From: Synechococcus sp. C9
Lineage (GTDB): Bacteria; Cyanobacteriota; Cyanobacteriia; Gloeomargaritales; Gloeomargaritaceae
Direction: 5' to 3'
DNA: 64,000 nt
NCBI RefSeq assembly: GCF_022984075.1
Contig: NZ_JALAAD010000001.1
Coordinates: forward strand, 910,455-974,454
Shown here: positions 1 through 64,000 of the stretch, piece by piece
Layout of the letters: every line of letters begins with the position of its first letter
Position numbering within the stretch: the first letter of the stretch is position 1
Notes under the pieces: generated by a model
The model's input: the letters and a program-made list of their open reading frames with translations, nothing else
What the model was told of the DNA's origin: nothing
The model's database searches: none
Translations under genes and position numbers: made by a program

Positions 1-758
1 CCCTTGCGCCTCCGTCCCCACAGCTCAAAGCAACGCTCGACTATCTTCCGAACACTCAATGCCGTATCTTGATGGCGTAAATTATGACGCCAGAATTCCG
101 GAGTCGGGTAAGCCTTTGGTTCCATCCGATGCAAAATAGTACTGGCATAAGAAATCTTGTGGGATCCGGATCGGCTAATTTTCCAGTCTTTCTGTAGATA
201 CTCACGGCAAATGCGCTCGAATTCTTCCAGTTTCCCCTCTCCCTCTAACGTGATTTCCAGTTCAGCAATGTCAAAGTCTTCGGCATAATCCAGTTCACGC
301 AAAAGGGCTGTATACATCAGTTCGGCAGTTCTTTGCGTTACTTTTCGGGTATCCGTTTCCTTGGCGATCTCAAAAAGAATGACTTCCGTGGGGATCCGTT
401 GGATGTAGTTTTTCAAAAGCGGTTCAAGGCGAGGATCAGCAACTTGAGCCACAAACAAATCGGTAAATTTCTTGCCAAGGATAGTGCGGTTCTCCAAGGC
501 GTAGCCGAGGTTTTTGGCGAATGAGCTTTTGCCAGAACCAAAGAAGCCAGACACCCAAACGCCAATACTTTCGTGGGGATCGGCGGGTGCTTCGGCGATG
601 GCTTTGAGTAAATCGTGGTACTGCTCACGAATACTGTCTGTAGCGACGTATTCCGAGATTTCGGCATAAACGGAATGCTCATCCGCTTGATCGACTTGGA
701 TGACCTCCTCGATCTTGCGGCTCAGGTCACGGGTTAATAGGTCGCTAATGGTGTTCAT
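1..758 (-). CDS. brxC: BrxC, P-loop ATPase of a BREX phage-defence system (partial, runs off left edge)
   Basis: The N-terminal ~250 residues of a leftward gene; the rest lies outside the window. The protein starts MNTISDLLTRDLSRKIEEVI and has a Walker A loop GVWVSGFFGSGKSSF near residue 67, followed by DLFVAQVADPRLEPLL. This N-terminus and P-loop context is the BrxC/PglY family, the large ATPase of BREX systems. The ATG at 756-758 has AAGGA seven bases upstream. It follows brxA and brxB in the canonical brxA-brxB-brxC order, but is separated from brxB by about 180 bp containing a family A miniature element. BREX blocks phage replication and methylates host DNA; the methylase (pglX), pglZ and brxL would be expected beyond the left edge, which cannot be seen here. 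Confidence 0.9.
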   Translation of the reverse strand, partial: MNTISDLLTRDLSRKIEEVIQVDQADEHSVYAEISEYVATDSIREQYHDLLKAIAEAPADPHESIGVWVSGFFGSGKSSFAKNLGYALENRTILGKKFTDLFVAQVADPRLEPLLKNYIQRIPTEVILFEIAKETDTRKVTQRTAELMYTALLRELDYAEDFDIAELEITLEGEGKLEEFERICREYLQKDWKISRSGSHKISYASTILHRMEPKAYPTPEFWRHNLRHQDTALSVRKIVERCFELWGRRRK

Positions 759-789
759 GTGGGTGTCCTTGTTTAATAAAAAATATTAA

Positions 790-911
790 AGGGCACCTCT
801 GTAAATTAACAATTAGCAGTCGCAGGGGGGCACCCCCCGCCCTTGGTTCTCCAGAATATCTGACTGCCAGCGAGATAACTTTTTGCTGGTACGAATAAAT
901 AGAGGTGCCCT
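790..911. mobile_element. Family A MITE between brxB and brxC
   Basis: A 122-bp element with perfect 11-bp terminal inverted repeats AGGGCACCTCT (790-800) and AGAGGTGCCCT (901-911). It has the shared core with GTCGCAGGGG...CACCCCCCGCCCTTGG and no coding capacity. It fills most of the intergenic space inside the BREX operon, so it should be transcribed with brxC. Confidence 0.85.
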
Positions 912-937
912 AAACTCATTTGATTATGGGATTGATT

Positions 938-1537
938 TCAGCCGTAGATTTTGACCCGGTAATTGCCCAGAGCGTCTCGGTCTTTTAATTCCATGAAGCG
1001 TAGCCCTGTCGTGCCTTCGATGGAGCCGGGATAGCACAGGATGGTGGGTACCTTTGTCTTGCCGTGCAATTTGTCGAGCAACAGGGACACCTGAAAAATG
1101 CCCGGTGACATCGCTGCCACCCGAGTTAAAAAGACCACGGAGTTTTCCGGGTTGATCCCTGCGAGCCGGTCAGCCAGAAAGTCCCAGAGCGGTACCCAGA
1201 CCTTGTTGGACAGATAGGTGGTGACTTGCCGCTGTGCCTCCAGGTATCCTCGCTCTTTTTCTAGGGCGACCACAGCCTCAAAGCCCTCATCCTCATCCTG
1301 TTGGCTAACCTTTGCCAATGCCCCCCAGAGCAACTCTGACATCGGGATCATGTGAACTATCTTACCGATGGCTTCCAGGCGAGTGGCGAGTAATTTTGTG
1401 TCTTGACGAAGTTCCCATTCATCAGTAGGGTTGTGGCGCAGGATGGCAAACGGCAAATCATGGTACACGCTGATGCGTGGCGGGTCTGCCTTCAGATCGC
1501 TTTCGAGCAGAGCCATCCTATCTTTGAGCGAGGACAT
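938..1537 (-). CDS. brxB: BrxB (DUF1788), BREX system protein
   Basis: About 199 residues with the DUF1788/BrxB signature late in the protein (FLTRVAAMSPGIFQVS, then GKTKVPTILCYPGSIEG and LRFMELKD). BrxB is a small, conserved BREX component of unclear biochemical role. An upstream start at 1552 is possible, but the ATG at 1537 has a strong GAGGAG seven bases before it, so I prefer that. The start overlaps the end of brxA by 20 bp, which suggests translational coupling. The stop at 938 is followed by the family A MITE and then brxC. Confidence 0.88.
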   Translation of the reverse strand: MSSLKDRMALLESDLKADPPRISVYHDLPFAILRHNPTDEWELRQDTKLLATRLEAIGKIVHMIPMSELLWGALAKVSQQDEDEGFEAVVALEKERGYLEAQRQVTTYLSNKVWVPLWDFLADRLAGINPENSVVFLTRVAAMSPGIFQVSLLLDKLHGKTKVPTILCYPGSIEGTTGLRFMELKDRDALGNYRVKIYG

Positions 1538-2357
1538 TGGCGTACTCCTCAAGGGTGTTGGCAGGAAAGGTTAACCGGGTAACACTTCCAGCGGCATGAT
1601 ATTCAAGCAGTTCGCGCTGGTGGGCTTCAAACAGGAATCGCTCAACCCCCTCCCTCGCCAGAAAAAATAACTTCCAGTCCGGTAGCTCCAGCAGTTTGGC
1701 TCCCGATGGTTGATGTTGCTTAAGGTAAAAAACGATGTAGGCGAAGGCTTCTGTGGGCAGAAACGGCGGGGCAATTTTTTTATTTACCGTCCCTTGCAGG
1801 ATGCCGAAATCCCGTAGCGTTGCCAGAATGCTGCGGACAACTCGCAAAAGCGTCGTTTCCGACCAGTTTTTTGTAAGCTTGCCATGCACAAGTTTTTCGA
1901 GAGAACCCTGAAACTTCTGCACGTCAATGTCCACCAGCCCCCGTTCCTGCATGGGTACCACAATCTCAGTCACAGCATCATGGAGCAAGGGATCCGCACA
2001 GGTTGCGTGGAAGTAAAGGATACGTTCCAAAGCGACGGCAGGAAACTTTCTCCGCACGAGTGACACCAAAGCCTTCGTGACACACTCCTCGGCGAGATAC
2101 CGCTGGCGGAAGATGGCTAAGACGTCCTCAACTCGGGAACGGGAAGCCTTGCCAAACAAGTTGTCCCGTCGCATACGTTCCATGTTCTCAGCAATGGAGG
2201 CATTGGTATCCCAGTGGAGGAGAAACGTTTTTGTATCTCCAAGTAGCGCTCCTGCCTTGATAATCTTGGACGAGTATGCAAGGGCAGACCAATGCCGCTT
2301 TTCAGTGGTCGCTTGCTTGCCTTGCCCCTTACTCACTGTCGGTGACATCATCAGCAT
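1518..2357 (-). CDS. brxA: BrxA (DUF1819), BREX system protein
   Basis: About 279 residues from the ATG at 2357; ATGs at 2351 and 2348 are alternatives. The open frame continues up to 2519, but the extra 54 residues are low-complexity (SFSFSF) and end in a MITE, so I do not include them. The protein fits the DUF1819/BrxA family: first gene of BREX operons, all-alpha with a winged-helix-like part, able to bind DNA in characterised members. Features: WSALAYSSKIIKAGALLGDT near the N-terminus and FLPTEAFAYIVFYLKQ in the C-terminal third. It overlaps brxB. The promoter must lie in 2358-2520 or inside the MITE cluster upstream. Confidence 0.85.
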   Translation of the reverse strand: MLMMSPTVSKGQGKQATTEKRHWSALAYSSKIIKAGALLGDTKTFLLHWDTNASIAENMERMRRDNLFGKASRSRVEDVLAIFRQRYLAEECVTKALVSLVRRKFPAVALERILYFHATCADPLLHDAVTEIVVPMQERGLVDIDVQKFQGSLEKLVHGKLTKNWSETTLLRVVRSILATLRDFGILQGTVNKKIAPPFLPTEAFAYIVFYLKQHQPSGAKLLELPDWKLFFLAREGVERFLFEAHQRELLEYHAAGSVTRLTFPANTLEEYANVLAQR

Positions 2358-2521
2358 TGCACTCTCGCTTGTCCGTTGGCGCCCCTCATACTTTAACAAT
2401 GTGGATGTTCCATGCTTTCCATGTTCTATAGCAATCTTAAATGAGAATGAAAATGAAATAGTGCTGGCTTTTGTGCCACCCATGCCCCTGGCTCTTGTGA
2501 ATATTTGTTCACCAATCAATT

Positions 2522-2581
2522 AGGGGCACCTCTTTCAAAGTTAGCGGTCACAGGAGCACCCCCGCCCTTGGTTCTGGGTAA
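2522..2581. mobile_element. Truncated family A MITE (left half)
   Basis: Begins AGGGGCACCTCTTTCAAAG and runs through the core to TTGGTTCTGGGTAA. At that point a family B element begins and the right half of family A is missing. Probably a family A copy interrupted and then partly deleted. Confidence 0.65.
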
Positions 2582-2682
2582 TATAGCAGTCCTAAATGAG
2601 AATGGAATAGGAGTCGCAGGGGCACCGCTCCCGTCCTTGGTTCTGGGGAATTTCTGTTGCGTAATAGTTTGGGATTGCTATA
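2582..2682. mobile_element. Family B MITE upstream of the SDR gene
   Basis: 101 bp from TATAGCAGTCC to GGGATTGCTATA, the full length seen in the other complete family B copies. The core reads GTCGCAGGGGCACC...GTCCTTGGTTCTGGGG. It abuts a half family A element on the left and lies about 20 bp before the SDR start. Confidence 0.75.
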
Positions 2683-2705
2683 GTTAAAAAGCCCTATTCC
2701 CATCC

Positions 2706-3518
2706 ATGACCAAACGCTCCATGCAATTTACCTATGCGGATAAAACTGCCCTAGTCACGGGAGCCTCCACAGGCATCGGTGCAGTTTTTGCCCAAGAATT
2801 GGCACAACGGGGGTGTTCCCTAATCCTCACCGCCCGCTCCCAAGACCGGTTAAATCTCCTGGCACATCAATTACAACAGCAGTATAAAATTAATACATGG
2901 GTTATCCCAGCGGATTTACAACAGCCCGCCGCTGTGGCGGATTTGATCCAAGCGATTCAGGGGCAGGCGCAACCGGTGGATATTTTGGTGAATAATGCCG
3001 GATTTAGTACCCAGGGTGCATTTCACACGATTGATCCAGAGCAGGAAGCGGCTTTGATTCAAGTGAATGTGGCGGCCTTGGTGGCGTTGACCCACGCTTT
3101 TTTGCCGGGGATGGTGGAACGGCGTTCTGGCTTGGTGGTGAATGTCGCCTCGGTGTTGGGATTTTACCCGCTCCCCTATCAGGCGGTGTACTCTGCAAGT
3201 AAAGCGTTTGTCCGGTCATTGACTGAAGCACTCTGGGCGGAATACCAGGGTTCCGGGGTGCAGTTTTTTGCCCTCTGTCCTGGCCCGACGGCGACGGAGT
3301 TTTTTCAGCGGATGGGGAAAGACCTACGGATGCAGAAAATGTCCCCCGAAGCGGTGGTGCGCTTTGCCTTTCGGGCGATGGAACGGGGGGCACCTTGGGG
3401 GATTCCGGGCTGGCAAAATCGTTTGCTGAGTGGGTGGTTACCGGCTATGACCCCCCGCCCGTGGCTCCTCAAGCAGTTAGCCCAAGTCAGCCGCCGCCTC
3501 TACGACATCAGCGGTTAA
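2706..3518 (+). CDS. SDR family NAD(P)-dependent oxidoreductase
   Basis: 270 residues, the classical short-chain dehydrogenase length. The Rossmann glycine motif [11 protein letters not shown] is at about residue 19, NNAG at about 97, the catalytic serine in NVASVLGF at about 147, and the YSASKAF (YxxxK) pair at about 161. The C-terminal part ([11 protein letters not shown]) resembles the DltE/YqjQ-like subgroup of SDRs acting on lipophilic or acyl substrates, but the substrate cannot be read from sequence. ATG at 2706 is used; a second ATG at 2721 is possible. Its 3' end overlaps the convergent obgE by 42 bp. Confidence 0.85.
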
Positions 3519-4511
3519 GGACAACTTTTGCCACACCTGCTGGAGCATTGCCGTTATCCCCACACCGGTGACAGCGGAGATCAAACACACGGGATTGTAG
3601 TTTGACAAAATCTGGACAATGTCCTGAAGGGTATCCCCAGGGGGCAGGGCATCAATTTTGTTCAACACGATCAATTCCGGGCGTTCCGTGAGGGGCTGAC
3701 CCAACTGGGGCGTGTACTGCGCCAATTCATTCCGAATCGTGTGGTAATCCCCCACCGGGTCGGGGGCGGTGCTGTCCAGCAGATGGATTAACAGGCGGGT
3801 GCGTTCGATGTGGCGCAAAAAGTCAAACCCCAAGCCCACCCCCCTATGGGCACCGGCAATCAACCCCGGAATGTCGGCAAAAACCGTACCGTCCCCCTGG
3901 GGATTGGCCACGACCCCCAGATTGGGTACCAGGGTGGTGAAGGGGTAGTCGGCAATTTTCGGTTTGGCGGCGGAAATGCGGCTGATTAGGGTGGATTTGC
4001 CCGCATTGGGTAGCCCGACGATGCCCACCTCGGCCAGGAGTTTCAATTCCAGGCGCAGGCGGCGAAATTCCCCCGGCAGTCCCGGCAGTGCGTAATCCGG
4101 TGCCCGGTTGTGGTTGCTCAAAAAATGGCGGTTGCCCAAGCCCCCTTTGCCCCCCTGGGCGACCACCACGGTTTGCCCCGGTGTGACCACATCGGCGACC
4201 AATTCCCCCGTGTCCGCATCCGTAATTAACGTACCGCAGGGAATGGGAATCACCCGGTCTTGGCCACTGGCACCGGTGCAGTTATTCGGCCCCCCCCGTT
4301 GACCATCCTCCGCTTGAAAATGCCGTTGGTAGCGAAAATCCAGCAGGGTACTGCGCCCCGTTTGCGCCTGTACCAGCACATCCCCCCCTTTGCCGCCATT
4401 GCCCCCGGCAGGCCCCCCGGCGGGCACATACTTCTCCCGACGAAACGCCACAATGCCATCCCCCCCTTTGCCGCCCTGGACGGTGATTTCCGCCTGGTCA
4501 ATGAACTGCAT
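3477..4511 (-). CDS. obgE: Obg/CgtA GTPase
   Basis: 344 residues. Residues 1-157 form the glycine-rich Obg fold ([28 protein letters not shown]). The G domain follows: G1 GLPNAGKST near 166, G3 [13 protein letters not shown]4 NKID and G5 SAVTGVG. Obg is an essential GTPase that works in 50S ribosome maturation and stress responses. The C-terminal OCT domain of some Obg proteins is absent; the protein ends soon after G5. Transcribed away from rpsP, with which it shares a 70-bp divergent promoter region, and convergent with the SDR gene. Confidence 0.95.
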
Positions 4512-4579
4512 GGTACTATCGAGTTAGTTCGTGGTAAAATTCATATCCTAGTGGAAATTTTAAGGGAATGGATTGATTC

Positions 4580-4840
4580 ATGGTCAAACTACGGCTAAAG
4601 CGCTACGGGCGTAAGGGTCAGGTCTCCTACCGGATTGTGGTGACTCCGGCTCTGTCCCGGCGGGATGGGCGGGCGTTGGAGGAGGTGGGTTTTTACAACC
4701 CCCGCTTGAGTGACCCGGCCCAACAGACCCGCTTGAATGTCCCGGCCATTCTCAAGTGGCTGAAGCAGGGGGCGCAACCAACCCCCACGGTACGGAGTAT
4801 TTTGGCGAAGGCGCAGATTTTTGATCAACTCCATGCCTGA
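4580..4840 (+). CDS. rpsP: 30S ribosomal protein S16
   Basis: 86 residues beginning [20 protein letters not shown], the S16 N-terminal signature, with the conserved R(D)GR and GFYNP segments ([18 protein letters not shown]). A component of the small ribosomal subunit. It overlaps the following KH-domain gene by 8 bp, the common bacterial rpsP-khpA arrangement. Confidence 0.96.
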
Positions 4841-5138
4841 TTACGAAGGACTGATTCGGTACTTACTCACCCCCATGTTGAGCCACCCGGAGGCATTGCG
4901 GTTACACCGGGAGGTGTTGGCGGGGGGCGTTTGGATACGGGTCGCATTGGCGGAATCAGACCGGGGACGGGTGCTGGGGCGGGGGGGGCGCACCCTGCAG
5001 GCGATTCGCACCGTCACCCAGGCGGCGGCGGAATGGGCGGGGCAAACCTGCTATTTGGATATTTACGGCTTGAATAATGCGACGGCAGAGCGGGGGGAAC
5101 GGACGCCCGCCCGACCGCGACGGGGAGGTAGCCGCTGA
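4833..5138 (+). CDS. khpA: KH-domain RNA-binding protein (KhpA/YlqC type)
   Basis: About 101 residues from the ATG at 4833 ([16 protein letters not shown]); an in-frame start at 4821 would add four residues. The KH signature is [16 protein letters not shown], with the GxGG loop that binds RNA. KhpA proteins bind sRNAs and mRNAs, often with KhpB. The start overlaps rpsP, implying translational coupling. The C-terminus is Arg/Pro rich ([11 protein letters not shown]). The PhoH gene follows immediately, so the three genes are probably one transcript. Confidence 0.88.
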
Positions 5139-5155
5139 ATCCCCCGGAACGGGTT

Positions 5156-6094
5156 TTGGTCTTACCCTTGCCGAATCGGGCGAGTGCGTTGGCACTGGCG
5201 GGGGTGGGGGAGGTGAATTTGCGGCAATTAACCCAGGCGACGGGGGTACAGGCGGTACTGCGGGGGCAGGAATTGCACCTGGTGGGGCAGGAATCCCAGG
5301 TCAATCAATGTATGCAGGTGGTGGATGCCCTTGCCCATCTCTGGCGCCGGGGACAGCCGGTGACGGCGGCGGATATTGACACGGTGCTGTCGGCTCCTGA
5401 CCCGGAATTGGTTACCCAGATGCACCGGGATGTGTTGGCGCACACGCGTCGGGGGGAGGAAATCTGTGCCCGCACGTTTGGTCAATGGCAGTACATTCAG
5501 GCCATTCGCACCCACGAAATTACCTTTGGCATTGGGCCAGCGGGGACGGGCAAAACCTATCTGGCCGCCGTGTTGGCGGTGCAAGCCCTCCAGAACCAGG
5601 AATGTGAGCGGTTGATCCTGACCCGACCGGCGGTGGAAGCGGGGGAAAAATTGGGGTTTTTGCCGGGGGATTTGCAACAAAAAATCAGTCCGTATTTACG
5701 ACCGCTGTACGATGCCCTGTACGATTTACTCGACCCGGTGCGGATTCCCCAGTTGCTGGAGCGGGGGGTGGTCGAGGTGGCACCTCTAGCGTATATGCGG
5801 GGGCGGACATTGAACCGGGCATTTATTATTCTGGATGAGGCGCAAAACACCACGCCGGGGCAGATGAAAATGCTGTTAACCCGCCTGGGGTTTGGTTCTC
5901 GGATGGTGATTACCGGCGATACGACCCAGGTGGATTTGGACCGGCGGCAGGATTCGGGGTTGACGGTGGCGGCGCAGGTCTTGAAAGGAGTGCCGGGGAT
6001 TGGCTTTTGTCACCTGACGGCGGCGGATGTGGTGCGTCATCCCCTGGTGCAACGGATCGTGACTGCCTATGAACAGTACGAACAGTCGGGGTGA
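5156..6094 (+). CDS. PhoH family ATPase/helicase-like protein
   Basis: About 312 residues. Walker A GPAGTGKTYLAA near residue 128 and Walker B AFIILDEAQNTTPGQMKM near 222 define the PhoH (PhoH1) family, linked to RNA metabolism; an N-terminal KH-like segment (VGEVNLRQLTQATGVQAVLR) precedes the ATPase. There is no ATG at the right place. TTG at 5156 gives the sequence used here, but the frame is open to 5132, and a CTG at 5135 lies six bases after a strong GGGAGG (5123-5128) and overlaps the khpA stop. Family alignments favour a short additional N-terminus, so the true start is uncertain. Confidence 0.9.
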   Translation: MVLPLPNRASALALAGVGEVNLRQLTQATGVQAVLRGQELHLVGQESQVNQCMQVVDALAHLWRRGQPVTAADIDTVLSAPDPELVTQMHRDVLAHTRRGEEICARTFGQWQYIQAIRTHEITFGIGPAGTGKTYLAAVLAVQALQNQECERLILTRPAVEAGEKLGFLPGDLQQKISPYLRPLYDALYDLLDPVRIPQLLERGVVEVAPLAYMRGRTLNRAFIILDEAQNTTPGQMKMLLTRLGFGSRMVITGDTTQVDLDRRQDSGLTVAAQVLKGVPGIGFCHLTAADVVRHPLVQRIVTAYEQYEQSG

Positions 6095-6245
6095 TAGCGC
6101 TGTATTTCTTGGTTAATCTAAGGAACTGCTGAGGAACGACCAAGAGCGAACTGTAGCGTATCAGGGGATAAATTGCTTTCCCCACTCTGTAACATAACCC
6201 ACAATTACTTGGATAGGATTACCCCTTTTCACAGGGGATTTTAGA

Positions 6246-7609
6246 TCAATCATTCACCGATGGATGTACGACTTCCCGTTTGAGTAAAAAATGTGCAACA
6301 ACAATGCCCACTATGGCTAACAAAGCCATCGGGTAAAACACATAAACGTATGTGCCAAAAAAATCCCGCACCCGACCAACCACCAGGGTTCCCACTAATG
6401 CCCCAACCCCATAAGCTGTAAAAATAATGCCATAGTTTTGGGCATATTGATCGGGGTTAAAAAAACGCAGGGTGATGGTCGGAGCCATTGCCAGCCAACC
6501 CCCCAGACAAAACCAAAATAGGCAGAAGGCGATAAGATAAGTGGTGATTTGACCGGCGGTTGCCTTCATCATTAAAATGCAGGCGATCAAGGTCAAAACG
6601 TAGGATAAAATCGCAATATGGTGGGGCTTGAATCGGTCCGCTAAATAGCCAAATAAGGGGCGGCTGATGCCATTAAAAAGTGCAAACAGAGAAACACTAT
6701 TCGCCGCTAAAGTGGCATTGATTTGAATGATTTCTTCACCCACTGGACTGGAAATGCCAATGGCACTCAAGCCCAACATGGTGCCGATGGTGTAACAAAT
6801 CCACAGCCCATAAAACGAGCGGCTTTGCCACAGGTTCTTGGGGTAGTGAGCGGTCAGGCTGGCTGGGGAAGGGGGAGTATGGTGGAGCGGATGCCAGCCC
6901 TGGGGGGGAAATTTCATCGTCAGTGCCGCCGCAATAATCACAACCATGAGGACAATCCCAAATAGCCGCAACGTCGGTCGCACCGTGTAGAGATTGATCA
7001 GTTGGTTCGCCAAGGGAGCTGTCACCAGTGGGGAAAGCCCAAATCCGACTACAGTTAACCCCACCGCCAAGCCCTTCTGCTCCGGGAACCAACGGGAGAC
7101 CACCGCCATCGGCACCCCGTAGGCAATGCCAATCCCCATCCCCCCCATCACCCCATAGGTCAGCACCAGGGTACCAATGTGGGTTGCGAAACTGGATAGG
7201 AGGTAGCCCACACCGACAATGACACCACCAATAATGGTGACAACCCGGGGACCTAAACGGGGAATGTAAAAACCGGCAACCGGCATCAAAGCGGCGTAAA
7301 AGACCAAGACAAGGGTGTAAGGAAGGAGGCTTTCGGTGGCATTATAGTAATTTCAAATAAGTTTGCAACATTCGCCTTTACCTACAAACCCTGTCTTAGA
7401 AGGGGATAGAGCAATTGCAAATACCTAAAAAGTGTTGCACTTTCTTGTGAAATGACTATAATTCCTAGTTCCCGCTCTAAAGGGGTTCTAAAAATACTCC
7501 AGGAATAAACGCTCCCCAAACAGAGCAGAATGAGCATCCCCAAGGGAATTAAAAACCATCTGCCCTGTTGGGCGGGTCTGCCCAGAATTGTGATCGGTTG
7601 TTGCGTCAT
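6246..7609 (-). pseudogene. MFS transporter of the oxalate/formate antiporter (OFA) type, disrupted by a MITE
   Basis: The gene is in two pieces. The 5' piece (7609 to 7461) encodes MTQQPITILG... to RTPLERELG with the first membrane helix. The 3' piece (7342 to 6246) continues NATESLLPYTLVLVFYAALM with the remaining helices and the MFS loop GFYIPRLGPR. Between them lies a 114-bp inverted-repeat element plus a 2-bp TA duplication, which shifts the frame and adds stops. Removing 116 bp restores GGA-ATT-AAT-GCC and one frame of about 415 residues, the normal OFA length. The 3' piece keeps a 353-residue open frame that could initiate internally, but it would lack helix 1. The function of the intact transporter would be uptake or exchange of a small carboxylate; the substrate is not certain. 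Confidence 0.85.
7345..7458. mobile_element. Family C MITE (114 bp, TA duplication) inside the MFS gene
   Basis: Ends TAGTAATTTCAAATAAG... and ...CTTGTGAAATGACTA form an imperfect 27-bp terminal inverted repeat, with TGTTGCA motifs at the inner edge of each arm. It is flanked by TA at 7343-7344 and 7459-7460. TA duplications are typical of IS630/Tc1-mariner transposases. No other clear copy is visible in the window. Confidence 0.85.
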
Positions 7610-7644
7610 GTTTTGTTGCTTAATCGGCGGCTCAGGGTAAGCAC

Positions 7645-7673
7645 AAAAAACCCCTCTCCGGGGGAAAGGGGTT
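7645..7673 (-). terminator. Rho-independent terminator of fba
   Basis: On the minus strand a stem AACCCCT/AGGGGTT with a short loop is followed by a run of six T. It lies 22 bp after the fba stop codon. Confidence 0.8.
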
Positions 7674-7695
7674 CATCACACAAATCAAAGGAATT

Positions 7696-8775
7696 TTACG
7701 CAGACACCAAACTCCGGGTGACGGCTTTCAGTTCCCCTTTGGCGTATTTCACAGCGTATTCTTCGCAGGTCATTTGCTTGATTTTGCTGGCATTACCCGC
7801 CGTCCAGAACTGTTGGTAACGGTCGGCACACACCTTTTGCATATATTTGATCGAGGGCTTCAGGAAATGGCGGGGGTCAAATTCCTTGGCATCCTTCGCC
7901 AGGGCTTCCCGCACGGCGGCGGTAATCGCCAACCGGTTGTCCGTGTCAATGTTCACCTTGCGAACCCCGTTTTTGATCCCCCGTTGGATTTCTTCCACCG
8001 GCACCCCGTAGGTTTCCGGGATGGTGCCACCGTAGGCGTTGATCAGGTCGAGCAATTCCTTGGGCACCGAGGAGGAACCGTGCATGACCAAATGGGTGTT
8101 GGGCAGACGGCGGTGCAGTTCCTCAATCCGGTCCATCCGCAGGACTTCCCCTTCCGGTTTGCGGCTGAATTTGTATGCCCCGTGACTGGTACCAATCGCC
8201 ACCGCCAGGGCATCCAGGTCAGTTTTTTCCACAAAATCCACCGCCTGATCCGGGTCGGTCAAGAGTTGGTCGTGGGACAGCACCCCTTCGGCACCGTGAC
8301 CGTCTTCCGCTTCCCCCATGCCGGTTTCCAGGGAACCCAAACAGCCCAGTTCCCCTTCCACGCTCACCCCCAACCCGTGGGCGACTTTCACCACCTCGGC
8401 GGTGACGGCGACGTTGTACTCATAGCTAGCGGGGGTTTTGGCATCCTCCAGCAGGGAACCATCCATCATCACGCTGGTAAACCCGTTGCGGATGGCGGAA
8501 TAGCAGGTGGCGGGGCTGTTGCCGTGGTCCTGGTGCATGGCGACGGGAATGTGGGGGTAGGTTTCCACGGCGGCTAAAATCAAATGGCGCAGGAAGTTTT
8601 CCCCGGCGTATTTGCGGGCACCCCGGGAGGCTTGTAAAATCACCGGGCTGTCGGTTTCGTGGGCGGCCTGCATGATCGCCTGGATTTGCTCCATGTTGTT
8701 TACGTTAAAGGCGGGAATGCCGTAGTCATGCTCAGCGGCGTGATCCAGCAACAGCCGCATGGGAACCAGTGCCAT
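7696..8775 (-). CDS. fba: Class II fructose-bisphosphate aldolase
   Basis: 359 residues, the Calvin-cycle type class II length (CbbA/FbaA). It has the zinc-site motif AMHQDHGNS near 100, the substrate loop [19 protein letters not shown] near 230 and NIDTDNRLA near 275. It converts fructose-1,6-bisphosphate to dihydroxyacetone phosphate and glyceraldehyde-3-phosphate and, in cyanobacteria, also makes sedoheptulose-1,7-bisphosphate. A good SD (AGGAGG) precedes the ATG. It stands alone, with its own terminator. Confidence 0.95.
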
Positions 8776-8859
8776 AATGTCCTCCTGATGTTTGGTGCAT
8801 ACCGATGGTCTTTACATTATTTTTAACATCTTCTGCCCCCACTGGGGAAATTTCCTTTT

Positions 8860-9351
8860 TCAGGGGGTTGGATGTTGTAATTGAGCAAGGTCGGTTAAAA
8901 CCTGCTGGGCGTGGGTTTCCGGTTTCACTTGGCGGTAGATTTGGGCGATTTTGCCCTGGGGATCAAGGATAAAGGTATGGCGAAATACGCCCTCGTAGGT
9001 TTTGCCCATGAATTTTTTGGGGCCATAACTGCCATAGGCACGGGCGACCTGTCCCTCCGTGTCCGCCAGGAGTAAAAATGGTAAATTGTACTTACGGATG
9101 AATTTTTCATGACTGGCGACGGAATCGGTACTGATGCCCAGGATGACCGCCTGCGCCTGTTGAAATTGGCTATGGGCATCCCGAAACCCGCAGGCTTCCT
9201 TGGTACAGCCGGGGGTGTTGTCCCGGGGATAGAAGTACAGCACCACCCATTGCCCCTGGAATTGCGCTAAGTTAACATTTTGCCCGTCGCTACTGGGGAG
9301 GGTGAACGGGGGTGCCGGTTGGCCGATGGCTACTGCCGGGAGGTCGTTCAT
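8860..9351 (-). CDS. bcp: Thioredoxin-dependent peroxiredoxin, BCP/PrxQ type
   Basis: 163 residues from the ATG at 9351 (MNDLPAVAIGQPAPPF). A longer frame exists upstream but it is only a shadow of the glycoside hydrolase gene. The active site NTPGCTKEACGFRD has the peroxidatic Cys and a resolving Cys five residues later, the atypical 2-Cys BCP/PrxQ arrangement. It reduces hydroperoxides with thioredoxin. The ATG overlaps the stop of the upstream gene (ATGA), so the two are translationally coupled. Confidence 0.93.
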   Translation of the reverse strand: MNDLPAVAIGQPAPPFTLPSSDGQNVNLAQFQGQWVVLYFYPRDNTPGCTKEACGFRDAHSQFQQAQAVILGISTDSVASHEKFIRKYNLPFLLLADTEGQVARAYGSYGPKKFMGKTYEGVFRHTFILDPQGKIAQIYRQVKPETHAQQVLTDLAQLQHPTP

Positions 9352-11216
9352 GGCCGTTCGGAGATGGGATTGGGGGTGAGCATTGGGCGGGGACGGGGGA
9401 GGCTGGGCAGGGGTTGACTGAGGGCAGTGGCGGGAAGGCGGAGGTGTACCCGAGCGCCGTACAAAAGTAATTCCTCCAGGGTTTGCAAACGGGCGCGCCA
9501 GGTGGTCGTGCGGGTGAGGGTCTGCCAGGGTTGGGGGTACTGCCAGTGGTTCAAATCCGCGTCCAAATCCTTCAGGGCACTGCGGGCGGTGTGCCAATGG
9601 TCTGCGCTGGGGGTGTGCGCCAGTTGGGTGAGCGCCGCCCTCACCTGGGGTAGGGTTTGGGGGTTGGGGATGGTCAACTGTCCCTGTTGGCTTAAAAACT
9701 GCCATTCCCGTTCCTGGGCTTGGTAGCGGTGTAGGGCGTTGAGAAAGGGTTGCCGGTGGGGGAGGGGCACCGCCGGTTGTTGCAATCGGGGTTCCAAGTC
9801 CCCGTTGAGATGGGACATGGCGAACAGGGCATAACCGGGCCCCAGGCTACTGTTGCGGGTGGCTTGCACCTGGTCTAAAACGGCGGTGGGGGTCGTCCGC
9901 ATCAGGGAAATCCCCGGTAAAAACAGCACGGGAGCCGATACGGGCAGAGCCGGTTTGAACAAATCCTGCAACCCCTGGGTATCCTCAGCGTAGGACATCA
10001 GCACCACCATATCCACTGCTCCGGTCACCGCCCAGGTTTCCCAATCCTGTTGCAGGCGATAGAGGCGCGAGGGACGGGAATAGGCAAACACGGCCGTAGA
10101 TAAAACCAACTCCGGGCGGTGTTGTTTCACACGTTGGTTCACCGTCGTGACAAAATCCGTCACCTGCTGGGTGCGCCACGCCGTCCAGTCCTGCCATGCC
10201 GGTTGGTTGGGGGTCAGGGTCAGGGGGTCTATGCCAGTCAGTTGTTGATAAATTTGCCGGGAAGCCGCCCCGTAGCCGTAATGCACCCCGCCGCTTTGGA
10301 AGGGATAGCGGATGTAGTCCAGGTGGAGGCCATCCACGTCATAGCGGGTAACAATCTCCTCAAACAACCGCAGGAGGTATTCCCGTGCCTGGGGGTGGGC
10401 ATGGTCCAAAAACGGCTTGTCCTGGCGGGGGGGAATCACATTGCCCCGGTTGTCCCGGTTCGCCCACTCCGGGTACGCCGTCAGCACCGGCCCTAGGTAG
10501 TTGGCAGGCTGTCCCAACAGGGCATTGTGCCGTTGATTGCCCACCGCAAACACCCACACCCAGGGATGCAGTTCCATCTGCCGTTCCTTCGCCAATTTCA
10601 CCGCCACTGCCAAAGGGTCCCAACCCCGGGTCAAAGGATTCTGGGCTGGTGCCACCCGACTGGGGTAGATGGGATAACCCGCATTCACCGTCTCAAAAAA
10701 AACTAGATTCACCCCCGCCGCCCGCAGACGGTCAAAAATCGGCAGTAGCCCCGCCTCCGAACCCGCTTTCACAATCGTTTCCCGGTCCAGCCAGATCGCC
10801 CGTACCTCCGGTTTGGTCTGCGCCGCCAGTGCCGGATAGTTTTGCCAGAGCAGAGCCTGCGCCTGTAACCACTGACTCCGTGCCCATTCTCCCTGCCCCT
10901 GGGCGATCCAGCCGTCTAGGTGTCCGAGCACCGACTCCGCAAACGCAATCGCCTGCACCGTTCCCGCCACCGGTTGCTCCTGTTTTTGCATCTGCGCCAG
11001 GGTGACAATCGCCTGCACCCGTTCCACCAGTTCCCCTAACTGTTGCTTCATACGACGTAATTGAAACGTATTGACAGACCGGGGAATCGGACGGGCGGGC
11101 AGAATAAAATTCATCGGGTCTTGGGATTCCAAGGGGAGACCCCCATCCTGGGCAAGTGCCAAAGGCGACCAGGTCAAAGTAGTACCAGCGATGATCAAAC
11201 TGAGGAGCCGTCGCAC
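9348..11216 (-). CDS. GHL10-family (DUF187) glycoside hydrolase-like secreted protein
   Basis: 622 residues. A signal peptide MRRLLSLIIAGTTLTWSPLALA is clear. Residues ~60-120 are a helical domain; the TIM-barrel GHL10 domain starts at about 140 (EVRAIWLDRETIVKAG), with VNLVFFETVNAGYPIYPS, MELHPWVWVFAVGNQ and VDGLHLDYIRYPF, the family's hallmark strand ends. Members are putative glycosidases acting on surface or exopolysaccharide; no substrate is established here. The C-terminal ~120 residues are helical and proline rich. Followed with overlap by bcp. Confidence 0.88.
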   Translation of the reverse strand: MRRLLSLIIAGTTLTWSPLALAQDGGLPLESQDPMNFILPARPIPRSVNTFQLRRMKQQLGELVERVQAIVTLAQMQKQEQPVAGTVQAIAFAESVLGHLDGWIAQGQGEWARSQWLQAQALLWQNYPALAAQTKPEVRAIWLDRETIVKAGSEAGLLPIFDRLRAAGVNLVFFETVNAGYPIYPSRVAPAQNPLTRGWDPLAVAVKLAKERQMELHPWVWVFAVGNQRHNALLGQPANYLGPVLTAYPEWANRDNRGNVIPPRQDKPFLDHAHPQAREYLLRLFEEIVTRYDVDGLHLDYIRYPFQSGGVHYGYGAASRQIYQQLTGIDPLTLTPNQPAWQDWTAWRTQQVTDFVTTVNQRVKQHRPELVLSTAVFAYSRPSRLYRLQQDWETWAVTGAVDMVVLMSYAEDTQGLQDLFKPALPVSAPVLFLPGISLMRTTPTAVLDQVQATRNSSLGPGYALFAMSHLNGDLEPRLQQPAVPLPHRQPFLNALHRYQAQEREWQFLSQQGQLTIPNPQTLPQVRAALTQLAHTPSADHWHTARSALKDLDADLNHWQYPQPWQTLTRTTTWRARLQTLEELLLYGARVHLRLPATALSQPLPSLPRPRPMLTPNPISERP

Positions 11217-11391
11217 GGGAAATCACCCCACAATATGCAAACCTTTTGTGATTGTACGGTGTGCCTTGGGGGCAAGGCAAATCCCCTGTGGCATATTGAC
11301 AGCTTTGATAGACTAAAAACGGAAACTTTTTGTTTACAGAATAACTAACGAGGAAAAATAATCCCATCCCATTTCTGGCAGGTAAAAATCT

Positions 11392-12627
11392 ATGGAATGT
11401 CTTTACATTTTGGTCTTAAATGCCGGTTCCAGTAGTCAAAAAAGCTGTCTTTACCAATTACCTTTTGACCGCTTACCGGAGCATCCCCCAACCCCCTTAT
11501 GGCAAGCCCATATTGACTGGGGAAAAATTCCGGGGCAGGCGGCGATCAAAATTAAAACAAAATCGCAGACTCACACCCAGGAAATACCACTTACCTCCCG
11601 CCCAGAAGTCATGCGGTCAGTGCTTCATACCCTCATCTCCGGGGAATTAGCGGTGATCGAAAATTTCTCACAAATTAGCATCGCCGGACATCGGATTGTG
11701 CATGGGGGAACCAAATATCATTTACCCACCCTGATCACCCCAGCAGTGAAACAGGATATTACGGATTTAATTCCCCTTGCTCCTGCCCATCATCCCGCCC
11801 ATTTAGAGGGAATTACAGTTCTGCAAGAATTGCTCCCGAATTGCCACCAAGTGGCGGTTTTTGATACGGCTTTTCACCATGATTTACCCCTGTACGCCCA
11901 AGTGTATCCCATCCCCTATGAATGGTATGAAAAAGGGATTCGCCGTTATGGATTTCACGGGATTAATCATGAATACTGCGCCCAACGCACAGCCCAACTT
12001 TTAGGGCAACCATTGCAGGAATTAAAATTAGTTTGTTGTCACTTAGGAAATGGGGCTTCCCTGTGTGCGATTGCCGAAGGAAAAAGTGTGGATACCACGA
12101 TGGGATTTACCCCCTTGGAAGGGTTGATGATGGGTAGTCGTTCGGGTTCCATTGACCCTGGCATTATCCTGCATTGGTTGCGCCGTGAATCCCTGAATGG
12201 GGAGCAAATCAATCATCTTTTGAACCAAGAATCTGGATTAAAAGGAGTATCACAACTCACGGGGGATATGCGGCAGATTTTAGAAGCCAGATCGCAGGGA
12301 CATCCGGGGGCAACCTTAGCCTTTGATGTGTACATTCATCGGTTAACCCAATGTGTGGGGGCAATGGTGGCGAGTTTGGGCGGTTGTGATGCCCTAATTT
12401 TCACCGGTGGGGTGGGGGAAAATGCAACACCCGTGCGGGCTGAATTGTGTAACAAATTACGGTTTTTAGGCGTGGATTGTGACCCGGAAAAGAATCAAAA
12501 GCGGGGTGAGGATCGGGATATTAGCACCCCCAATTCGGCGATCCGGATTTTCGTGATTGCCGCTGAAGAAGATTGGGCGATTGCTCAAACCTGTTGGCGG
12601 TTGATGATGAATCACAAAGTCTCTTGA
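11392..12627 (+). CDS. ackA: Acetate kinase
   Basis: 411 residues. Motifs: LVLNAGSSSQKS at the N-terminus, GHRIVHGG near 100, VFDTAFHHDLP near 157, RRYGFHGINHEY near 185 and the ATP-site GGVGENATPVR near 340. It interconverts acetate + ATP and acetyl phosphate + ADP, for acetate overflow or fermentation. No pta gene is adjacent. The divergent GHL10 gene lies about 175 bp upstream. Confidence 0.95.
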   Translation: MECLYILVLNAGSSSQKSCLYQLPFDRLPEHPPTPLWQAHIDWGKIPGQAAIKIKTKSQTHTQEIPLTSRPEVMRSVLHTLISGELAVIENFSQISIAGHRIVHGGTKYHLPTLITPAVKQDITDLIPLAPAHHPAHLEGITVLQELLPNCHQVAVFDTAFHHDLPLYAQVYPIPYEWYEKGIRRYGFHGINHEYCAQRTAQLLGQPLQELKLVCCHLGNGASLCAIAEGKSVDTTMGFTPLEGLMMGSRSGSIDPGIILHWLRRESLNGEQINHLLNQESGLKGVSQLTGDMRQILEARSQGHPGATLAFDVYIHRLTQCVGAMVASLGGCDALIFTGGVGENATPVRAELCNKLRFLGVDCDPEKNQKRGEDRDISTPNSAIRIFVIAAEEDWAIAQTCWRLMMNHKVS

Positions 12628-12706
12628 AATAATCCCAATTAAAGGTTATGGGCTTGCATAAAAATTATAGATTTTCTCGGTGGTCATCACCCGATGTAAT
12701 CCTTAC

Positions 12707-12788
12707 TATCGCAGTCCTCAATGAGAATGGAACAGGGGTTGCAGAGGGACATCCCCGCCCTTGGTTCTGGGGAATTTTTGTTTGTCAG
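12707..12788. mobile_element. Decayed family B MITE between ackA and nblA
   Basis: Starts TATCGCAGTCCTCAATGAGAA and keeps the core (GTTGCAGAGGGACATCCCCGCCCTTGG), but the right end is lost. Just downstream, CGGGCT/AGCCCG forms a small hairpin (about 12794-12816) without a T run. The rest of 12628-13050 holds the nblA promoter region, with no gene that I can see. Confidence 0.6.
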
Positions 12789-13050
12789 GCGAACGGGCTT
12801 GAGATGACCTAGCCCGAAACCCCGTTCCTTCCTTGGCAATTGTCAACAACCTGGGGGGATTCTCAATAGCTGTGAAGGATAGCCGGTAAATGGTTTGCTG
12901 TGAACAGTTCTCCCCCTGGTACTACTGGTAAATACCATCTAACCCGGTTTCGGACTCCTCACCTGGCACTCTGTCAAGAAATCGTTTATATTTCTTAACT
13001 AAGTGTCATAATTAGTTACCGGCACAGTTCGTTACCCAGAGGAGGTACAG

Positions 13051-13239
13051 ATGGATCAGCCGATTGAGTTGTCCTTAGAGCAGGAGTTTAGTCTCCGTTC
13101 GTTTGAAACCCAAGTGCAGCAGATGAGTCGGGAGCAAGCCCAGGAGTTTCTGGTCAAGCTTTACCACCAGATGTTGCTCAAGGAGAAGATGTACCAACAT
13201 TTTCTCAAGTTTCAGTGGGGCTTAGAGCCTGGGGTTTAA
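13051..13239 (+). CDS. nblA: NblA, phycobilisome degradation adaptor
   Basis: 62 residues, the standard NblA size, with ELSLEQEFSLRSFETQVQ, SREQAQEFLVKLYHQML and MYQHFLKFQWGLEPG, all conserved across NblA proteins. NblA binds phycobiliproteins and delivers phycobilisomes to the Clp protease under nitrogen or sulfur starvation. A strong SD (GAGGAGG) lies 7-8 bp before the ATG. The 400-bp upstream region presumably carries starvation-responsive control; I found no clean GTA-N8-TAC NtcA site. Confidence 0.95.
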   Translation: MDQPIELSLEQEFSLRSFETQVQQMSREQAQEFLVKLYHQMLLKEKMYQHFLKFQWGLEPGV

Positions 13240-13352
13240 CATGGGTTGCCGCGGTTTCCTGTCGGGTTCCCCAGAGGGGGAATGGGGCTGGGAGTCGGCG
13301 GAACCTAGCTCAGAATGTTTACAATTGAACATACTGGGTTGCTATTAAATGT

Positions 13353-14987
13353 GTGTCCGAAGGTAAATTTGCGACGATTACGGAAGCGTTGGCGGCTCTG
13401 CGGGCGGGTAAAGTTATTGTTGTAGTGGATGACGAACAGCGGGAGAACGAGGGGGATTTGATCTGCGCCGCCCAGTTTGCCACCCCCAGCGTGATCAATT
13501 TTATGGCGGTGGAGGCACGGGGGTTAATCTGTCTGGCGTTGACGGGGGAGCGGCTGGATGAATTGCAGTTGCCCCTGATGGTGAGCAACAACACGGACAG
13601 CAATCAGACGGCGTTTACGGTGAGCATTGATGCGTCGTCGGCGTTGGGAGTGACGACGGGGATTTCGGCGGAAGACCGGGCACGCACGATTCAGGCGGTA
13701 CTGGACCCGAAAACCCGCCCGGAGGATTTGCGGCGACCGGGGCACGTGTTTCCGATTCGGGCGAAAGCGGGGGGAGTCCTGGAGCGGGCAGGGCATACGG
13801 AGGCGGCGGTGGATTTGGCGAGATTGGCGGGGTTGCTCCCGGCGGGGGTGATCTGCGAAATCCAAAACCCGGATGGTTCGATGGCGCGCCTGCCGGATTT
13901 GTTTGCCTATGCCCGCAAGCACAATTTATTAATCATTAGCATTGCGGATTTGATCCAGTATCGGTTGCACCATGAGCGGTTTGTGGTGCGGCAGACGGTG
14001 GCGGAGTTGCCGACGGAATTTGGGCATTTTCACATCTATGGCTATCGCAACCAGCGGGACGGGTCGGAGCACGTGGCGATTGTCAAGGGCGACCCCAGCC
14101 AATTTGCCCAACAGCCGGTGCTGGTGCGGGTGCATTCGGAATGTCTGACCGGGGATGCGCTGGGTTCCTTGCGCTGTGATTGTCGGCGGCAGTTGCAATC
14201 GGCACTCAAGATGATTGAATACGCCGGGCAGGGGGTGGTGGTGTACCTGCGCCAGGAGGGGCGGGGGATTGGGTTGCTCAACAAACTCAAAGCCTATGCG
14301 TTGCAGGATCAGGGGTTTGACACGGTGGAAGCCAATGAAAAATTGGGGTTTCCGGCGGATTTACGCAACTATGGGGTGGGGGCGCAAATTCTCCACGATT
14401 TGGGGGTGAGCCAGATTCGTCTGATTACCAACAACCCCCGGAAAATTGCCGGACTGCGGGGCTATGGGCTAACGGTGGTGGAGCGGGTGCCCCTGATGGT
14501 GGAAATCAATCATTACAATTTGGACTATCTCACCACCAAGGCGGACAAACTGGGGCATTTGTTACTCCAAACCTATTTGCTCACCCTGGCACTGCACTGG
14601 CGACAGCCCCCCGACCCTACGGAACGTTACACCTACCTGGAAAAACTGCGGCATCTGGCGGCACGTAACGACCTCCATGTGCGGGAAGTGAACCGTCCGG
14701 TAGCACGAGCCGTATTTGACCAGGCAGAATTGATTGTGCATTTGGGGTTTGACCAGCCGGGACTCGCCCCCCCGGATTGGTACCAGCAGGCGGAACACCC
14801 CTATACCCAGGCGATGAAAACCGTTTTGGCACAAGTATCCCACTGGTCGGGGCTGGCGGCGCTGGAATTTCTGCTGGCTACGGGCACCGACCCGCTGTTA
14901 AACCTGCAGGTGCAGTTGGACCGCCGTCCCTACCCCACGGACGCACCCCTCACCACCCAGGTCATTTATCGCTGGGGGTTTGAATAA
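13353..14987 (+). CDS. ribBA: Bifunctional DHBP synthase / GTP cyclohydrolase II (riboflavin synthesis)
   Basis: 544 residues with a GTG start. The N-terminal DHBP synthase domain has [14 protein letters not shown] near 28 and the [14 protein letters not shown] motif near 150. The GTP cyclohydrolase II domain begins at about 205, with the zinc-binding [20 protein letters not shown] near 256 and RQEGRGIGL near 298. It supplies both branches of riboflavin/FMN/FAD synthesis. About 125 residues follow the GCH II domain, a C-terminal extension common in cyanobacterial RibBA and of unknown role. Overlaps the convergent mnmA by 26 bp. Confidence 0.95.
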
Positions 14988-16029
14988 TCCCACCGCCGAG
15001 CAGGACATCGTTCTGATAAAATACAGCGGCTTGCCCCGGTGTAACGCCAAATTGGGGCGTGGCAAACGTGACCTGTACCCGGTCTGTATCGGTAGGAATC
15101 ACCCAGCAATCCACCGCCAGGGCTTGGTAACGGATTTGCACCTGGGCGGGAATGGGCGTGGTGGGCGGAGCCATGCTCACCCAATTCAGACGGTCAACCT
15201 GGCATCCCGCTGACAGGGCTTCCTCCCGGGAACCGACAATCACCCGGTTATGCGCCGCATCCAACGCCAGGACGTACAGGGGTTCGGGGGCGGCAATCCC
15301 CAGCCCTCGCCGTTGCCCCACCGTGTAATGATGGATGCCCGTGTGCTGTCCCAACACCTGCCCTTGCCGGTTGACAATCTCCCCCGGTTGGGTGGGCAAA
15401 TAGCGGTCCAAAAACGCCTGCATCGAGCCGTGCGCTTCCACCAGACACAAATCCTGACTTTCCGGTTTGGTCGCCGTCGCCAGCCCATAGCGAGCCGCCA
15501 GTTCCCGGGTTTGGGTTTTGGTGTATTCCCCCAGGGGAAATAGGGTCGCCGCCAACAGGTCTTGGGTCAGGGTGTAGAGAAAATAGGACTGGTCTTTAGT
15601 GCGATCCACCGCCCGGCGCAGTTCGTAGCGTTCGGTCACAGGGTTATAGGTAATGCGGGCGTAATGACCCGTCGCAATTTGGTCAATGCCCCAGGTGGTT
15701 TGAGCGTACTGCAACATCGGGGCAAACTTCACCCAGCGGTTGCACTGGGAGCAGGGCAGGGGGGTAATGCCTTGACCATAGCCCGCCACCAGGTAATCCA
15801 TGATGTGTCCCCGGAAGACCTCCCGCATATCCACCACGTGATGGGGAATGTTAAGTTGTTCACAAATCCGGGCGGCATCCACCATCCCCTCGCTACAGCA
15901 CTGCCCCTTCCCCGGCATCAACCAAAGGGTCACGCCGATCACCTCATACCCCTGTGCCACCAAACAAGCCGCCGCTGTGGAGCTATCCACCCCCCCCGAC
16001 AGACCGACCACCACCCGTTTTCCTGCCAT
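14962..16029 (-). CDS. mnmA: tRNA-specific 2-thiouridylase
   Basis: 355 residues. The PP-loop [12 protein letters not shown] is at the N-terminus; the catalytic cysteine lies in [11 protein letters not shown] near 100 and the second in [12 protein letters not shown] near 196; [14 protein letters not shown] is the conserved C-terminal-domain entry. MnmA thiolates U34 of tRNA-Lys, -Glu and -Gln. Convergent with ribBA. Confidence 0.95.
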
Positions 16030-16187
16030 GTACCCTGATCCCCGCCCCGCAATCGCTCAATGAAACGTGATCAATTTTCAGCCACATGAGAATCTCGCCA
16101 TTGATCATTATGACAAATCATGACCAAGCGGTACCTGGATCGTTTTTGGGCAATTGCATGGGAATTGTGAGCGAAACTTTGCTACTT

Positions 16188-16298
16188 GGGCACCTCTATT
16201 TATTTGAAACAATCGAAGGTTATCTCGCTGAAATGCTGATACCATCGAAAACCAAAGGCGGGGGATACCCCCTGCGACCTAATTTTTAGAAGTGCCCT
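16188..16298. mobile_element. Family A MITE
   Basis: 111 bp, GGGCACCTCTATT... to ...TTAGAAGTGCCCT, inverted relative to the other copies. It belongs to a subtype with GCGAGATAACCTTC near one end, like the copies at 790 and 37515. A 67-residue open frame crossing it (16086-16289) is not credible as a gene. Confidence 0.8.
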
Positions 16299-16504
16299 AC
16301 TTAAAATCCTATGCTTAGAAAGTTAATGCTTAAAAAAGTCAGGGATCACCGAGTACCGCTCTGGTTTTGCCGCATTGCTGTTGGCAGTCAGCGATAGATG
16401 GTTTCGAGAGAATACCGATGTTACACCCCTACGCTCCTAAGATGGGTGATGCCACCCCCCGCAAACCGCTGGGCTTTACCATACACTGATAGTATTTCAG
16501 GGTC

Positions 16505-17944
16505 TTGACCGTGACCGATACCACCCTAGCCGGACGCTATCACATTCTCAAACCCCTGGGCAGTGGCGGGTTCGGGCATACCTTTTTGGCTGAGGATTTG
16601 TTTTTACCCGGTCATCCCCGCTGTGTGGTCAAACAACTCCAGCCCCAGTCCACCAATTCCCAAGTCATGGAGGTGGCACGGCGGTTATTCAACCGGGAGG
16701 CGGAAGTGCTGTACCAACTGGGTTCGACGGTCAACCGCATTCCCCGCCTGCTGGCGCACTTTGAGCAGGACAAGGATTTTTACCTGGTGCAGGAATTTGT
16801 GGAGGGGCACGACCTCAGCCACGAACTCACCCCTGGCAAAAAATACCCGGAGGTTTGGGTCAAACAACTGCTTTTGGATGTGTTGGAAGTCCTCAGCCAG
16901 GTACATCAGCGCAACATTGTCCACCGGGATATTAAACCCGCCAACCTCATGCGCCGCCAATCCGACCAGCACATTGTCCTGATTGATTTCGGGGCGGTGA
17001 AGGAAGTGGGTACCCTGATCGCTGATGGGAAAGGGGAAACCGCCATCGGCACCCAGATTGGCACCCGGGGTTATATGCCCATCGAACAATTTCGGGGACA
17101 ACCCCGCCTGAGTAGCGACGTGTATGCGGTGGGGGTGGTGGCGATTCAAGCCCTGACCGGTTTACCCCCCAGCCAAATGGAGGACTACGATACGGGGGAA
17201 TTGAAGTGGCAACCCTACGCCCAAATCAGTCCCGGCTTGCAAACGGTATTGGCAAAAATGGTACACCCGGACTGGCGGCAACGGTATCCCAGTGCGGTGG
17301 AAGCCCTGCGAGCCGTTCAGGAACTCTCCACCGCCGCTACCGCCCCAGCCACCCAACCCATGACCCCTAAAGGGGTTGCCCCGACCGTTGCCCTGACTGA
17401 ACCCGCTCCCCGACCCAGCCCCGTTGCCACCCCGACCCGTTCCTCGGGGATTCCCTGGATTGTCTGGCTATTTGGCGGCATGGGATTTGTGGGACTCGCC
17501 TTTGTGGGATTGATTTTTTTCGTAGCACTCACCGATACGAGTACGGATACCCCATCCCCATCGGAACCCCAGGCATCCCCCAGCCCCACCACCCAAAACA
17601 ACCAACCCCCCCGCCCCACCTCACCCGCAAACACGGGGGATTTATTCGGTGCCATTGCCTACAACAGTGAGGACGGTACCTATGGGTATGGGTACAATTT
17701 TCCCGACCGTGCCAGTGCGGAAGCTCGGGCGATCCAGGAATGCGAACGGGCGTCCCAGGGCAAAACCTGTGAAGTGTTGGTCTGGTTCCGGAATGCCTGC
17801 GGTGCCCTTGCCAAGGATGGGCGCAATAATGCGGGCAGTGGTTGGGGGGAAACCCGGGAACTCGCCCAAAAAGAAGCGGTCGCCTCCTGTCGCAGTATCG
17901 GGGGGGCGGATTGTGCGGTGGTGGAAACCATCTGTGCCCAATAA
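16505..17944 (+). CDS. Membrane-anchored Ser/Thr protein kinase with C-terminal DUF4189 domain
   Basis: 479 residues. Kinase domain ~10-275: glycine loop LGSGGFGHTFLAED, VAIK-like lysine in CVVKQL, catalytic loop IVHRDIKPANLM and DFGAVKE; GTRGYMPIEQF is the activation segment. A Pro/Thr-rich linker, one membrane helix (~318-340) and another Pro-rich linker follow, then ~380-479 DUF4189 with six cysteines, presumably outside the membrane. This is the SpkC/SpkF-like cyanobacterial layout: cytosolic kinase linked to an external sensor. The start is TTG at 16505 or GTG at 16511; no ATG is near. Confidence 0.9.
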   Translation: MTVTDTTLAGRYHILKPLGSGGFGHTFLAEDLFLPGHPRCVVKQLQPQSTNSQVMEVARRLFNREAEVLYQLGSTVNRIPRLLAHFEQDKDFYLVQEFVEGHDLSHELTPGKKYPEVWVKQLLLDVLEVLSQVHQRNIVHRDIKPANLMRRQSDQHIVLIDFGAVKEVGTLIADGKGETAIGTQIGTRGYMPIEQFRGQPRLSSDVYAVGVVAIQALTGLPPSQMEDYDTGELKWQPYAQISPGLQTVLAKMVHPDWRQRYPSAVEALRAVQELSTAATAPATQPMTPKGVAPTVALTEPAPRPSPVATPTRSSGIPWIVWLFGGMGFVGLAFVGLIFFVALTDTSTDTPSPSEPQASPSPTTQNNQPPRPTSPANTGDLFGAIAYNSEDGTYGYGYNFPDRASAEARAIQECERASQGKTCEVLVWFRNACGALAKDGRNNAGSGWGETRELAQKEAVASCRSIGGADCAVVETICAQ

Positions 17945-17972
17945 CCCGGGCAACTGCCGTATCAATTCCGTA

Positions 17973-18122
17973 TATCGCAATCCTACTTGATTAAGGACGG
18001 GGCGGTGCCCTGCGACGAGCAGTGAGGAGTAAGGAGTGAGAAGCGAGAAGTGAGATTCCCTAGAACCAGGACGGGGCGGTGCCCCTGCAACCACTTTTGT
18101 AAACTCAATGAGGATGGCTATG
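17973..18122. repeat. Two family B fragments flanking a purine-rich simple repeat
   Basis: Starts TATATCGCAATCCTACTTGATT, then a shortened core GGACGGGGCGGTGCCCTGCGAC. A purine-rich stretch follows at 18018-18056 built of GTGAGAAG/GAGTAAG-like units. A second core (AGAACCAGGACGGGGCGGTG) ends near GAGGATGGCTATGG. Apparently a partial duplication of one element. Confidence 0.6.
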
Positions 18123-18214
18123 GAAATAGTGAATTAATAATATAACTATGAGGGGAACTGCCTGAACGTGTCCCCCTATGTGTATGATAGGTACGCAACC
18201 TGCGAGAATAGCCC

Positions 18215-19648
18215 ATGCGAATTTTATTTGTGGCTGCCGAAGCCCATCCCATTGCGAAAGTGGGTGGTATGGCGGATGTGGTGGGGGTGTTACCCAAAGT
18301 CCTAAAGAAATTGGGGCATGATGTGCGGGTCTTTTTGCCCTACTATGGGTTTCTGCCGGAAAAATTGCCCATCCCCAGCACCCCCATCTGGCAGGGGTAT
18401 GCCATGTTTCAGTATTTTCAAGTGTACGAAACCCGCTTGCCCGATAGCGATGTCCCCCTGTACCTATTCGGTCATCCCGCCTTTTTACCCAAACGCATCT
18501 ACTACGGGGAGGACGAGGACTGGCGGTTTACCCTATTTGCCAACGGTGCCGCCGAATTTGCCTGGAACTATTGGAAACCCAATATCATCCACTGCCATGA
18601 TTGGCACACGGGCATGATCCCGGTCTGGATGCACCAATCCCCGGACATTACCACCGTCTTTACCATTCATAATCTGGCGTACCAAGGTCCCTGGCGGTGG
18701 AAATTGGAGGGCATGACCTGGTGTCCCTGGTATATGCAAGGGCACAATGTGATGGCGGCTGCGGTGCAATTTGCCGACAAAGTAAATACGGTTTCCCCGA
18801 ATTATGCCCGACAAATTCGTTTGCCGGAATATGGGGAAAATTTGGATGGTCTATTGCGCTTTTTAGGGGACAAGGTGACGGGGATTTTGAATGGCATTGA
18901 CCCGGAGATTTTCAACCCGGAAACCGACCCCCACATCCGCCAAAATTATAACGCAGACACCCTGGATTTGCGGATAGCCAATAAGCTGGCTTTGCAGGAG
19001 GAGGTAGGTTTAGAAATAGACCGCAATAAATTTTTGGTGGGGATGGTAACCCGCTTGGTGGAGCAGAAAGGTCTGGATTTACTCCTGCAAATTTTAGACC
19101 GGTTTCTCGCCTACACGGACACCCAATTTGTGATTATGGGTACCGGGGAACGGTATTACGAAACCCAGCTATGGCAGGTGGCTTCCCGTTATCCGGGGCG
19201 GGTATCGGCGCAGATTTTATTCAACGACCCCCTAGCCCGCCGGTTGTATGCGGGGAGTGATGCGTTTGTCATGCCCTCCCGTTTTGAACCCTGTGGGATC
19301 AGCCAGATGATTGCCCTGCGGTATGGTTCGGTGCCGGTTGTGCGGCGTACGGGCGGCTTGGTGGATACGGTGTTTCACCACGACCCGGTGGCTGGCACGG
19401 GCAATGGCTATTGTTTTGACCGCTACGAACCCCTGGACTTTTATACCTGCCTGGTGCGGGCGTGGGAGGGATACCACTATCGGCGGGAATGGCAAGCCCT
19501 GCAAAAACGGGGGATGGCGGCACAGTACACCTGGGAACAGTCCGCCCGGGAATACCATGCGCTGTACAATTCCATCTACGGTTTGCCCCCCACCCACGGT
19601 CTGCCGGAGACAGCGACGGAACGGGAACCGGTGGCGGTTTCAGGATAA
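18215..19648 (+). CDS. glgA: Glycogen (starch) synthase
   Basis: 477 residues, GT5 family. The ADP-glucose loop [10 protein letters not shown] is near residue 15, [11 protein letters not shown] near 128, and the C-terminal GT-B site [18 protein letters not shown] near 355 has the catalytic glutamate. It elongates alpha-1,4-glucan from ADP-glucose, the main carbon reserve in cyanobacteria. The gene stands alone. A TCCCCC/GGGGGA hairpin about 20 bp after the stop may help termination but has no T run directly after it. Confidence 0.95.
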
Positions 19649-19740
19649 AACGGGCATATCTGGGAAAAGGTTGCTCCCCCGAAACCCCAGGGGGATGGAT
19701 GTTCCCAGGCGTTTTTGTGAATATTAATTAATGAATTAAT

Positions 19741-19933
19741 GGGCACTTCCAAAGATAGGTCACAGGAGCAGTGCCCCCGTCATTGCTTCTGGGAAATTTC
19801 TGTTTGTTAATCAATGGCACCTCTATCAATTCAAAGTTAACGGTCACAGGGCACCGCCCCGCCCTTGGTTCTGGGTAATACGGGCATTCCCACGATGAGA
19901 TTGATGATTGGTTCAAATAAATAGAGGTTCCCT
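19741..19933. mobile_element. Family A MITEs, one partial and one complete, in tandem
   Basis: A partial copy (GGGCACTTCCAAAGATAGG..., 19741-19815) is followed by a complete copy GGCACCTCTATCAATTC... to ...AAATAGAGGTTCCCT (19816-19933). The complete copy has the GGGCATTCCCACGATG segment that marks the common subtype. Confidence 0.75.
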
Positions 19934-20006
19934 CAAATTAGGATGGCACTCTAACCACGGAATTACCCATATCTAAGCGTAATCCAATGGGATGGCGTTA
20001 GAAAAA

Positions 20007-20105
20007 TTAATTGCGTTTGTACTGCATATAAGCCGCCATGAACAAGCCTGCCAGCGTCACCGGCACCAATCCCAAAACAATACTGAGCACCAAGGGTTCA
20101 ACCAT
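20007..20105 (-). CDS. petG: Cytochrome b6f complex subunit PetG
   Basis: A 32-residue single-helix protein, [20 protein letters not shown] then [12 protein letters not shown]. The MVEPL start, the VTLAGLF centre and the QYKR end are the PetG signature. It is a small subunit needed for assembly of the b6f complex in the thylakoid membrane. Divergent from cobS, 46 bp away, so both promoters share that gap and part of the flanking sequence. Confidence 0.93.
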
Positions 20106-20151
20106 GTTTTTAACCTGTTAGGGTGAAAGCGTTCAGGATAATTTTAGCGCA

Positions 20152-20910
20152 ATGGGTGGGCTGTGGCGGCGGTTTTGGGGAGCGGTGGCGTTCTACACGG
20201 TTCTGCCAGTGCCGCCGGGGGCAGAGGTGCGGCAGGTGGCGGTATGGGCACCCTTGATTGGCGTGCTGTTGGGGTGTTTATTATTTCTGGCGGATTGGTT
20301 GCTGGCGCCCATGCCCCTTTTGCCCCGCAGTGGCTTGCTGGTGGCGTTGGGGGTGGCGTTGACCGGCGGACTGCACCTGGACGGGGTGATGGATACGGCG
20401 GATGGACTGAGTGTGACTGACCCCGAACGGCGGTTAACCGTTATGCAGGACAGCCGCACGGGAGCCTATGGGGTCATGGCGGGTTGTCTGGTCATTGTCC
20501 TCAAAATGATGGCTCTGGCGAGTTTGCCGACCGACCGGTTTTGGCTGTTGACCGGGGGGATGGGGTGGGGACGGTGGGGACAGGTGACAGCCATTAGTTT
20601 TTATCCCTATCTGCGCCCGGAAGGGAAGGGCAAGATTCACCATCGGGAGCCGCTCCGGTGGCAATGGGTGCCAGGGTTGGTGCTTTTACTGGGGTGGGCG
20701 GGGCTGTGGGGGGGCATAACCGGTCAATTCACCTTGCCCCTGGCGCTCACGGGCTGGGGATGCGGCTTGGCGGTGACCGTCGGCTTTGCCCTGCATCGCC
20801 GGTTGGGGGGGCACACGGGGGATACCTACGGGGCGGTGGTGGAATGGGTGGAAACCCTCTGTTGGTGCGCCATGACCCGCTGGTTTCCTGGTGGTTCCCC
20901 TTTATCATAA
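20152..20910 (+). CDS. cobS: Adenosylcobinamide-GDP ribazoletransferase
   Basis: 252 residues, hydrophobic, with FYTVLPVP at the N-terminus and the family signature GGLHLDGVMDTADGL near 79, followed by QDSRTGAYGVMA. It joins adenosylcobinamide-GDP and alpha-ribazole in the last steps of (pseudo)cobalamin synthesis, in the membrane. No other cob gene is adjacent; a B12-binding radical-SAM enzyme is coded at 37900. Confidence 0.93.
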   Translation: MGGLWRRFWGAVAFYTVLPVPPGAEVRQVAVWAPLIGVLLGCLLFLADWLLAPMPLLPRSGLLVALGVALTGGLHLDGVMDTADGLSVTDPERRLTVMQDSRTGAYGVMAGCLVIVLKMMALASLPTDRFWLLTGGMGWGRWGQVTAISFYPYLRPEGKGKIHHREPLRWQWVPGLVLLLGWAGLWGGITGQFTLPLALTGWGCGLAVTVGFALHRRLGGHTGDTYGAVVEWVETLCWCAMTRWFPGGSPLS

Positions 20911-20950
20911 AGGGTTAGGTCTGAATGCAAACCTTTCTTGATCCAAAAAC

Positions 20951-22501
20951 ATGGACTACGCCATTGATTTTGGGAGTAGCAATACGGTGATTGCCCGCCG
21001 TTCTCCCGTGACGGGTCAGCCGGAAACGGTGGCGTTGGCGGGGTTATCCCAAGCGGACGGGTTGATCCCCACCTTAGCCTGTTGGGTACATCCGGAGCAA
21101 AGGGAATTATGCTGTGGTCAAGAGGTGCGGGAATATATGCAAAAAAAATCCCCACAAACCCCCATTTTTCACCACTTCAAACGGCAATTATTACAACCCC
21201 CAACCCCAGAGGATTCCCAGATTAAACAGGTGGGAGAATTGTTTTTACAACGGTTACTCCGGGGCATCGAACAACAAAATTATTCCCTGGATACGTTGGT
21301 ATTAACGGCACCCGTAGATGCGTTTGAATCCTACCGGCAATGGTTGGTGGCGGTGGCGCAGGCATGGCATTTTCAGGAAATTCGCCTATTAGATGAACCG
21401 ACGGCGGCGGCGATTGGCTATGGGGTGGCGGCCAGTGAAATTGTATTGGTCATGGACTTTGGGGGCGGTACGCTGGATTTGGCATTAGTGCAACTGCAAC
21501 GACCGGGCACCAAAACCCATCTCGGCTGGATTCTCCGCTCCGGGAAACGGCAATTTACCGGGGCGCAACCAACCCGGCAAGCTCAAATCCTGGCAAAAGT
21601 CGGGCTGAATCTGGGGGGAGCCGATATTGACCAGTGGATTTTTGCCTATTTATTGCAAAAACAGGGTTTCACATCCGGGGAGCAGGTGCCCCTCACCCTA
21701 CAGATTGCTGAAGCCCTGAAAATTCAACTTTCCACCCAACCCCAAGCCAATCAATTGTATTTTAACCCGCACAGTCACTGCACCCAAAATTGGTTTTTAG
21801 AACGCACAGAACTGGATCAAATTCTGCGAGACTATGGTTTTTTTACCCAGTTGGATGGGGCAATGCAAAATTTACTAGAGCAGGCGCAGGTGCAGGGCTA
21901 CCGTCCGCAAGATGTGGATGCGGTGTTACTCATTGGCGGCACCAGTCAAATGCCCGCTATTCATCAGTGGTTGCAGGGCTATTTTCCCAGGGAAAAAATT
22001 CAGCAAAACCGTTCCCTCACCGCTGTCGCCTATGGTGCCTTGGGGGTGAATTTAGCGGTCAAAATTGAGGATTTTTTGTATCACAGTTACGGTCTGCGCT
22101 ACTGGGATAAACGGCGGCAGGCACACCATTGGCACGAACTCATTCCCGCCGGTCACCCCTACCCCAGCCCGGAACCGGTGGAATTGACCCTGGGGGCTTC
22201 CCAACCGGCGCAAACGGCACTGGAATTGGTCTTGGGGGAATTGAGCTACCCCACCGGACAAGGGGCGGTTTACTTCCACAATGGGCGGCTCGTCCTACGC
22301 CCCCAACCCCTGACCACCCCCCAGGTGCAGATGCTCAAGGAACGACTGCTCCTCCCCCTCGACCCCCCCGGGCAACCGGGACAGGACCGCCTCCATCTGG
22401 CCTTCACCGTCAACCGCCAGCGCCAACTCTGCCTCACCGCCCGAGACCTGCTCACCGGCCAGGTCATCTGGCCCAACCAACCCCTGCTCACCCTCGCCTG
22501 A
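20951..22501 (+). CDS. Hsp70 family protein (short DnaK-like)
   Basis: 516 residues. All ATPase motifs are present: phosphate 1 IDFGSSNTVIA, connect 1 LLDEPTAAAIGYG near 147, phosphate 2 VMDFGGGTLDLALV near 165 and adenosine motif VLLIGGTSQMPAI near 320. The C-terminal ~150 residues replace the usual substrate and lid domains with a short beta-rich segment, so this is not the housekeeping DnaK. Similar proteins are widespread in cyanobacteria with no fixed role. It starts 41 bp after cobS; transcription may be shared. Confidence 0.88.
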   Translation: MDYAIDFGSSNTVIARRSPVTGQPETVALAGLSQADGLIPTLACWVHPEQRELCCGQEVREYMQKKSPQTPIFHHFKRQLLQPPTPEDSQIKQVGELFLQRLLRGIEQQNYSLDTLVLTAPVDAFESYRQWLVAVAQAWHFQEIRLLDEPTAAAIGYGVAASEIVLVMDFGGGTLDLALVQLQRPGTKTHLGWILRSGKRQFTGAQPTRQAQILAKVGLNLGGADIDQWIFAYLLQKQGFTSGEQVPLTLQIAEALKIQLSTQPQANQLYFNPHSHCTQNWFLERTELDQILRDYGFFTQLDGAMQNLLEQAQVQGYRPQDVDAVLLIGGTSQMPAIHQWLQGYFPREKIQQNRSLTAVAYGALGVNLAVKIEDFLYHSYGLRYWDKRRQAHHWHELIPAGHPYPSPEPVELTLGASQPAQTALELVLGELSYPTGQGAVYFHNGRLVLRPQPLTTPQVQMLKERLLLPLDPPGQPGQDRLHLAFTVNRQRQLCLTARDLLTGQVIWPNQPLLTLA

Positions 22502-22576
22502 AAAAAACTTGACAGTTTTGTAAAGAGTTTGTTACATTTATTTACATAAGGTTAAATTCCCAATGGAGACCCAGTT

Positions 22577-22846
22577 ATGCGGACAGATTTTGAATTTCGT
22601 AACCCAGCGTTGTTAGGCCCGGTCGTCTTTCGTCCTAGCTTCAATCAGTTTGAGACGATCACGGCCACCCAAGCCTGGTCCTTGTTTTTTACCGCCAGCC
22701 AGGAAGACAACGCCCTGGGCTACAACCCGGAAATTGGCCGCTTTTTGAATGGGGCTTTGTTCGCCCTGGTCTTTTTCGGTGGGGCTTGGACGTTGCTGTT
22801 CAAAAACTCCTATTTAGTCTGGCAATTGCTCCAGCAGTTGGGCTAA
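22577..22846 (+). CDS. Small membrane protein of unknown function
   Basis: 89 residues; I do not recognise the family. The N-terminal half (MRTDFEFRNPALLGPVVFRP) is polar with aromatic residues, and the C-terminal half has one strong membrane helix (FLNGALFALVFFGGAWTLLF). The segment NPEIGRFLNGALFALVFFG slightly resembles the chlorophyll-binding helix of high-light-inducible proteins, but the ExxNGR spacing is wrong, so I do not make that call. An AGGTT/GGAGACC region precedes the ATG. Its stop overlaps the end of the convergent gene at 22843 by 4 bp. A conserved thylakoid protein is plausible but unproven. Confidence 0.6.
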   Translation: MRTDFEFRNPALLGPVVFRPSFNQFETITATQAWSLFFTASQEDNALGYNPEIGRFLNGALFALVFFGGAWTLLFKNSYLVWQLLQQLG

Positions 22847-23199
22847 TTCGGCACCAAAAAGCGGAATAACCGCACCAGGAGCGGGTGGGGATTGGCGGCG
22901 GCAAACACCAAGCCGGTTACCCGCCCCCCTGCTTCCTCCGTCCACAGGCTCATGGTCTGTTCAGTGCGGCATTCCTGCAATAATTGCTCAATCGTCATCT
23001 GGGAGCGGTCAGGGGGGGGTTCTGCCATTCCCAAAGCCACTTGGACTTCGGCGGGGGTGACGCTCAAACCTACTTCCGTCGCCAGGGTAACGACCATGTG
23101 CACCAGGGCATCCGGGTCGGTGGCCTCCCGAAACCGTTCCTGTTGCGCCGGGTCTTGCATCACCTGTTCCAGAAAAGCCTGGATTTCTGCGGGAGTCAT
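22843..23199 (-). CDS. Nif11-like domain protein
   Basis: 118 residues from the ATG at 23199 (MTPAEIQAFLEQVMQDPA). The N-terminal ~60 residues (AFLEQVMQDPAQQERFREAT, LATEVGLSVTPAEVQVAL) look like the Nif11 / nitrile-hydratase-alpha-like leader domain. The C-terminal half (MTIEQLLQECRTEQTMSLWT) has no recognised family and no Gly-Gly cleavage site followed by a Cys/Ser/Thr-rich core, so it is not an obvious RiPP precursor. A longer frame up to 23418 exists but lies over the upstream gene. It overlaps that gene by ATGA and is the third gene of the hrcA operon. Confidence 0.65.
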   Translation of the reverse strand: MTPAEIQAFLEQVMQDPAQQERFREATDPDALVHMVVTLATEVGLSVTPAEVQVALGMAEPPPDRSQMTIEQLLQECRTEQTMSLWTEEAGGRVTGLVFAAANPHPLLVRLFRFLVPN

Positions 23200-23387
23200 G
23201 GGGTCAAGCTCAGGGGTGATAGGATTAAAAATCCCACGAAATGGGTCATTCGCCAACCCATTTCCAGGGCAGGGGCGGGTTGCATCGGTCCCCGGCTGTC
23301 CAAAACCAGGGTGAGCAGTAAATAGATCACCCCCAACAAAATTGCCACCGCTCCCGTCAGAATCGCCGTAATTTTGCCCCGTTCCAT
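23196..23387 (-). CDS. Small conserved membrane protein in the hrcA operon
   Basis: 63 residues with one N-terminal membrane helix (MERGKITAILTGAVAILLGV, then IYLLLTLVL) and a second hydrophobic stretch (FVGFLILSPLSLTP). Starts 2 bp after the hrcA stop and ends with an ATGA overlap into the next gene. The family is common in cyanobacteria but has no assigned function that I know. Confidence 0.65.
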   Translation of the reverse strand: MERGKITAILTGAVAILLGVIYLLLTLVLDSRGPMQPAPALEMGWRMTHFVGFLILSPLSLTP

Positions 23388-23389
23388 CC

Positions 23390-24439
23390 CTAGGTTCCCC
23401 CAAGGGATTGGGACACATAGGCGGCTCCCGCCCGCACCAGGGCGATCATCCGCCCATAGGGCATCCGTTTGGGACCCAGGATCGCCACCGCCCCCACCGG
23501 CACCCCATCTTGGGAGTACATGGTGGATACCAAACTACAGGTGTGCATGGGTTCCAGGGGATTTTCCTGACCGATAATCACCCGCACTGGCGCCGTTTCA
23601 TGCCAGAGCAGTGCCCCCAGGCGTTCTTGCTCCGTCTCCAAAACCTGCATTACTGGTTGAACCTGTCCCGACTGCTGAAACTCGGGTTGTCGCAGGGCCG
23701 CCGCCAGCCCACTAATCACCAGGGGCGTTGGGGTAGTGGGTCGTCCCCAATCCCGCAACTGTTGGGTCAAAGGAGGCATGAGCGTCCGCAACCAGTCCCC
23801 GTAGGAGGCAAATTCCCGTTCCAATGCCGCCCAATCCAGGTTGATAATCTCCCGCAAGGCCCGCCCCTGCAAGTGGTAGTTCAAAAATTGTCCCACCATT
23901 TCTAAGGCTGATTCCACCTCCACCTGCGCCGGGGGGGACCAATCCAATAGGGTGGACTCCACCCGTTCCCCTTCCAAAACCACCATCAAGGCCACCCGTT
24001 CCCCCACCGCCACCAGGCGCAAATGCCGCAATCGGGCACTGCGGGTTTGAGGACGGGTCACCAAAATAATCGAACCACTCAGTTGGGAAAGCAGTTGGGC
24101 CGCCTGCCGCAACACCCCCTCCAAATGCTCAACCCCAGTGGGCAAGGGGGGTTCAACCAAAGGCGGGCTGACCGGTTCGCCCCGATGCAGTAACCAATCC
24201 ACATACCGCCGGTATCCCAAATCCGAGGGAATCCGTCCCGCCGAGGGATGGGGTTGGTAAAGCAAACCCGCCTGTTCCAAGCGTCCCATGGTTTGCCGAA
24301 TCGTGGCCGGGCTGGCGGGAATTTGATACTTGGTCATCAGGGTACGGGAACCCACCGGCTCCCCCGTCGCCACATAGTGTTCCACCGTGGCCTGTAGTAC
24401 CTGTTGCTGACGTGCCGTTAATTCCCCAGTTTGCCCCAT
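23390..24439 (-). CDS. hrcA: Heat-inducible transcription repressor HrcA
   Basis: 349 residues. N-terminal winged helix (TARQQQVLQATVEHYVATGE, PVGSRTLMTKY, PASPATIRQTMGRLEQAGLL, HPSAGRIPSDLGYRRYVD) followed by the GAF-like HrcA domain, ending with IGQENPLEPMHTCSLVSTMY and VGAVAILGPKRMPYGR. HrcA binds CIRCE operators and represses groE genes until heat stress. No CIRCE repeat (TTAGCACTC-N9-GAGTGCTAA) is visible upstream of this gene or the Hsp70-like gene in the window. Confidence 0.94.
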   Translation of the reverse strand: MGQTGELTARQQQVLQATVEHYVATGEPVGSRTLMTKYQIPASPATIRQTMGRLEQAGLLYQPHPSAGRIPSDLGYRRYVDWLLHRGEPVSPPLVEPPLPTGVEHLEGVLRQAAQLLSQLSGSIILVTRPQTRSARLRHLRLVAVGERVALMVVLEGERVESTLLDWSPPAQVEVESALEMVGQFLNYHLQGRALREIINLDWAALEREFASYGDWLRTLMPPLTQQLRDWGRPTTPTPLVISGLAAALRQPEFQQSGQVQPVMQVLETEQERLGALLWHETAPVRVIIGQENPLEPMHTCSLVSTMYSQDGVPVGAVAILGPKRMPYGRMIALVRAGAAYVSQSLGGT

Positions 24440-24599
24440 GCCCCTGAAAATCCCAGCCTTAAAAAGATTTTATGAATTATTTATATGATGCCCAATCCCT
24501 GGCAACTCGGCAAGTTGAGACAAGCATACGCAAGTTTATAGCGCACCAGGAGCTTGGGGTCATGCTCAGGGCGTGGTGCCAGGTTTGCTTTAGTAGGTA

Positions 24600-24680
24600 A
24601 AGAAAAGGGACAGACAGTTGGGTAGCGGAAACAGCTCACCCAGGTTACTGGGCTAAGATGGGAACGTCACCCCAAAATCC
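24600..24680 (+). ncRNA. Candidate Yfr2-family sRNA
   Basis: At 24619-24642 the stem TGGGT-AGC / GCT-C-ACCCA presents the heptamer GGAAACA exactly in the loop (24627-24633). This loop heptamer on a short stem is the known hallmark of the cyanobacterial Yfr2-type sRNAs. It lies in the gene-free gap between hrcA and the BOF-like gene. No good T-rich terminator follows, so boundaries are approximate and the call is tentative. Confidence 0.4.
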
Positions 24681-24695
24681 CTAACCAATTGCCAA

Positions 24696-25064
24696 CTAAC
24701 GAAATCTGCGCCGTGAACCCGACCAAGGGGGGGGACCAAATGGCTCACGAATTTGCATCACATCACCATTACTGCGGGTAATCGTGAAGGCATCCAGTTC
24801 GTCCCCATCATATTCCCCCACCACCGTAACCCGCTCGCCGGGGGTGAAATTCAGTTGGTGATACCAGCGGGGGCCAGCGTCCACAATGATTTGCCCAGTC
24901 CCATCATCCAAAACAAAGTCATTGCCAACCACACTACGGATAACGCCTGAGACGGTAATCCCACGGTTCTTTTGGAGTTCACGAAGGGGAACTTGCGCCT
25001 GAATGCCCGGAACACCTACGACCGTTACTGCCGAGAGGATAATCGCCAACATGAGCGATTTCAT
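24696..25064 (-). CDS. Secreted OB-fold (BOF-like) protein
   Basis: 122 residues from the ATG at 25064 (MKSLMLAIILSAVTVVGVPG), which gives a clean signal peptide ending IQAQ. An upstream start at 25106 would put a polar extension before it. The mature part (GITVSGVIRSVVGNDFVLDD, GTGQIIVDAGP, FTPGERVTVVGEYD) fits the bacterial OB-fold/BOF and NirD-like DNA-binding-fold periplasmic proteins. Ligand unknown. Arg-rich C-terminus. Confidence 0.75.
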   Translation of the reverse strand: MKSLMLAIILSAVTVVGVPGIQAQVPLRELQKNRGITVSGVIRSVVGNDFVLDDGTGQIIVDAGPRWYHQLNFTPGERVTVVGEYDGDELDAFTITRSNGDVMQIREPFGPPPWSGSRRRFR

Positions 25065-25117
25065 AAAAAAATATTCCTGTGACCAATATGTGACAAATTT
25101 TAACATAACGCTTATTT

Positions 25118-25663
25118 TTATTTGAGCCGTTCCATCAGTTGACTCACGGGATTGAATCCGGGTGGAAACTGGGTCGAGTCGCTGTAATTCGCCCCCACCA
25201 AATCCGCTTGAGCCAGTTGGGTATCGGTTAAATTTGCCCCAAACAGTACCGCCTGCCGGAGGTCGGTCTTCGTCAAATTCGCCCCCGTTAGCTGTGCCCG
25301 GAAGAGATTAGCCTGTCGCAGATTGGCTGTTGCCAGATTCGCCCCGCTCAAATCCGCCTCCCCCAAATTGGCACCTTCTAAATTGGCACCTTCCAAATTG
25401 GCATTGCGGAGATTCACCCTGCGTAAATCCGCCCCCGCCAGCGTCACCCCACTCAAATTGGCTCCCCGGAAATCCGTGCCCGTGAGGATTGCCTTCGCAA
25501 ACGTTTGCCCCGATAAATTCGCTCCTTGCAGTTGACAGTTGCTACACCGGCTGGTGGTTTGCAGTTTTTGTAAATCTTTGGTATGACTACAAGCCGTCAC
25601 AGCCAGGGCGAAACCCAGCACCATTGACCCCACCCCCCGGCGCAGACCGATTAATTCACCCAT
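25118..25663 (-). CDS. Pentapeptide-repeat lipoprotein
   Basis: 181 residues from the ATG at 25663; the longer GTG start at 25723 would bury the signal. The N-terminus [20 protein letters not shown] ends in a lipobox-like LAVTAC. About 20 pentapeptide repeats follow (A(D/N)LxxA type, e.g. [20 protein letters not shown]), which would form a right-handed quadrilateral beta-helix. The function is not predictable. Lies 35 bp after chlG on the same strand, so may be cotranscribed. Confidence 0.8.
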
Positions 25664-25761
25664 GACCTGACCAACCACATCAATGAGCCGTTTAGAAGTA
25701 ATTAATGCGATGGCGAAACTCACCCCTATCCTAGGGCGTTCTCGACCCTTTGCCTAGGGGG

Positions 25762-26718
25762 TCAGACCCGTCCCAACGCCAATCCCACCACCAACATTCC
25801 CAGGACAAAAAAGGGCTGGGCACTGGCTTGGTATTTCACATCATTTGCCAGGGGGTCACGCAAAAAATACATATCTTGAAACGTGATTTGGGGAATCACC
25901 AACAGCAATAAAATGGTGGCATAAAGCTGTTGACCAATGGTGATCAAATAAACCGCCACCCCGATTTGGAATAAATCAATCATGCCCGCACTAATCCAAG
26001 CCGCCCTTTGCACCCCAAATTGCACCGGTAGGGAGGCCAAACCCAACTCCCGATCCCCTTCAATACTCTTAAAATCATTCACCACCGCAATCCCCAACCC
26101 CGCCAAACTATAGAACAAAGTGAGAATCACAATGGTTGGATTCAAGGTGCCAAATAGGGCATGACCCGCACACCAGGGCAGGGCAATATAACTCGCCCCC
26201 AAAGCGTAATTTCCCAGCCAGCCATTTTGTTTCAATTTCAACGGTGGGGCTGAGTAAATAAACGCCAAAAATGTCCCAATAACCGCAATCGTGGTAATCA
26301 CCGGCCAGGACTGCCCCGACCAAATATCTAAAAATAAAGCCAACCCCAGACCCGCCAGCAACAACAACCAAATTTGGGCGATCACTTGCCCCAGGGGAAT
26401 CGCCCCAGAGGGAATCGGTCGGTAGGGTTCATTAATCGCATCAATGTCCCGGTCATAAAAATCATTCAACGTCTGGGTATAACCAGTCATCAACGGCCCC
26501 GACAGCAACATACAGGTCAAAACTTTCAAAATATCCTCCCACCGCCATTGAAATCCCCCCGAGGACGCACTGCCACACAAGACCCCCCAAATCAGGGGAA
26601 TCCAGGTAATGGGTTTCATCAATTGCAACCGCAAGCGCCACTTAGGTACGTTTTGCACCTGCGCCCCCTTCATCCCCAGCATTTGCCGCACCTGGGCTTG
26701 GCTTTCTGCTTCACTCAT
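25762..26718 (-). CDS. chlG: Chlorophyll synthase
   Basis: 318 residues, a UbiA-type prenyltransferase with eight or nine membrane helices. The prenyl-diphosphate motif NDFYDRDIDAINEPYRPIPS is near residue 85, and the second motif NDFKSIEGDRELGLASLPV near 207. It attaches phytyl or geranylgeranyl to chlorophyllide, the last step of chlorophyll a synthesis. The N-terminus (RQMLGMKGA) matches cyanobacterial ChlG, not the bacteriochlorophyll BchG start. Confidence 0.95.
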   Translation of the reverse strand: MSEAESQAQVRQMLGMKGAQVQNVPKWRLRLQLMKPITWIPLIWGVLCGSASSGGFQWRWEDILKVLTCMLLSGPLMTGYTQTLNDFYDRDIDAINEPYRPIPSGAIPLGQVIAQIWLLLLAGLGLALFLDIWSGQSWPVITTIAVIGTFLAFIYSAPPLKLKQNGWLGNYALGASYIALPWCAGHALFGTLNPTIVILTLFYSLAGLGIAVVNDFKSIEGDRELGLASLPVQFGVQRAAWISAGMIDLFQIGVAVYLITIGQQLYATILLLLVIPQITFQDMYFLRDPLANDVKYQASAQPFFVLGMLVVGLALGRV

Positions 26719-26868
26719 GGCCGAATTGAGATAGGATAACCCATCAATTATAGGACAGTTTTATCGAATATCTTGAATATCCTCGGGAATCGCTGAAGGA
26801 CACCGGTATGGCTTGATACTCTAGCAATCTCAAATTACTTGTGAAATGAGCAAATGCTTCCAGTGATA

Positions 26869-26969
26869 TATAGCAATCCTAAATGAAAATAGAATAGGGG
26901 TCGCAGGGGCACCGCCCCCGTCCTTGGTTCTGGAGAATTCTTGTTTGTTAATCAAGTAGGATCGCTATA
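26869..26969. mobile_element. Family B MITE
   Basis: 101 bp, TATAGCAATCCTAAATGAAA... to ...AATCAAGTAGGATCGCTATA, complete. It stands in the opposite orientation to the copy at 58794. Confidence 0.82.
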
Positions 26970-27004
26970 TTAAGAATTCCACTTAATTAACCAGTAAAAA
27001 TTCT

Positions 27005-27124
27005 AGGACACCTCTATCAATTCAAAGTTAGCAGTCGCAGGGGGCACCTCCGCCCTTGGTTCTAGGTAATATGGGCATTCCCACGATGGGATTTATAATT
27101 GGTTCAAATAAATAGAAGTTCCCT
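27005..27124. mobile_element. Family A MITE
   Basis: 120 bp, AGGACACCTCTATCAATTC... to ...AAATAGAAGTTCCCT, with the core and the GGGCATTCCCACGATGGG segment. It ends 4 bp before the Uma2 tandem unit begins. Confidence 0.8.
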
Positions 27125-27217
27125 CTACAGAATCAAGTAGGGAGACAACACCAATTCTAAAATTAGTTAAGATTGCTATCATTAAGAGAGCAAGGTAACC
27201 CCTGTGGGAGTTCAGCC

Positions 27218-27982
27218 ATGACGATTGCAACGGCTCACCCCAACCTCACCCTCCCCGACCACACGCAGTTACCGGAGAGCGATGGCACCTTTGTGAAAAA
27301 TTTTCAGGAACACCCCCAGAGTTTGCTCTTGACGGATTCCATTTATCCAGTTTTGGACAGTCTGCACCCGGATGGACAGTATGCGATTGGGCAGGATTGC
27401 GGCATCTATTGGCGGCTGGTAGAACCACCGGAGCGGGGAGCGGAAGCCCCAGACTGGTTTTATGTCCCCCATGTGCCCCCCTTGTTGGACGGCAAACGAC
27501 GGCGTTCCTATGTGCTGTGGCAGGAAGTGGTTGCCCCCTTGATTGTGATTGAATTTGTGTCTGGGGATGGCACGGCGGAGCGGGATACAGCCCCCCCTTG
27601 GGAGCGGGAAAACGGTAAACCGGGCAAATTTTGGGTGTACGAGCAGGCGATTCGGGTGCCATTTTACGCCATTTATGAAGTGGACAAAGCCTCGGTTGAG
27701 GTGTACGAATTGGTGGGGAATCGTTACCAGCGGTGTGAGCCAAACCAGCGGGGGCATTTTCCCATTGAGCCGTTGGGTGTGGAGCTAGGGATTTGGCAGG
27801 GCACCTATTTGCATCAGGCATTGCCCTGGTTACGGTGGTGGGATCAGGACGGGAATTTATTGCTCACTGGGGACGAACGGGCGGAGCAGGAAAAGCATCG
27901 GGCGGAGCAAGAAAAACAACGGGCAGAACGTTTGGCGGCGAAGCTGAGAGACTTGGGGGTTGACCCGGATGAGTACTCGTGA
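27218..27982 (+). CDS. Uma2 family (DUF820) putative endonuclease, copy 1
   Basis: 254 residues from the ATG at 27218; an in-frame upstream start at 27173 is less likely because the third unit lacks it. PD-(D/E)xK fold: PDWFYV (~90), LIVIEFVSGD (~118), and KFWVYEQAIRVPFYAIYEVD (~145) with the lysine and tyrosine of the Uma2 core. The C-terminus carries two RAEQEK(Q/H) heptads and RAERLAAKLRDLGVDPDEYS, a charged helix. Uma2 proteins are abundant in cyanobacteria and usually of unknown role; nuclease activity is inferred from the fold. Confidence 0.85.
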   Translation: MTIATAHPNLTLPDHTQLPESDGTFVKNFQEHPQSLLLTDSIYPVLDSLHPDGQYAIGQDCGIYWRLVEPPERGAEAPDWFYVPHVPPLLDGKRRRSYVLWQEVVAPLIVIEFVSGDGTAERDTAPPWERENGKPGKFWVYEQAIRVPFYAIYEVDKASVEVYELVGNRYQRCEPNQRGHFPIEPLGVELGIWQGTYLHQALPWLRWWDQDGNLLLTGDERAEQEKHRAEQEKQRAERLAAKLRDLGVDPDEYS

Positions 27983-28129
27983 CGCACCCCTCAATTACTA
28001 CAACGTTAACTGGCGTGCCAGAGGCATACAAAAATTCTGCAGAATCAAGTAGGGAGACAACACCGATTCTAAAATTAGTTAAGCTTGCTATCGTTAAGAG
28101 ATCAAGGTAACCCCTGTGGGAGTTCAGCC

Positions 28130-28915
28130 ATGACGATTGCAACGGCTCACCCCAACCTCACCCTCCCCGACCACACGCAGTTACCGGAGAGCGATGGTAC
28201 CTTTGTGAAAAATTTTCAGGAACACCCCCAGAGTTTGCTCTTGACGGATTCCATTTATCCGGTTTTGGACAGTCTGCACCCGGATGGACAGTATGCGATT
28301 GGGCAAGATTGCGGTATCTATTGGCGGCTGGTAGAACCGCCGGAGCGGGGAGCGGAAGCCCCAGACTGGTTTTATGTCCCCCATGTGCCCCCCCTGTTGG
28401 ACGGGAAGCGGCGGCGTTCCTATGTGCTGTGGCAGGAGGTGGTTGCCCCCTTGATTGTGATTGAATTTGTGTCTGGGGATGGCACGGCGGAGCGGGATAC
28501 AGCCCCCCCTTGGGAGCGGGAAAACGGTAAACCGGGCAAATTTTGGGTGTACGAGCAGGCGATTCGGGTGCCATTTTACGCCATTTATGAAGTGGACAAA
28601 GCCTCGGTTGAGGTGTACGAATTGGTGGGGAATCGTTACCAGCGGTGTGAGCCAAACCAGCGGGGGCATTTTCCCATTGAGCCGTTGGGTGTGGAGCTAG
28701 GGATTTGGCAGGGCACCTATTTGCATCAGGCATTGCCCTGGTTGCGTTGGTGGGATCAGGACGGGAATTTATTGCTCACTGGCGACGAACGGGCAGAACA
28801 GGAAAAACAACGGGCAGAGCAGGAAAAACAACGGGCAGAACAGGAAAAGCATCGGGCAGAACGTTTGGCGGCGAAGCTGAGAGACTTGGGGGTTGACCCG
28901 GATGAGTACTCGTGA
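28130..28915 (+). CDS. Uma2 family (DUF820) putative endonuclease, copy 2
   Basis: 261 residues, nearly identical to copy 1. The visible difference is the C-terminal heptad tract: three RAEQEK(Q/H) repeats instead of two before RAERLAAKL. Upstream sequence is shared with copy 1 down to the SD area, so both should have the same promoter or be cotranscribed. Confidence 0.85.
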   Translation: MTIATAHPNLTLPDHTQLPESDGTFVKNFQEHPQSLLLTDSIYPVLDSLHPDGQYAIGQDCGIYWRLVEPPERGAEAPDWFYVPHVPPLLDGKRRRSYVLWQEVVAPLIVIEFVSGDGTAERDTAPPWERENGKPGKFWVYEQAIRVPFYAIYEVDKASVEVYELVGNRYQRCEPNQRGHFPIEPLGVELGIWQGTYLHQALPWLRWWDQDGNLLLTGDERAEQEKQRAEQEKQRAEQEKHRAERLAAKLRDLGVDPDEYS

Positions 28916-29066
28916 CGCACCCCTCAATTACTACAACGTTAACTGGCGTGCCAGAGGCATACAAAAATTCTGCAGAATCAAGTAGGGAGACAACACCGAT
29001 TCTAAAATTAGTTAAGCTTGCTATCGTTAATTAACAGATCAAGGTAACCCCTGTGGGAGTTCAGCC

Positions 29067-29894
29067 ATGACGATTGCAACGGCTCACCCCAATCTCACCC
29101 TCCCCGACCACACGCAGTTACCGGAGAGCGATGGTACCTTTGTGAAAAATTTTCAGGAACACCCCCAAAGTTTGCTCTTGACGGATTCCATTTATCCGGT
29201 TTTGGACAGTCTGCACCCGGATGGACGCTATGCGATTGGGCAAGATTGCGGTATCTATTGGCGGCTGGTAGAACCGCCGGAGCGGGGAGCGGAAGCCCCA
29301 GACTGGTTTTATGTTCCCCATGTGCCCCCCCTGTTGGACGGTAAACGGCGGCGTTCCTATGTGCTGTGGCAGGAGGTGGTTGCCCCCTTGATTGTGATTG
29401 AATTTGTGTCTGGGGATGGCACGGCGGAGCGGGATACAGCCCCCCCTTGGGAGCGGGAAAACGGTAAACCGGGTAAATTTTGGGTGTACGAGCAGGCGAT
29501 TCGGGTGCCATTTTACGCCATTTATGAAGTGGACAAAGCCTCGGTTGAGGTGTACGAATTGGTGGGGAATCGTTACCAGCGGTGTGAGCCAAACCAACGG
29601 GGGCATTTTCCCATTGAGCCGTTGGGTGTGGAGCTAGGGATTTGGCAGGGCACCTATTTGCATCAGTCATTGCCCTGGTTACGGTGGTGGGATCAGGATG
29701 GGAATTTATTGCTCACTGGGGACGAACGGGCAGAACAAGAAAAACAACGGGCAGAACAGGAAAAGCACCGGGCGGAGCAGGAAAAACAACGGGCAGAACA
29801 GGAAAAGCATCGGGTGGAGCAGGAAAAACAACGGGCAGAACGTTTGGCGGCGAAGCTGAGAGACCTGGGGGTTGACCCGGATGAGTACTCGTGA
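29067..29894 (+). CDS. Uma2 family (DUF820) putative endonuclease, copy 3
   Basis: 275 residues. Same body as copies 1 and 2 with a few substitutions (DGRYAIGQ for DGQYAIGQ, HQSLPW for HQALPW), and five heptads RAEQEKQ/RAEQEKH/RVEQEKQ before RAERLAAKL. A 4-bp change in the leader (TTAATTAACAG for TTAAGAG) puts a stop in front of the ATG, which supports the ATG at 29067 as the true start for all three. Confidence 0.85.
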   Translation: MTIATAHPNLTLPDHTQLPESDGTFVKNFQEHPQSLLLTDSIYPVLDSLHPDGRYAIGQDCGIYWRLVEPPERGAEAPDWFYVPHVPPLLDGKRRRSYVLWQEVVAPLIVIEFVSGDGTAERDTAPPWERENGKPGKFWVYEQAIRVPFYAIYEVDKASVEVYELVGNRYQRCEPNQRGHFPIEPLGVELGIWQGTYLHQSLPWLRWWDQDGNLLLTGDERAEQEKQRAEQEKHRAEQEKQRAEQEKHRVEQEKQRAERLAAKLRDLGVDPDEYS

Positions 29895-30022
29895 CGCACC
29901 CCTAACTTGCGGCTAGGAACTTGAATTGAGCATAACAATGCGGAGAGGCGCACCCCCCATAACGAGAGCAATCTCACTGGATTAACGTTAACTGGCGTGC
30001 CAGAGGGATACAAAAATTCTGC

Positions 30023-30082
30023 AGAACCAAAGACTAGGGCGGTACCCCTGCGACCTCTATTCTATGCTCATTTAGGATTGCC
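30023..30082. mobile_element. Family B MITE fragment
   Basis: AGAACCAAAGACTAGGGCGG... to ...CTCATTTAGGATTGCC: the right half of family B, with the left end missing. Confidence 0.6.
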
Positions 30083-30099
30083 ACCAGTCAATGCACTCT

Positions 30100-31230
30100 C
30101 TAAATCACCGATGTCGTCTGGGCGAGGAATGCCAATACCTGAGCTGCGGGTAATGGGCGGGCAAACAGATACCCCTGGGCCAGGGGACAGCCCAACCGTT
30201 TCAGCCAGAGCCTCTGCATCTCCGTTTCCACCCCCTCCGCCACCACCGTCAGCCCCAAACTGGCACCCAAATTCACCATTGCCGCCACAATCGCCTGCGC
30301 CCGTGGCCCCATTCCCAGCAAAAACGAGCGGTCAATTTTCAGATATTGGATTGCCAAATCGTGCAGTCGCCCCAGGGAAGAATAACCCGTGCCAAAATCG
30401 TCTAATCCCACCAACACCCCCAATTCCCGCAGGTGAGACAGGGTATCATGCACGGCGGCCAACGGCCCCACCAACACCCCCTCCGTAATCTCCAAAACCA
30501 ACTGCTGAGGTTGTAACCCGGTGGCCTGCAACCCATCCGCCACATCCGAGACAAACCCCGGGTCGGTCAACTGTAGTGGTGATACATTGACGTGCATTTG
30601 TAAGCATAGCCAATCTGGCAACCGAGTCTGCCACTGAGCCAATTGGTGCAACGCCCGCCGCAATATCCACCGCCCCAGGGGCACCATCAACCCACTGGAC
30701 TCCGCCAAAGGGATAAACTCCCCCGGCCCCAACAGCCCCCCAATCGGATGTTGCCAGCGCACCAAAGCTTCAAACCCCACCGTTGCCCCCGTCACCACAT
30801 CCACCACCGGCTGGTAATGGAGGACAAACTCCTGCCGCATCAAGCCCAAATTGAGGTCGTACGTATATCCCTGCACCTGGGTTACCTCCTCGTCAAAAGG
30901 CACCTCCTGGTCAATGGTTGTGACCGTAATCACCACCGCCCGCACCCCCGGATTGGTCAATTCATTCAGGAAGGTCAACCCTAGCCCCCCCTCCCGGACA
31001 CGCAGAGCGCACCGCCCCGAGACACTGACCCCCGGTTCCTCGAGCACCTGATACCAAACCGCCTGCATCTCCGCAAAATCCCTTGGGTGGACGTAATCCC
31101 ACCAGTGATGCCCCAACAGCTCTGACCCTTCCCGTCCCAGCAGGGGTTGCCAACTGCCCCGAGTGCCAATCACTACCCCAGCCTGATTTACCAGTAATAC
31201 CGGTTCCTTGGGAGCTAAATGAGAGATCAT
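30100..31230 (-). CDS. PAS-EAL protein, probable c-di-GMP phosphodiesterase
   Basis: 376 residues. N-terminal PAS domain (~10-110: VVIGTRGSWQPLLGREGSEL, then HPRDFAEMQAVWYQVLEEPG). EAL domain ~130-376 with a full catalytic set: GFEALVRWQHP, the Asn in MHVNVSPLQL, VLEITEG, VGLDDFGTGYSSL, YLKIDRSFL, VVAEGVET and CPLAQGYLFARPL. No GGDEF domain. It should hydrolyse c-di-GMP in response to a signal sensed by PAS. Unlinked to other signalling genes here. Confidence 0.92.
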   Translation of the reverse strand: MISHLAPKEPVLLVNQAGVVIGTRGSWQPLLGREGSELLGHHWWDYVHPRDFAEMQAVWYQVLEEPGVSVSGRCALRVREGGLGLTFLNELTNPGVRAVVITVTTIDQEVPFDEEVTQVQGYTYDLNLGLMRQEFVLHYQPVVDVVTGATVGFEALVRWQHPIGGLLGPGEFIPLAESSGLMVPLGRWILRRALHQLAQWQTRLPDWLCLQMHVNVSPLQLTDPGFVSDVADGLQATGLQPQQLVLEITEGVLVGPLAAVHDTLSHLRELGVLVGLDDFGTGYSSLGRLHDLAIQYLKIDRSFLLGMGPRAQAIVAAMVNLGASLGLTVVAEGVETEMQRLWLKRLGCPLAQGYLFARPLPAAQVLAFLAQTTSVI

Positions 31231-31550
31231 AAAAAGAGGGTTATATATGTGAAAGGAGCATGAAATTAGGAGCTAATTCAAGATTTAGTCCCGAAAAAGC
31301 CCTAGACGTTTTAGCCATTAAATGATTTACGTTAGTTAATAAGATAACAGACCTGAGATCAGGAATAATCCGTAAAAATGCTCAAAAAACCTGCCCCGCT
31401 GTCTCCGTAAAAACTCGTTGATTTAAACAAAAATTAATCTTTAGAGAACAATGTGATACTTTCGTTATGACAAAACCTAGTAACCCATAGGGCAGTCATC
31501 ATGGTTAGGGATTGAGATCAGGTTCAACCTGCACCAACCCCATCCGCCAT
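31231..31550. other. Gene-free region between the EAL gene and xth
   Basis: About 320 bp, AT-rich, with short A/T runs. No reading frame, repeat copy or RNA that I recognise. It presumably carries the EAL gene promoter at its left side. Confidence 0.5.
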
Positions 31551-32339
31551 CTAGGGAACGAGTTCCAAAACCACCGGGGTATGATCACTGGGTTGTGCCC
31601 AACTGCGGGGTTCCCGGTCAATCCAACAGTTCTTGACCCCAGGACACAAGGAAGCACTAACCAAAATATGGTCAATCCGCCAGCCCTGGTTACGGCGAAA
31701 TGCACCCGCCCGGTAGTCCCACCAGGTAAATTGCCCCGCCTCCTGGGAACATAACCGCAACCCATCATGGAAATTCAGGCTTAAAAAATTCGCAAATGCC
31801 TGCCGTTCCGGGGGGGAAGCCATAATATGTTCCGCTTTATTTTCTGGGTCATAAATATCCAAATCCGTTGGGGCAATGTTCCAATCCCCACAGACGCACA
31901 CCGGCAAATTTAGGGATGCAAAATGACTTAAATACTGATGCAATGCCCGCAACCAACGTAATTTGTAATCATACTTCTCACTGCCCACACTTTGCCCATT
32001 GGGAACATAGATATTAATGATTTCTATGCCGTTAATTTGAGCGTGGATCAGTCGTTTTTGGGCATCCAAATCCCCAACCGCTTCTGCCCCTAAAACCGGC
32101 GTAAACCCAATCGAAATTGAAGTGGGTATGATTTTACTCAAAATAGCGACCCCATTGTAGGATTTCTGCCCCGCAACGGCACAGGTGTAACCAGGGAAAC
32201 TATCCTGGGGAAATTGCTCATCCACTACTTTCGTTTCCTGCAAACATAAAATATCTACGGGATTCTTTTGTAACCACTGTTGAATATGCCCTAAACGAGT
32301 CCGAATTGAATTCACATTCCAAGTGGCAATTTGCATCAT
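31551..32339 (-). CDS. xth: Exodeoxyribonuclease III
   Basis: 262 residues of the EEP superfamily. Motifs: TWNVNSIRTRLGH at the N-terminus, LCLQETKV near 33, IYVPNGQ, CGDWNIAPTDLDIY near 152, GWRIDHILVS near 223 and PSDHTPVVLEL at the C-terminus; all catalytic residues are present. It acts as AP endonuclease and 3'-5' exonuclease in base-excision repair. Confidence 0.95.
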   Translation of the reverse strand: MMQIATWNVNSIRTRLGHIQQWLQKNPVDILCLQETKVVDEQFPQDSFPGYTCAVAGQKSYNGVAILSKIIPTSISIGFTPVLGAEAVGDLDAQKRLIHAQINGIEIINIYVPNGQSVGSEKYDYKLRWLRALHQYLSHFASLNLPVCVCGDWNIAPTDLDIYDPENKAEHIMASPPERQAFANFLSLNFHDGLRLCSQEAGQFTWWDYRAGAFRRNQGWRIDHILVSASLCPGVKNCWIDREPRSWAQPSDHTPVVLELVP

Positions 32340-32504
32340 TCATTTAACCAAAACCCCTCCGTAGTATAGCACCGCATCCAGGCGATTTGACCAAGACTAA
32401 AATCCCCCCACCCATGCCCCTGACGGTATTGATTATTGATTAAATTACCCCGTGTTAAAGAACCTATCCCATGTCTGGGAAATGGTTTACCCTGTGCCCC
32501 GCAC

Positions 32505-32716
32505 ATGGGCATCCCTAAAAATAGGTCGCAGGGGTGTAGCCCCCGTCTGTGGTTCTCAATAATATTGACATTTCAGCGAAATAATCTGCCAATGCTGACA
32601 ATACAGGGCACCTCTATAAAATTCAAAGTTAGCGGTCGCAAGCGCCCTTGGTTCTGGGTAATATGGGCATTCCCACGATGGGATTGATGATTGGTTCAAA
32701 TAAATAGAGGTTCCCT
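32505..32716. mobile_element. Family A MITEs, one divergent and one complete
   Basis: A divergent copy (TGGGCATCCCTAAAAATAGG, core GTCGCAGGGGTGTAGCCCCCG) runs from about 32505 to 32603. A complete copy, AGGGCACCTCTATAAAATTC... to ...AAATAGAGGTTCCCT, follows at 32605-32716 with a shortened core. Confidence 0.75.
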
Positions 32717-32767
32717 TACATAGAGATGCCCAAATGTCTAATTTTTGAGGAGAAAAGCAGTCAAATG

Positions 32768-32797
32768 AAAAGGAGCCAGAAAAACCCTCCTAGCTCC
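32768..32797 (-). terminator. Probable terminator of psaFJL
   Basis: Minus strand: 8-bp stem GGAGCTAG/CTGGCTCC (one G-T pair) with a ten-base loop, followed by TTTTC. It is 29 bp beyond the psaL stop. Confidence 0.6.
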
Positions 32798-32825
32798 CCC
32801 ATTTTTGCCCATCAGAATGATGGAA

Positions 32826-33293
32826 TTAATTAAACAAATTGCCGCCAATCCCTTGCAAAACGGGCAAGAAAAACAGCAGGACACCGGCAAACATCACCCC
32901 ACCAGCGCCCCCAATCAGAAAACTGCCGGTAAAGCTACTCCAGCCCTCGGCGGTTTGCAATTGATCCGTTGCGCCCGGGTTCGGCTTATCAAAGGAAACA
33001 CTGCCGTATAGGGACAAACAAACGGTCAAAATCAATACCAACCCCAAAGCGGCTAATACACCCGCAACCAGGGCATATTCCGAATCCCGCAGGGGCCCCA
33101 GTTTATAAAAAGGCCCCACCAACAAATACCCGTGCGCCATGCCCACCTCCAAACCCCGCCGGGAGGGTTCCAAGCCGGGACGATAGGCTGGCAAATTATT
33201 CACTAAAACCATCCCCAAACCCGCACTCACCGGGGTTTCCAGATGGCCGAGTTGGGCATCCCCCCGCCAGGGGCGTACAAAATCTTCACTCAT
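32826..33293 (-). CDS. psaL: Photosystem I subunit XI, PsaL
   Basis: 155 residues from the ATG at 33293, which has AGAGG eight bases upstream; the frame is open to 33302. Signature parts: LGHLETPVSAG, NLPAYRPGLEPSRRGLEVGM, AHGYLLVGPFYKLGPLRDSE and AEGWSSFTGSFLIGG, with three membrane helices. PsaL connects PSI monomers into trimers or tetramers. Third gene after psaF and psaJ. Confidence 0.95.
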   Translation of the reverse strand: MSEDFVRPWRGDAQLGHLETPVSAGLGMVLVNNLPAYRPGLEPSRRGLEVGMAHGYLLVGPFYKLGPLRDSEYALVAGVLAALGLVLILTVCLSLYGSVSFDKPNPGATDQLQTAEGWSSFTGSFLIGGAGGVMFAGVLLFFLPVLQGIGGNLFN

Positions 33294-33359
33294 GGACATC
33301 ACCTCTTAACAATTGGAACGTTTGGGACGTGTATCAATGGAACGACAACCTAAAAAAGC

Positions 33360-33485
33360 CTAAAAAGGCAAAGCCAAAGCATCGGGATAAAACCGATTGA
33401 CTTCAATCAAAATACCGGCAATGAGGAACATCCAAACGGTCAACAATACCGGCGCAAACGAGAGATACTTCAAAAAATCCTGCAT
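33360..33485 (-). CDS. psaJ: Photosystem I subunit IX, PsaJ
   Basis: 41 residues: [20 protein letters not shown] and then [21 protein letters not shown] in two parts of one chain. The pattern of a single helix followed by ILIE-NRF-PD is the PsaJ signature. GGAGT lies eight bases before the ATG. It starts 11 bp after the psaF stop and ends 66 bp before the psaL start. Confidence 0.94.
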
Positions 33486-33496
33486 GGGGGTTACTC

Positions 33497-34051
33497 CTAA
33501 CGGGGGGATACGGGAATTTCGTTGTCTTTAACGGTCAATTGCCCAGTGGTCAATTCACGGAACGCCATCAAGGGCCAGCTAAAGCCGGACAGCATACAGC
33601 GAATCGCCAGGGGCACATCAATGATAATTTCTTTTTCCGTCGGGTCTTTTTCCGTCCGCACCGCAATCAGATAGGCACGTCCCACCCAACCAATCCAACC
33701 GGCGATGTACAAAAACAACACCCCCGGCAGGGTAAATTCAGCGGCATGGGACCAACGACCATCCGCAATCAAATGGGGTAAGCCATCTTCTCCACACAGC
33801 AACCCCTGGTCGGCATACCGGTTAAAACGAGCCTGGGTCTGGGCAATCCGCCGCTCCACCGCCGCCGCCTGGGGACTTCCCGCCGCATACAAAGACAATC
33901 GGGCTTCCTGGGTCGCCACCTCACTCTTCAAACGTTGTTGAAACGCCGCCGACTCCCGACAAGGGGTTAAGCCCGCCACGTCCGCCTGAGCCGCCGGTGT
34001 CCAGGTACACCACAGGGCCAGCGCCAAGACCAAAGCCAGGACTTTTGCCAT
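33497..34051 (-). CDS. psaF: Photosystem I subunit III, PsaF
   Basis: 184 residues from the ATG at 34051; AGAGGA sits seven bases before it, while the ATG six bases further upstream would be too close. A signal peptide [23 protein letters not shown] directs the N-terminal part to the lumen. [19 protein letters not shown] carries one conserved Cys and [18 protein letters not shown] the other; [20 protein letters not shown] is the membrane helix. PsaF supports docking of plastocyanin or cytochrome c6. Confidence 0.95.
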
Positions 34052-34194
34052 ATCCATTTCCTCTCATCACGGATAAAATGTCCAATTGGTGGGAGAATCC
34101 ACATTCCCCACATCGGCATTCACTATATCGTGACCTGCGCCCTTCCCCCCGCCGTCGCAATGTTCTGTAAACTTGTAACACAATGTAACTTTTT

Positions 34195-34977
34195 ATGACG
34201 CAGTTCAACAAAAAATTCCCCTGGTGGGTGCTGGTGCTGGTCTGGGTGGCGGGGTGTCAATGGGGTTTATTGCCCTCCAGCGGTCTTTCTAAGGCCCAGC
34301 AAGCCCAGCGGGATCAATTAAACCGGCAAGGGGTGGAAAAAGCCCACGCCAAGGACTACACCGGGGCGATTGACCTGTTGACCCAGGCGATTGAGCGATT
34401 TCCCCAGGATGCGGAGCTTTATTACAATCGGGGTTCCGTGTACAGTGACATGGGCAAACCCAACGAGGCGATTCAGGATTTTACCCAGGCGATCCAACTC
34501 AACCCCAAGCTGGTCAGTGCCTACAACAACCGGGGCATCACCTACGCCCGGGGGAATAATTACGCCCAAGCGATTGCCGATTTTAGCCAAGCCCTGCGGA
34601 TTGACCCCAATTTTACCGATGCCTATATCAACCGGGCCAAGGCGCACCGACTCCAGGGCAATTATCAGGCATCCCTCGCCGATTGTAATGCAATTTTACA
34701 GAAACAACCGGACTTGGCACAGGGGTATTACCAGCGGGGAAGTACCTGGCTGGCGATGAAAGATTACCGCAAAGCGATTGAAGATTTAAACCAGGCTCTG
34801 CGTTATGACCCGCAATTAGCACCAGCCTACGCTCAAAAAGGGGTGGCCCATCGGGCGTTGGGGGAACGGCAGGCCGCCATCGAAGCGTGGGAGCAGGCGG
34901 CACAGTTATTCAAAAAACAGGGGGACACAGACGGGTTGAACCAAGTCAGTCGTTTAATGCAACAGATGATCCGATGA
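34195..34977 (+). CDS. TPR-repeat lipoprotein
   Basis: 260 residues. A short hydrophobic N-terminus ends in VWVAGC, a lipobox. About six tetratricopeptide repeats follow from residue 45 (e.g. AELYYNRGSVYSDMGKPNEA, VSAYNNRGITYARGNNYAQA). It would act as a protein-protein scaffold at the membrane. Divergent from psaF, 143 bp away; overlaps gpsA by ATGA. Confidence 0.88.
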   Translation: MTQFNKKFPWWVLVLVWVAGCQWGLLPSSGLSKAQQAQRDQLNRQGVEKAHAKDYTGAIDLLTQAIERFPQDAELYYNRGSVYSDMGKPNEAIQDFTQAIQLNPKLVSAYNNRGITYARGNNYAQAIADFSQALRIDPNFTDAYINRAKAHRLQGNYQASLADCNAILQKQPDLAQGYYQRGSTWLAMKDYRKAIEDLNQALRYDPQLAPAYAQKGVAHRALGERQAAIEAWEQAAQLFKKQGDTDGLNQVSRLMQQMIR

Positions 34978-35903
34978 CCCCAGAGGTGGTGGCGGTGTTG
35001 GGGGGTGGGATGTGGGGTTCCCTACTGGCGGAACTGATCCGGCGCAACGGCTATCCGGTGCAGGTGTGGTCCCGACGGCAGGGTGGGGATATGCAGGCGG
35101 TGGTGCAACCCGCTACAGTGGTGGTGGTGGCGGTATCTGTGGCTGGGGTTTTACCGGTCATGCAGGGGCTAAAAACCTTGCCCCCCGATGCCATTCTGGT
35201 CAGTACCACCAAAGGTTTAATGCCTGGTAGTTGCAGTACGCCTGCCCAAATGTGGCAAAGGGCATTTCCTGAGCATGGGGTGGTGGCCCTTTCCGGCCCC
35301 AACCTAGCGGCAGAGATTGCCCAGGGCTTACCAGCGGCAACGGTGGCGGCCAGTGTGCGGGTGGAGGCGGCGCAACGGGTACAGCGGGTGTTGGCCTCGG
35401 AGCGGTTCCGGGTTTACACCAATGATGACCCCCTGGGCACGGAGTTGGGGGGAGCGTTGAAAAATGTGATGGCGATTGCCGCCGGAGTGTGTGACGGTCT
35501 CCATTTGGGGGCGAATGCCAAGGCCAGTTTAATTACCCGGGCCCTGGCGGAAATGGTGCGGGTGGCGGTGGCGTTGGGTGCCCATGCTCATACGTTGTAT
35601 GGACTTTCGGGACTGGGGGATTTGCTGGCGACCTGCAATAGTCCCCTCAGCCGCAATTATCGCCTCGGCTATGGGTTGGCCCAGGGGCAGAGCTTGGCAG
35701 AAATTTTGCAGGAACTCCAAACCACGGTGGAGGGGGTGAATACCACGCACGTATTGGTGCAGTTGGCGGATCAACGGGGGATTCGGGTGCCAATTGCCCA
35801 GCAGGTGTACCAATTGCTCGAACAGCGGGTCACTCCCCAGCAGGCGGTGGTTGAACTTATGGGGCGAGATTTGAAAGCAGAGTTTCATCCAAACCCGCTA
35901 TGA
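34974..35903 (+). CDS. gpsA: Glycerol-3-phosphate dehydrogenase [NAD(P)+]
   Basis: 309 residues from the ATG at 34974, which overlaps the TPR stop; a longer frame upstream lies inside that gene. Motifs: AVLGGGMWGSLLAELI (nucleotide site), SGPNLAAEIAQGLPAAT, GGALKNVMAIAAG (catalytic Lys) and NAKASLITRALAEM. It makes sn-glycerol-3-phosphate for phospholipids. The N-terminal region is slightly shorter than usual around residues 35-60. tRNA-Ala follows 16 bp downstream. Confidence 0.94.
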   Translation: MTPEVVAVLGGGMWGSLLAELIRRNGYPVQVWSRRQGGDMQAVVQPATVVVVAVSVAGVLPVMQGLKTLPPDAILVSTTKGLMPGSCSTPAQMWQRAFPEHGVVALSGPNLAAEIAQGLPAATVAASVRVEAAQRVQRVLASERFRVYTNDDPLGTELGGALKNVMAIAAGVCDGLHLGANAKASLITRALAEMVRVAVALGAHAHTLYGLSGLGDLLATCNSPLSRNYRLGYGLAQGQSLAEILQELQTTVEGVNTTHVLVQLADQRGIRVPIAQQVYQLLEQRVTPQQAVVELMGRDLKAEFHPNPL

Positions 35904-35919
35904 TAAAAAATGCCCATTC

Positions 35920-35992
35920 GGGGAATTAGCTCAGTTGGTAGAGCGCTGCGATCGCACCGCAGAGGTCAGGAGTTCGAATCTCCTATTCTCCA
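35920..35992 (+). tRNA. tRNA-Ala (anticodon CGC)
   Basis: 73 nt with a complete cloverleaf: acceptor GGGGAAT/ATTCTCC, D arm GCTCAGTTGGTAGAGC, anticodon stem CTGCG/CGCAG with loop ATCGCAC (anticodon CGC), and T arm AGGAG-TTCGAATCTCCT. Pair 3-70 is G-T, the alanine identity element. CCA is not encoded. The anticodon reads GCG codons. Confidence 0.95.
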
Positions 35993-36155
35993 TATCCTTA
36001 GCTTCCCATGCAGTACCATAACCGCCCAAAACCCCGATAAATACACGGTTTCAGACATATAGCAATCCTATTTGATTAACGAAGAGAAATTCCCCAGAAC
36101 CAACGATGGAGGTGCCCCTGCGACTCATGTTCTAAATTCATTCAGATTTACTATA

Positions 36156-37053
36156 GAACCTGTTTGCAATCATTTTAAGCGATTCTACGTAGGATTAAGC
36201 GTATGGCACAAATTCTGATTTTTGTTTGACTTGTCTTGATTAAGCCTTCACAGTTTTTCCATAATACTCTGCATTGATTTATCCACGCATTGGTTCTTTC
36301 TACTATCCATCGCTTCGCAATCACCACAAATCCTTGCTTCTGTGGATTCTCTTTCTTCGATTTGGCTTTCTGTTCCGGTGTAATTTTTTTTGATATCTCA
36401 ATGATTATCTTATTCCGCAAAAGTGGTTCCATTTTTTCTATCTCTTCTTCTAAATATCTTTTTTGATAGCCGTTATCTAGTAAAATTGTTACCTCTTGAG
36501 GCAGTTCTAAAAAGAATTGTTTATGCTCTCTTATTATTTCTAATAATCCATGATTGTCGCTCAGGCTTGCTTTACTACATAAGATAAAGTAGGGATTCCC
36601 TAAAGTATCCACCAATAAATGCCGTTTGATTCCGTTAGTGCATTTATAGTGACAAAATCCTTTCGTTTCAATGCCTGCTGTATCTGTGTTCTTCACACAC
36701 ATAGAGTCCCCTATGAGCAAGCTAGGATATTCTTTTTTTTAATCTCTCTCTTTCAATTTTCTCCAATGCTACCAATACCCTTTCCCAAGTACCATTATTT
36801 TGCCATCGCCGAAACTGAGAGTACACAGTCTGCCACTTGGGGAAATCTCGAGGTAAGTCTCGCCATTGACAGCCATTTTTGAGCTGATACATGATGGCAT
36901 TGACGATGGCATGCCTTGAAACTACATGCTTTTTTGTCTTACTCTTTGGTAGATATTGGTCTAAAATCTCAAATTGTGATGCGCTTAAATTGGTTGTGTA
37001 TGTCATTGCTCTACCTGTAATTTCTTTCTCCCAGTATAATTGCAAACAGGTTC
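36156..37053 (-). mobile_element. IS5-family insertion sequence
   Basis: About 898 bp with inverted ends GAACCTGTTTGCAAT / ATTGCAAACAGGTTC, flanked on both sides by TATA (36152-36155 and 37054-37057). Because the target itself contains TATA, the exact duplication (2 to 4 bp) is ambiguous. It is AT-richer than its surroundings. It carries one transposase in two frames. Confidence 0.88.
36175..37006 (-). CDS. IS5-family transposase, two overlapping frames joined by slippage
   Basis: Frame 1 (ATG at 37006 to a stop at 36722) gives MTYTTNLSASQFEILDQYLP with CQWRDLPRDFPKWQTVYSQF, the IS5 N-terminal DUF4096-type domain. Frame 2 (to 36175) has the DDE residues: IGDSMCVKNTD, ILLDNGYQ and VERTNAWINQCRV. 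The frames meet at a run of eight A (36733-36740, minus-strand AAAAAAAAGA). Joining them needs +1 or slippage on the A run, and then gives ...KKEYPSLLIGDS. Either programmed, as in several IS5 subgroups, or a recent mutation; intact coding otherwise suggests a live element. Confidence 0.85.
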
Positions 37054-37514
37054 TATAGCCGTCCTACTTGATTAACGAAGAGAAATTCCCCAGAACCAAA
37101 TATGGGGGTGCCCCCCTGCGACCCATATTCTAAATTCATTCAGATTTACTATAGCAATCCTACTTGATTAACGAAGAGAAATTCCCCAGAACCAAATATG
37201 GGGGTGCCCCCTGCGACCCATATTCTAAATTCATTCAGATTTACTATAGCCGTCCTACTTGATTAACGAAGAGAAATTCCCCAGAATCAAATATGGGGGT
37301 GCCCCCCTGCGACCCATGTTCTAAATTCATTCAGATTTACTATAGCCGTCCTACTTGATTAACGAAGAGAAATTCCCCAAAACCAAATACGGGGGTGCCC
37401 CCCTGCGACCGCTAACTTTGAATTTCATAGAGGTGCCCTTAATTGATACTTAAAAACTCAAGGGTTGTCGGGCATTGTCCCGGTACTTGGTTCTGTAGAA
37501 TTTCGGTATGTTTT

Positions 37515-37627
37515 AGGACACCTCTAAAAATAAGGCGCAGGGGCGTAGCCACCATCCCTGGTTCTCCTGAATATAAGGGTTCCAGCGAGATAATTTTGTA
37601 TCGTTGTGAATAAATATAAGGTGTCCT
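37515..37627. mobile_element. Family A MITE (divergent subtype)
   Basis: 113 bp, AGGACACCTCTAAAAATAAGG... to ...AATATAAGGTGTCCT, core GCGCAGGGGCGTAGCC. On both sides (about 37440-37514 and 37660-37745) are more decayed core-like pieces such as GGGCATTGTCCCGGTACTTGG. An 80-residue frame here is not a gene. Confidence 0.7.
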
Positions 37628-37899
37628 TTAACAATAACATTAGAATTATTACTAGAAATTTGATACCTAGAAAGTCGAAGGTCGCAGGGTAATGCCCTGA
37701 ATTAGTTTTATGAAATTTCTGTTCGTCAATCATCCGGGTTTGCAATGGGGACGTGCTGTTTCGCATATATTATTTTACATTGTATAAACAAATTGAACCC
37801 AACCCTAAGACTAAAAATCCCTTAAGAATGGGGCAAGCAACTTGTCAGTGACCCAAAAACCCCATTACACTAAGGGGGCACGTAACGCAGGGATTTCCC

Positions 37900-39519
37900 A
37901 TGACCGAAGCCCCCACGATTTCCCGTCGCACGCCCTACCAGCCCCAAAACCGGCGGCGCATCCTGTGCGTGTTTCCCCGCTATAGTCCTTCTTTCGGGAC
38001 TTTTCACCATGCCTACGAATTGATGCCGGGGGTGAAGGGGTTTATGCCGCCCCAGGGTTTGCTGGTGGTGTCCGCCTATATGCCCGAATCCTGGGAGGTG
38101 CGCCTGATTGATGAGAATCTCCGACCGGCTCGGTGGTGGGATTATCGTTGGGCGGATGCGGTGATCATCAGTGGAATGCACATTCAAAAGCCACAGATTT
38201 TAGAAATCAATCGCAAAGCCCACCGGCACGGGAAAATTACCGCTCTGGGGGGGCCCTCCGTATCCGGGTGCCCGGAGTATTATCCAGAGGTGGATTTGCT
38301 TCATCTGGGGGAATTGGGGGATGCCACCGATGCCATGATTGCCTATTTGGATACCCACACGGAGCGACCGCCACAGCAAATTATTTTTCAAACCAAAGAA
38401 CGGGTGCCCCTGCATGAATTTCCCATTCCCGCCTACGAAAAACTTCCCCTGCACCAATATTTTATCGGCAGTGTGCAATTTTCGAGCGGTTGTCCCTATC
38501 ACTGTGAATTTTGCGATATTCCCGCCCTGTATGGCAACAATCCCCGCTTGAAAACCCCTCAACAAATTCTCAAGGAACTGGATACAATTTTGGCGGCGGG
38601 CAATCCGGGAGCCATCTATTTTGTGGATGATAATTTTGTCGGCAATCGCAAGGCGGTGATGGAACTTTTACCCCATTTGATCAACTGGCAAAAAGAGCGG
38701 GGCTATCCGGTGCAATTCGCCTGTGAAGCTACCTTAAATTTGGCACAAAGTCCGAAAATTTTAGCCATGATGCGGGAGGCTTATTTTTGCACCGTATTTT
38801 GTGGCATTGAAACCCCAGAACCGGAAGCATTGCACTCGATTTCTAAGGATCACAATCTCAGTTTGCCCATCCTTCAAAGTATCAAAATTCTCAACAGTTA
38901 TGGTTTGGAAGTGGTCTCAGGAATTATTCTCGGTTTAGATACGGATACACCGATGACCGGGGATCGGATTTTGGAATTTATCCGTTTATCCCAGATTCCC
39001 ATGCTGACCATTAACCTGCTGTATGCCCTACCCAAAACGCCTTTATGGGAGCGGTTAGACAAGGAGGGGCGATTGGTTTTTGATGAGAACCGGGAATCGA
39101 ATGTGAATTTCCTATTACCCCATGAACAGGTGGTCGCCATGTGGCGCAAATGTATCACCCAAGCCTACACACCGGAATTTATTTATGAGCGGTTTGCTTA
39201 CAATTTAGAGCATACCTATCCCAACCGGATTCAGGTGCCCAATAGTCCCGCCCGCACCTCCTGGGCAAATATCATGAAAGGACTGGGATTAATGTTTAAT
39301 ATCCTGCTCAAAGTGGGGGTGTTGAGTGATTACCGAGAGACATTTTGGCGGTTTGCGAAACCCGCTTTTCAAAAAGGTCAAATTGAATATATTATCAGCA
39401 CCGCTTTGGTCAGCCATCATTTGATTAAATTCGCCCGGGAGTGTGGTCAAGGTCAGGAATCAGCTTCCTTCTATTCTCAAAAAGTGCGCCAACCCGTAGC
39501 CGTGACTACTAGTTATTAA
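37900..39519 (+). CDS. B12-binding-domain radical SAM protein (DUF4070 type)
   Basis: 539 residues. N-terminal cobalamin-binding-like domain (~20-165, PPQGLLVVSAYMPESWEVRL). The radical SAM cluster motif is CPYHCEFCDI near residue 203, with IYFVDDNFVGNRKA and FCGIETPE as conserved barrel pieces. The C-terminal DUF4070-like domain contains TSWANIMKGLGLMFNIL. Relatives include methyltransferases such as the hopanoid 2-methylase HpnP, but this protein is only a general member. The substrate is unknown. GTAACGCAGGG precedes the ATG. Confidence 0.85.
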   Translation: MTEAPTISRRTPYQPQNRRRILCVFPRYSPSFGTFHHAYELMPGVKGFMPPQGLLVVSAYMPESWEVRLIDENLRPARWWDYRWADAVIISGMHIQKPQILEINRKAHRHGKITALGGPSVSGCPEYYPEVDLLHLGELGDATDAMIAYLDTHTERPPQQIIFQTKERVPLHEFPIPAYEKLPLHQYFIGSVQFSSGCPYHCEFCDIPALYGNNPRLKTPQQILKELDTILAAGNPGAIYFVDDNFVGNRKAVMELLPHLINWQKERGYPVQFACEATLNLAQSPKILAMMREAYFCTVFCGIETPEPEALHSISKDHNLSLPILQSIKILNSYGLEVVSGIILGLDTDTPMTGDRILEFIRLSQIPMLTINLLYALPKTPLWERLDKEGRLVFDENRESNVNFLLPHEQVVAMWRKCITQAYTPEFIYERFAYNLEHTYPNRIQVPNSPARTSWANIMKGLGLMFNILLKVGVLSDYRETFWRFAKPAFQKGQIEYIISTALVSHHLIKFARECGQGQESASFYSQKVRQPVAVTTSY

Positions 39520-39535
39520 CCAAAAGCAAAACGTA

Positions 39536-39595
39536 AGGGCACGTCTAAAAATGGGTCGCAGGGGCGTAGCCCCCGTTTTGGGTTCAGTAGCATTG
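39536..39595. mobile_element. Family A MITE fragment
   Basis: AGGGCACGTCTAAAAATGGG and core GTCGCAGGGGCGTAGCCCCC, then sequence diverges. It starts 17 bp after the radical SAM stop codon. Confidence 0.6.
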
Positions 39596-39695
39596 GTAGA
39601 GATGTTAAAATACTCTATTCGTTTACTCATTCATTATTTGAAGTTTCCAAAAGTACTTTCCTCTGATTCATAGCTTCATTCAGCAATGCCGCTTT

Positions 39696-40568
39696 TTAAT
39701 AACATAAATTCCGGGTGGCGGCTAAAAAAATCTCAATACTTTTTAACTCGTCATAGGTTTCCTGAATCTGCTGTACCAGGGTTTGAATGGTGTCCCCGTC
39801 ATTGGCTAACATCGCCTGACTAAGGGTATCAATTTCCGATGCGATGGCGGGATTGGCGGGCTGGTTAGGGGTGGCTTCATTGAAGGCGGGGGTTTGAAAC
39901 AGATGCCCGATTTCTGCCCACAGGGGAGGAGGAAGGGGCAATTCTTGGGCGGGAGATTCCTGTACCTCCGGTGGGGCAACTTCCGGTTCGCCAAAAAGAA
40001 ATGCCACGTTAGATGACGGCAATTCTGACTCACCAGTTATGTCTGTATCTGAATAATCTGAATGTGCGCTTAAATCAACTGATTCCTGCGGCGTTGAGTC
40101 ACTCAAAAAACGTTCCAATTCTCCCCACCCATCCGCAGATTCCTGCACCTCCGGCGGCGCAACTTCCGGTTCGCCAAAGAGAAATGCCACGTTAGATGGC
40201 GGCAACTCTGACTCACCAGTTATATCTCTATCTGAATCTGAATGTGCGCTTAGATCAACCGATTCCTGCGGCGTTGAGTCACTCAAAAAACGTTCCAATT
40301 CTCCCCACCCATCCGCAGATTCCTGCACCTCCGGCGGCGCAACTTCCGGTTCGCCAAAGAGAAATGCCACGTTAGATGGCGGCAACTCTGACTCACCAGT
40401 TATATCTCTATCTGAATCTGAATGTGCGCTTAAATCAACCGATTCCCCAGGTTCGACAAATAAATTCTCCAGTTCGCTGAGGGTCTCAGCAGATTCCGCC
40501 CCAGACAACCCACTTGCCCAGTTCAGGAAATCTAAATCCAAATCGTCTGAAAATGGGGATTCCGCCAT
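39696..40568 (-). CDS. Acidic protein with a 60-residue tandem repeat, unknown function
   Basis: 290 residues; I recognise no family. The N-terminus is MAESPFSDDLDLDFLNWASG. A repeated block of 60 residues (ESVDLSAHSDSDRDITGESE, LPPSNVAFLFGEPEVAPPEV, QESADGWGELERFLSDSTPQ) occurs twice almost identically, plus a third partial, diverged copy. The region is strongly acidic and Ser/Pro rich, so probably disordered, with a regular hydrophobic NVAFLFGEPE and WGELERFL in each unit that could be short binding motifs. The C-terminal ~70 residues are helical (AIASEIDTLSQAMLANDGDT). Stands alone, divergent from fbp. Confidence 0.75.
   Translation of the reverse strand: MAESPFSDDLDLDFLNWASGLSGAESAETLSELENLFVEPGESVDLSAHSDSDRDITGESELPPSNVAFLFGEPEVAPPEVQESADGWGELERFLSDSTPQESVDLSAHSDSDRDITGESELPPSNVAFLFGEPEVAPPEVQESADGWGELERFLSDSTPQESVDLSAHSDYSDTDITGESELPSSNVAFLFGEPEVAPPEVQESPAQELPLPPPLWAEIGHLFQTPAFNEATPNQPANPAIASEIDTLSQAMLANDGDTIQTLVQQIQETYDELKSIEIFLAATRNLCY
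39951..40440 (-). repeat. 180-bp intragenic tandem repeat
   Basis: Units 40261-40440 and 40081-40260 are near-identical (60-base blocks match exactly), and 39951-40080 is a diverged partial copy. In frame, so gain or loss of a unit adds or removes 60 residues. Confidence 0.9.
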
Positions 40569-40720
40569 GATGAGGTGAGGAGAACGTCAAAGGATATAGT
40601 TCTAGGATAGCGGATCGGATGCAACCCCAGAAAGCATCTGTATCCCATCTTTAGATTTGCCGGATGTAGCACGCTTCACCCCTAAAATTGAGAGTAAGTC
40701 CCATCCAAAGGTAACTGATC

Positions 40721-41746
40721 ATGTTGAACAAAGCGGCTTTACCTGAACTACAACGGGATTGTCTGACCCCATCCCGGCACGTCCTGGAGCAATGTGAAAG
40801 TTTTGGTGCCCAAGCCCAGGATTTAAGTGCTTTGATGAGTCGGATTGGTCTGGCGGGAAAACTGATTGCCCGTCGTTTGAGTCGAGCCGGTTTGATGGAA
40901 AATGTGCTGGGTTTTGCGGGAAGCACGAACGTTCAAGGGGAAGCGGTCAAAAAAATGGATGTATTTGCCAACCAGGTATTTATCTCCGTTTTTGAAAAAA
41001 GTGGGTTGGTCTGTCGGCTGGCTTCGGAGGAAATGGAAAAGCCCTATTATATCCCCGAAAATTGCCCAATTGGTCGTTATACCTTGCTCTATGACCCAAT
41101 TGATGGTTCCAGCAATATTGATGTGAATTTGAATGTGGGTTCGATTTTTTCAGTACGGGTACAACAGGGGGATGACCGGGAACAAACCGGGGCGGATTTA
41201 CTCCAAAATGGTCGGCAACAAATTCTGGCGGGTTATATCCTGTATGGTCCGGCGACGGTGCTGGTTTATTCCCTCGGTAAAGGGGTGCATATTTTCACGT
41301 TAGACCCCAGTTTGGGCGAGTTTATTTTAGCTCAAGAAAATGTCCGAATGCCCGAACATGGACCAGTTTACAGCACCAATGAGGGTAATTTTTGGCAGTG
41401 GGAAGACCCGATTCGGGATTATGTGCGTTATGTACATCGGCACGAAGGTTATACGGCTCGTTATAGTGGGGCATTGGTGGGGGATTTTCACCGGATTTTG
41501 TTAGAAGGTGGGGTTTTTCTCTACCCTGGTACCCGCAAAAAACCGGAGGGGAAATTGCGTTTGTTGTATGAAACTGCACCCCTAAGCTTTATTGCTGAAC
41601 AGGCGGGGGGACGGGCTTCCACCGGTACGCAACCTATACTAGACTTAGTACCAACCTCGCTCCATCAACGCAGTCCCATTATTGTGGGTAGCCCAGAGGA
41701 TGTGGCGTTGGTCGAATCCTTCATCCAAAACCCCAGGGAATCATGA
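40721..41746 (+). CDS. fbp: Class I fructose-1,6-bisphosphatase
   Basis: 341 residues. Metal and substrate site [20 protein letters not shown] near 125, ASEEMEKP near 98 and [13 protein letters not shown] near 246. The class I fold acts in gluconeogenesis and possibly the Calvin cycle; cyanobacteria also have a class II FBP/SBPase for the latter. The stop overlaps the following regulator by 4 bp. Confidence 0.94.
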
Positions 41747-42114
41747 CCCCAGCGGTAAGCTCCCTTCCAGCGGAAGTTTGTAGTACAGCCGATCACCCAG
41801 AACCCCCAAGTGTTGCCATTTTAGACCCCGCTACGGCGCAACGGATGGCGCATTGGTTGGGTTTTTTGGCTGACCCGAATCGCCTGAGAATTTTATCCAT
41901 CCTGGCGGTCAAACCCCATTGTGTCGGGGATTTGGTGAATTTACTCCAGATGAGTCAGTCGGCGGTTTCCCATCAACTGCGGGCATTGCGGGTCATGGGA
42001 CTGGTGCAGGGGCAAAGGCAGGGCAGACACGTGATTTATCAACTCCACGATGACCATGTATTGACCATTTATGAAACGGTTCTCACCCACCTGCGGGAGT
42101 TGGATGAACTGTAG
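41743..42114 (+). CDS. ArsR/SmtB family metal-sensing repressor
   Basis: 123 residues. Winged helix with [20 protein letters not shown]. Compared with SmtB, the alpha-5 zinc site is complete: [17 protein letters not shown] has D, H, H and E in the SmtB spacing. The alpha-3 Cys is kept in HCVGDL, and the N-terminus has a Cys and His (EVCSTADHP). It should therefore bind Zn or a similar metal and release DNA. Such regulators normally sit next to a metallothionein or P-type ATPase gene; here the neighbour is fbp, with ATGA overlap. Confidence 0.88.
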
Positions 42115-42140
42115 CAATCACATTTGAATTGTGATTAATT

Positions 42141-42467
42141 TTAGAGTTGCTCACGAATTAAAGTGCTTAACTTCTTGATAACTTCATTGAACTTTTCGGG
42201 GAGTAACTTACAACGAAATTCCGCTTTCCTTGCTTGCCAGTCCAGGCTTTTCACCTGGTCAGATAGAATTGCACCTTTGACTGCGAAACCTTCAGGTAGC
42301 AAAACCTCAAATGGATACCCTTTGACTTGTGTTGTAATTGGACAAAGCAAGGCTAATCCAACTTTACTATTATATGTTTTCGGAGATAAAACCAAGGCTG
42401 GCCTGCGTCCTGCTTGCGGATTGAACATAATCCAAACGATGTCACCGCTGTCGGGAACGTATGCCAC
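42141..42467 (-). CDS. mazF: MazF/PemK family mRNA-interferase toxin
   Basis: 108 residues. PDSGDIVWIMFNPQAGRRPA, then LVLSPKTYN and LLCPITTQVKGYPFEVLLPE, match the MazF/PemK fold with the conserved R in the GRRPALV loop and the CPITT strand. It cleaves mRNA at specific sites and is neutralised by MazE. Starts 4 bp after mazE. Convergent with the ArsR-type gene. Confidence 0.92.
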   Translation of the reverse strand: MAYVPDSGDIVWIMFNPQAGRRPALVLSPKTYNSKVGLALLCPITTQVKGYPFEVLLPEGFAVKGAILSDQVKSLDWQARKAEFRCKLLPEKFNEVIKKLSTLIREQL

Positions 42468-42471
42468 AGGT

Positions 42472-42714
42472 TCACCAAATCTCGTTTCCTACCGCAAAAC
42501 CTGTGTCAACTTCGGTATGAAGATTGTCTTTAGTGATACCTGCAAGCAATTCATCCAGGGTCCAATGCGGTGCTGAAACCGGTGTAATCATAATTTTGCC
42601 TTTGTCAATACTAATTTCGACTAAAGAACCATTCTCTAACTGTGCCTCAACGGCAAAGGCTTTGGGAATGCGTAGGGCAAGGCTGTTACCCCATTTTTGA
42701 ACTTTTGCGATCAT
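42472..42714 (-). CDS. mazE: MazE family antitoxin
   Basis: 80 residues. The AbrB-like N-terminus IAKVQKWGNSLALRIPKAFA is the MazE DNA-binding hallmark; the acidic C-terminus (HWTLDELLAGIT) would bind MazF. The pair would autoregulate its own promoter upstream of 42714. Confidence 0.92.
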   Translation of the reverse strand: MIAKVQKWGNSLALRIPKAFAVEAQLENGSLVEISIDKGKIMITPVSAPHWTLDELLAGITKDNLHTEVDTGFAVGNEIW

Positions 42715-42826
42715 AGGACTACTTTCTATCTGTTTCTACAATAAAGATACACTTTTTTCCTGGACTTTGCAAATGCTGATCGTCATTCCCAACAACTTTG
42801 AGAACTGTAATTCAATCCGATCCTTC

Positions 42827-44329
42827 CTACCTTCTGCGCCACCACACCACTGCCGCCGCCACCAACGCCCCCCCCGGTAAGCCAATCAAAGCCAGCAAAG
42901 TCACGGAAGTCGCTAGGGGGGTAGCAATATTCAAGCGGCGATTGGTCGGGTCCTTGGAACGGATCGAGAGGGGCTGGGCTTCGTTCTGTGCCAACCAATT
43001 CACGCTATTCAAAAACACATCCCCATTCCGTTGCAAATTAAATAAACCATCGGCGACAAATTCCGAATCCCCAATCACCACCAAACGCCCTTTGCCCTTC
43101 TCCACCGCCACTCCAATCGGCAGGGGGCCTTCCCGGTCCTGTTGCGGGTCAAAAAAGGGGTCCTCCTGGGTATTGCTCTCCGCCCAAATCCCCCGCCCGG
43201 TCAGAAATAGGGGCACCCCGGTTTTTTCCCCTTCTCCTACCAAATCCACCGCCTGCGCCAGGGGAAACAACGCCAAACTCTGACCAAATTCCTTGGTAAT
43301 CGGGTGATCCGCATAACGGGTCGTCACCGCCACCCCCCGTCCGGCTCCCTGAATGATTTCCGTATTGGAAACGATAAACCGCCCGTCTAATTTGACCCCC
43401 GCCCACTTCAGCAAATCCTGTAACCCCCGGTCATTTTTCGCCGGTTCCAAGGGGTCAAGCAACAACAGTAACCCACCCCCATTGTTCACAAACTGCTCCA
43501 ACGCCCGAGCTTCCGGGGCTAATAGGGCTTGTTGCGGTCCCGCCACTACCACCACATTCGTATCCTTGGGGATTTGACCCGCTTCCGCCAAATTCAGGGG
43601 TTGCACATTAAAGTTGCGGGCTTGCAATGCCTGTTGCGCCTGGGACATACTGCCCCGCTGTCCCGGTTCCAAAGACTTCTCCCCGTGCCCCTGCAAAAAC
43701 ACCACGTTCCCCTGCTTGGACTGGGTGAGCCGTACAATCGCATTACTTAAACTGGACTCAGTCAACGGCTCTCGCAAACGTTCCCGCCGCTTACCGCTTT
43801 CTAAATGCACCTCCCCAAACCCCTGCACCCCAAAATCCTGCGCCTTGACCGGATTACTGCGGGGGTCAATCACCTCAAAGCTAAATTTATCCCCCGCCAC
43901 CTTGCGGTAGTTTTCCAAAAGCTGTCGGGCTGGCGGCGTAATCTGTTGGTCAAAAATAATCACCCGCACTGGTTGCTTGAGGTTTTGCACCAACTTTTGC
44001 GATTCCGGGGCTAAGGTAAATCGTTGGTTGGCACTTAGGTCAACTTTGTACGGATATTGTACCGCCAAAAAATTCACCAACCCCAAAATCACCAACACCG
44101 CCAGAGTCCGTAGCGCCACATTGCCGCCGACTGCCAACGCCCGCCGGTCCCACAGGGGCAAACGGAACAGGGCATACCCCAGCAACGCCACCCCCGCCCC
44201 CAGCAGGAGACCGCCCCAGGGTTGGTTTTTGGGCCCCACCAGAATGATCACCACCCCTGCCGTGACCAGGGCAATTCCCAGCCAAGCGGGCCAATGGTTG
44301 CGGACGACCTTCACCAGCGTATTCATCAC
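42827..44329 (-). CDS. GldG-like ABC-associated protein
   Basis: 500 residues. N-terminal helices (~17-60 and ~70-90), then the GldG extracytoplasmic domain (YKVDLSANQRFTLAPESQKL, NLKQPVRVIIFDQQITPPAR, FLQGHGEKSLEPGQRG), and a C-terminal membrane helix (LALIGLPGGALVAAAVVWWR). It forms the third part of an ABC-type exporter known from gliding bacteria and widely found in non-gliding ones, cyanobacteria included. Start adjacent to the permease stop. The symbol gldG is avoided because the role here is not established. Confidence 0.85.
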   Translation of the reverse strand: MMNTLVKVVRNHWPAWLGIALVTAGVVIILVGPKNQPWGGLLLGAGVALLGYALFRLPLWDRRALAVGGNVALRTLAVLVILGLVNFLAVQYPYKVDLSANQRFTLAPESQKLVQNLKQPVRVIIFDQQITPPARQLLENYRKVAGDKFSFEVIDPRSNPVKAQDFGVQGFGEVHLESGKRRERLREPLTESSLSNAIVRLTQSKQGNVVFLQGHGEKSLEPGQRGSMSQAQQALQARNFNVQPLNLAEAGQIPKDTNVVVVAGPQQALLAPEARALEQFVNNGGGLLLLLDPLEPAKNDRGLQDLLKWAGVKLDGRFIVSNTEIIQGAGRGVAVTTRYADHPITKEFGQSLALFPLAQAVDLVGEGEKTGVPLFLTGRGIWAESNTQEDPFFDPQQDREGPLPIGVAVEKGKGRLVVIGDSEFVADGLFNLQRNGDVFLNSVNWLAQNEAQPLSIRSKDPTNRRLNIATPLATSVTLLALIGLPGGALVAAAVVWWRRR

Positions 44330-45133
44330 CTATGACCTCTGGAAGCGCAATCCATCCACCCACTGTACCGTCAAAAATACCCCTAAAATCCCATAACTGA
44401 GAAATAAAATGATATTGGTGGTGCTGACTGAACCTTGGATCAAACTGGTGTAATTTTGCAAGAGGGATAAATGGCGAAATATAGCCGCCGGTACCCCACT
44501 CAACCGATCCGCCACCGCCTGCAAAATCCACAGCAATAAAATTAAAGCAAAGGTGCCCACCGCCGCCAAAAGGGTACTTTCGGTGGTAGCGGAAATGAAT
44601 AAACCCAGGGATAAAATTGCCGCCGCCAGCAGTACCAACGCCCCATGCCCCAATAGAATTAACCCAAACGAAAAGGGAGGTTCCGACTGCAACAGGGTCA
44701 AACTTTCATAAAACATCACCGGCAGAAGTAGGGTAATAAAAAACGTCAATACCCCCGCCAATTTCCCCACTGTTACCATCGTGGTCGTAATCGGGGAGGT
44801 GGCAAGCAATTCCAGGGTGCCCTGTTGCCGTTCCTGGGCAAACAAATTCATGGACAAGAGGGGCAAAATAAACAACGAAAGCGACCCCAACATCCCCAAA
44901 TAATTTTCCAAAATCACCGCTGGCACATCCACCGGGGGCGCACCCAAACCCGCCTGCCCCTGCAAATCCTGAGCCGCTACATTGGCTTGTACGGCATTAA
45001 ATAAAATGATGTAAAAAACACCCGCCATAAACCAATACACGGCGGCAATGATGTAATTTAAGGAAGTGGCAAAATAACCCTGCAATTCCTTGCGGTAAAT
45101 CGCCACAAAATTTGCCCACAGTAAACGCATCAC
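44330..45133 (-). CDS. ABC transporter permease (GldF/ABC-2 type)
   Basis: 267 residues, six membrane helices. FYIILFNAVQANVAAQDLQG and ERQQGTLELLATSPITTTMV fit the ABC-2/GldF permease family. Second gene of the operon; 36 bp follow the ATPase stop. Confidence 0.87.
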   Translation of the reverse strand: MMRLLWANFVAIYRKELQGYFATSLNYIIAAVYWFMAGVFYIILFNAVQANVAAQDLQGQAGLGAPPVDVPAVILENYLGMLGSLSLFILPLLSMNLFAQERQQGTLELLATSPITTTMVTVGKLAGVLTFFITLLLPVMFYESLTLLQSEPPFSFGLILLGHGALVLLAAAILSLGLFISATTESTLLAAVGTFALILLLWILQAVADRLSGVPAAIFRHLSLLQNYTSLIQGSVSTTNIILFLSYGILGVFLTVQWVDGLRFQRS

Positions 45134-45169
45134 AGCCCCCAGGAAGTCAGGGTTAATCCTACCACAGCT

Positions 45170-46147
45170 TTAGGAGTCTGCCACTGTTTCGCTGGCAAAT
45201 GCCTCATCCTCGGGGGTGTCTTCGCTGGTGGTCAACTGCAAAAACACATCCTCCAGGGTCGCCCGGCGGCGGTTCATTTCATAGAGCCTCAACCCCGCCT
45301 GCACCACCAGAGCGGTCAATTCTGGTCCCACATCCGTTTCCCCGCTGGTCGTCACCGTCACCACATGATTGTCCCCCTCGCTCTGGGTCTGTACCCCGGC
45401 TAAACCCGGAAACTGCGCCAGGGCAGTCTGGAATGGCTCCAGATTTCCGCTCAGCTTCAGTTCGTACTGGGTGCGGTTGTCCGAGCGGTTCACCAACTGG
45501 TCAATGGTATCCGTCGCCACCACCCGCCCCTTTTGGATGATCACCACCCGGTTGCAGGTCATGCTCACCTCCGGCAGGATGTGGGTGGAGAGAATTATCG
45601 TGTGATCCCCCGCCAGACTTTTGATCAGATTGCGCACTTCGATAATTTGCTTCGGGTCAAGCCCCACCGTCGGTTCATCCAGGATAATCACTGGTGGGTC
45701 ATGGACAATCGCCTGGGCAATCCCCACCCGTTGGCGAAATCCCTTGGAAAGTTTGCGGATCAGTTGATCCCGGCGTTCGGTCAGCCCACACCGTTCCATC
45801 GCCCAGTCCACCCGGCGGGGTCGGTCTCCCGCACTCACCCCTTTGATGCTGGCGACAAAATGCAAATACCCCTGCACGGTCATTTCCCGATAGAGGGGCG
45901 GGGTTTCCGGCAGATAGCCGATCCGCTGGCGCACCGCTAGGGAGTCCTCCAGCACATCAAAACCGGCAATTTTCGCCGTGCCCTCACTGGGGGGCATATA
46001 GCCCGTGAGCATCCGCATGGTGGTGGTTTTGCCCGCCCCATTGGGTCCCAAAAACCCCAGGATTTCCCCGGCATCTACGCTGAAATTCAGGTCGTTGACC
46101 GCCAGGGTGGAACCGTAACGCTTGGTCAAATGCTCAACGGTGATCAT
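45170..46147 (-). CDS. ABC transporter ATP-binding protein (GldA-like)
   Basis: 325 residues. Walker A GPNGAGKTTTMRML, signature LSKGFRQRVGIAQAI, Walker B VIILDEPTVGLDPKQ and switch STHILPEVS. The C-terminal ~90 residues are the extension seen in the gliding/ABC-2 type ATPases. First gene of the three-gene operon. Confidence 0.92.
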   Translation of the reverse strand: MITVEHLTKRYGSTLAVNDLNFSVDAGEILGFLGPNGAGKTTTMRMLTGYMPPSEGTAKIAGFDVLEDSLAVRQRIGYLPETPPLYREMTVQGYLHFVASIKGVSAGDRPRRVDWAMERCGLTERRDQLIRKLSKGFRQRVGIAQAIVHDPPVIILDEPTVGLDPKQIIEVRNLIKSLAGDHTIILSTHILPEVSMTCNRVVIIQKGRVVATDTIDQLVNRSDNRTQYELKLSGNLEPFQTALAQFPGLAGVQTQSEGDNHVVTVTTSGETDVGPELTALVVQAGLRLYEMNRRRATLEDVFLQLTTSEDTPEDEAFASETVADS

Positions 46148-46272
46148 AAGGCGATGCTGTCCTGGAAACCGGTTGATTGGCTCTATTATTCCATAGGTGA
46201 TCCCTCAACAGTATGGTTCTTGAGTAGCATGGGGATAGACCAAAGCGCCAATGACATCCAATTTAGAGCGTT

Positions 46273-46470
46273 ATGAACCGTTTACTGTTTCCTGTAGTGA
46301 TTGAAAAGGACGAAGAAGGTTACTTTGCCTCCTGTCCGACCCTACAGGGTTGCTACACCCAAGGGGATTCCTATGAGGAAACTCTGCAAAAAATACAAGA
46401 TGCAATTCGTTTGCACCTTGAGGATAGAATAGCGAACAGCGACAATTGTGCTGGTGTGCCCCATTTTTAG
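46273..46470 (+). CDS. HicB-like antitoxin, orphan and probably shortened
   Basis: 65 residues. LFPVVIEKDEEGYFASCPTL and YTQGDSYEETLQKIQDAIRL match the HicB RNase H-like fold. No HicA is beside it. The last codons and the stop (GVPHF) lie in a sequence, 46456-46479, that reads in reverse as a family A end (AGGTACCTCTAAAAATGGGG), so the original C-terminus may have been replaced by a MITE remnant. Confidence 0.7.
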   Translation: MNRLLFPVVIEKDEEGYFASCPTLQGCYTQGDSYEETLQKIQDAIRLHLEDRIANSDNCAGVPHF

Positions 46471-46508
46471 AGGTACCTAAATATCGAATTTCTAACTCTA
46501 GGCTACCC

Positions 46509-46736
46509 CTAGCTACCCACAACGGGAACGGGTAAAGTTCCTGACTTGATTCGCAAAAAGCTAACCTCGGCAAAGTCACTCCGAAGGCTGGCGTGTTCAA
46601 CGGTGATCGAGACAATATGCCCCGCATCGTCCAAATCCAGATAAATATCCTCCGATAACTCTCGGGTTTCTGTGGGTGTAACGCTGTTGAACTCAAAGAG
46701 AACGGTGTCGGTATCCTCAAAATATTTTATCTTCAC
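46509..46736 (-). CDS. DUF2283 protein
   Basis: 75 residues from a GTG at 46736. KIKYFEDTDTVLFEFNSVTP, then ELSEDIYLDLDDAGHIVSIT and VEHAS, are the DUF2283 signature. These small proteins usually follow a DUF4258 gene, a pairing that resembles toxin-antitoxin modules. The partner here is only a relic (next entry), overlapping by GTGA. Confidence 0.8.
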   Translation of the reverse strand: MKIKYFEDTDTVLFEFNSVTPTETRELSEDIYLDLDDAGHIVSITVEHASLRSDFAEVSFLRIKSGTLPVPVVGS

Positions 46737-46831
46737 TGCTTTTTCTCCTGGTAATTACGGTCAAAAAAAGCATTGTGGACGGTTTGACCATCTGCCAACA
46801 AAATAACCCGTAACACTCGATTTAAGTGATA
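46733..46831 (-). pseudogene. DUF4258 relic upstream of the DUF2283 gene
   Basis: An open stretch of 32 codons ending in TGA inside the DUF2283 start, translating to HLNRVLRVILLADGQTVHNA then FFDRNYQEKKQ. This looks like the C-terminal third of DUF4258 proteins (LRVV...GD...V.TAFFDR). It has no plausible start and is cut upstream by an in-frame stop at 46832-46834. Confidence 0.55.
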
Positions 46832-47337
46832 TTACTGAGGCATACCCCGCTCCCTGAGCAAACCAGGGGAGTTAAAAAAAAATGACAATCAGTCTCACGT
46901 TCCGTATATTTCCTTAAGTATGATCCTCCCCCGAACTTGTAACACGACTGCCAGGTATTAGTAAACCCAATGAATCGAGGAGCGGCAACAGGGGATGGTA
47001 GCTAGTGAAAACCGAGGGGTCATGTCCCCATTACCGTAGTTTTACTGAGGCTTCCCGGTGATCCCAATCACCCTAAAATCGTCATTTGCTTTATAAGTTA
47101 TGGTTATATTTACCACTCTTAATTTACGCTGTGTTAAGCTAATAGAAAAAGTTACGAAGATACCACGAAATGATGATACTTTACATGACCCCAAAACCAG
47201 CCTTATTAACGTAAAATTAACTTATCGTTAATTCTTGATTAACCAATGGGTTTGAATTAATGTATGTTTCGCCACCACCCCTCCGTAAATATACCAGTTG
47301 CCAGGTCAGCTAGTTAAAAAAAGTTAAGGGAAAAACG
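46832..47337. other. Long gene-free region upstream of the histidine kinase
   Basis: About 500 bp without a credible gene or MITE. The left part (46950-47090) is GC-rich and foldable, e.g. GGGGTCATGTCCCC (47017-47030) between GGTAGC/TACC-like arms; the right part is AT-rich. No known riboswitch class fits on inspection. Confidence 0.4.
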
Positions 47338-49569
47338 ATGATGTTTACCTCCTGCGAACCGACGGCGAACCCCCTACCCCAGGACTTGCTCGCCAGTATT
47401 TTGGAGAGTGTGGGGGATGGCGTGATCGTCACCGATGGGGATGGGCGGGTGATCGGCATGAACCGGATGGCGGTACAGTTGACCGGCGTACCCCTACAAA
47501 TGGCGCAAGGGCAGATGTTGCCCCAAGTGTTGCAGCTTGCACACCCGCAGTACAATAACCTGCTTGCGGAACTGATGCAGAGGGTGTTTCGGGAGGGGGT
47601 GAGTACGGGACTGCCCCGGGATACCCAACTGGTGCGCCCGGATGGGTTGGACTATCTTTCGGCGACCTTGGCTCCCCTGGGGGGCGGACACCGGGGCTTG
47701 GTGGTCACCTTTCGGGAGATCAATCGCCATCGGCAGTTGGAGGATTCCCTGCGGGAGCAAGCCCAGCGGGAACATCTGGTGCGGCAGGTTGCCAGTCGGA
47801 TTCATCGCTCCTTGGATTTGGGGACGATTTTGCAGACGGCAGTAGCGGAAATTCGCCTGTGTTTGCAGGTGGAACGGGTGTTTGTCTGTCGGTTTTTGCG
47901 GGAGGACTGGGGGGAAGTGGTGCATGAATCCGTCGCCCCCCTGAGTACTTCCCTGCTGGGGGAACAGTGGTTGTTTGGGGATGGGGCGGAAATGCGTTCC
48001 TTGCGCCGAGGGGAGGTGGTGGGGATTGCCGACCTGCACCAGGATTTTCGGGAGTCGGACTGGTTGGGGCATTTGCAACGGGTGCCCTTGGGGGCGGCTC
48101 TGGTAACGCCGATTTTCCAGGGGGAACGGTTGTGGGGGCTGTTGGTGGTGACGGATACCCGGCGGGGGCGGGCGTGGCTGGCGGGGGAGCGGCAATTGGT
48201 AGAGCAGTTGGCGTTGCAGTTGGGAATTGCCATTGACCAGGCGCAGTTGGTGCAACAACTCCGTACCCTCAACAGCACCCTGGAGATGCAGGTGCAAGAA
48301 CGGACGGCGGAATTGCGGCAGGCACTGAATGCGGCGCAGGTGCTTTACACGGTCACGGAACAGGTGCGCCGGAGTTTGGATGAGCGGCAAATTTTTATCA
48401 CGGCTCTGGACTGTCTGGGGCAAACCCTGGGGGCGGATTACTGTTGGGTCGCCCTGTACGATGAGGCGCAAATGCAGGCGATGATTGCCTATGAATATTT
48501 GCCCAATCCCAACTTGCCCAGCACAGTCGGCACGCAGATCGATTTGGGGCATCACCGGGAACTGTACCAACGGCTGCTGGACGGGGAGGTGTGGCATTAT
48601 CCACCCGTAGAACTCCTGCCGCCCGTCTATGCCCAGTTTCGGGGGGCGGGGGGGCAGATGGTGCTGGCACCGATCATGGATGACCAGGGGGTGATCGGGG
48701 AATTGGGGGTGGCGTTGGCACGTCCCCAGCAGGGGGTGTCGGTGGATTTGGTGCCCCAGGTGGCGAATCAATGCGCCATTGCCATCCGTCAAGCCCGTTT
48801 GTACCAGCAGTCCCGGGCGCAGGTGGTGGAATTGGAACGACTGCACCGGCTCAAGGATGATTTTTTGAGTACGGTTTCCCATGAATTACGTACCCCCCTG
48901 TCCAATATGAAATTGGCTCTCAAGATGTTTGGTTTGACCCTCCGCAAGGGGAATATCAATGCCACCAAGCAGGCGAAATTATTGCAATATCTGGAAATTT
49001 TGGAGCAGGAATACGAACGGGAAGCCCAGTTGATCCAGGATTTGTTGCACCTGCGCCAGTTGGATACCACCCAAGGACCTTTGCCCCAGGTGACCTTGGA
49101 TGTCCAGCAGTGGTTGCCGGGGGTGGTACAACGATTTACATCCCAGGCGGAGCAAAAGGGGTTGCACCTGACCTATACCCTCGACCCGGAACTGCCCCAG
49201 GTGGCGGTGCATCTCTTCAGCCTGGAGCGGGTGATCACCGAACTGCTCACCAATGCCCTGAAATATACGCCCCTAGACGGCACGATCCATCTGGCGACCC
49301 AGAAATTGCCCGACCATTGGCAGATACAGGTGACCAACACGGGGGTAGAAATTCCGCCGCCGGAGTTGGAACGGATTTTTGAACGGTTTTACCGGGTGCC
49401 CCGGAGCGACCCCTGGGAACACGGCGGGATGGGTTTGGGATTGGCACTGGTACGGCGATTGGTGGCGCATTTGGGGGGGACGATTACTGCCAGCAGCGGT
49501 CAAGGACAGACCCAATTTCAGGTGATTTTTCCCCTAGCGGGGGCAGATCATTCTCTCCCACCGGGCTAA
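47338..49569 (+). CDS. Hybrid-sensor histidine kinase (PAS, two GAF, HisKA, HATPase)
   Basis: 743 residues. PAS ~15-120 (VGDGVIVTDGDGRVIGMNRM). GAF 1 ~155-300 (RIHRSLDLGTILQTAVAEIR). A coiled coil ~300-335 (TLEMQVQERTAELRQALNAA), GAF 2 ~340-480, HisKA with VSHELRTPLSN (phosphate-accepting His ~518), then ATPase N-box TELLTNALKYTP and G-box GGMGLGLALVRRL. No receiver domain and no membrane helix, so a soluble sensor. GAF 1 has no obvious bilin-binding Cys-His motif. Response-regulator partner not adjacent. An FHA and a PP2C gene follow. Confidence 0.9.
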   Translation: MMFTSCEPTANPLPQDLLASILESVGDGVIVTDGDGRVIGMNRMAVQLTGVPLQMAQGQMLPQVLQLAHPQYNNLLAELMQRVFREGVSTGLPRDTQLVRPDGLDYLSATLAPLGGGHRGLVVTFREINRHRQLEDSLREQAQREHLVRQVASRIHRSLDLGTILQTAVAEIRLCLQVERVFVCRFLREDWGEVVHESVAPLSTSLLGEQWLFGDGAEMRSLRRGEVVGIADLHQDFRESDWLGHLQRVPLGAALVTPIFQGERLWGLLVVTDTRRGRAWLAGERQLVEQLALQLGIAIDQAQLVQQLRTLNSTLEMQVQERTAELRQALNAAQVLYTVTEQVRRSLDERQIFITALDCLGQTLGADYCWVALYDEAQMQAMIAYEYLPNPNLPSTVGTQIDLGHHRELYQRLLDGEVWHYPPVELLPPVYAQFRGAGGQMVLAPIMDDQGVIGELGVALARPQQGVSVDLVPQVANQCAIAIRQARLYQQSRAQVVELERLHRLKDDFLSTVSHELRTPLSNMKLALKMFGLTLRKGNINATKQAKLLQYLEILEQEYEREAQLIQDLLHLRQLDTTQGPLPQVTLDVQQWLPGVVQRFTSQAEQKGLHLTYTLDPELPQVAVHLFSLERVITELLTNALKYTPLDGTIHLATQKLPDHWQIQVTNTGVEIPPPELERIFERFYRVPRSDPWEHGGMGLGLALVRRLVAHLGGTITASSGQGQTQFQVIFPLAGADHSLPPG

Positions 49570-49638
49570 ACTGGGAAACGATGGATTAAGATTGAAGAAT
49601 ATAGCTTGTGTCCTAGACAGCCTTAACCGTCATTACCC

Positions 49639-50010
49639 ATGTCTCAACCGCCCCAACCCGATTCGGTGACCCAGGTGCAAACGCATCAGCCCCGATTGGT
49701 GCATGTACGGACGGGTACCATTGTGCAGATTCCCCAGCACCGGAATGTTCTCTTGGTAGGCAAACCCAACGACCATTTGCCCCCGGATATTAACGTGGCG
49801 GGTTTTCCCGATGCCGATGTGGTGTCCCGCATCCATGCCCGGTTGGTGGTGCAGGATAACCAGGTGGCGATTGAGGATATGGGCAGTACCAACGGCACCT
49901 ATGTGAATGGGCAACGGTTGCGCCCTGGGGAACGGTGTGCTTTGCGCCCCGGCGATTGGATTGCGCTCGGTAAGGAAGACAAGGTAACCTTTTTGCTACA
50001 GCAGGATTGA
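49639..50010 (+). CDS. FHA-domain protein
   Basis: 123 residues. FHA core: NVLLVGKPNDHLPPDINV, VVSRIHARLVVQD and MGSTNGTYVNGQRL, giving the conserved R, S-R-x-H and N-G residues that bind phosphothreonine. N-terminal ~30 residues are flexible. Ends overlapping or adjacent to the PP2C gene. Its natural partners would be targets of Ser/Thr kinases, reversed by the PP2C next door. Confidence 0.9.
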   Translation: MSQPPQPDSVTQVQTHQPRLVHVRTGTIVQIPQHRNVLLVGKPNDHLPPDINVAGFPDADVVSRIHARLVVQDNQVAIEDMGSTNGTYVNGQRLRPGERCALRPGDWIALGKEDKVTFLLQQD

Positions 50011-50018
50011 ATACCCCC

Positions 50019-50897
50019 ATGGAAACCACTCGTCCCGCATCTGATGCCTTACCCACCCAAGCCCCCCTGCGGCTGGTCAATCTGGAGGTGGCGGGTCTGA
50101 CCGATGTCGGTTGCCAACGGGAGTACAACCAGGATTATTTCTACGCCCATACGACGATGCACCGTCGCCTGAGTCCCCAAGGGGAACTGGTGCAGGGGAA
50201 AGGCTTGTATGTGCTTTGTGATGGCATGGGTGGTCATGCGGGGGGGGATGAGGCGAGTCAATTGGCGACCCACAAATTGGCGACCTATTTGCTGGAGCAT
50301 TGGACGGAGGGGGAATTGCCGGGACCGGAGGTGATCCAGGCGGGGGTGGGGGTAGCCAACCAGGCGATTTATTTACGCAACGAGGAGGAGTACCGCCGGG
50401 GCAAGGGGCGGATGGGCACGACCCTGGTGGTGGCGTTGGTGCAGGACAATCAGGTGGCGGTGACCCATGTGGGGGACAGTCGGATTTATCGGATTACCCA
50501 GTCGGAGGGGCTGAAGCAAATCACGGTGGATCACGAGGTGGGGCAGTGGGAGATTCAGCGGGGGACGGACCCAACCATTGCCTACAGTCGCCCGGATGCC
50601 TACCAACTCACCCAAGCCCTGGGACCCCGTCACGAGCAGACCTTGGAAGTGGACGTGAACTACTTCACGGTGGCGGAGGATACGATTCTCCTGCTGTGTT
50701 CCGATGGGTTGTCGGACAACGGTTTGGTGGAAAGCCATTGGCAACAGTATGTGCGACCCCTGCTTTTGCCTCAGACGGGGGTGATCCATCTCCAGGCGGC
50801 GGCTCGGCAGTTGATTGACCTGGGGAATGAGTTAAACGGTCACGACAATATCACGGTGGTTTTGGTAAAAATCCAGGTGCATCAGCCCCGGTTGTAA
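50019..50897 (+). CDS. PP2C-family Ser/Thr protein phosphatase
   Basis: 292 residues from the ATG at 50019; a TTG at 50007 overlapping the FHA stop is also in frame and may be the coupled start. Metal-site motifs in order: CQREYNQDYFY, LYVLCDGMGGHAGGDEA, VTHVGDSRIYRI, LLLCSDGLSDNG and GHDNITVVLV. A soluble PPM phosphatase with no extra sensor domain. Forms a pair with the FHA gene. Confidence 0.92.
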   Translation: METTRPASDALPTQAPLRLVNLEVAGLTDVGCQREYNQDYFYAHTTMHRRLSPQGELVQGKGLYVLCDGMGGHAGGDEASQLATHKLATYLLEHWTEGELPGPEVIQAGVGVANQAIYLRNEEEYRRGKGRMGTTLVVALVQDNQVAVTHVGDSRIYRITQSEGLKQITVDHEVGQWEIQRGTDPTIAYSRPDAYQLTQALGPRHEQTLEVDVNYFTVAEDTILLLCSDGLSDNGLVESHWQQYVRPLLLPQTGVIHLQAAARQLIDLGNELNGHDNITVVLVKIQVHQPRL

Positions 50898-50924
50898 CCC
50901 TTGGGTACGGGGATGTGTTAGATA

Positions 50925-52253
50925 ATGGGGTTAGCAGGGGTAATCACGCTGGCTATGTCCCCGATTTTAGTCATTCATGTCAGTGAATTGGAAGCCCAGG
51001 GGGTCAACTATCACCAGGGCAATTACTTTACGTTTCAGAACCGCCAACTCCGCAAGGGGCAATCCTTTCGGGCAACCATGCGTCCCCAGGCGGTCGCCTT
51101 TGCCGAGCAGTACCAACAGGCGGGGAGTTTTTGCATCCTCGTTGAGCAGGACGGGGTGTTGACCCTCTGCCGGGAGGAATTGGCGACGCTCGTCCATCGC
51201 CCCCCGGTTCCCAACCGACCCACTGCCCCCCAGGAACTTGCAGAGATTAACGAGACTAAAGTTAAAGAAGATATTAACAAAGAAGAGGATATTCGGGAAA
51301 TCGAAGCGGTTAAGCCCCCAGCGGAACCCGCCGCCCCCAAAGTACGCCTCAATTTTCTCTTTGCTCCCAAATCCAGTTCAGCGGCGTTACCGGAGCCCTA
51401 CCGCCATTTACCCAGGGAGGATCAGGGGTTAGCCCAGTTACTCATCCAGGTGCGGCAGAATTTCACCAAGCAAAAGGCGCGCGCCAGTGGTCTCACCTGG
51501 GAGTATTGGACGGGGGGGAGCGGGCAAACCGGGGTTTTGTTCCTACCGGGCACGGTACAGCGGGGGGATATGTGGTTCGCCTATCTGCACCATTGGCAGG
51601 GGGATTTTCGCCTGCTTGCCCCCACCTATCCAGCGGCGAGTACCATAGACCAACTGGTGGAAGGGATACGGCAGATATTGAAGCAAGAGCAACTGCGGCG
51701 GGTGCATCTGCTGGGGCAATCCCTGGGGGGCATGGTGGCTTTGGCTTTATTACGCAAATATCCGGTGCTGGTGGACAAGGTGGTGCTGTCCCACACAGGG
51801 GTGGGCGTGCCGGAGAGCGACCGGGTCAGCAAAGCCCGCCAGACCGAGCGGCAATTGCAAGGGATGCCCCATCAGCAAATCACCAGCCTCGCCTACCAGA
51901 GCATTGTCACCAAACATTTGAGCGGCGTACCCCATGAACCCTTTTGGCGAGCCTACTTCCAAGAAACCCTCACCCGGCGCACCAGTAAAATCGAATTTAT
52001 TAGCCTGAACTGCCGGGTAGTGGCGGATTTTTTCCAAAATTACCGTTTCCAGACCGCCAGCCTCAACGACCCACCCCGCCCCGTTTTGATTCTCAATACG
52101 GATAACGACCACACCTTTGACCCCGCCGAGCAAGCCGCCTTGCAGACCCTATTTCCCGAGGCGCAAACCCTCACCTGCACCGGCACTGGGCATTACAGTG
52201 TGCTGGTGGCGAGTGAGACGGTCATGCCCCAGTTGGCGGAATTTTTGCACTGA
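50925..52253 (+). CDS. Alpha/beta hydrolase with a unique N-terminal domain
   Basis: 442 residues; a start at 50955 (MSPILVIHVSELEAQGVNYH) is equally possible, as neither has a clear SD. Residues ~1-100 are not a family I recognise. A charged linker (NETKVKEDINKEEDIREIEA) leads to the hydrolase domain at ~185: oxyanion strand TGVLFLPGTVQRGD, nucleophile elbow LLGQSLGGMVALAL, acid in LNTDNDHTFDP and His in GTGHYSVL. Substrate unknown. Confidence 0.82.
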   Translation: MGLAGVITLAMSPILVIHVSELEAQGVNYHQGNYFTFQNRQLRKGQSFRATMRPQAVAFAEQYQQAGSFCILVEQDGVLTLCREELATLVHRPPVPNRPTAPQELAEINETKVKEDINKEEDIREIEAVKPPAEPAAPKVRLNFLFAPKSSSAALPEPYRHLPREDQGLAQLLIQVRQNFTKQKARASGLTWEYWTGGSGQTGVLFLPGTVQRGDMWFAYLHHWQGDFRLLAPTYPAASTIDQLVEGIRQILKQEQLRRVHLLGQSLGGMVALALLRKYPVLVDKVVLSHTGVGVPESDRVSKARQTERQLQGMPHQQITSLAYQSIVTKHLSGVPHEPFWRAYFQETLTRRTSKIEFISLNCRVVADFFQNYRFQTASLNDPPRPVLILNTDNDHTFDPAEQAALQTLFPEAQTLTCTGTGHYSVLVASETVMPQLAEFLH

Positions 52254-52294
52254 ACCTTTACAATAGAATTTGGGTAACGCAAGGGAACATACCG

Positions 52295-52642
52295 ATGGGC
52301 GTTTATGTTTTGATTTACAATTCGGGTAGCGACCATGAGGGCATTCACAGCCTTAAATTGAACGGGGAAGACACCATTTTACTGTTTGAAGATGAGGATG
52401 ATGCGGTGCGGTTTGCCACCCTGTTAGAAGCCCAGGATTTTCCCGTACCCACGGTGGAGCGGATTGACGTAGAGGAAATGCGTTTGTTTTGCCAACAAAA
52501 TGGGTTTCACTGTCAAGTTGTCCCCCAGGGAGCCTTGGTGATCCCCCCCCCAGCGAACCTGACCGAAACGGATTGGCAACCGGAAACCCCGGCGGGGGAT
52601 GGGCTGGATGAAATTCGCCGCCGTTTAGAACGGTTGTTGTAA
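52295..52642 (+). CDS. DUF3110 protein
   Basis: 115 residues. [40 protein letters not shown] and [17 protein letters not shown] are characteristic of DUF3110, a family nearly confined to cyanobacteria and plastids. Function unknown. 11 bp before lysS, so probably cotranscribed. Confidence 0.85.
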
Positions 52643-52653
52643 AGGAACGGGGG

Positions 52654-54165
52654 ATGTCACGGCACACCGGGGACGAACTGCGCCAACAACGGCTGGATAA
52701 GGCGCACCAATGGCGGCAGGCGGGGATCAACCCCTATCCCTACCGTTACCAGCGCACCCACAGTACAGCAGAATTACAAAAGCAGTATGAAAGCCTGGAA
52801 GCGGGAGCCGAAGTTGCGGAAAAAGTCCGGGTGGCGGGACGGGTGATGGCACGGCGGGTGTTTGGCAAGTTAGCTTTTTTTACCATCCAGGACGAGCAGG
52901 GCAGTATCCAATTTTATTTAGAAAAACAACGCATTCAAGACCACATGGGGGAGGGTGCTTTTGAACGGTTGAAAAATGGCACCGATGCGGGGGATATTTT
53001 AGGGGCAGAAGGGACGATTAAGCGCACGGAAAAAGGGGAATTGTCCGTGTATGTTACCACCTATGAACTGTTAACCAAATCCCTCTTGCCCTTGCCGGAC
53101 AAATGGCATGGACTTACGGATGTGGAAAAACGCTATCGCCAGCGGTATGTGGATTTAATTGTCAACCCGGAGGTGCGGGATATTTTTCGCAAACGGGCGC
53201 AGTTAATTCAACTCACCCGCCGCTATTTGGATGAACGGGGATTTTTAGAAATGGAAACCCCGGTGTTGCAACCGGAAGCGGGGGGAGCGGATGCCCGTCC
53301 GTTTATCACCCATCACAACGCTTTAGAAATTGATTTATATCTGCGGATTGCTACGGAATTGCATCTGAAGCGGTTAGTGGTTGGGGGGTTTGAACGGGTG
53401 TATGAATTGGGGCGGATTTTTCGGAATGAGGGGGTTTCCACCCGCCACAACCCGGAATTTACCTCGATTGAACTCTACCAAGCCTACGCTGATTACACGA
53501 ATATGATGCAGTTAACGGAGGATTTAATCACGACCGTTACCCAGGAATTATTGGGCAGTTTACGCATCACGTATCAGGGTCAGGAAATTAATTTATCCCC
53601 CCCTTGGCAGCGGGTGACAATGGGGGATTTGGTGCGGGAAAAAACGGGTTGGGATTTTGGGGAATTTAGAGAATTAGCTGACCTATCCTCAGCCCAAAAA
53701 GCGGCGCAGGCGTGTGGTCTGCAAAATGCTCAGGAATATGACAGTGTGGGGCGGTTACTCAATGCGTTATTTGAGGAATTTTGTGAAGCATCCCTGGTAC
53801 AACCCACCTTTGTTTTAGATTTTCCTGTGGAAATTTCACCTCTGGCTAAAAAACATCGTACCCAGCCGGGTTTGGTGGAGCGGTTTGAACTGTACATAGC
53901 GGGGCGAGAATTGGCGAATAGTTTTTCAGAATTGACTGACCCAATCGATCAGCGGGAACGGTTGGAGCAACAAGCCGCCCGTAAAGCCGCTGGGGATGCG
54001 GAAGCGCAGGGGGTGGATGAGGATTTTCTCACGGCTCTGGAGTATGGTCTGCCCCCCACTGGCGGGATGGGTCTGGGGATTGACCGCTGGGTGATGCTGG
54101 TGACGGATGCGGCGAGTATTCGGGAGGTGATTCCCTTCCCTTTACTCAAGCCGGAACATTCTTAA
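52654..54165 (+). CDS. lysS: Lysyl-tRNA synthetase, class II
   Basis: 503 residues. N-terminal OB-fold ([20 protein letters not shown]), class II motif 1 around [20 protein letters not shown], motif 2 [20 protein letters not shown], and motif 3 [20 protein letters not shown]. Charges tRNA-Lys. AAAGGAACGGGGG region precedes the ATG. Confidence 0.96.
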
Positions 54166-54334
54166 AAATATCTGTTTTATCCCTATTGCCAATGCGTTTT
54201 TCACCCTTGGGTAATGGTTATAAATTAGAGTCGCAGGGTATGAGTATAGGTTGGGTTGTTGTTAATTTTAGGGATTATAAACTTATTCACAAATTCATCT
54301 CTAAATTTATCCTAAATAGTCAGCCTGGGGTTGC

Positions 54335-55531
54335 ATGAGCAATATCTTTTCTGTTTGGGAAAAATGCCCTCGAATGTTTGGGTATTGGGGGCTATGGGGG
54401 CTGGTATGGGGGATCAGTTTTGGGTTGCGGTTTTGGGGTTTAGGACGGTTTGAGGAACTGGTGTTTGATGAGGTGTATTTTGCTAAATTTGCCTGGAATT
54501 ATCTGCAAAATATACCTTTTTTCGATGGGCATCCCCCTCTGGGAAAATATATCATTGCATTGGGTATTAAACTCACAGGTTTTTATCCCTGGGGCTATCG
54601 CTGGCTGAATGCCTTGGTGGGGTCTTTTATCCCTGTTTTAGCCGGGTTAGTCACCTATGAATTAAACCGCAGGAAATGGCTGGCTTTGATTGCTGGTTAC
54701 TTGGTGGCAACGGATGGCTTATTGCTGGTGGAATCCCGCTATGCTTTAATTAATGTCCATTTAATCGCTCTCGGTCTATTGGGGCAATGGCTGGTCTTGC
54801 GGCGCAGTGGGTGGGGTGGGGTATGTTTGGGCGCAAGTGTCGCGGTAAAATGGAATGGGTTAGCCTATTGGTTGGGTGGGGTTTTGGCGGCATGGAAATT
54901 GCGTTGGCGGGGATGGACAATACTTATTAGTTTAACCCTTGTACCTTTATTGGTTTATATACTCGTTTGGTTGCCCCATTTAGCCCAAAATCCGGGGATG
55001 GATTTATTCACACTCCATCGGCAAATTTTGGGGGTGCATACCCGCTTAGGTGCCGGGTCAGATGTGCATCCCTATTGCTCAACCTGGTGGTCATGGCCGT
55101 TGATGTTGCGTCCCATGAGTTATTACTACCAAAATCAGGACGGTTGGATTACTTCGGTTCAGGCGATGGGGAATCCTTTTTTGTGGTGGTTGGTTTTGGT
55201 CGCTGTGTTGGCAAGTTTACCGCAATTCATTCGTAGAAATTGCCCCTGGGTCTTGCAATTTGCCCTGGGTAATTATTTGATGAATCTCCTGCCTTGGGCA
55301 TTGGTTAAACGGTGTATTTTTATCTACCATTATTTACCGGCGTTGGTGTTTGGCTGTATTGCCCTAGCGTGGTGGGTCGAAACCCTCTGGCAAACCGGCG
55401 AGCGAAAACTGGCAATTGTTGCCCTGATGGTACCAGGGGTGGGGTTGGGATTTTGGTTGCCAATCTATTTGGGCTTGCCCCTGCGTCTCCCCTTTTGGCA
55501 ATGGCGGTTTTGGTTTCCCAGTTGGATTTGA
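54335..55531 (+). CDS. PMT-type glycosyltransferase (phospholipid carrier dependent)
   Basis: 398 residues with about nine membrane helices. LVFDEVYFAKFAWNYLQNIP carries the acidic DE pair of the protein mannosyltransferase family, and FFDGHPPLGKYIIALGIKLT follows; CSTWWSWPLMLRPMSYYYQN is a conserved extracytoplasmic loop. It would transfer a sugar from a polyprenyl-phosphate donor to a protein or glycan outside the membrane. Donor and acceptor unknown. Confidence 0.88.
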   Translation: MSNIFSVWEKCPRMFGYWGLWGLVWGISFGLRFWGLGRFEELVFDEVYFAKFAWNYLQNIPFFDGHPPLGKYIIALGIKLTGFYPWGYRWLNALVGSFIPVLAGLVTYELNRRKWLALIAGYLVATDGLLLVESRYALINVHLIALGLLGQWLVLRRSGWGGVCLGASVAVKWNGLAYWLGGVLAAWKLRWRGWTILISLTLVPLLVYILVWLPHLAQNPGMDLFTLHRQILGVHTRLGAGSDVHPYCSTWWSWPLMLRPMSYYYQNQDGWITSVQAMGNPFLWWLVLVAVLASLPQFIRRNCPWVLQFALGNYLMNLLPWALVKRCIFIYHYLPALVFGCIALAWWVETLWQTGERKLAIVALMVPGVGLGFWLPIYLGLPLRLPFWQWRFWFPSWI

Positions 55532-55568
55532 GCCTTTAATTATTTTTTATTAATTTAGGGCTAATTTA

Positions 55569-55665
55569 AGGCACCTCTATAAACTCAAACCCGCCCTTGG
55601 TTACGGGTAATAGGGGCATTCCCACGATGGGATTTTTGTTTGGCTCAAATCAATAGAGATGCCCT
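55569..55665. mobile_element. Family A MITE abutting the lysC stop codon
   Basis: About 97 bp, AAGGCACCTCTATAAACTC... to ...CAATAGAGATGCCCTT, with a shortened core and the GGGCATTCCCACGATGGG segment. Its right end directly touches the lysC TAA (55666-55668, minus strand). Confidence 0.78.
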
Positions 55666-57432
55666 TTAATCAGCCTGGGGTTGCGCCAGGTCAAATCCTT
55701 GATGAATCTCTTGGAGTGCCTTTTTCCCCAGCGCCCGGGGCACCAAACAGCTAATTTTAATCTCCGACGTGGCAATCATCTGGATATTGATGCCCGCCTG
55801 CCCCAAACTGGCAAACATCCGGGCCGCTACCCCCGGTTGGCGCACCATGCCACTGCCCACCACGCTGACCTTGGCAATCTCCCGGTCAATGGTGAGGGTG
55901 CCACAGGCGAGTTTTGCCAGCGCCGTCTCGAGGGCATCACAAGCCAGGGCGACATCATCCTGGTGGATGGTAAAGGCAATATCCCGGGTGGGTCGCCCCT
56001 CCACCCAAGTCACCCGCTCCGATTGGATAATCATATCCACGCTCACCCGTGCCTGCGCCAAGGACAGGAATAAACAAGCCGCTGTCCCCGGTCGGTCCGG
56101 CACCCGTTGAATCGCCAGTCGGGCTTGCTGGTCATCCAACGCCGCCCCCCGCACCGGCATCATTCCCCCAAACCCCGGTGGAGTCGGTAATACCGGCACC
56201 TTAAAACTACTACTCAACACCCGTACTGCCTGGGTCGCCTGCGCCAAATCCACCAGACAACTGACTTTAATTTCCGACGTGGAAATCAGGTCAATATTGA
56301 TGCCCGCTTCCCCCAGGGCACTAAACATCGCCGCCGCTACCCCCGGTCGCCCCACCATGCCCGCCCCCACAATGCTCACCTTCGCCATCGCCGCCGAGAC
56401 GGTGCAGGTCACCCCTTCCCCCCAAGTGGGCATTAAATCTCGCACCAGCCGCTCGGTTTGGGTCACGGCATCCCGATGTACGGTAAAGGCAATGTCATTC
56501 GTTTCCCCCGCCTGAATGGACTGGATAATCAAATCCACATTCACCCCCGCCTGCGCCAACGCTCCAAATAACTGAGCCGCCATCCCCGGTCGGTCCGGCA
56601 CATTGCATAGGGCTAATTTCGCCTGCTGGTCATCCAATTCCACCCCGTCCACCAGGCGGGACACTTCCAAATCCCGGTGGGGCATGACCCGGCGCTCAGG
56701 GGTCAACAGGCGAGTCCCGGGTGCCGTTGTCCAACTGGAACGCACCACCACCGGTACGCCAAAATTCCGGGCAATCTCCACCGCCCGGGGGTGCAGGACC
56801 TTCGCCCCCAAACTCGCCAGTTCCAACATTTCCTCACAGGTCACCTGCGTCAACACCTGCGCCTCAGGAACAATGCGGGGGTCAGTGGTGAGAATCCCCG
56901 GCACATCCGTATAAATTTCACAGACCTCTGCCCCCAGTGCCGCCGCCAGTGCCACCGCTGAGGTATCCGACCCTCCCCGCCCCAGGGTGGTAATTTCCAA
57001 GGTACGGGTGCTACTGATCCCTTGAAACCCCGCTACTACTACGACTTTCCCCAGTTCCAACTCTTGGGTAATCCGGTCGGTGGGAATGTGCAGAATCCGT
57101 GCCCGCCCGTGGTCCGCCTCCGTGATCACCCCAATTTGGGTGCCGGTCAGGGAAATCGCCGGTTGTCCCAGGGCATCCAAAGCCATCGCCACCAGGGCAA
57201 TACTCACCTGCTCCCCAGTGGACAGCAACATATCCAATTCCCGTGCCGGGGGGTTCGGGCTAACGGCTTTGGCTAAACCCACCAATTCATCCGTCGTGCG
57301 TCCCATCGCCGAGACCACCACCACCACCCCATGCCCCTGTTCCACCGTTGCCACAATGCGCTGAGCCACCGCCTGGATGCGCTCGATGGTAGCGACAGAG
57401 GTGCCGCCATATTTCTGGACAATCAATCCCAT
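55666..57432 (-). CDS. lysC: Aspartate kinase
   Basis: 588 residues, longer than typical ~410 because it carries two pairs of ACT domains. Kinase N-terminus [40 protein letters not shown] and [23 protein letters not shown] pairs at ~265-415 ([40 protein letters not shown]) and ~435-580 ([40 protein letters not shown]). The internal duplication of the regulatory region is the known four-ACT cyanobacterial form. First step of Lys/Thr/Met synthesis, feedback controlled. Its stop adjoins a MITE. Confidence 0.95.
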
Positions 57433-57451
57433 AGTTTTCTAGGGTACGGCA

Positions 57452-58603
57452 TTAGGGGGCGGGTTCAATACGCAAAAGTTGTCCCTTGGGGGTATCGGTC
57501 AAGACATAAATCAACCCATCCGGCCCCACCCGCACATCCCGCACCCGGGCACCGATGGGAATTTTACCCACTTCCTTCACCTCTCCCTGGGGGTTCACCT
57601 GGAACCGATGCACCGCTTGGGAAATCAACCCCCCCGCCAGCAGTTGCCCCTGCCATTGGGGAAATTTAGCCCCCCGATACACCGCCAACCCAGAGGGAGC
57701 CACGGTTTCCGACCACACCCACACCGGGTCAACCATCCCCGGCAAGGAGCGGTGGGGAGAAATCTCCGGCCCAAAATACTCCCGGCTATGGGTCACGGCA
57801 GGCCAGCCATAATTTTGCCCCGCTTGCAGGCGATTCACCTCATCCCCGCCCCGGGCACCATGTTCCGTTGCCCACACCTGCCCCGTCTGGCTATCCACCG
57901 CCAACCCCTGGATATTCCGGTGCCCCCAACTCCACACCTCCGGCAGTGCCTTGGCCCCCAAAGGATTATCCCTGGGAACCGTGCCATCAGCGTTGATCCG
58001 TAACACCTTCCCCAAATGACTGCGGGGATTTTGGGCTTGCAGGCGAATCAATTGTCCCGCCAATTCCGTAGGGGGATTGCCCCCATCCCCAATACTTACG
58101 AGCAATGTTTCATCGGGCAACCAAGCCAAGCGAGAACCAAAATGCTGGGTTCCTGATTTACTCTGGCTCACCCGCAGGATTTCCCGCCGGTCGGTGAATC
58201 CCTGCCCATCCCAGGTCAGCCGTGCCACCACCGTGCGGTTCGCCTCCCTTGTCCCCTCGGCATAGGTGAGATACACCCAAGGTTTGGCTGGAAACCGGGG
58301 ATGCAGGCTAATGTCTAACAACCCCCCCTGTCCCGCCGCCAATACCTGGGGTACCCCCGCTACAGGTTCGGTTTGCAGTACACCTGAGCGCACCCGCCGC
58401 ACTCGCCCTGGGCGTTCGGTGATCAGCATCTCCCCATTGGGCAACCAAGCCATGCCCCAGGGGTGTTCCAGCCCAGCCAGCACCGGCACCACCCGGTAAC
58501 GGACTTCCCGCACCACCAGGGGGGCATTGCCTTGAGAGGGTAAACCGTGACAACTGGCGACCAAACTACCAGTGAGGAGTAAACCCCACAGCCAGGTTTT
58601 CAT
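57452..58603 (-). CDS. PQQ-dependent aldose sugar dehydrogenase-like lipoprotein
   Basis: 383 residues. Signal MKTWLWGLLLTGSLVASCHG with a lipobox-like VASC. Beta-propeller of the YliI/Asd type: LEHPWGMAWLPNGEMLITER, GGLLDISLHPRF, SIGDGGNPPTE, WSWGHRNIQGLAVD and YGWPAVTHSREY. Oxidises aldoses with PQQ in characterised members; PQQ supply here is not known. 19 bp upstream of lysC on the same strand. Confidence 0.9.
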   Translation of the reverse strand: MKTWLWGLLLTGSLVASCHGLPSQGNAPLVVREVRYRVVPVLAGLEHPWGMAWLPNGEMLITERPGRVRRVRSGVLQTEPVAGVPQVLAAGQGGLLDISLHPRFPAKPWVYLTYAEGTREANRTVVARLTWDGQGFTDRREILRVSQSKSGTQHFGSRLAWLPDETLLVSIGDGGNPPTELAGQLIRLQAQNPRSHLGKVLRINADGTVPRDNPLGAKALPEVWSWGHRNIQGLAVDSQTGQVWATEHGARGGDEVNRLQAGQNYGWPAVTHSREYFGPEISPHRSLPGMVDPVWVWSETVAPSGLAVYRGAKFPQWQGQLLAGGLISQAVHRFQVNPQGEVKEVGKIPIGARVRDVRVGPDGLIYVLTDTPKGQLLRIEPAP

Positions 58604-58793
58604 CGCTTTTGCTCCGGTGACTGCATCAACACCTGTGCCACCCTTGGGGTACTGTTGGGTAATCCTACCGTTTGCCTCGCTTGCCCCATCTGCGCCAATT
58701 GTTCTCAGAGGTCGGTCAACTCCGTAACTAATCTAGCCAACTCTGTGGAAGTTAACACCAATTGGAGTTTCACTACTCTAAATAAGATTTTTA

Positions 58794-58894
58794 TATAGCA
58801 ATCCTACTTGATTGGTGAACAGAGATTTCCCAGAACCAAGGACGGGGGCGGTGCCCCTGCGACCCCTATTCTATTCTCATTTACGATTGCTATA
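58794..58894. mobile_element. Family B MITE (complete)
   Basis: 101 bp, TATAGCAATCCTACTTGATT... to ...CTCATTTACGATTGCTATA, core CCAGAACCAAGGACGGGGGC / GGTGCCCCTGCGACCC. This is the cleanest copy to define the family. The rest of 58604-59051 holds the promoters of the divergent neighbours and no other gene. Confidence 0.87.
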
Positions 58895-59051
58895 GCACCA
58901 TTGCCATTCTAAAATTTTTTTCTTAGTGATCTTTATCACAGGTTATTCCTAAAGCCAATCACTTACTATAAAAATAAAGGGCTTTAGATTAGGTTTAGTA
59001 GGTTTTTCCCCCGCCCCCCAAGACGCAGTTCCAAAAAGGAGTAAATCGGTT

Positions 59052-61523
59052 ATGTTATCCACCTCACACAATGCAGTTTTACCCTTAGAACCACATACGG
59101 ACAGCGTTAACATCCATAGTTTTAATGCAATCGCTGGGTTGTCAAATGGTGATTTATTGAGTCCTGTTCAAACTCACCTACAAGCCATTGCCAGTAGTGA
59201 TGATTTCTTTGCCCGAGTTCTTGGAGAAAAAGCCAATTCTCCCGCAATCCAGGCGATTCATTCCCAATGGGCAGTTGGTGATTTCTCTACCTTTCCCAAG
59301 CTCCAAGTTGTAGAGGCTTTTAGTACCTATAGTGAGACCACCCAAACAATTTATCTCTCTGATGCGCTCCTGACTAATGGGGCAGATGACGGTACATTTG
59401 GGGCGACGGGGGTTTTGATTGAGGAGACGTTCGCCTGGTCAAATCGTTTGGTCGGTGCAGATACCGCTGGGGATGAAGTGGGGCATCAAGAACAAGAAAT
59501 TCTCTGGTGGGACGAACCGCCTATTTCTGTGGCGTTTGTTAGCGATTGGGCTGGCAATAGCTTTGAGACCGCCCGTGGTATTACCCTGGGTTCGACCCCC
59601 ACGACCTTTACGGATTGGGTGGGCAGTACAGATACCTTTGATTTCTATCGTTTTAGCCTCAACCAGCCCAGTATGGTGAATTTCACCCTCAATGGGTTGA
59701 CAGCAGATGCGGACCTCTGGCTATACGATCACCAAGGGAATGTCATTCAGGGTTCGTGGAACTGGGGAACCATTCCTGAAAGTATTTCCCAGTCTTTGGG
59801 GGCAGGCACCTACTTCCTCCTGGTGAACCAATACAGTGGTTCCACCTTCTACAACCTCACCGCTGTGGCGACGAACCCTGATTTAGCTGGGAATAGCTTT
59901 GTGAACCCCCGTGATATTACCCTGGGCTTTACCCCCACGACCTTTACGGATTGGGTGGGCAGTACGGATACCTATGATTTCTACCGTTTTAGCCTCCATG
60001 AACAGAGCCTGGTCAATTTCACCCTCAATGGGTTGACGGCAGATGCGGACCTCTGGCTGTTTGATTACCAAGGGAATGTCATTCAGGCTTCATGGAACCG
60101 GGGAACGACCCCCGAAAGTATGTTCCGGTCTTTGGACGCAGGCACCTACTTCCTCCTGGTGAATCAAGCCATTGGTGACACTTTCTACAATCTCACCGCT
60201 GTGGCGACGAACCCCGATTTAGCTGGGAATACCCTCGATACAGCCCGGAATATTACGCTAGGTGCTATCCCCACCACCTTTACCGATTGGGTGGGCAGTA
60301 CGGACACAAACGACTACTATCGGTTCACGTTGCCGACCACCAGCACGATTAATCTCTCCCTCACGGGCTTGAGTGCAGACGCAGACCTGCAATTACTCAG
60401 CAGTACCGGTTCGGTGATTCAAAATTCTTGGAATTGGGGCACACAAGATGAAGGTATCACCAGCCAGTTGAGTGCAGGCACCTATTTCATCAGGGTTTAC
60501 CCCTATGGAAATGCCAACACCTATTACAACCTCAATGTTGCCGCTACCGAGCTGATTCCACCCCCTCCCACCACTGGGTTTAACGCCACCTACGGCTATG
60601 GTTTGGTCAACGCTGGGGCGGCTGTTGCTAGAGCCATTGGGCAAACGTTCCCCTTCCCAGATGTGCCTAATTTAGGGGGCAATAACTGGGGCAATGACCT
60701 GGTGAATGCTCCAGAAGTATGGGCACAGGGCTATACAGGCAACGGGGTGGTGGTGGCAGTGCTGGATACGGGCGTGGATTACAACCATGCTGACTTGAAT
60801 GACAACATTTGGCGTAATCCTGGGGAAATTGCCGGTAATGGCATCGACGACGACGGCAATGGTTACATTGATGATGTCCACGGTTGGGATTTTATCAACA
60901 ACGACAACAATCCCTTAGACAGAAATGGGCATGGCACCCATGTCGCCGGGACGATTGCCGCTGAAAATAATGGCTTTGGGGTAACCGGAGTGGCGTACAA
61001 TGCTCGGATTATGCCAGTACAGGTGCTGGGTGATAATGGCTTTGGAAGTAACCGTGCTATTGCCAATGGGATTCGTTACGCTGCCAACAATGGTGCCCAG
61101 GTCATCAACCTCAGTTTAGGTTCAGACCTCCCTTCGCCAGAGATTTACTCAGCGATCCAATACGCTACCAGCCTTGGTGCGGTCGTGGTGATGGCGGCGG
61201 GCAATGACGGTGATCCTCGACCGGACTATCCAGCTTTCTACGCCACTGACTTTGGTCTATCCGTGGGCGCTGTGGACATGAACCGGAACCTTGCTTGGTT
61301 CTCCAACCGGGCTGGCACGAACAGCGCTATGCGTCATGTGGTTGCCCCAGGGGTGAGCATTGTCAGTACGGCGCCGAACGACAGATACGCTAGTTACAAT
61401 GGCACTTCCATGGCAACGCCTCACGTTGCTGGTGTGGTTGCCCTGATGCTGAGTGCTAATCCGAACCTGACCCCTGCGCAAGTCCGGGACATGATCACAA
61501 GCTCAGCGGTACCGTTGGTTTAA
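59052..61523 (+). CDS. S8 (subtilisin-like) serine peptidase with three N-terminal PPC domains
   Basis: 823 residues, AAGGAG before the ATG. Residues 1-165: a domain seen in cyanobacterial extracellular proteins, with a metalloprotease-like remnant VLIEETFAWSNRLVGADTAG in place of EEIGH. Then three PPC repeats (~168, ~279, ~393) each with TDWVGSTDT(F/Y/N)DFYRF and ADADLWL. Peptidase ~550-823 with D in VAVLDTGVDYNHADL (~572), H in NGHGTHVAGT (~626), oxyanion N in AAGNDGDPRPD and S in NGTSMATPHVAG (~786). No signal peptide is visible, so export would be by a non-Sec route. PPC ahead of the peptidase reverses the usual order. Confidence 0.92.
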   Translation: MLSTSHNAVLPLEPHTDSVNIHSFNAIAGLSNGDLLSPVQTHLQAIASSDDFFARVLGEKANSPAIQAIHSQWAVGDFSTFPKLQVVEAFSTYSETTQTIYLSDALLTNGADDGTFGATGVLIEETFAWSNRLVGADTAGDEVGHQEQEILWWDEPPISVAFVSDWAGNSFETARGITLGSTPTTFTDWVGSTDTFDFYRFSLNQPSMVNFTLNGLTADADLWLYDHQGNVIQGSWNWGTIPESISQSLGAGTYFLLVNQYSGSTFYNLTAVATNPDLAGNSFVNPRDITLGFTPTTFTDWVGSTDTYDFYRFSLHEQSLVNFTLNGLTADADLWLFDYQGNVIQASWNRGTTPESMFRSLDAGTYFLLVNQAIGDTFYNLTAVATNPDLAGNTLDTARNITLGAIPTTFTDWVGSTDTNDYYRFTLPTTSTINLSLTGLSADADLQLLSSTGSVIQNSWNWGTQDEGITSQLSAGTYFIRVYPYGNANTYYNLNVAATELIPPPPTTGFNATYGYGLVNAGAAVARAIGQTFPFPDVPNLGGNNWGNDLVNAPEVWAQGYTGNGVVVAVLDTGVDYNHADLNDNIWRNPGEIAGNGIDDDGNGYIDDVHGWDFINNDNNPLDRNGHGTHVAGTIAAENNGFGVTGVAYNARIMPVQVLGDNGFGSNRAIANGIRYAANNGAQVINLSLGSDLPSPEIYSAIQYATSLGAVVVMAAGNDGDPRPDYPAFYATDFGLSVGAVDMNRNLAWFSNRAGTNSAMRHVVAPGVSIVSTAPNDRYASYNGTSMATPHVAGVVALMLSANPNLTPAQVRDMITSSAVPLV

Positions 61524-61600
61524 CTTTACGTTTTGCGGGGTGGGATTACCTCACCCCTTGCTCTTCCTTCACTCGGTACGATATTACCAACCATTCCCCA

Positions 61601-62233
61601 ATGAACTGGATGACTCCCTTACAGATTGGCACCTGTGGACTGCTCCTCAGCGGCTTAGTGTCCGTTCCCGGCATCCCTTATGATTCCACACCAATCACAG
61701 AACCAGCTTCTATGGTTTCTCCTGACCCATTACCCCCAACGGCATCTATGGAATTACCCCCGCCCATGCCCTTTGTTGGCGAACAACGCTACACTGCCCA
61801 ACCCCAGGGAATTGTGGGTGTTGTTCTCTCTTGGCGTGGTGACTTAATGCCCCGGATTCTCCCAGAAAATGAACCTGTCACCACTGACTCAAAAATCACC
61901 CCCGTTGCGACGAGGATTTGGATTTTTACTGGGAAAGTTCGACCCTCCCCTATGAAGAATTGGCCGCAAGAATTTGCTCCTGCACCCATCTCTCCACACT
62001 TGCCTTTGTCAGAGGCAGTAAAACTTCCCAATCGCCTGGGTTGGGTCATGAGTGATAAAGACGGACGCTTTCAAGTGGGACTGCCTGTCGGAGAATACAC
62101 CCTCTTGGCAGAATACGGGGACGATTTATACTTAAACCTTTTTGCGGGAGATGGAAACTTTGCGACAGTGCAGGTGCAACCGCAACAAATCACCGCTGTG
62201 GAACTACGCAACACGGAAAATGCAACGTTTTAG
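61601..62233 (+). CDS. Secreted carboxypeptidase-regulatory-like protein
   Basis: 210 residues. Hydrophobic N-terminus MNWMTPLQIGTCGLLLSGLV acts as signal or anchor. QGIVGVVLSWRGDLMPRILP, TRIWIFTGKV and the end DKDGRFQVGLPVGEYTLLAE give a beta-sandwich like the carboxypeptidase regulatory domain (CarboxypepD_reg). No catalytic site. It follows the peptidase by 77 bp on the same strand and may be exported with it. Confidence 0.7.
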   Translation: MNWMTPLQIGTCGLLLSGLVSVPGIPYDSTPITEPASMVSPDPLPPTASMELPPPMPFVGEQRYTAQPQGIVGVVLSWRGDLMPRILPENEPVTTDSKITPVATRIWIFTGKVRPSPMKNWPQEFAPAPISPHLPLSEAVKLPNRLGWVMSDKDGRFQVGLPVGEYTLLAEYGDDLYLNLFAGDGNFATVQVQPQQITAVELRNTENATF

Positions 62234-62250
62234 ACCTGGGAAACAATATT

Positions 62251-62401
62251 AGGACACCTCTATAAATTCTCTATAAATTAAAGTTAGCGTTCGCAGGGGG
62301 CACCCCCCGTCCTTAGTTCTGGGGAATATGGGTATGCCAACGATAAGATTTATGGCTACACCACGCAGGCTATGGTTGGCTCAAATAAATAGAGATACCC
62401 A
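62251..62401. mobile_element. Family A MITE (longest copy)
   Basis: About 150 bp, AGGACACCTCTATAAATTC... to ...AAATAGAGATACCCA. It has an internal duplication near the left end (TCTATAAATT twice) and an extra ~25 bp (GGCTACACCACGCAGGCTAT) near the right end that accounts for the length. Confidence 0.78.
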
Positions 62402-62449
62402 AAAATTACCCCCTTCCCAGGGTTAGGAATAGTTTTGAGACAGGAGTTA

Positions 62450-63067
62450 TTAATTCACCAAAGCCAGGACATAAATCAACACAAATAATACAATCCAAAT
62501 AATATCCACAAAATGCCAATAAATTTCCGCCATTTCTACGCCAACGTGTTTCTCCGCCGTGTAATGACCAGGCAGGCGGGAACGCCACAACACTCCCAAA
62601 ATCAGCAAAATGCCAACGAACACATGGAGACCATGAAACCCAGTCATAATGTAGAAACAATTGGCAAAAACATTGGTGGTTAACCCATAGCCTAAAGTAG
62701 CGTATTCATAGGCTTGCCCCCCCAAAAAAATTGCTCCCATCAGAGCCGTCACCCAATACCACTTTTGCAAACCAGCCACATTGCCCTTTTTGATCGCCAC
62801 ATCCCCGTAATGGATGACAAAGCTACTGGAAACCAGAATCACCGTATTAATCGCCGGGAGAAGTAACTCCACCTCAGTCTCTTCCGGCGGCCACTGGGGA
62901 AATTCCCCCCGAAAAATGAGAAATACGGCGAACAATGCCCCAAACATTAGGGATTCGGAAACGAGGAAGGTTAACAACCCAAACATCCGAAAATCATGAT
63001 GTTCATGGTCATCAACAGGGAGTTCTTCCTGAATGGCTAGCTCCGGTGGCGTGGGTGCAGTTGTCAT
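62450..63067 (-). CDS. ctaE: Cytochrome c oxidase subunit III
   Basis: 205 residues with five membrane helices. RMFGLLTFLVSESLMFGALF, YNYGGQAYEY-like GGQAYEYATLGYG, FYIMTGFHGLHVFVGILLIL and VEMAEIYWHFVDIIWIVLFV are diagnostic of CtaE. Respiratory terminal oxidase in the thylakoid or plasma membrane. 20 bp after ctaD on the same strand. Confidence 0.95.
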   Translation of the reverse strand: MTTAPTPPELAIQEELPVDDHEHHDFRMFGLLTFLVSESLMFGALFAVFLIFRGEFPQWPPEETEVELLLPAINTVILVSSSFVIHYGDVAIKKGNVAGLQKWYWVTALMGAIFLGGQAYEYATLGYGLTTNVFANCFYIMTGFHGLHVFVGILLILGVLWRSRLPGHYTAEKHVGVEMAEIYWHFVDIIWIVLFVLIYVLALVN

Positions 63068-63087
63068 GGCAATTACCTGGTTAAAAA

Positions 63088-64000
63088 TTAAGAATGAGTC
63101 GCAGTGGCTGGGGACGTATCGTGACCGTTCATCCCGTAGTCGTAGGGACCGTGGGTCAACACCGGCAGACGATGCCAGTTTTCAATGATCGGTGGGGAAG
63201 CCGTCGTCCATTCCAAGGTCAACGCCCGCCAGGGATTACCACTGGCTTTTTCGCCCCAACCCCAACTCCAAATCACATTCACCAAAAAGGGAATCACGGA
63301 GAAGGCTAGGACAAACGCCCCAATCGTACAAATTTGGTTAATCTGGGTAAATTGTGGGTCGTACATCGCTACCCGGCGGGGCATCCCCTGGGTTCCCAAA
63401 ACGTGCATCGGTAAAAAGGTCAAATTTGCCCCAATTAAAGTCAACAGAAAATGCACTTTGCCCAGGGGTTCATTGAGCATTCTGCCGGTCATTTTGGGGA
63501 ACCAATGGTAAATCCCCGCATATAAACCAAACACCGAACCCCCAAATAAAACGTAGTGGAAATGCGCCACCACATAGTAGGTATCGTGCATGTGAATATC
63601 CACCGGTGCCGTGCCCAGGGTGACCCCACTCAAGCCCCCCACCACAAACATGATCAATAAACCAATGGCAAACAACATAGCACTGGTGTAGCGGATTTTT
63701 CCACCCCATAACGTCGCCGTCCAACTAAAGATTTTCACCCCCGTTGGCACCGCCACAATCAACGTTGAAACCGTGAAAAACATCCGCATCCAGGGGGGTG
63801 TGCCGCTGGTAAACATATGGTGTACCCACACGAATAAACCAATGAGACAAATTACCATACTCGAACCCACAATGGCTTTATAACCAAAAATGGGTTTGCG
63901 GGCGTGGACGGGAATCACCTCCGACATGATGCCAAAAATCGGCAAAATCATTAAATACACCGCCGGGTGGGAATAAAACCAGAATAAATGCTGGTAAATG
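63088..64000 (-). CDS. ctaD: Cytochrome c oxidase subunit I (partial, runs off right edge)
   Basis: About 304 C-terminal residues visible; the frame is open to the window end, where it reads YQHLFWFYSHPAVYLMILP, which holds the Cu(B) Tyr-His-type helix VI region. HMFTSGTPPWMRMFFTVSTL, GTAPVDIHMHDTYYVVAHFH (the heme a/a3 histidines) and WFPKMTGRMLNEPLGK follow. With ctaE it forms an aa3-type oxidase; ctaC is expected just beyond the right edge. Confidence 0.95.
   Translation of the reverse strand, partial: IYQHLFWFYSHPAVYLMILPIFGIMSEVIPVHARKPIFGYKAIVGSSMVICLIGLFVWVHHMFTSGTPPWMRMFFTVSTLIVAVPTGVKIFSWTATLWGGKIRYTSAMLFAIGLLIMFVVGGLSGVTLGTAPVDIHMHDTYYVVAHFHYVLFGGSVFGLYAGIYHWFPKMTGRMLNEPLGKVHFLLTLIGANLTFLPMHVLGTQGMPRRVAMYDPQFTQINQICTIGAFVLAFSVIPFLVNVIWSWGWGEKASGNPWRALTLEWTTASPPIIENWHRLPVLTHGPYDYGMNGHDTSPATATHS

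What the first reader, a model, noticed from the sequence alone, without database searches (positions are those of the whole stretch)
27129..30019. Tandem triplication of a Uma2 nuclease gene with graded heptad tails (2, 3, 5)
The three proteins share nearly every residue, but the C-terminal RAEQEK(Q/H) heptad tract grows from two to three to five units, by exact 21-bp steps. The coiled tail is the only fast-changing part, so selection or slippage acts on tail length, perhaps tuning oligomerisation. Function of Uma2 amplification in cyanobacteria is not known.
Basis: partly seen in the sequence, partly recalled or inferred. Interest (0 to 1): 0.65.

Follow-up and report, generated by a model that had tools for sequence, protein, structure and literature searches.

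The report
Nuclease copies with different tail lengths
A cyanobacterium keeps several almost identical copies of a DNA-cutting protein that differ only in how many times a seven-residue unit is repeated in the tail; the same pattern recurs in other cyanobacteria, which suggests that tail length may decide which copies pair with each other.

Summary
Three tandem Uma2 nuclease genes (27218-27982, 28130-28915, 29067-29894) have 99-100% identical bodies and 2, 3 and 5 C-terminal heptads. A fourth copy elsewhere in the genome has 1. Bodies differ almost only at synonymous sites (dN/dS 0.00-0.06), so these are constrained genes, not assembly duplicates. The sister species carries two copies at the same locus, with 1 and 3 heptads. 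Another Uma2 array in this genome has 0,2,4,3,1; its sister array has eight intact copies with 0,1,4,5,6,7,8,9, and the one broken copy repeats a number already used (4). Near-identical Uma2 pairs in other cyanobacteria also differ by multiples of seven residues. In four sets of four or more copies no two intact copies share a number (P about 1e-5 to 1e-3, post hoc); among 17 pairs there are two ties, no better than chance. AlphaFold makes the tail one long helix. The closest precedent is Rpn, another PD-(D/E)XK nuclease, whose repeat number sets which inhibitor binds; one cyanobacterial Uma2 carries Rpn's DUF4351 domain after its heptads. I favour a length-coded self-pairing tail (moderate confidence). 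Pairing, toxicity and an internal start are not shown.

The parts
27218..27982 (+). Uma2 gene A, 254 aa, 2 heptads
   Evidence: ORF; PF05685 69.9 bits against cut-off 27
27878..27919 (+). heptad tract of A (2 x 21 bp: RAEQEKH RAEQEKQ)
   Evidence: sequence
28130..28915 (+). Uma2 gene B, 261 aa, 3 heptads
   Evidence: ORF; PF05685 69.8 bits
28790..28852 (+). heptad tract of B (3 x 21 bp)
   Evidence: sequence
29067..29894 (+). Uma2 gene C, 275 aa, 5 heptads
   Evidence: ORF; PF05685 70.1 bits
29727..29831 (+). heptad tract of C (5 x 21 bp, one unit RVEQEKQ)
   Evidence: sequence
29718..29864 (+). predicted single continuous helix of the tail of C (residues 218-266)
   Evidence: AlphaFold2 model, pLDDT about 82-97 in the tail
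29832..29891 (+). conserved C-terminal cap RAERLAAKLRDLGVDPDEYS after the heptads (C; the same in A, B and the unlinked copy)
   Evidence: alignment of 52 relatives: L264, R265 and G268 invariant
27128..28039 (+). repeat unit 1 (leader CAGAATCAAGTAGGG... + gene A + 3' flank)
   Evidence: direct repeats, spacing 912/937; junctions
28040..28972 (+). repeat unit 2 (gene B)
28973..30009 (+). repeat unit 3 (gene C; its 3' flank differs from A and B and matches that of the unlinked copy D)
26869..26972 (+). dispersed ~104-bp MITE-like repeat left of the array (21 full or partial matches in the window)
   Evidence: blastn
30010..30081 (-). inverted copy of part of the same dispersed repeat, right of the array
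   Evidence: inverted repeat I1, 72 nt, 88%

Best explanation
These are Uma2-type PD-(D/E)XK nucleases whose long C-terminal helix is a self-pairing module with a length code. The nuclease body is held constant by purifying selection, and perhaps by gene conversion between copies. The heptad tract gains and loses whole 21-bp units by slippage or unequal crossover. Because two parallel helices match best when they have the same number of heptads, each length variant would pair mainly with itself (as a dimer, or with its own tail fragment). Near-identical paralogues in one cell could thus act as separate, non-mixing nuclease units. The likely purpose is controlled, defence-like toxicity, as in Rpn. 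SHOWN: gene set, heptad counts, constraint on the body, steps of seven, recurrence in independent arrays, no equal numbers in the sets of four or more. INFERRED: helix pairing, length-matched specificity, nuclease activity, toxicity and defence.
For: Four copies here with 1, 2, 3 and 5 heptads and dN/dS 0.00-0.06 between bodies. An independent Uma2 subfamily array in the same genome: five copies with bodies 97-99% identical in protein and 0,2,4,3,1 heptads. Sister species: eight intact copies (bodies 96.6-99.4%) with 8,9,5,4,1,7,6,0; the only repeated number belongs to a copy whose reading frame is broken. The sister species' copy of the window locus: 1 and 3. G015: a set of four, all different. 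Sets of four or more: 0 ties in 50 pairs, P = 1e-5 under the family's own length distribution, 1.3e-3 under ten equally likely lengths. Every non-zero tail difference is a net multiple of 7 aa. Tail predicted as one helix in both subfamilies. Precedent: in Rpn, adding one repeat to the inhibitor abolishes inhibition and adding it to both partners restores it (PMC10327210). One cyanobacterial Uma2 carries DUF4351, a domain that in some species annotates Rpn's inhibitor, directly after its heptads.
Against: Two-copy sets show 2 ties in 17, what chance gives, so avoidance rests on four sets, tested post hoc. A slippage-prone repeat makes lengths diverge without selection. An Rpn-like array in the same genome has two copies of equal length. 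The window's heptads offer one alanine per seven residues as hydrophobic position, a weak coiled coil. No conserved ATG or GTG internal start was found, and short heptad-tail ORFs elsewhere are mostly gene remnants, not stand-alone inhibitors. No multimer prediction could be run.
Confidence: 0.42

Rival explanations
1. Neutral slippage. The 21-bp repeat gains and loses units quickly with little effect on function, while purifying selection and gene conversion keep the body the same. Different lengths in neighbouring copies are simply the outcome of a fast mutational clock.
For: The repeat has a 21-bp period, so slippage alone gives steps of 7 aa in frame. Pairs tie at the chance rate (2 of 17). 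Tail lengths vary widely (0-9) across cyanobacteria. Bodies cluster by species, as concerted evolution predicts.
Against: No ties in 50 pairs within the sets of four or more (P 1e-5 to 1.3e-3). The only duplicate number in the eight-copy array sits in a broken gene. One tail class (4 heptads) is 96% identical in DNA between the two species while the bodies are 90% identical, so this tail persisted rather than being reshuffled.
Confidence: 0.33
2. The helix is a ruler: heptad number sets the distance between the two nuclease or DNA-contact sites, and so the target or the gap in the target, as the TAEL repeats of EcoR124I/II do. Each copy would cut a different site.
For: Each heptad adds about 10 angstroms to a predicted continuous helix. 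In EcoR124I/II an extra repeat changes the recognised gap (PMC10327210).
Against: No specificity subunit or methyltransferase was noted beside the array. The helix is C-terminal with only a short cap, so there is no second DNA-binding domain for it to space. Ten length classes in one cell would need ten tolerated targets.
Confidence: 0.12
3. A full Rpn-type toxin-antitoxin: the tail is also translated on its own from an internal start just before the heptads and inhibits the full-length nuclease of the same length.
For: TTG codons are enriched at the two leucines just before the heptads: 84 of 114 genes have one, against 31 of 91 Asn-Leu-Leu sites in other genes. After correcting for codon context, TTG is still 43 against 23 and 34 against 18 expected. 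A Uma2-DUF4351 fusion exists.
Against: TTG is not invariant and there is no conserved ATG or GTG. Most of the apparent synonymous-constraint island disappears after codon-context correction (P 8e-5 weakens to 0.014). No ribosome-profiling data were available.
Confidence: 0.13

Closest known systems
Uma2 / DUF820 / COG4636 family (PF05685)
   Same: Body scores 70 bits (cut-off 27) and has the PD-EXX-K active site described by Feder and Bujnicki (PMC551604). Abundant in cyanobacteria, with tandem paralogues; proposed solo toxin in cassettes of paralogues (PMC2701414).
   Different: I found no description of the variable heptad tail, nor of near-identical copies distinguished by heptad number, in the papers searched.
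Rpn (recombination-promoting nuclease, COG5464) with the intragenic antitoxin RpnS
   Same: PD-(D/E)XK nuclease, tandem arrays by direct duplication, whole-repeat length variation in a C-terminal helix; one cyanobacterial Uma2 has DUF4351 after the heptads.
   Different: Different nuclease family; 7-residue instead of 4-residue units; the window proteins lack DUF4351; internal start not established; the variation is described here mainly between paralogues within one genome.
EcoR124I / EcoR124II (TAEL repeats in the type IC specificity subunit)
   Same: Change in the number of a short helical repeat alters what the protein recognises (cited in PMC10327210).
   Different: There the repeat spaces two DNA-recognition domains in a restriction-modification system; nothing of that kind is seen here.
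Uma2 and Rpn expansions in Thermosynechococcus (PMC9403480)
   Same: Both nuclease families expanded, Rpn in tandem arrays.
   Different: In the passages I read, tail lengths were not analysed.

Membership tests
Uma2 (PF05685, COG4636) | profile score above the curated cut-off | tested here: met
   69.8-70.1 bits against 27 for A, B and C
Uma2 (PF05685, COG4636) | PD-EXX-K active site (Lys migrated) | tested here: met
   P78, D79 and E112 invariant and K137 at least 90% in 52 relatives; motif from PMC551604
Uma2 (PF05685, COG4636) | fold of solved Uma2-like structures | tested here: met
   Foldseek best hit 9y1l, putative restriction endonuclease domain protein, E 5e-5, probability 1.00; moderate TM-score (0.53 on target)
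Uma2 (PF05685, COG4636) | nuclease activity | not testable with these tools
   needs purified protein
Rpn (COG5464) with RpnS | Rpn-family nuclease domain | tested here: not met
   Pfam reports Uma2 and no Rpn-type domain for the window proteins at E up to 1
Rpn (COG5464) with RpnS | DUF4351-like C-terminal domain | tested here: not met
   absent in A, B and C; present in a Uma2 of G020, L237:6623-7501, 70 bits
Rpn (COG5464) with RpnS | repeat-number variation in the C-terminal helix | tested here: met
   7-aa units, 0-9 copies; Rpn has 4-aa units
Rpn (COG5464) with RpnS | internal translation start before the repeats | tested here: inconclusive
   no conserved ATG/GTG; TTG enriched
Rpn (COG5464) with RpnS | tail inhibits the full-length protein; anti-phage protection | not testable with these tools
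   experiment needed
EcoR124-type helical ruler | repeat spaces two target-recognition domains of a specificity subunit | tested here: not met
   tail is C-terminal with only a 20-aa cap; a single Uma2 domain

The most novel reading that the evidence does not exclude
Heptad number is a length code. A cell keeps a repertoire of otherwise identical nucleases, each carrying a different number of heptads, so that each recognises only itself. Length classes are kept distinct within arrays and can outlive species splits, while bodies are homogenised within each genome.
Probability: 0.28. Interest if true: 0.82.

Novelty: new variant of a known kind. Interest (0 to 1): 0.62.

Why it matters
Uma2 is one of the most expanded and least understood nuclease families of cyanobacteria: 55 profile matches, 54 above the cut-off, in this 2.96-Mb genome. 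If tail length decides which copies interact, it explains why so many near-identical copies are kept. It would extend a rule so far tested in E. coli Rpn (repeat number sets partner specificity) to a second nuclease family. Arrays with eight or more length classes would be a ready-made system for testing how helix length encodes binding specificity.

Tried and rejected
Assembly artefact: set aside, because the copies differ at many synonymous sites, the flanks are unique and a sister genome has the same locus. Recent identical duplication: rejected, dS about 0.08-0.11 between copies. Internal start codon with a conserved ATG or GTG: not found. A 42-nt island of synonymous constraint before the heptads looked strong (P 8e-5) but mostly reflects codon-pair context such as avoidance of CCA-TGG. 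Stand-alone tail proteins like rpnS genes: the short heptad ORFs inspected are mostly remnants of Uma2 genes, one being a DUF29-like N-terminus fused to a tail (the DUF29 identity is from memory). Strict 'never equal' rule: rejected, ties exist in G015 (L233, beside an assembly gap), in G020 (L237) and in an Rpn-like array (L241). Phage-borne relatives: none; plasmid relatives are distant, below 40% identity. PADLOC and NCBIfam: no hits. Antisense ORFs of 191 and 162 aa over the gene bodies: treated as frame by-products.

Full report
WHAT IS THERE. The window holds three tandem + strand genes of 254, 261 and 275 codons at 27218, 28130 and 29067, each inside a repeat unit beginning CAGAATCAAGTAGGG. 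All are Uma2 (PF05685, 70 bits against a cut-off of 27). The first 220 residues are 99-100% identical; the C-terminus has 2, 3 and 5 copies of RAEQEK(Q/H), followed by the cap RAERLAAKLRDLGVDPDEYS. A fourth copy with one heptad lies 311 kb away, with a 3' flank like that of gene C.

THE GENES ARE CONSTRAINED. Between bodies there are 11.5-15.5 synonymous and 0-2.5 nonsynonymous differences (dS 0.08-0.11, dN/dS 0.00-0.06). The copies are therefore neither an assembly echo nor decaying duplicates. Tail length changed several times while the protein body hardly changed. The PD-EXX-K catalytic residues are conserved (motif in PMC551604). The body matches the fold of a solved putative restriction endonuclease domain protein, 9y1l.

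THE SISTER SPECIES. G002, a single-contig genome of the same genus, has the same left flank (the 318-aa UbiA-type prenyltransferase gene at 25762-26718 and further genes) and two copies with 1 and 3 heptads. They are 99.5% identical to each other in DNA and 94-95% to the window copies. Copies thus resemble their neighbours in the same genome more than those in the sister, that is, concerted evolution or repeated amplification, yet tail numbers differ within each genome.

A SECOND, INDEPENDENT ARRAY. At G000:C1:530.9-535.1 kb five copies of another Uma2 subfamily (97-99% identical bodies) have 0,2,4,3,1 heptads. The sister species has eight intact copies with 8,9,5,4,1,7,6,0 (bodies 96.6-99.4%). 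A ninth copy with a broken frame has 4, the same as an intact neighbour. Each array also has one gene with a different body. The 4-heptad tail is identical in protein and 96% identical in DNA between the two species, while the bodies are 90% identical and group by species; this is suggestive, from one class only.

FAMILY-WIDE PATTERN. In relatives at 60% identity or more, tails run from 0 to 8 heptads by the script's count, and the distance between conserved anchors falls in one class modulo 7 in 61 of 71 cases. Among near-identical tandem copies in other cyanobacteria every non-zero tail difference is a net multiple of 7. In this genome, Uma2 pairs and arrays without heptad tails diverge in the body instead (about 60-94% identity).

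DO COPIES AVOID EQUAL NUMBERS? In four sets of four or more copies there are no ties among 50 pairs. The chance of that is 1e-5 if numbers are drawn from the family distribution and 1.3e-3 if ten lengths are equally likely. Among 17 two-copy sets there are two ties, expected 1.7-2.6. Overall P is 4e-4 to 0.02. The test is post hoc and the sets were chosen because they form arrays, so I call this suggestive. An Rpn-like array in the same genome has a tie (246, 258, 258, 250 aa).

STRUCTURE. AlphaFold2 predicts the tail as one unbroken helix in both subfamilies (residues 218-266 and 189-240). In the second subfamily the heptads carry a leucine every seven residues, a normal zipper pattern; in the window genes the only hydrophobic position is alanine. 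No multimer could be modelled.

MECHANISM. The best-matched precedent is Rpn (PMC10327210): a PD-(D/E)XK nuclease in tandem arrays whose C-terminal helix varies by whole repeats, dimerises and is the docking site of an inhibitor encoded by the same sequence; changing the repeat number in one partner destroys recognition and changing it in both restores it. A Uma2 of G020 carries heptads followed by DUF4351, a domain that annotates RpnS in some species, so the two tail types occupy the same place. I therefore favour length-matched self-pairing. Whether a tail-only product exists is open: there is no conserved ATG or GTG, TTG is enriched just before the heptads even after codon-context correction, but most of the apparent constraint vanished with that correction. 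Neutral slippage remains a serious rival.

PRIOR KNOWLEDGE. Uma2 has been called a likely solo toxin forming cassettes of paralogues (PMC2701414) and a PD-(D/E)XK nuclease family with tandem duplications (PMC551604). I found no report of heptad-number variation in Uma2 in the open papers searched; subscription papers were not covered.

Noticed in passing
L241 (G000:C1:470500-477500), 1481-4729: Array of four near-identical DUF2887+DUF4351 (Rpn-like) genes, 246, 258, 258 and 250 aa, differing by 4-aa QEGR repeats; two have equal length.
   Followed up: partly
L218 3399-4276 (G002): The only Uma2 copy in the eight-copy array that duplicates another copy's heptad number has a disrupted reading frame; its C-terminal ORF with 4 heptads stays open.
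   Followed up: partly
L237 6623-7501 and about 15500-16460 (G020): Uma2 genes with heptads followed by a DUF4351 domain, a direct link between Uma2 and Rpn tails; the two copies have tails of equal length.
   Followed up: partly
window 26869-26972 and about 20 other places: Dispersed ~104-bp MITE-like repeat (ends TATAGCAATCCTA / TAGGATCGCTATA); it flanks the Uma2 array in inverted orientation and forms a tandem array at 37053-37410.
   Followed up: partly
window 39954-40446 and 59543-60304: Long tandem repeats of 180 bp and 336 bp.
   Followed up: no
L251 (G029:C23), minus strand from 644: ORF that looks like a DUF29-type N-terminus fused to a Uma2-type heptad tail and cap, suggesting that the tail moves as a module.
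   Followed up: no
G000:C1:318500-323500 (L047): Array of four tailless Uma2 genes (175-180 aa) whose bodies are 83-92% identical, in contrast to the heptad-tailed arrays where bodies stay 97-100% identical.
   Followed up: partly
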